Assembly (NCBI GenBank): GCA_024641365.1
Contig: JAHEDF010000118.1
Location: 1 to 9,815, forward strand
DNA from: Planctomycetota bacterium
GTDB lineage: Bacteria; Planctomycetota; UBA11346
Direction of reading: 5' to 3'
DNA: 9,815 bases
Shown here: positions 1-9,815 of the stretch, piece after piece
How the letters are laid out: each line of letters begins with the position of its first letter
Position numbering within the stretch: the stretch's first letter is position 1
Program-made: the position numbers and the translations under genes
The notes under the pieces: generated by a model
What the model was told of the DNA's origin: nothing
Databases searched by the model: none
Seen by the model: only the letters and a program-made list of their open reading frames with translations

Positions 1-249
1 CACCAGCATTGCTGGTTCAAGATGCGGAAAACTATCACAAGTGTCAGTCAATTAGCACGCTTAGATGATTTCAATAATGATGGTGAAGCTGATAATTATG
101 TCAGTGTTAATCGTGATGCACCGGTCTATCCAAAATATAATGATTTCGCTTTTGATTTAATCACCGACCGTGCCGGTAATTTTTATTTTGGTCGTGGTGG
201 TCATGGTGCCACGCCAGATTATCCATTGCTGACCCAAATTAAAAATTAA
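1..249 (+). CDS. 3' end of a PVC-type secreted dehydrogenase / haem-binding protein, probably truncated
   Basis: The reading frame is open from the left edge and ends at TAA 247-249; the true start lies outside the window. The visible part reads ARLDDFNNDGEADNY, then a short variable stretch, then DFAFDLITDRAGNFYFGRGG. This matches, from memory, a beta-propeller segment of large planctomycete/verrucomicrobial proteins annotated as membrane-bound dehydrogenases or PVC-type haem-binding proteins; the DxNxDGEAD part resembles a calcium-binding loop of the propeller. In those proteins several hundred residues, including more propeller blades and often a cytochrome-like CxxCH domain, follow this point. 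Here the frame stops about 10 residues after the FYFGRGG motif, so the gene looks cut short, and a complex inverted repeat begins 38 bp downstream. The residues just before the motif (HQHCWFKMRKTI) are less family-like, so a frameshift is possible there too. Family fairly likely; gene status (short variant or pseudogene) unresolved. Confidence 0.55.
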   Translation, partial: HQHCWFKMRKTITSVSQLARLDDFNNDGEADNYVSVNRDAPVYPKYNDFAFDLITDRAGNFYFGRGGHGATPDYPLLTQIKN

Positions 250-286
250 GAGACACGATAAATGTTGTGCCGTTAGGAGTCTTTGC

Positions 287-510
287 GTCCGGAGGTCCGG
301 AGGTCCGGAAGTCTGATGGGTTGGTAAATGGTCGTAGATCAACGATGGCCTTTTTCGTTACTGCAAAAAGGTGGCACTACGTGCCGAGCAAAAATTACCA
401 ACTTAAAGTGGTGAGCGCAGCGAACACCTTTTTGCAGTCGCAGAACCTAACCCACACAGTACAAATAATTCACAATAATTAAAGACTTCCGGACTTCCGG
501 ACTTCCGGAC
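287..510. repeat. 224-bp composite inverted-repeat element with 8-bp tandem-repeat arms
   Basis: The left arm 287-313 is GTCCGGAG, GTCCGGAG, GTCCGGAA, GTC. The right arm 484-510 is GACTTCCG three times, then GAC. The arms are reverse complements over 27 bp except at two positions, both of which become G-U pairs if the top strand is transcribed, so a + strand RNA could form an uninterrupted 27-bp stem. Each 8-bp unit contains the palindrome TCCGGA, three per arm. The 170-bp interior holds further nested inverted repeats: TGGGTT 317-322 with AACCCA 448-453, and a 14-bp pair listed separately. The element fills the gap between a truncated + strand gene and the end of the - strand helicase, whose stop codon lies only 2 bp past the right arm. 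Neither arm is followed by a T-run, so it is not an ordinary intrinsic terminator. It could be a dispersed palindromic repeat, a non-autonomous mobile element or a structured RNA; the sequence does not decide. Confidence 0.85.
360..438. repeat. Inner 14-bp perfect inverted repeat with GCAC-TAC-GTGC mini-hairpin
   Basis: ACTGCAAAAAGGTG (360-373) and CACCTTTTTGCAGT (425-438) are exact reverse complements, separated by 51 bp. Directly after the left arm, GCAC 374-377 and GTGC 381-384 form a small hairpin with loop TAC. TTGGTAA (321-327), outside the left arm, can pair with TTACCAA (395-401), which lies between the arms, so an alternative fold is possible. Together with the outer arms this gives a nested, cruciform-like layout. 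Confidence 0.75.
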
Positions 511-511
511 C

Positions 512-3500
512 CTAATTAAAAACACTGACGTAACTGACCTGATCTAACGACCACACCGCGCCATCAATAGCAGCTTGTAAGACATTTACTTGCCGTTGTT
601 CTTCTTCAGCTTCTTGTTGCGCTTGTTTTGTTTCTGGATGGTTATCACCAAAACGTTGTGCAGTGGTAATGGCACACGCTTGTGCGGCCGCCAAACCTGG
701 GAGTAAACGATCGTCTAACGCTTTGCGTAAACGAACGCGTTCACTGGTTAAATCAGTGTCCACATATTTTTGACCGGCGTCACAGGCGCGCTGCATTTGT
801 TTTTGCCAACCGATAACACGCTCAGGTTGACCAGCTAATAACGGTCGCGTCCATGCATCACGATTGACAGAACTACTGGCGGCGAGGTCGCCATTTTTCG
901 CACTAAATGGTTGTTTTAATAATTCGAGTACAGCAGCGTCTGTTTCAACAGTGGCGTCATCACTACGCACACAAATTAAGCGCTGTGTTGGTGGAGCGAC
1001 AACAAATAAACGACGTAACACTTCAATGCGAATGTTTGATACTGCGAGTGGCGCTAAATCAACTGCTAGCGAATAGACTGCGCGAATGCCGCTCCACGCT
1101 TTGCCACCATCAGGTGCTTTGCGTCGCCATGCCATGGCTTTGCACCAATCAGAGGCAGTCGCATCAGCAACTAAACGATCTATTAATCGATGTCCAATTC
1201 CAAAATAGGATAAATGTGGGTGTGCGAGTGCGGCATTACGGCTGAAAACGCCTTCTTCAGGTTCGTCGTGATAGCGCGTGCGCATCGACCAGGGTTGCGG
1301 ATGTTCTTCTTTGCGTTTTGCCGATCCGCCCATGGAGCGAATCCAGCGAGCGACAGCGCCGACTGGAACTTCTTCGTCATTGACCGCATTACTTAATTCA
1401 CCAGCTAAAATATACGCGGTCGCATCACTGGAAAATCCATCGTCAGCTTGTGCATCACGTGCTGCCCGTTCACGGGCGACGACGTCAACAATACCTTTTG
1501 TTGCCGCGCGAACGCCCTCTGCGCCACCAGTTAAAGCGGCGGTTAAAGCGGTGGTTTCGACATCGTCAGCAATAAATTCAAGGCCAGACGATGACGCGGT
1601 AAATAATCCAACGGCTTGATCTAAAACCTCACACCACGTCGTATCAATGGCATCAGGATTTTCACAACTAAGAATCCAACTGGGAATATCGCCGTCGCGA
1701 CCAAGGCGATCAACGCGACCGATACGTTGTTCAACGGCAGCAACTGACCACGGCATATCATGATGCACCACGACCGAGACAAATTGGAAATTACGTCCTT
1801 CACCGCCTAATGGATCGCTGACCATAATCGAACAACGAATATCGGATGCAAAGCGGCGAGCTGCATCTTCGCGCGCTAAAGTATCTTGATGAGCACCAAA
1901 GGTCTCAACGGTTTGGTCACCAAATGCTTTACCAAGTGCAACGGCTAATGGTTCAATTGCTAATGCGTGTGTGGTAAATAACAATATTTTTTCGTCAGGG
2001 GAATCTTCCCAGAATTTTTCAATAGCTTTTATTAATTCCTGCAAACGCATAGTTGGCTTTTTGTGGGACTGTTTAAGCCAGGTGGCATTCGCACTGCGCA
2101 GATTTTTCAAAACATCGGCCTCCACCGATGGATCGCAATTACAGGCTGCACTAATAGCGACATGAGTTGCTATTTCATTTTCAGATAAATCAGATCGTAA
2201 TACTTGCTCAAGCGTTTCATTTTTTCCGGCCTGGTCACGATATTCTTTAAATTCTGCCGGATCTTCTAGTACCGTAGCGCGCATTGCTAATAAGCGATCA
2301 GTTACGGCAGGATGTGCAGCGACTGCTAATTCGACTTGCAGAATCCAATGCACTAAACGTGGATTTAATTGTCCAGCAGCAGCTTGCACTAAAGTCATTC
2401 GATAATTTTTCAGCGCATCACGAACGGCAATTTCTGCTTTATCAGGTTTGTACGAAATTATTTCTCTACTGCGCGTCGTTGCATCGAAGGCGCGAATGCC
2501 CGTGGTTTCTGCTAAGCGAGCCAACACACTACGACGATTGCGAATGAGTCGACGATCAAGCTGTAAATATTCTCGCACATACCCTAATACTTTATCGATG
2601 GCTTTGCCATCGGTGCGATAGGCTTCAATATGTTTTTGTAAAATCGGATCGCCTGGGACTGCCGCTAACCAGGCATCACATAAGGCATTTCGATCATTAT
2701 CAGCGATTTCGGCGGTTTGTTTTAATAGGGCGACCACTTTATCATGCGCAGTGAAGCGTGCCTGAAAGCCGTCAATATCATCGGTGTGCCAAATGTGTGG
2801 CTGCAATAATGCTAACAATGCTAAGTACGCGTCAGCGTGTTGGCGTGCAGGCGTTGCGGATAATAATAAAACATGCGGTGTGCTTTTTGAGAGAACGGCA
2901 ATGCGCTTATATAATAAACCGCCCGGTTGCATGCGGTGACATTCATCAACAACAAGCACATCCCATTCCGAGGTCGCTAAACGGAGTGCGTCTTTACCTT
3001 GCAATGATTCGACTGCGCGACTTGATGCGATAACAAATTGTTCATCCACCCAGGGGTTACCTTGATAAGTTAAAATGCGCTCAGCATCTAACATAATAAA
3101 ACGACGACCACCGAAACGGACAAATAATTCTAAAAACCATTGACTGATTAAAGCGCCAGGAACAACAATTAATACGCGTAGCGTAGGTTTAATTGCTAAC
3201 AATGATTGAATAACTAAACCAGCTTCGATGGTTTTTCCCAGTCCCACTTCATCAGCTAATAAAAAGCGCACGTGGCGATCATCTAACATGCGTTGAGCGG
3301 CTAACATTTGGTGCGGCAAGGGCATGACGCGTGCCGCTGCTAAACCAACCACACCACCTGTGTGTTCCCACGCATGATCGCGCCACGCTAATAATTGTTC
3401 ACGCGCACTAATGGTGTTGGGTCCCCATGGCTCGGGCATTTTTGAGCCAACCGATTTTGATTTATGGGGCAATAAATCATTAAATGCAGCAGTAACTAAT

Positions 3501-3859
3501 TGTTCAACGGCGTCGCGTGGTGCGGGCATACCAACAATGGTATCTTCGCGCATGGCGACGGTTTCGTCGCCACAAGTAATAGCATAGACTAATAAACCAC
3601 TAGCGGCATCACGGCCTAATTTTGCAGGGGCAATTATTCCAGCGACCGGTTTTTCTGCTCCGGGCCGATTAACCAAGACACGTGTCCCAGGTAATAAGGC
3701 ATAGCGTTGTACTAAGCGTGTTTCCTGGGTCATCTCCGCGCCAGTGGCGAGGAATTTAATCAGAGTAAATCCACCACGCTCCTCAATTAAGCGCGCGAGG
3801 CCTTCAGATTGGAGATCAACAACGGTTACGAGAGCGCCTTTTGCCATGCGGCTGGGCAT
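512..3859 (-). CDS. RapA-type SNF2 family ATPase/helicase, DpdE/DrmD-like
   Basis: This is a large superfamily 2 DNA translocase. Numbering from the TTG-initiated frame at 3919, motif I is ADEVGLGKT (222-230), motif II is DECH (325-328), motif III is SAT (354-356), motif V is GGEGRNFQF (705-713) and motif VI is QRIGRVDRLGR (731-741). The EGRNFQF plus QRIGRxDRxG pair is typical of the RapA/HepA branch. About 200 residues precede motif I, with a small beta-rich region (LLPGTRVLV, then VAGII) that resembles DpdE, the helicase of 7-deazapurine DNA-modification clusters; DrmD of DISARM is also related. About 390 residues follow motif VI and end in a charged coiled-coil-like stretch (ETKQAQQEAEEEQRQV). 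The start is uncertain. TTG 3919 would sit directly at the predicted transcription start, so ATG 3859 or ATG 3847 (MAKGALV) is preferred; none has a clear Shine-Dalgarno. All ATPase motifs look intact. RapA-type family certain; DpdE-like specificity is inference, and no dpd or DISARM partner is visible. Confidence 0.88.
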   Translation of the reverse strand: MPSRMAKGALVTVVDLQSEGLARLIEERGGFTLIKFLATGAEMTQETRLVQRYALLPGTRVLVNRPGAEKPVAGIIAPAKLGRDAASGLLVYAITCGDETVAMREDTIVGMPAPRDAVEQLVTAAFNDLLPHKSKSVGSKMPEPWGPNTISAREQLLAWRDHAWEHTGGVVGLAAARVMPLPHQMLAAQRMLDDRHVRFLLADEVGLGKTIEAGLVIQSLLAIKPTLRVLIVVPGALISQWFLELFVRFGGRRFIMLDAERILTYQGNPWVDEQFVIASSRAVESLQGKDALRLATSEWDVLVVDECHRMQPGGLLYKRIAVLSKSTPHVLLLSATPARQHADAYLALLALLQPHIWHTDDIDGFQARFTAHDKVVALLKQTAEIADNDRNALCDAWLAAVPGDPILQKHIEAYRTDGKAIDKVLGYVREYLQLDRRLIRNRRSVLARLAETTGIRAFDATTRSREIISYKPDKAEIAVRDALKNYRMTLVQAAAGQLNPRLVHWILQVELAVAAHPAVTDRLLAMRATVLEDPAEFKEYRDQAGKNETLEQVLRSDLSENEIATHVAISAACNCDPSVEADVLKNLRSANATWLKQSHKKPTMRLQELIKAIEKFWEDSPDEKILLFTTHALAIEPLAVALGKAFGDQTVETFGAHQDTLAREDAARRFASDIRCSIMVSDPLGGEGRNFQFVSVVVHHDMPWSVAAVEQRIGRVDRLGRDGDIPSWILSCENPDAIDTTWCEVLDQAVGLFTASSSGLEFIADDVETTALTAALTGGAEGVRAATKGIVDVVARERAARDAQADDGFSSDATAYILAGELSNAVNDEEVPVGAVARWIRSMGGSAKRKEEHPQPWSMRTRYHDEPEEGVFSRNAALAHPHLSYFGIGHRLIDRLVADATASDWCKAMAWRRKAPDGGKAWSGIRAVYSLAVDLAPLAVSNIRIEVLRRLFVVAPPTQRLICVRSDDATVETDAAVLELLKQPFSAKNGDLAASSSVNRDAWTRPLLAGQPERVIGWQKQMQRACDAGQKYVDTDLTSERVRLRKALDDRLLPGLAAAQACAITTAQRFGDNHPETKQAQQEAEEEQRQVNVLQAAIDGAVWSLDQVSYVSVFN

Positions 3860-3926
3860 AGTCTGCCGCAATATGGATTCGTCCAGTGTTGACGCGGTGG
3901 TGATCGTACAGAGACACAAATAGGCG

Positions 3927-3932
3927 ATTATA
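3927..3932 (-). promoter_or_regulatory. Candidate -10 box (TATAAT) for the SNF2 helicase gene
   Basis: On the minus strand the hexamer TATAAT is a perfect match to the sigma-70 type -10 consensus, in the gap between the PilX-like gene and the helicase gene. No convincing -35 hexamer lies 16-18 bp upstream and there is no extended -10 TG, so an activator or a different sigma factor would be needed. Transcription would begin near 3920, giving ATG 3859 or 3847 a leader of about 60-70 nt. Confidence 0.35.
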
Positions 3933-3970
3933 TGTGAATAATCACTTCTATGTTGTTTGTCGTAGAGAAA

Positions 3971-5149
3971 TCACCACTGCTTTGGTTCCTCTTTCAGGCG
4001 TTGCACAAATCGAATAGTTCCGCCAAAACTTTTGAGCTTGCCTTGCGCAGAATTATAACGACTGCGATTTTGCGGACGTTGAGCGTAGCTGGTGTTTTGA
4101 AATAATTCGCCATCACCATCGGTGCCTACGCCTCCTAAATCACCTGCTAAATTAAAAACTAATTGTCCACCAACTGCTGGACTCCATTCGACTAAATACC
4201 ATTGACGTAATTCATTTGCTTGGATGGCATTAAAAATGTCCTCACTTTGAAACAATTGTTTGCATAATTCATTTTCTTCATCGGATAAAAGAGGATCATT
4301 ACCAAATGAGCGGAAACCGTTGGTGCCACCAACTCCTACTGTGACCACAAACGTGGCGGCATTATAAACGCGATAATTTTTATCTGGGTGAGATGGACCA
4401 CAGCGATGCAAACGAAACCACGACATATTAATCGAATTTGCAACGGGGGTAGGGTCGCCACGTTTAAATTCATCAAAAGCTTTTTCGGTGGTGCTACTTG
4501 AAGCTTGATTCCATTTCCAATTAACGGCGTTCACATTCAGTAATGGCATGGGATCAGGGCGTGATAAATAGGGCACACCATTTTCGGGATTAATAGGATT
4601 TGGCGCTGCGTCTAGACGAATGGCATAGGGTGGGATTTTTTTACGATACATGTCGACACGTAATGAACTGCCAATGGGAAAATAGTCATTTGAATAGCCG
4701 CTTGATGAACGTCGGGTATCGCTTTGTGTGCCCCAGTTTGGTCGATAGGTATATAATGAATTACCAGATGGCGTTGTTGCAGACTGCGCATCAAGAAAAA
4801 ATATATCACGTGTCGTTGCAGGTTGCGCATCGACTTTTGGACCAACCGTTCCGTCGCGTACGTCGATCCACCCGTGACCTTCTAAATGAAAACTTTTATT
4901 TTCTGTAGCGCGTCCAGAACCAACCTCTTCGACCGTGGTATCATAACCTAACCGTGACGCTTCCATAATATAACAACACGCTGCAGATAACATGATGCGC
5001 GCTTGTGCCTCTTGCATCATTTGCTGGCTTTCTTGTACGTCATTACGCATGCGCGATAAAAACGTTATAGCGAGACTTGCTAAAAGTGCAGAAACGCCAG
5101 CAACAATAATTAATATGGTACCAGTGCGATGAGGAGTAGAAAAATACAT
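3971..5149 (-). CDS. PilX/GspK-like minor pseudopilin (392 aa)
   Basis: The N-terminus has a short leader ending RTG, then a hydrophobic helix (TILIIVAGVSALLASLAITFL, about residues 11-31) and a polar, Gln/Glu-rich helix (about 33-60). This is a class III prepilin layout with probable cleavage after Gly10. The mature chain would have Ile, not Glu, at position 5. Loss of Glu5 is the hallmark of GspK in type II secretion, the protein that caps the pseudopilus, and PilX-like proteins are the pilus counterparts. The remaining 330 residues form an exported domain that I do not recognise; its cysteines include an adjacent pair near residues 53-54. It is third in the operon, 29 bp after the PilW-like gene, and ends in TGA. 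The start ATG 5149 is chosen because it gives the expected short leader; the ribosome binding site is weak. Export by prepilin peptidase and a place at the tip of a pilus-like fibre are inferred. Confidence 0.72.
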   Translation of the reverse strand: MYFSTPHRTGTILIIVAGVSALLASLAITFLSRMRNDVQESQQMMQEAQARIMLSAACCYIMEASRLGYDTTVEEVGSGRATENKSFHLEGHGWIDVRDGTVGPKVDAQPATTRDIFFLDAQSATTPSGNSLYTYRPNWGTQSDTRRSSSGYSNDYFPIGSSLRVDMYRKKIPPYAIRLDAAPNPINPENGVPYLSRPDPMPLLNVNAVNWKWNQASSSTTEKAFDEFKRGDPTPVANSINMSWFRLHRCGPSHPDKNYRVYNAATFVVTVGVGGTNGFRSFGNDPLLSDEENELCKQLFQSEDIFNAIQANELRQWYLVEWSPAVGGQLVFNLAGDLGGVGTDGDGELFQNTSYAQRPQNRSRYNSAQGKLKSFGGTIRFVQRLKEEPKQW

Positions 5150-5178
5150 GTGTAAGGTCTCTATAACAGGTTTTTAAA

Positions 5179-6585
5179 TTAGAGTCCATTATCAATTAAT
5201 GGATTGTCATAACTATCAAGATGTGGGTCTGCATCACCATCTTGAGGAAATGGATTAGCCCATTTATTTTCTTTGAGATGCCGTTGTTGCCGAGCACCAC
5301 GCAAGGTGGTTCCAAAGGCGGTAAATGAAAATTCAGTTTCCTTGCCAGTTAGATTATTAACCCAGGTAATACGATGCAGACAGAGAAACTGTCCAGTACG
5401 GATATGGCGAATAGAGGAGACATGCAATTGCGGCCATATTTCCGGAGCGTTGGTGGTGTCTAACCAGTGACGACGCGTATCAACTTCGTCAATCATTTTA
5501 TCTAATTGTGCTTCCCCGGATCCCGCTGCGCCAGCGCGGATATGTGACCAATATTTTTTACTGCAGACATCAATTAAGTCTTTTACATTGCGAGGTTCTA
5601 ACGATTCTGAAGCAGTCTTTGTAATTTTATAGGGATTAGCCATTGAATAGACCGGACCAAGTGTAATTCCTAAAATATCATTCGCATAATGCACACCATT
5701 TGCTCCGCCATCTGCTCCCAAATAATAATGTTTTCCTCGCATGCCACCACCAGTGTAACACCACTCGGGAGACATGAGCCACATGGGTCTCTGGGTTTTT
5801 GCACCATTAGAATAAGCAGCGAGCGGTGTATTGGATGGAATATAATCAAGCATGCCATATGAACCTAAGGTCCATTTTAAATGATTTATTTGATGGTGAT
5901 GCCATGGTTGTCCATTTGTCCCTAAAGTATTAAATAAATAATAAGCACCAAATAATTGTCGCTTTAAAACGCAGTTTGATTTAAACGATGTCGCACTTTC
6001 GCGTTCTACTTTGCCATTATTATTTCGTACGGGCTGGCCATTTGCATCTAATTTGCGAATCGATTTGGTAGGAACACGTTCCGCTAAATTTACCCACGAC
6101 CAACTACGGGGGTCATGTGCCATCCAGGCATTTGGATCCCATCGTTTTGATTTTTTTAAGCGATTTCTTTCACCATTTGATAACCGTGACTGTAATTTAT
6201 CGACGCTGCCACCAGTGATTTGCCCAACGGTCGATCCATTATTAAAATCATTACTTACTTTCATGGGGGTAAATGACATGCCTTGAATGCGGCCATTAAC
6301 ATCAACATAATTCCTTAATACAGTTTCATCATTTGGTGTCGCTGGGTTGCCAGGTGAACTATCATAGGGATTATCATGGGATGACCAAAAATCGGTCTCA
6401 GCCAATGCAATGTTCATGCCTGCACGAATAATACTATTTTCGGTAGCTAAATTCTGTGCGAGCGAAACGCTTTGTGCAGCGGTTCGCAACCCGGCTGTGG
6501 CGACATACACCACCATCGTGCCGAGCGCGATAGCGATCATTAATTCAATGAGTGTAAAGGCGTGTTGAGTTGGTGTGTGTTTCAT
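5179..6585 (-). CDS. PilW/GspJ-like prepilin with long ectodomain (468 aa)
   Basis: A nine-residue leader (MKHTPTQHA) is followed by FTLIELMIAIALGTMVVYVATAGL, a textbook N-methylation/prepilin signal with Glu at mature position 5 (Glu14) and a membrane helix of about 20 residues. The residue before the cut is Ala rather than the usual Gly, which prepilin peptidases tolerate but often process less well. The following helix (SLAQNLATENSIIRAGM) is the normal continuation of the pilin spine. The rest, about 400 residues, is a soluble domain with four cysteines and many Trp, Asn and Gly; I do not recognise its fold. GspJ and PilW proteins are usually about 200-350 residues, so this one is long. 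The start codon overlaps the stop of the upstream PilV-like gene (ATGA, 6585-6582) without a strong Shine-Dalgarno, which points to translational coupling. Likely role: minor tip pilin partnered with its two neighbours. Confidence 0.78.
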   Translation of the reverse strand: MKHTPTQHAFTLIELMIAIALGTMVVYVATAGLRTAAQSVSLAQNLATENSIIRAGMNIALAETDFWSSHDNPYDSSPGNPATPNDETVLRNYVDVNGRIQGMSFTPMKVSNDFNNGSTVGQITGGSVDKLQSRLSNGERNRLKKSKRWDPNAWMAHDPRSWSWVNLAERVPTKSIRKLDANGQPVRNNNGKVERESATSFKSNCVLKRQLFGAYYLFNTLGTNGQPWHHHQINHLKWTLGSYGMLDYIPSNTPLAAYSNGAKTQRPMWLMSPEWCYTGGGMRGKHYYLGADGGANGVHYANDILGITLGPVYSMANPYKITKTASESLEPRNVKDLIDVCSKKYWSHIRAGAAGSGEAQLDKMIDEVDTRRHWLDTTNAPEIWPQLHVSSIRHIRTGQFLCLHRITWVNNLTGKETEFSFTAFGTTLRGARQQRHLKENKWANPFPQDGDADPHLDSYDNPLIDNGL

Positions 6586-8993
6586 CGGACTACCAGCGGT
6601 AAACGTGGGTCATAGAAATTGAATCGTGCAATAACGGATGCGCGCATGCGCACTGATTTTGGAACTGGTCCGCGATCAAGGCGACCTTTTAAACCATGCC
6701 CAGAAGATGTTGTTTCGTCTAAACCAGTGCCATTAAAATTACGGTCAGCACCATAAAGCCCCGAAAAAATATCTTTACCCGCAACGCCGCGATCTGGTGA
6801 TTTAAAATTATGCATGGCATCAAGGCCGATAATTGGAATTTCTTCTCCGGTTTCTTTAAAGGCCGTATCTTCAGTAAATAAAATTGTTTTTTCTGGATTT
6901 CGCAGGCCGAAAGCAAAGCGATCATCAAATGAAGAGCGATTACCCATGCCGCCGCCGCTTAAGTCATCTAGTAAACTTGTAATAGTAGATTTTTTATTAT
7001 GTGGTGCCCATTTTGGATAACGAGAAGCATCAACCGGTGCGCTTGGTGCCGTTTCAAAATCTTCGTATGCTTGCCAATCAACCGCATAAAACACTAATTG
7101 GCGACAACGATCAGCGCCGACAAATGGATGGGTTAATGTAAAGCGTGATTTTGGTGATTGGCTACGCACATCATTCATTTTTCCCGATAAATCAATTTTG
7201 GGATATGAAAAACTACGGCCAATATTGGTAATTGGTTGGGCTCCGGTTAGGCGCCATTGATAGGGAGCAGGATGACCACCAGCAAATGGTGATGTGGTGC
7301 CATCGGGAGTCGCGCCACCATAATATGAATAGGCCGCCCCAAATCCGCTATTATCAGGATTTACTAAGCCACCAAATGGGTCGTATTGGAGAAGCGGAAA
7401 ATCCATCATGATCGAACGATTAAGCGGACGTGGTGCACCAAAGTCATATGGATAGGTGGCTGCATAACGCATGGCTATGTGCATGGCATTTTCAACGTAA
7501 GTCAGCGCACGAGTTTTATCCAAAGCAAAAGGAATGGTAAAAGGGGCTCCAATCGTTGAGCCGAGTCCAGGATTTGTAGTTGGCGCAAACACTTCGAATT
7601 GCCCTGGAAAATTTATAGCCTCATCTTCAGCGGGTATGCCATCTTCATTTTCGGGTTGAAAATGAGCGGTAACGCACATTGCTGCATGCGCCAGAAACCG
7701 CGCGGCGTTTACGGCTAAAGCAATATTTTCATTACCGCCTGAAAATAATTCTGATGATGTCAGTAATCGCTTATCATAATTTAAAGCAACACCTTCTTTT
7801 ATTTTCGTTGAAACTTTTTTACGTTCTGCGTACCAATACGCTAATGCAAAATAAGCAAGCGCAGATTCGCGTGATAATTGTTTCATCGTAACCGGTGTGC
7901 TGTCTAGTGGATGCTGATAGACCGGATTTTTTAACATCGTTCCAGGGAGAAATTCTGGTTGACGGTCACTGGGTTCTCCCTGTCCTTCATTGTTTCGTTT
8001 TTGTCCATCCGCATGAACTTGCCGCCATCCCGTAAAGCGCGGTAATCCAGTTGTGTCCCCATCAATGACATAATGACAGTCGAGTACCCAACCACTTTCT
8101 CCGTATGAATAATAACCACTATTACGATGTAACGGTTCGCCATTAACAACGACAGTTGGTACATTGACGTCATCGACCCACGCTGTGGTTAATGGCAAGG
8201 TTTCTTTATTGCGAATGATGGCGCGATATAACAAACCCATATCACCTTCATCGGCAGGTAATGTATTTTCCAACAGTAAAAGTCTGGTGCCATTCGCATC
8301 TTCGTAGTGTCCATATGCAGCACCGACCGGTATTGCACCTGGTCCAGAATTATGCGTGCCATCCTGACTATCCTTGCCAAAGGCAAAAGGCCCATGCATT
8401 GGAGGTGAAGGATATGGTGCGTAATAAGGCCAGTCTTTCCATGGATTAAAAGTTAATGCATTTTGTTGTGCATAACCGACTACGGCACAAATAATTTTTT
8501 GATTTTCATTGGGTAATGGCATTTGTTCCCGTGTGCCCACTTCATTAAATCCGATTGATGCTAATGGATGCGAATAATAGACGTAGCCACCATTATATAA
8601 TATCTGGGCGATTTCGTCGTTATCGGAATCAAAGCGACGAGCAATATCGAGCGGCACTGGAAATAGTCCAAAGCGGTGTGTCGAAATGCGTGTCTCAAAA
8701 TCAGGCGCGTAACTACGATAGGAACTATAGGTGTCCCATGGATTGACGCCTTCACGCTCCATGTCGTGATTGGTATTGGGAGCGGATGTGAACTGATCCA
8801 TCATCTCCATGGCCATGGCAGAGGCGAGGATTTGATAGCGCGCCATTTGTTGGGCCTTAATGCCAGTGGGCAGCATGATAAGGACGCTGACGACTCCAAA
8901 GGCAACAATGGCCAGTGAAATACTCACCTCAAATAAGGTAAAACCACCACGACGAAGTCGTAACCGATTTAAAATGGGGACAATTAGTTTCAT
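6582..8993 (-). CDS. PilV/GspI-like prepilin with very long ectodomain (803 aa)
   Basis: The leader MKLIVPILNRLRLRRGG is followed by FTLFEVSISLAIVAFGVVSV, giving cleavage after Gly17 and Glu at mature position 5 (Glu22). The basic leader, hydrophobic helix and polar continuation (QQMARYQILASAMAMEMMDQF) are those of a type IV prepilin, and FxLFEVxxxLAIVAFG resembles PilV/GspI. Those proteins are usually 120-200 residues, so about 740 residues form an added exported domain. It contains helical stretches near residues 390-460 (YFALAYWYAERKK, AARFLAHAAMC), a Tyr/Gly/Pro-rich part (PAPYQWRLTG), and a distinctive QLVFYAVDWQAYEDFET segment near residue 670. I do not recognise this domain. It is first in the three-gene operon. 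The start ATG 8993 is preceded by AGGT five bases upstream, a partial Shine-Dalgarno, and gives a normal prepilin leader. It probably acts in the envelope as part of a pilus-tip or secretion complex; the function of the ectodomain is unknown. Confidence 0.8.
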   Translation of the reverse strand: MKLIVPILNRLRLRRGGFTLFEVSISLAIVAFGVVSVLIMLPTGIKAQQMARYQILASAMAMEMMDQFTSAPNTNHDMEREGVNPWDTYSSYRSYAPDFETRISTHRFGLFPVPLDIARRFDSDNDEIAQILYNGGYVYYSHPLASIGFNEVGTREQMPLPNENQKIICAVVGYAQQNALTFNPWKDWPYYAPYPSPPMHGPFAFGKDSQDGTHNSGPGAIPVGAAYGHYEDANGTRLLLLENTLPADEGDMGLLYRAIIRNKETLPLTTAWVDDVNVPTVVVNGEPLHRNSGYYSYGESGWVLDCHYVIDGDTTGLPRFTGWRQVHADGQKRNNEGQGEPSDRQPEFLPGTMLKNPVYQHPLDSTPVTMKQLSRESALAYFALAYWYAERKKVSTKIKEGVALNYDKRLLTSSELFSGGNENIALAVNAARFLAHAAMCVTAHFQPENEDGIPAEDEAINFPGQFEVFAPTTNPGLGSTIGAPFTIPFALDKTRALTYVENAMHIAMRYAATYPYDFGAPRPLNRSIMMDFPLLQYDPFGGLVNPDNSGFGAAYSYYGGATPDGTTSPFAGGHPAPYQWRLTGAQPITNIGRSFSYPKIDLSGKMNDVRSQSPKSRFTLTHPFVGADRCRQLVFYAVDWQAYEDFETAPSAPVDASRYPKWAPHNKKSTITSLLDDLSGGGMGNRSSFDDRFAFGLRNPEKTILFTEDTAFKETGEEIPIIGLDAMHNFKSPDRGVAGKDIFSGLYGADRNFNGTGLDETTSSGHGLKGRLDRGPVPKSVRMRASVIARFNFYDPRLPLVVR

Positions 8994-9040
8994 AGGTGAC
9001 CTAATTTTATTAATAAAACAAAACGTGCTTATTTTATGTG

Positions 9041-9056
9041 CACGATAATTATCGTG
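9041..9056. promoter_or_regulatory. 16-bp perfect palindrome, candidate operator of the prepilin operon
   Basis: CACGATAATTATCGTG is fully self-complementary with no spacer, the form expected for a site bound by a dimeric regulator. It lies 47 bp upstream of the ATG of the PilV-like gene. On the minus strand an AT-rich TAAAAT hexamer follows it by 4 bases, so a bound protein could control initiation there. It is too short and lacks the T-run needed for a terminator. No regulator gene is in the window. Confidence 0.4.
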
Positions 9057-9409
9057 TTACATATATGACAGGCTATTAATCCGTGGAGTCGCTTATCCGA
9101 CGGGAGAGTATTTTGAATACCGGACACGGAAGTTTTGCTGCGCGAAAATGTATGTGAACGCCCATTAAAAACACAAGTTTTTTCTATGTAATGGCATAAG
9201 TTGTTATTTTATTAGTAATATTATATTATGTTTTATTGAGGAAAAAATTCTTAATCAATAATAACGCCCACGTACTCATTGCGCTAATTCAGTCGATTAT
9301 CCAAAGAAATTTTATTTTTATATAAACGCCTATAAAAAGGCATTTTCTTCTTGGGTTTTCGTAAAATATAACGTGAAGTAAATCGTTTGTAATCAGAGAA
9401 ACAGCTGTC

Positions 9410-9445
9410 ATCTGCTGAGTAGATAATTTTCCTCAGTAGATTTTT
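9410..9445 (+). terminator. Stem-loop followed by T-run, possible terminator or leader structure
   Basis: ATCTGCTGAG (9410-9419) pairs with CTCAGTAGAT (9432-9441) over 10 bp with one G-U pair and a 12-base loop, and the right arm runs into TTTTT at 9441-9445. This is the form of an intrinsic terminator on the + strand. No + strand gene precedes it, so if real it would end a small RNA or act as an attenuator in the leader of the short ORF that begins 15 bases later. Confidence 0.35.
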
Positions 9446-9459
9446 GAGAGGTAAAACCA

Positions 9460-9564
9460 ATGCCGTTTTTTTATATGACGCACAATTATGTTGATAAATT
9501 TTACACTATATCAAACGTATGTTGCGTTTTCGGTATGAGGACCACAAATCAGAAAATATTTTAG
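9460..9564 (+). CDS. Possible 34-aa small protein, unrecognised
   Basis: ATG 9460 is preceded by GAGAGG (9446-9451) at 8 bases, the best Shine-Dalgarno-like site seen in the window and better than those of the large genes. The product begins MPFFYMTHNYVDKF and ends MRTTNQKIF; stop is TAG 9562-9564. It has two adjacent cysteines (NVCCVF), no clear membrane segment and no motif I know. The stem-loop at 9410-9445 ends directly before the ribosome binding site, so translation or transcription could be controlled by it. At this length in AT-rich DNA it may be chance; the only argument in favour is the spacing and quality of the binding site. Confidence 0.18.
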   Translation: MPFFYMTHNYVDKFYTISNVCCVFGMRTTNQKIF

Positions 9565-9647
9565 CGAGAATAATAACGGAGTTAATCTGCTATGGTTGAT
9601 TCAAAGTCGTTCGCGATCATTTGCGGTATGTTGTGCACAAAACTCAA

Positions 9648-9815
9648 TTAAGGCGACTTACTTAAGGTGCGAGCTTTAGATCGACCATGTTGGTGGGTTC
9701 TAGGAAGTAAGATAGACGAGCGGCTAACAGAAGAGTGTGAGCGAAAAACACGCCTCACTTGCCTAATCTGCTCATTCACATCCTGTTCGATAGGAGCACA
9801 CTGTACGCATACGTG
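9648..9815 (-). CDS. Edge-truncated open frame, doubtful C-terminal fragment
   Basis: Reading leftwards from the right edge, 55 codons are open before TAA (9650-9648). The product starts HVCVQCAPIEQDVNEQIR and ends RTLSKSP; the middle is rich in Arg and Ser. It could be the 3' end of a gene lying to the right, transcribed in the same direction as the prepilin operon, but no family is recognisable and a frame this short can be open by chance. Confidence 0.15.
   Translation of the reverse strand, partial: HVCVQCAPIEQDVNEQIRQVRRVFRSHSSVSRSSILLPRTHQHGRSKARTLSKSP

Follow-up and report, generated by a model that had tools for sequence, protein, structure and literature searches.

The heptanucleotide repeats known as STRR, reportedly described in cyanobacteria by Vioque in 1997, are said to be short tandem repeats lying inside conserved genes; to our knowledge, they are not known to form pairs of arms that face each other across a common core. 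In Xanthomonas, GGGAATC heptamers are repeated in tandem, mostly four times, in arrays that are dispersed and mostly intergenic, and convergent array pairs lie close together in 70 and 75 cases in two species, as set out in the available part of Rehm et al. 2015 (PMC4692102). The P6b stem of the Nostoc tRNA-Leu(UAA) intron uses one or the other of a pair of complementary 7-nt motifs and has undergone repeated class shifts (Kaasalainen et al. 2015, PMC4476775). Finally, the Rickettsia palindromic elements are palindromic repeats of ~150 bp with a conserved peptide, located in frame within genes (PMC10969869, in excerpt).

Here we describe an element at positions 287-510 of the window, by which we mean the whole 9,815-nucleotide stretch of Planctomycetota metagenome DNA that was analysed. 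This segment is very probably a dispersed palindromic DNA repeat. Our best reading is a non-autonomous nested palindromic DNA repeat of the MITE/REPIN-like kind, in which the matched arms are an exchangeable shell. As a whole, the statement that the element belongs to a nested palindromic repeat that is non-coding and dispersed within a single Planctomycetota order, with MITE/REPIN-like spread, shells and drift, has in our estimate a probability of roughly 0.6. The closest architecture is that of the Xanthomonas arrays, which are likewise dispersed, facing arrays of short tandem units; there a single G-rich unit per species has been studied as a quadruplex former, whereas the shared core, arm swap and in-frame mnmG case reported below are not seen in the available portion of PMC4692102. 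The closest behaviour is that of the Nostoc P6b stem, which uses one of two 7-nt units and switches class, but it belongs to a group I intron RNA at a single locus, as opposed to the dozens of scattered copies and the site within a protein-coding gene here (PMC4476775). The Rickettsia elements are the closest in-frame precedent, but as far as the excerpt of PMC10969869 goes they differ from the tandem-unit arms and mostly intergenic core of the present repeat. Dispersed facing palindromes with a variable spacer also recall REP/REPIN and other MITE-like repeats (PMC3733652, PMC3116915, both in part); in contrast to REP/REPIN as defined in the available text of PMC3733652, the arms are tandem 7-/8-bp arrays, there is no GTAG/CGTC tag and no linked Y1 transposase was found. 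None of the papers searched contains TCCGGAAGTCCGGA, and literature searches on Planctomycetota palindromic or heptamer repeats did not show this repeat.

The preliminary description of this locus had proposed a nested palindrome whose 27-bp GTCCGGAR arms face each other across 170 bp and differ only in ways compatible with G-U pairing. These structural points hold (Table 1). The arms depart from complementarity at only two positions, each a G opposite T and therefore a G-U in + strand RNA, and the element is properly called nested, since a further, perfect 14-bp inverted repeat (the central stem) lies between them. The window is unusually rich in arm units, with four matches to TCCGGANNTCCGGA at up to two mismatches against 0.23 expected, a number reached in none of 200 shuffles. 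Folding of positions 270-530 gives -110.8 kcal/mol for the + strand (z -10.5) and -103.8 kcal/mol for the - strand (z -7.7). From outside to inside, the element consists of arms, each a row of about two to six short tandem units that point inward, followed by a basal stem, the central stem and an apical module. The 8-bp unit is free of stop codons in the frames seen (SGSPEVRK one way, SGLPDFRT the other), so the arms could sit inside genes.

Table 1. Features of the element and its neighbours (window coordinates)
Feature	Position	Strand	Sequence and remarks
Left arm	287..313	+	GTCCGGAGGTCCGGAGGTCCGGAAGTC; three GTCCGGAR units + GTC, reading inward
Right arm	484..510	-	GACTTCCGGACTTCCGGACTTCCGGAC; GTCCGGAR unit on the opposite strand, reading inward
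Core	310..487		178 bp, AGTC to GACT; best alignment on the - strand; homologous to cores elsewhere in G305
Central stem, left side	360..373		ACTGCAAAAAGGTG; inverted-repeat search
Central stem, right side	425..438		CACCTTTTTGCAGT; inverted-repeat search
Apical module, second type, left piece	373..385		GGCACTACGTGCC; type common to L140 1517, L141, L143, L464
Apical module, second type, right piece	411..428		GTGAGCGCAGCGAACACC; four places in G305 (matches begin at window 411)
Fragment of longer gene	1..249	+	neighbour, outside element
SNF2/HepA-type helicase gene	512..3919	-	neighbour, outside element

The triple TCCGGA array TCCGGANNTCCGGANNTCCGGA occurs in six of 392 Planctomycetota genomes, while the reversed pattern occurs in none of them. 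Five of the six belong to a single order of 23 genomes, which we reached through a relative of the helicase (L003, a Planctomycetales MAG): G305 with 87 matches, G244 with 200, G211 with 100, G175 with 51 and G130 with 29; G161 has one match, with a TA spacer. G305 is the closest relative, its helicase (76%) being nearest to that of the window among the array-bearing genomes compared. Its 101 longest contigs, each surveyed over the first 20 kb or less (1.158 Mb in all) with a crude ORF caller, yielded 16 arm-paired elements, six of which overlap a crude ORF, and nine leftover arrays. No outward-facing array pairs within 400 bp were present among the loci examined, and a plasmid search gave no match. 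In one element of G175 (L094 1257-1522, contig 23), TCCGGA arms enclose a hairpin of tandem CACAGAG-type units, a repeat within a repeat. Two stretches of viral contigs matched the triple array, but their spacers differ and the parts examined show no facing arms, and a 14-mer scan of viral contigs gave at least scattered single matches; neither was used as evidence.

What recurs is more than the arms. Aligned copies share a core that has AGTC(C/T)TGCGTGATC at either end and a central stem centred on GGCTGCAGAAAGGC; its apical module is of one or the other of two types. A core model based on sequence only, built on 15 cores of which 14 come from G305, gave at least 91 matches at 47 or more distinct places in G305; none appeared among the candidates scored (at most 124 per genome) for the other 22 genomes of the order. 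Copies occur in both orientations, and two on contig 40 are close reverse-complement sisters. The window copy carries the second apical type and is diverged (57% to its nearest copy in a tree of 32 cores). The array distribution and the many homologous cores thus settle in favour of a repeated element the question whether this is a repeat or a unique accident. The copies are dispersed and non-coding and have terminal inverted repeats, as those of a MITE do.

Searching with the core alone brought to light copies with different arms: a single kind of core is flanked in some copies by 8-bp (GTCCGGAA) and in others by 7-bp (GTCCGAT) units. We typed 34 copies, namely the window copy and 33 from the G305 places, the remaining places being mostly partial cores. 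Both arms were 8-bp in 23 copies and 7-bp in ten, none was mixed, and one was unclear on one side (Fisher p 1e-8). Arm type is random on the tree of 32 cores, where it requires nine changes against a shuffled mean of 8.7 (379 of 500 shuffles were as low), and the supported sister cores L256 3662 and L256 7979 have different arms. Each apical type is found with each arm type (8-bp arms: 19 and 4 copies; 7-bp arms: 9 and 1), and the arms also enclose short or unrelated loops. The GTCCGAT triple is limited to two of the 23 genomes of the order, G175 and G305, in a scan whose reversed control gave matches in G175 too (8 and 5, compared with 78 and 66). In four copies (L446, L451, L452, L459) the inverted repeat extends past the 7-bp arms with other sequence, e.g. 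GACTGG / CCAGTC, as though another shell lay outside the arms.

We suggest that copies spread as non-autonomous mobile DNA in a MITE/REPIN-like manner, probably through a hairpin, and that new palindromes may be gained in, or replace, the shells of older ones, which would give arms and core separate histories. Once inserted, a copy would drift largely without selection on pairing. The shell step is the tentative part of this scheme, and we rate it at slightly less than even odds.

The mnmG gene of G305 contains an in-frame element with a tiny loop, which adds about 21 residues compared with solved homologues; in-frame insertion into genes is a trait shared with the Rickettsia palindromic elements. 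The survey covered 15 of 16 mnmG matches in the order (G080 was too short). The same loop is strongly palindromic in four of these 15 genomes (G305, G175, G289 and G222; 0/300 shuffles each) and not clearly palindromic in the other 11. The four palindromic loops use differing units that match between left and right: GTCCGGAA, GTCCGAT, a GTTC-bearing heptamer and a CTCCGTC-like heptamer. Among MnmG proteins in the database, the length of the loop is highly variable, and in P0239 and P0240 the loop at this position reaches 73 and 108 residues and contains long internal repeats (VSQEA...ADSER). In a tree of 73 of the 120 listed proteins, calculated without the loop, loop types, assigned by regular expressions on the peptides, require 16 changes against 23.0 after shuffling (0/200 as low); the starred branches call for at least two changes of the 8-bp type and at least two of the GTCCGAT type. 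The labels on this tree skip P0248, misread the loop of P0259, and cover only part of the loop in P0189 and P0198. Random insertion would not lead one to expect that several lineages have this one mnmG loop occupied, which counts against our reading.

The region upstream of fliF was tried as a second orthologous place and set aside; the gene was found in seven of the 11 genomes searched (not in G175, G289, G222 or G211). G305 and G244 both have 8-bp-arm elements there, with unrelated cores, and the fliF contig of G130 begins within an apparent right arm of another unit. Other palindromes with CGTCCCTACGGGACG units are located upstream of fliF in G188 (L440), and L441 of G130 has a palindrome whose tandem arms are made of GGAGAGG. 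None were seen at this position in G098, G010, G145 and G041.

The strongest rival to an exchangeable shell is pairwise rewriting of the arms in place. Slippage would alter a unit in one arm, and template switching across the quasi-palindrome would copy the change to the opposite arm, so that a site would remain a palindrome even as its unit shifts from 8 to 7 bp and between lineages. This explanation accounts better for mnmG, where relatives differ in matched arms at the same loop, and it gains from the similarity of the two units, from the randomness of arm type on the core tree and from the right arm of L143, in which GTCCGAA and GTCCGGAA units, i.e. 7- and 8-bp, stand together and hint at a change in place. 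Yet it predicts mixed-arm copies, and there are none among the 33 copies typed on both sides. Fine arm variants, moreover, are not clearly mirrored (two mirrored positions; three copies with variants in both arms), and the basal stems show no trace of arm-to-arm copying. On balance we consider rewriting in place rather unlikely. Also doubtful is the broader idea that a genome-wide process sets the arm unit, a lineage-specific 7- or 8-bp unit being written as a matched pair on old palindromes.

No mover was found for the repeat. A REPIN mobilised by a RAYT/Y1 transposase would explain facing arms and dispersed copies, and G305 does have one PF01797 (Y1 transposase) gene. However, PF01797 is present in 20 of the 23 genomes of the order without correlation with the arrays (5/5 genomes with arrays, 15/18 without), which speaks against it as the mover, and no tandem TCCGGA array lies beside the Y1 genes at the 20 Y1 loci examined. 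The arms also lack the GTAG or CGTC tag by which facing REPs make a REPIN, as given in the available part of PMC3733652, and consist instead of tandem octamers or heptamers. A REPIN moved in this way is unlikely. Genes starting with MTW follow three arrays and were considered as a shared neighbour, but had no mutual match in an all-against-all comparison. The only far-facing array pair among the loci examined (L276 560-1043, G130 contig 79) has nine and four units 384 bp apart, with a longest enclosed ORF of 122 residues. A separate 334-residue Y1-type transposase-like ORF in G305 (L300, contig 159) is flanked by TGTAGACA and TGTCTAC, has no TCCGGA array nearby and is possibly the mover of another repeat. 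As the preliminary description had noted, there is no sign of a target-site duplication: over 31 copies the mean was 1.45 against 1.51 permuted (p 0.67), with ends blurred by the variable unit number.

Does the palindrome instead reflect a structured RNA, or an mRNA 3' structure, kept by selection? The fold is very stable on both strands, and 8 of 25 pairs in an RNAalifold model have at least one copy changed on both sides. The central stem also fits slightly better within copies than between them (5.60 vs 5.21 of 8 in 25 of the 34 copies, p 0.039), which is weak evidence for structure. Hairpins kept by selection would be expected to match better inside one copy than across copies, but the basal stems do not, either in a first test (9.81 vs 9.88 of 14, n=16, p 0.64) or with boundaries aligned and L458 and L461 left out from the 34 copies (6.31 vs 6.35 of 10, n=32, p 0.63). 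Of 118 basal-stem mismatches, 70 are neither G-T nor A-C. The RNAalifold covariation term was +0.87, i.e. no gain, for copies not yet oriented, and Rfam returned no family at gathering for window positions 1-1000, mir-8186 appearing below threshold only. Nor does the G-U argument generalise clearly across copies: among 24 with 8-bp arms, the GG spacer is in the left arm only in eight, in the right only in two (A-C on the + strand), in both in three and in neither in 11. The earlier proposal that pairing is preserved over the DNA text is borne out at the level of whole arms, by the absence of mixed copies and by the different matched arms at one mnmG loop, but the selection on RNA that it invoked finds no support in the basal stems, the central stem alone leaning the other way. 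We regard a selected RNA as very unlikely. The element is real and repeated, a variant of a recognised though poorly explained class of repeats, and not a demonstrated RNA.

A bidirectional terminator between convergent genes is more improbable still. The element abuts the helicase gene, whose stop codon (512-514) begins one base past the right arm, but it contains no T-run and so is not the GC hairpin plus T-run of a Rho-independent terminator. The location between two convergent genes given in the preliminary description is correct for the helicase gene on the right, whose homologues carrying an organism name are mostly from Planctomycetota MAGs; the gene on the left is only a fragment, as window positions 48-208 align to the middle of a longer gene in G305. 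At the G305 counterpart only about 9 bp lie between the end of the longer gene and that of the helicase gene, and the element is absent. This is not a clean empty/occupied pair, however, because the left gene of the window is also missing its end. Nor is a convergent setting the rule: the clean intergenic copies in G305, few in number and defined with a crude ORF caller, comprise five divergent, five tandem and no convergent cases (0/10), compared with 137 convergent among 777 gene pairs overall. Thus, with no within-copy co-evolution of basal stems, no target duplication and no concentration at convergent genes, neither a terminator nor a selected RNA is supported. The far end of the window (9049-9815) is AT-rich and has no ORF of 60 residues or more.

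A local tandem-repeat accident would fit the variation of unit number between arms, as slippage would yield, but has a negligible probability given the same arms with homologous cores at dozens of places in G305.

Facing short-unit arrays (Xanthomonas) and stems that switch repeat class (Nostoc) were already known, and they raise the question of how both arms change together. In this order, dozens of copies within a single genome combine one core with two types of arm, and there is a conserved protein loop whose arms differ between relatives. One core with two arm types, together with the variable mnmG loop, makes it testable whether matched arms are inserted together or rewritten in place. 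Palindromic repeats also lengthen MnmG, a conserved enzyme of tRNA modification, by about 20 residues. If a genome-wide process did set the arm unit, complementarity would be inherited while the sequence is replaced, including at the mnmG site, where the reading frame is preserved.
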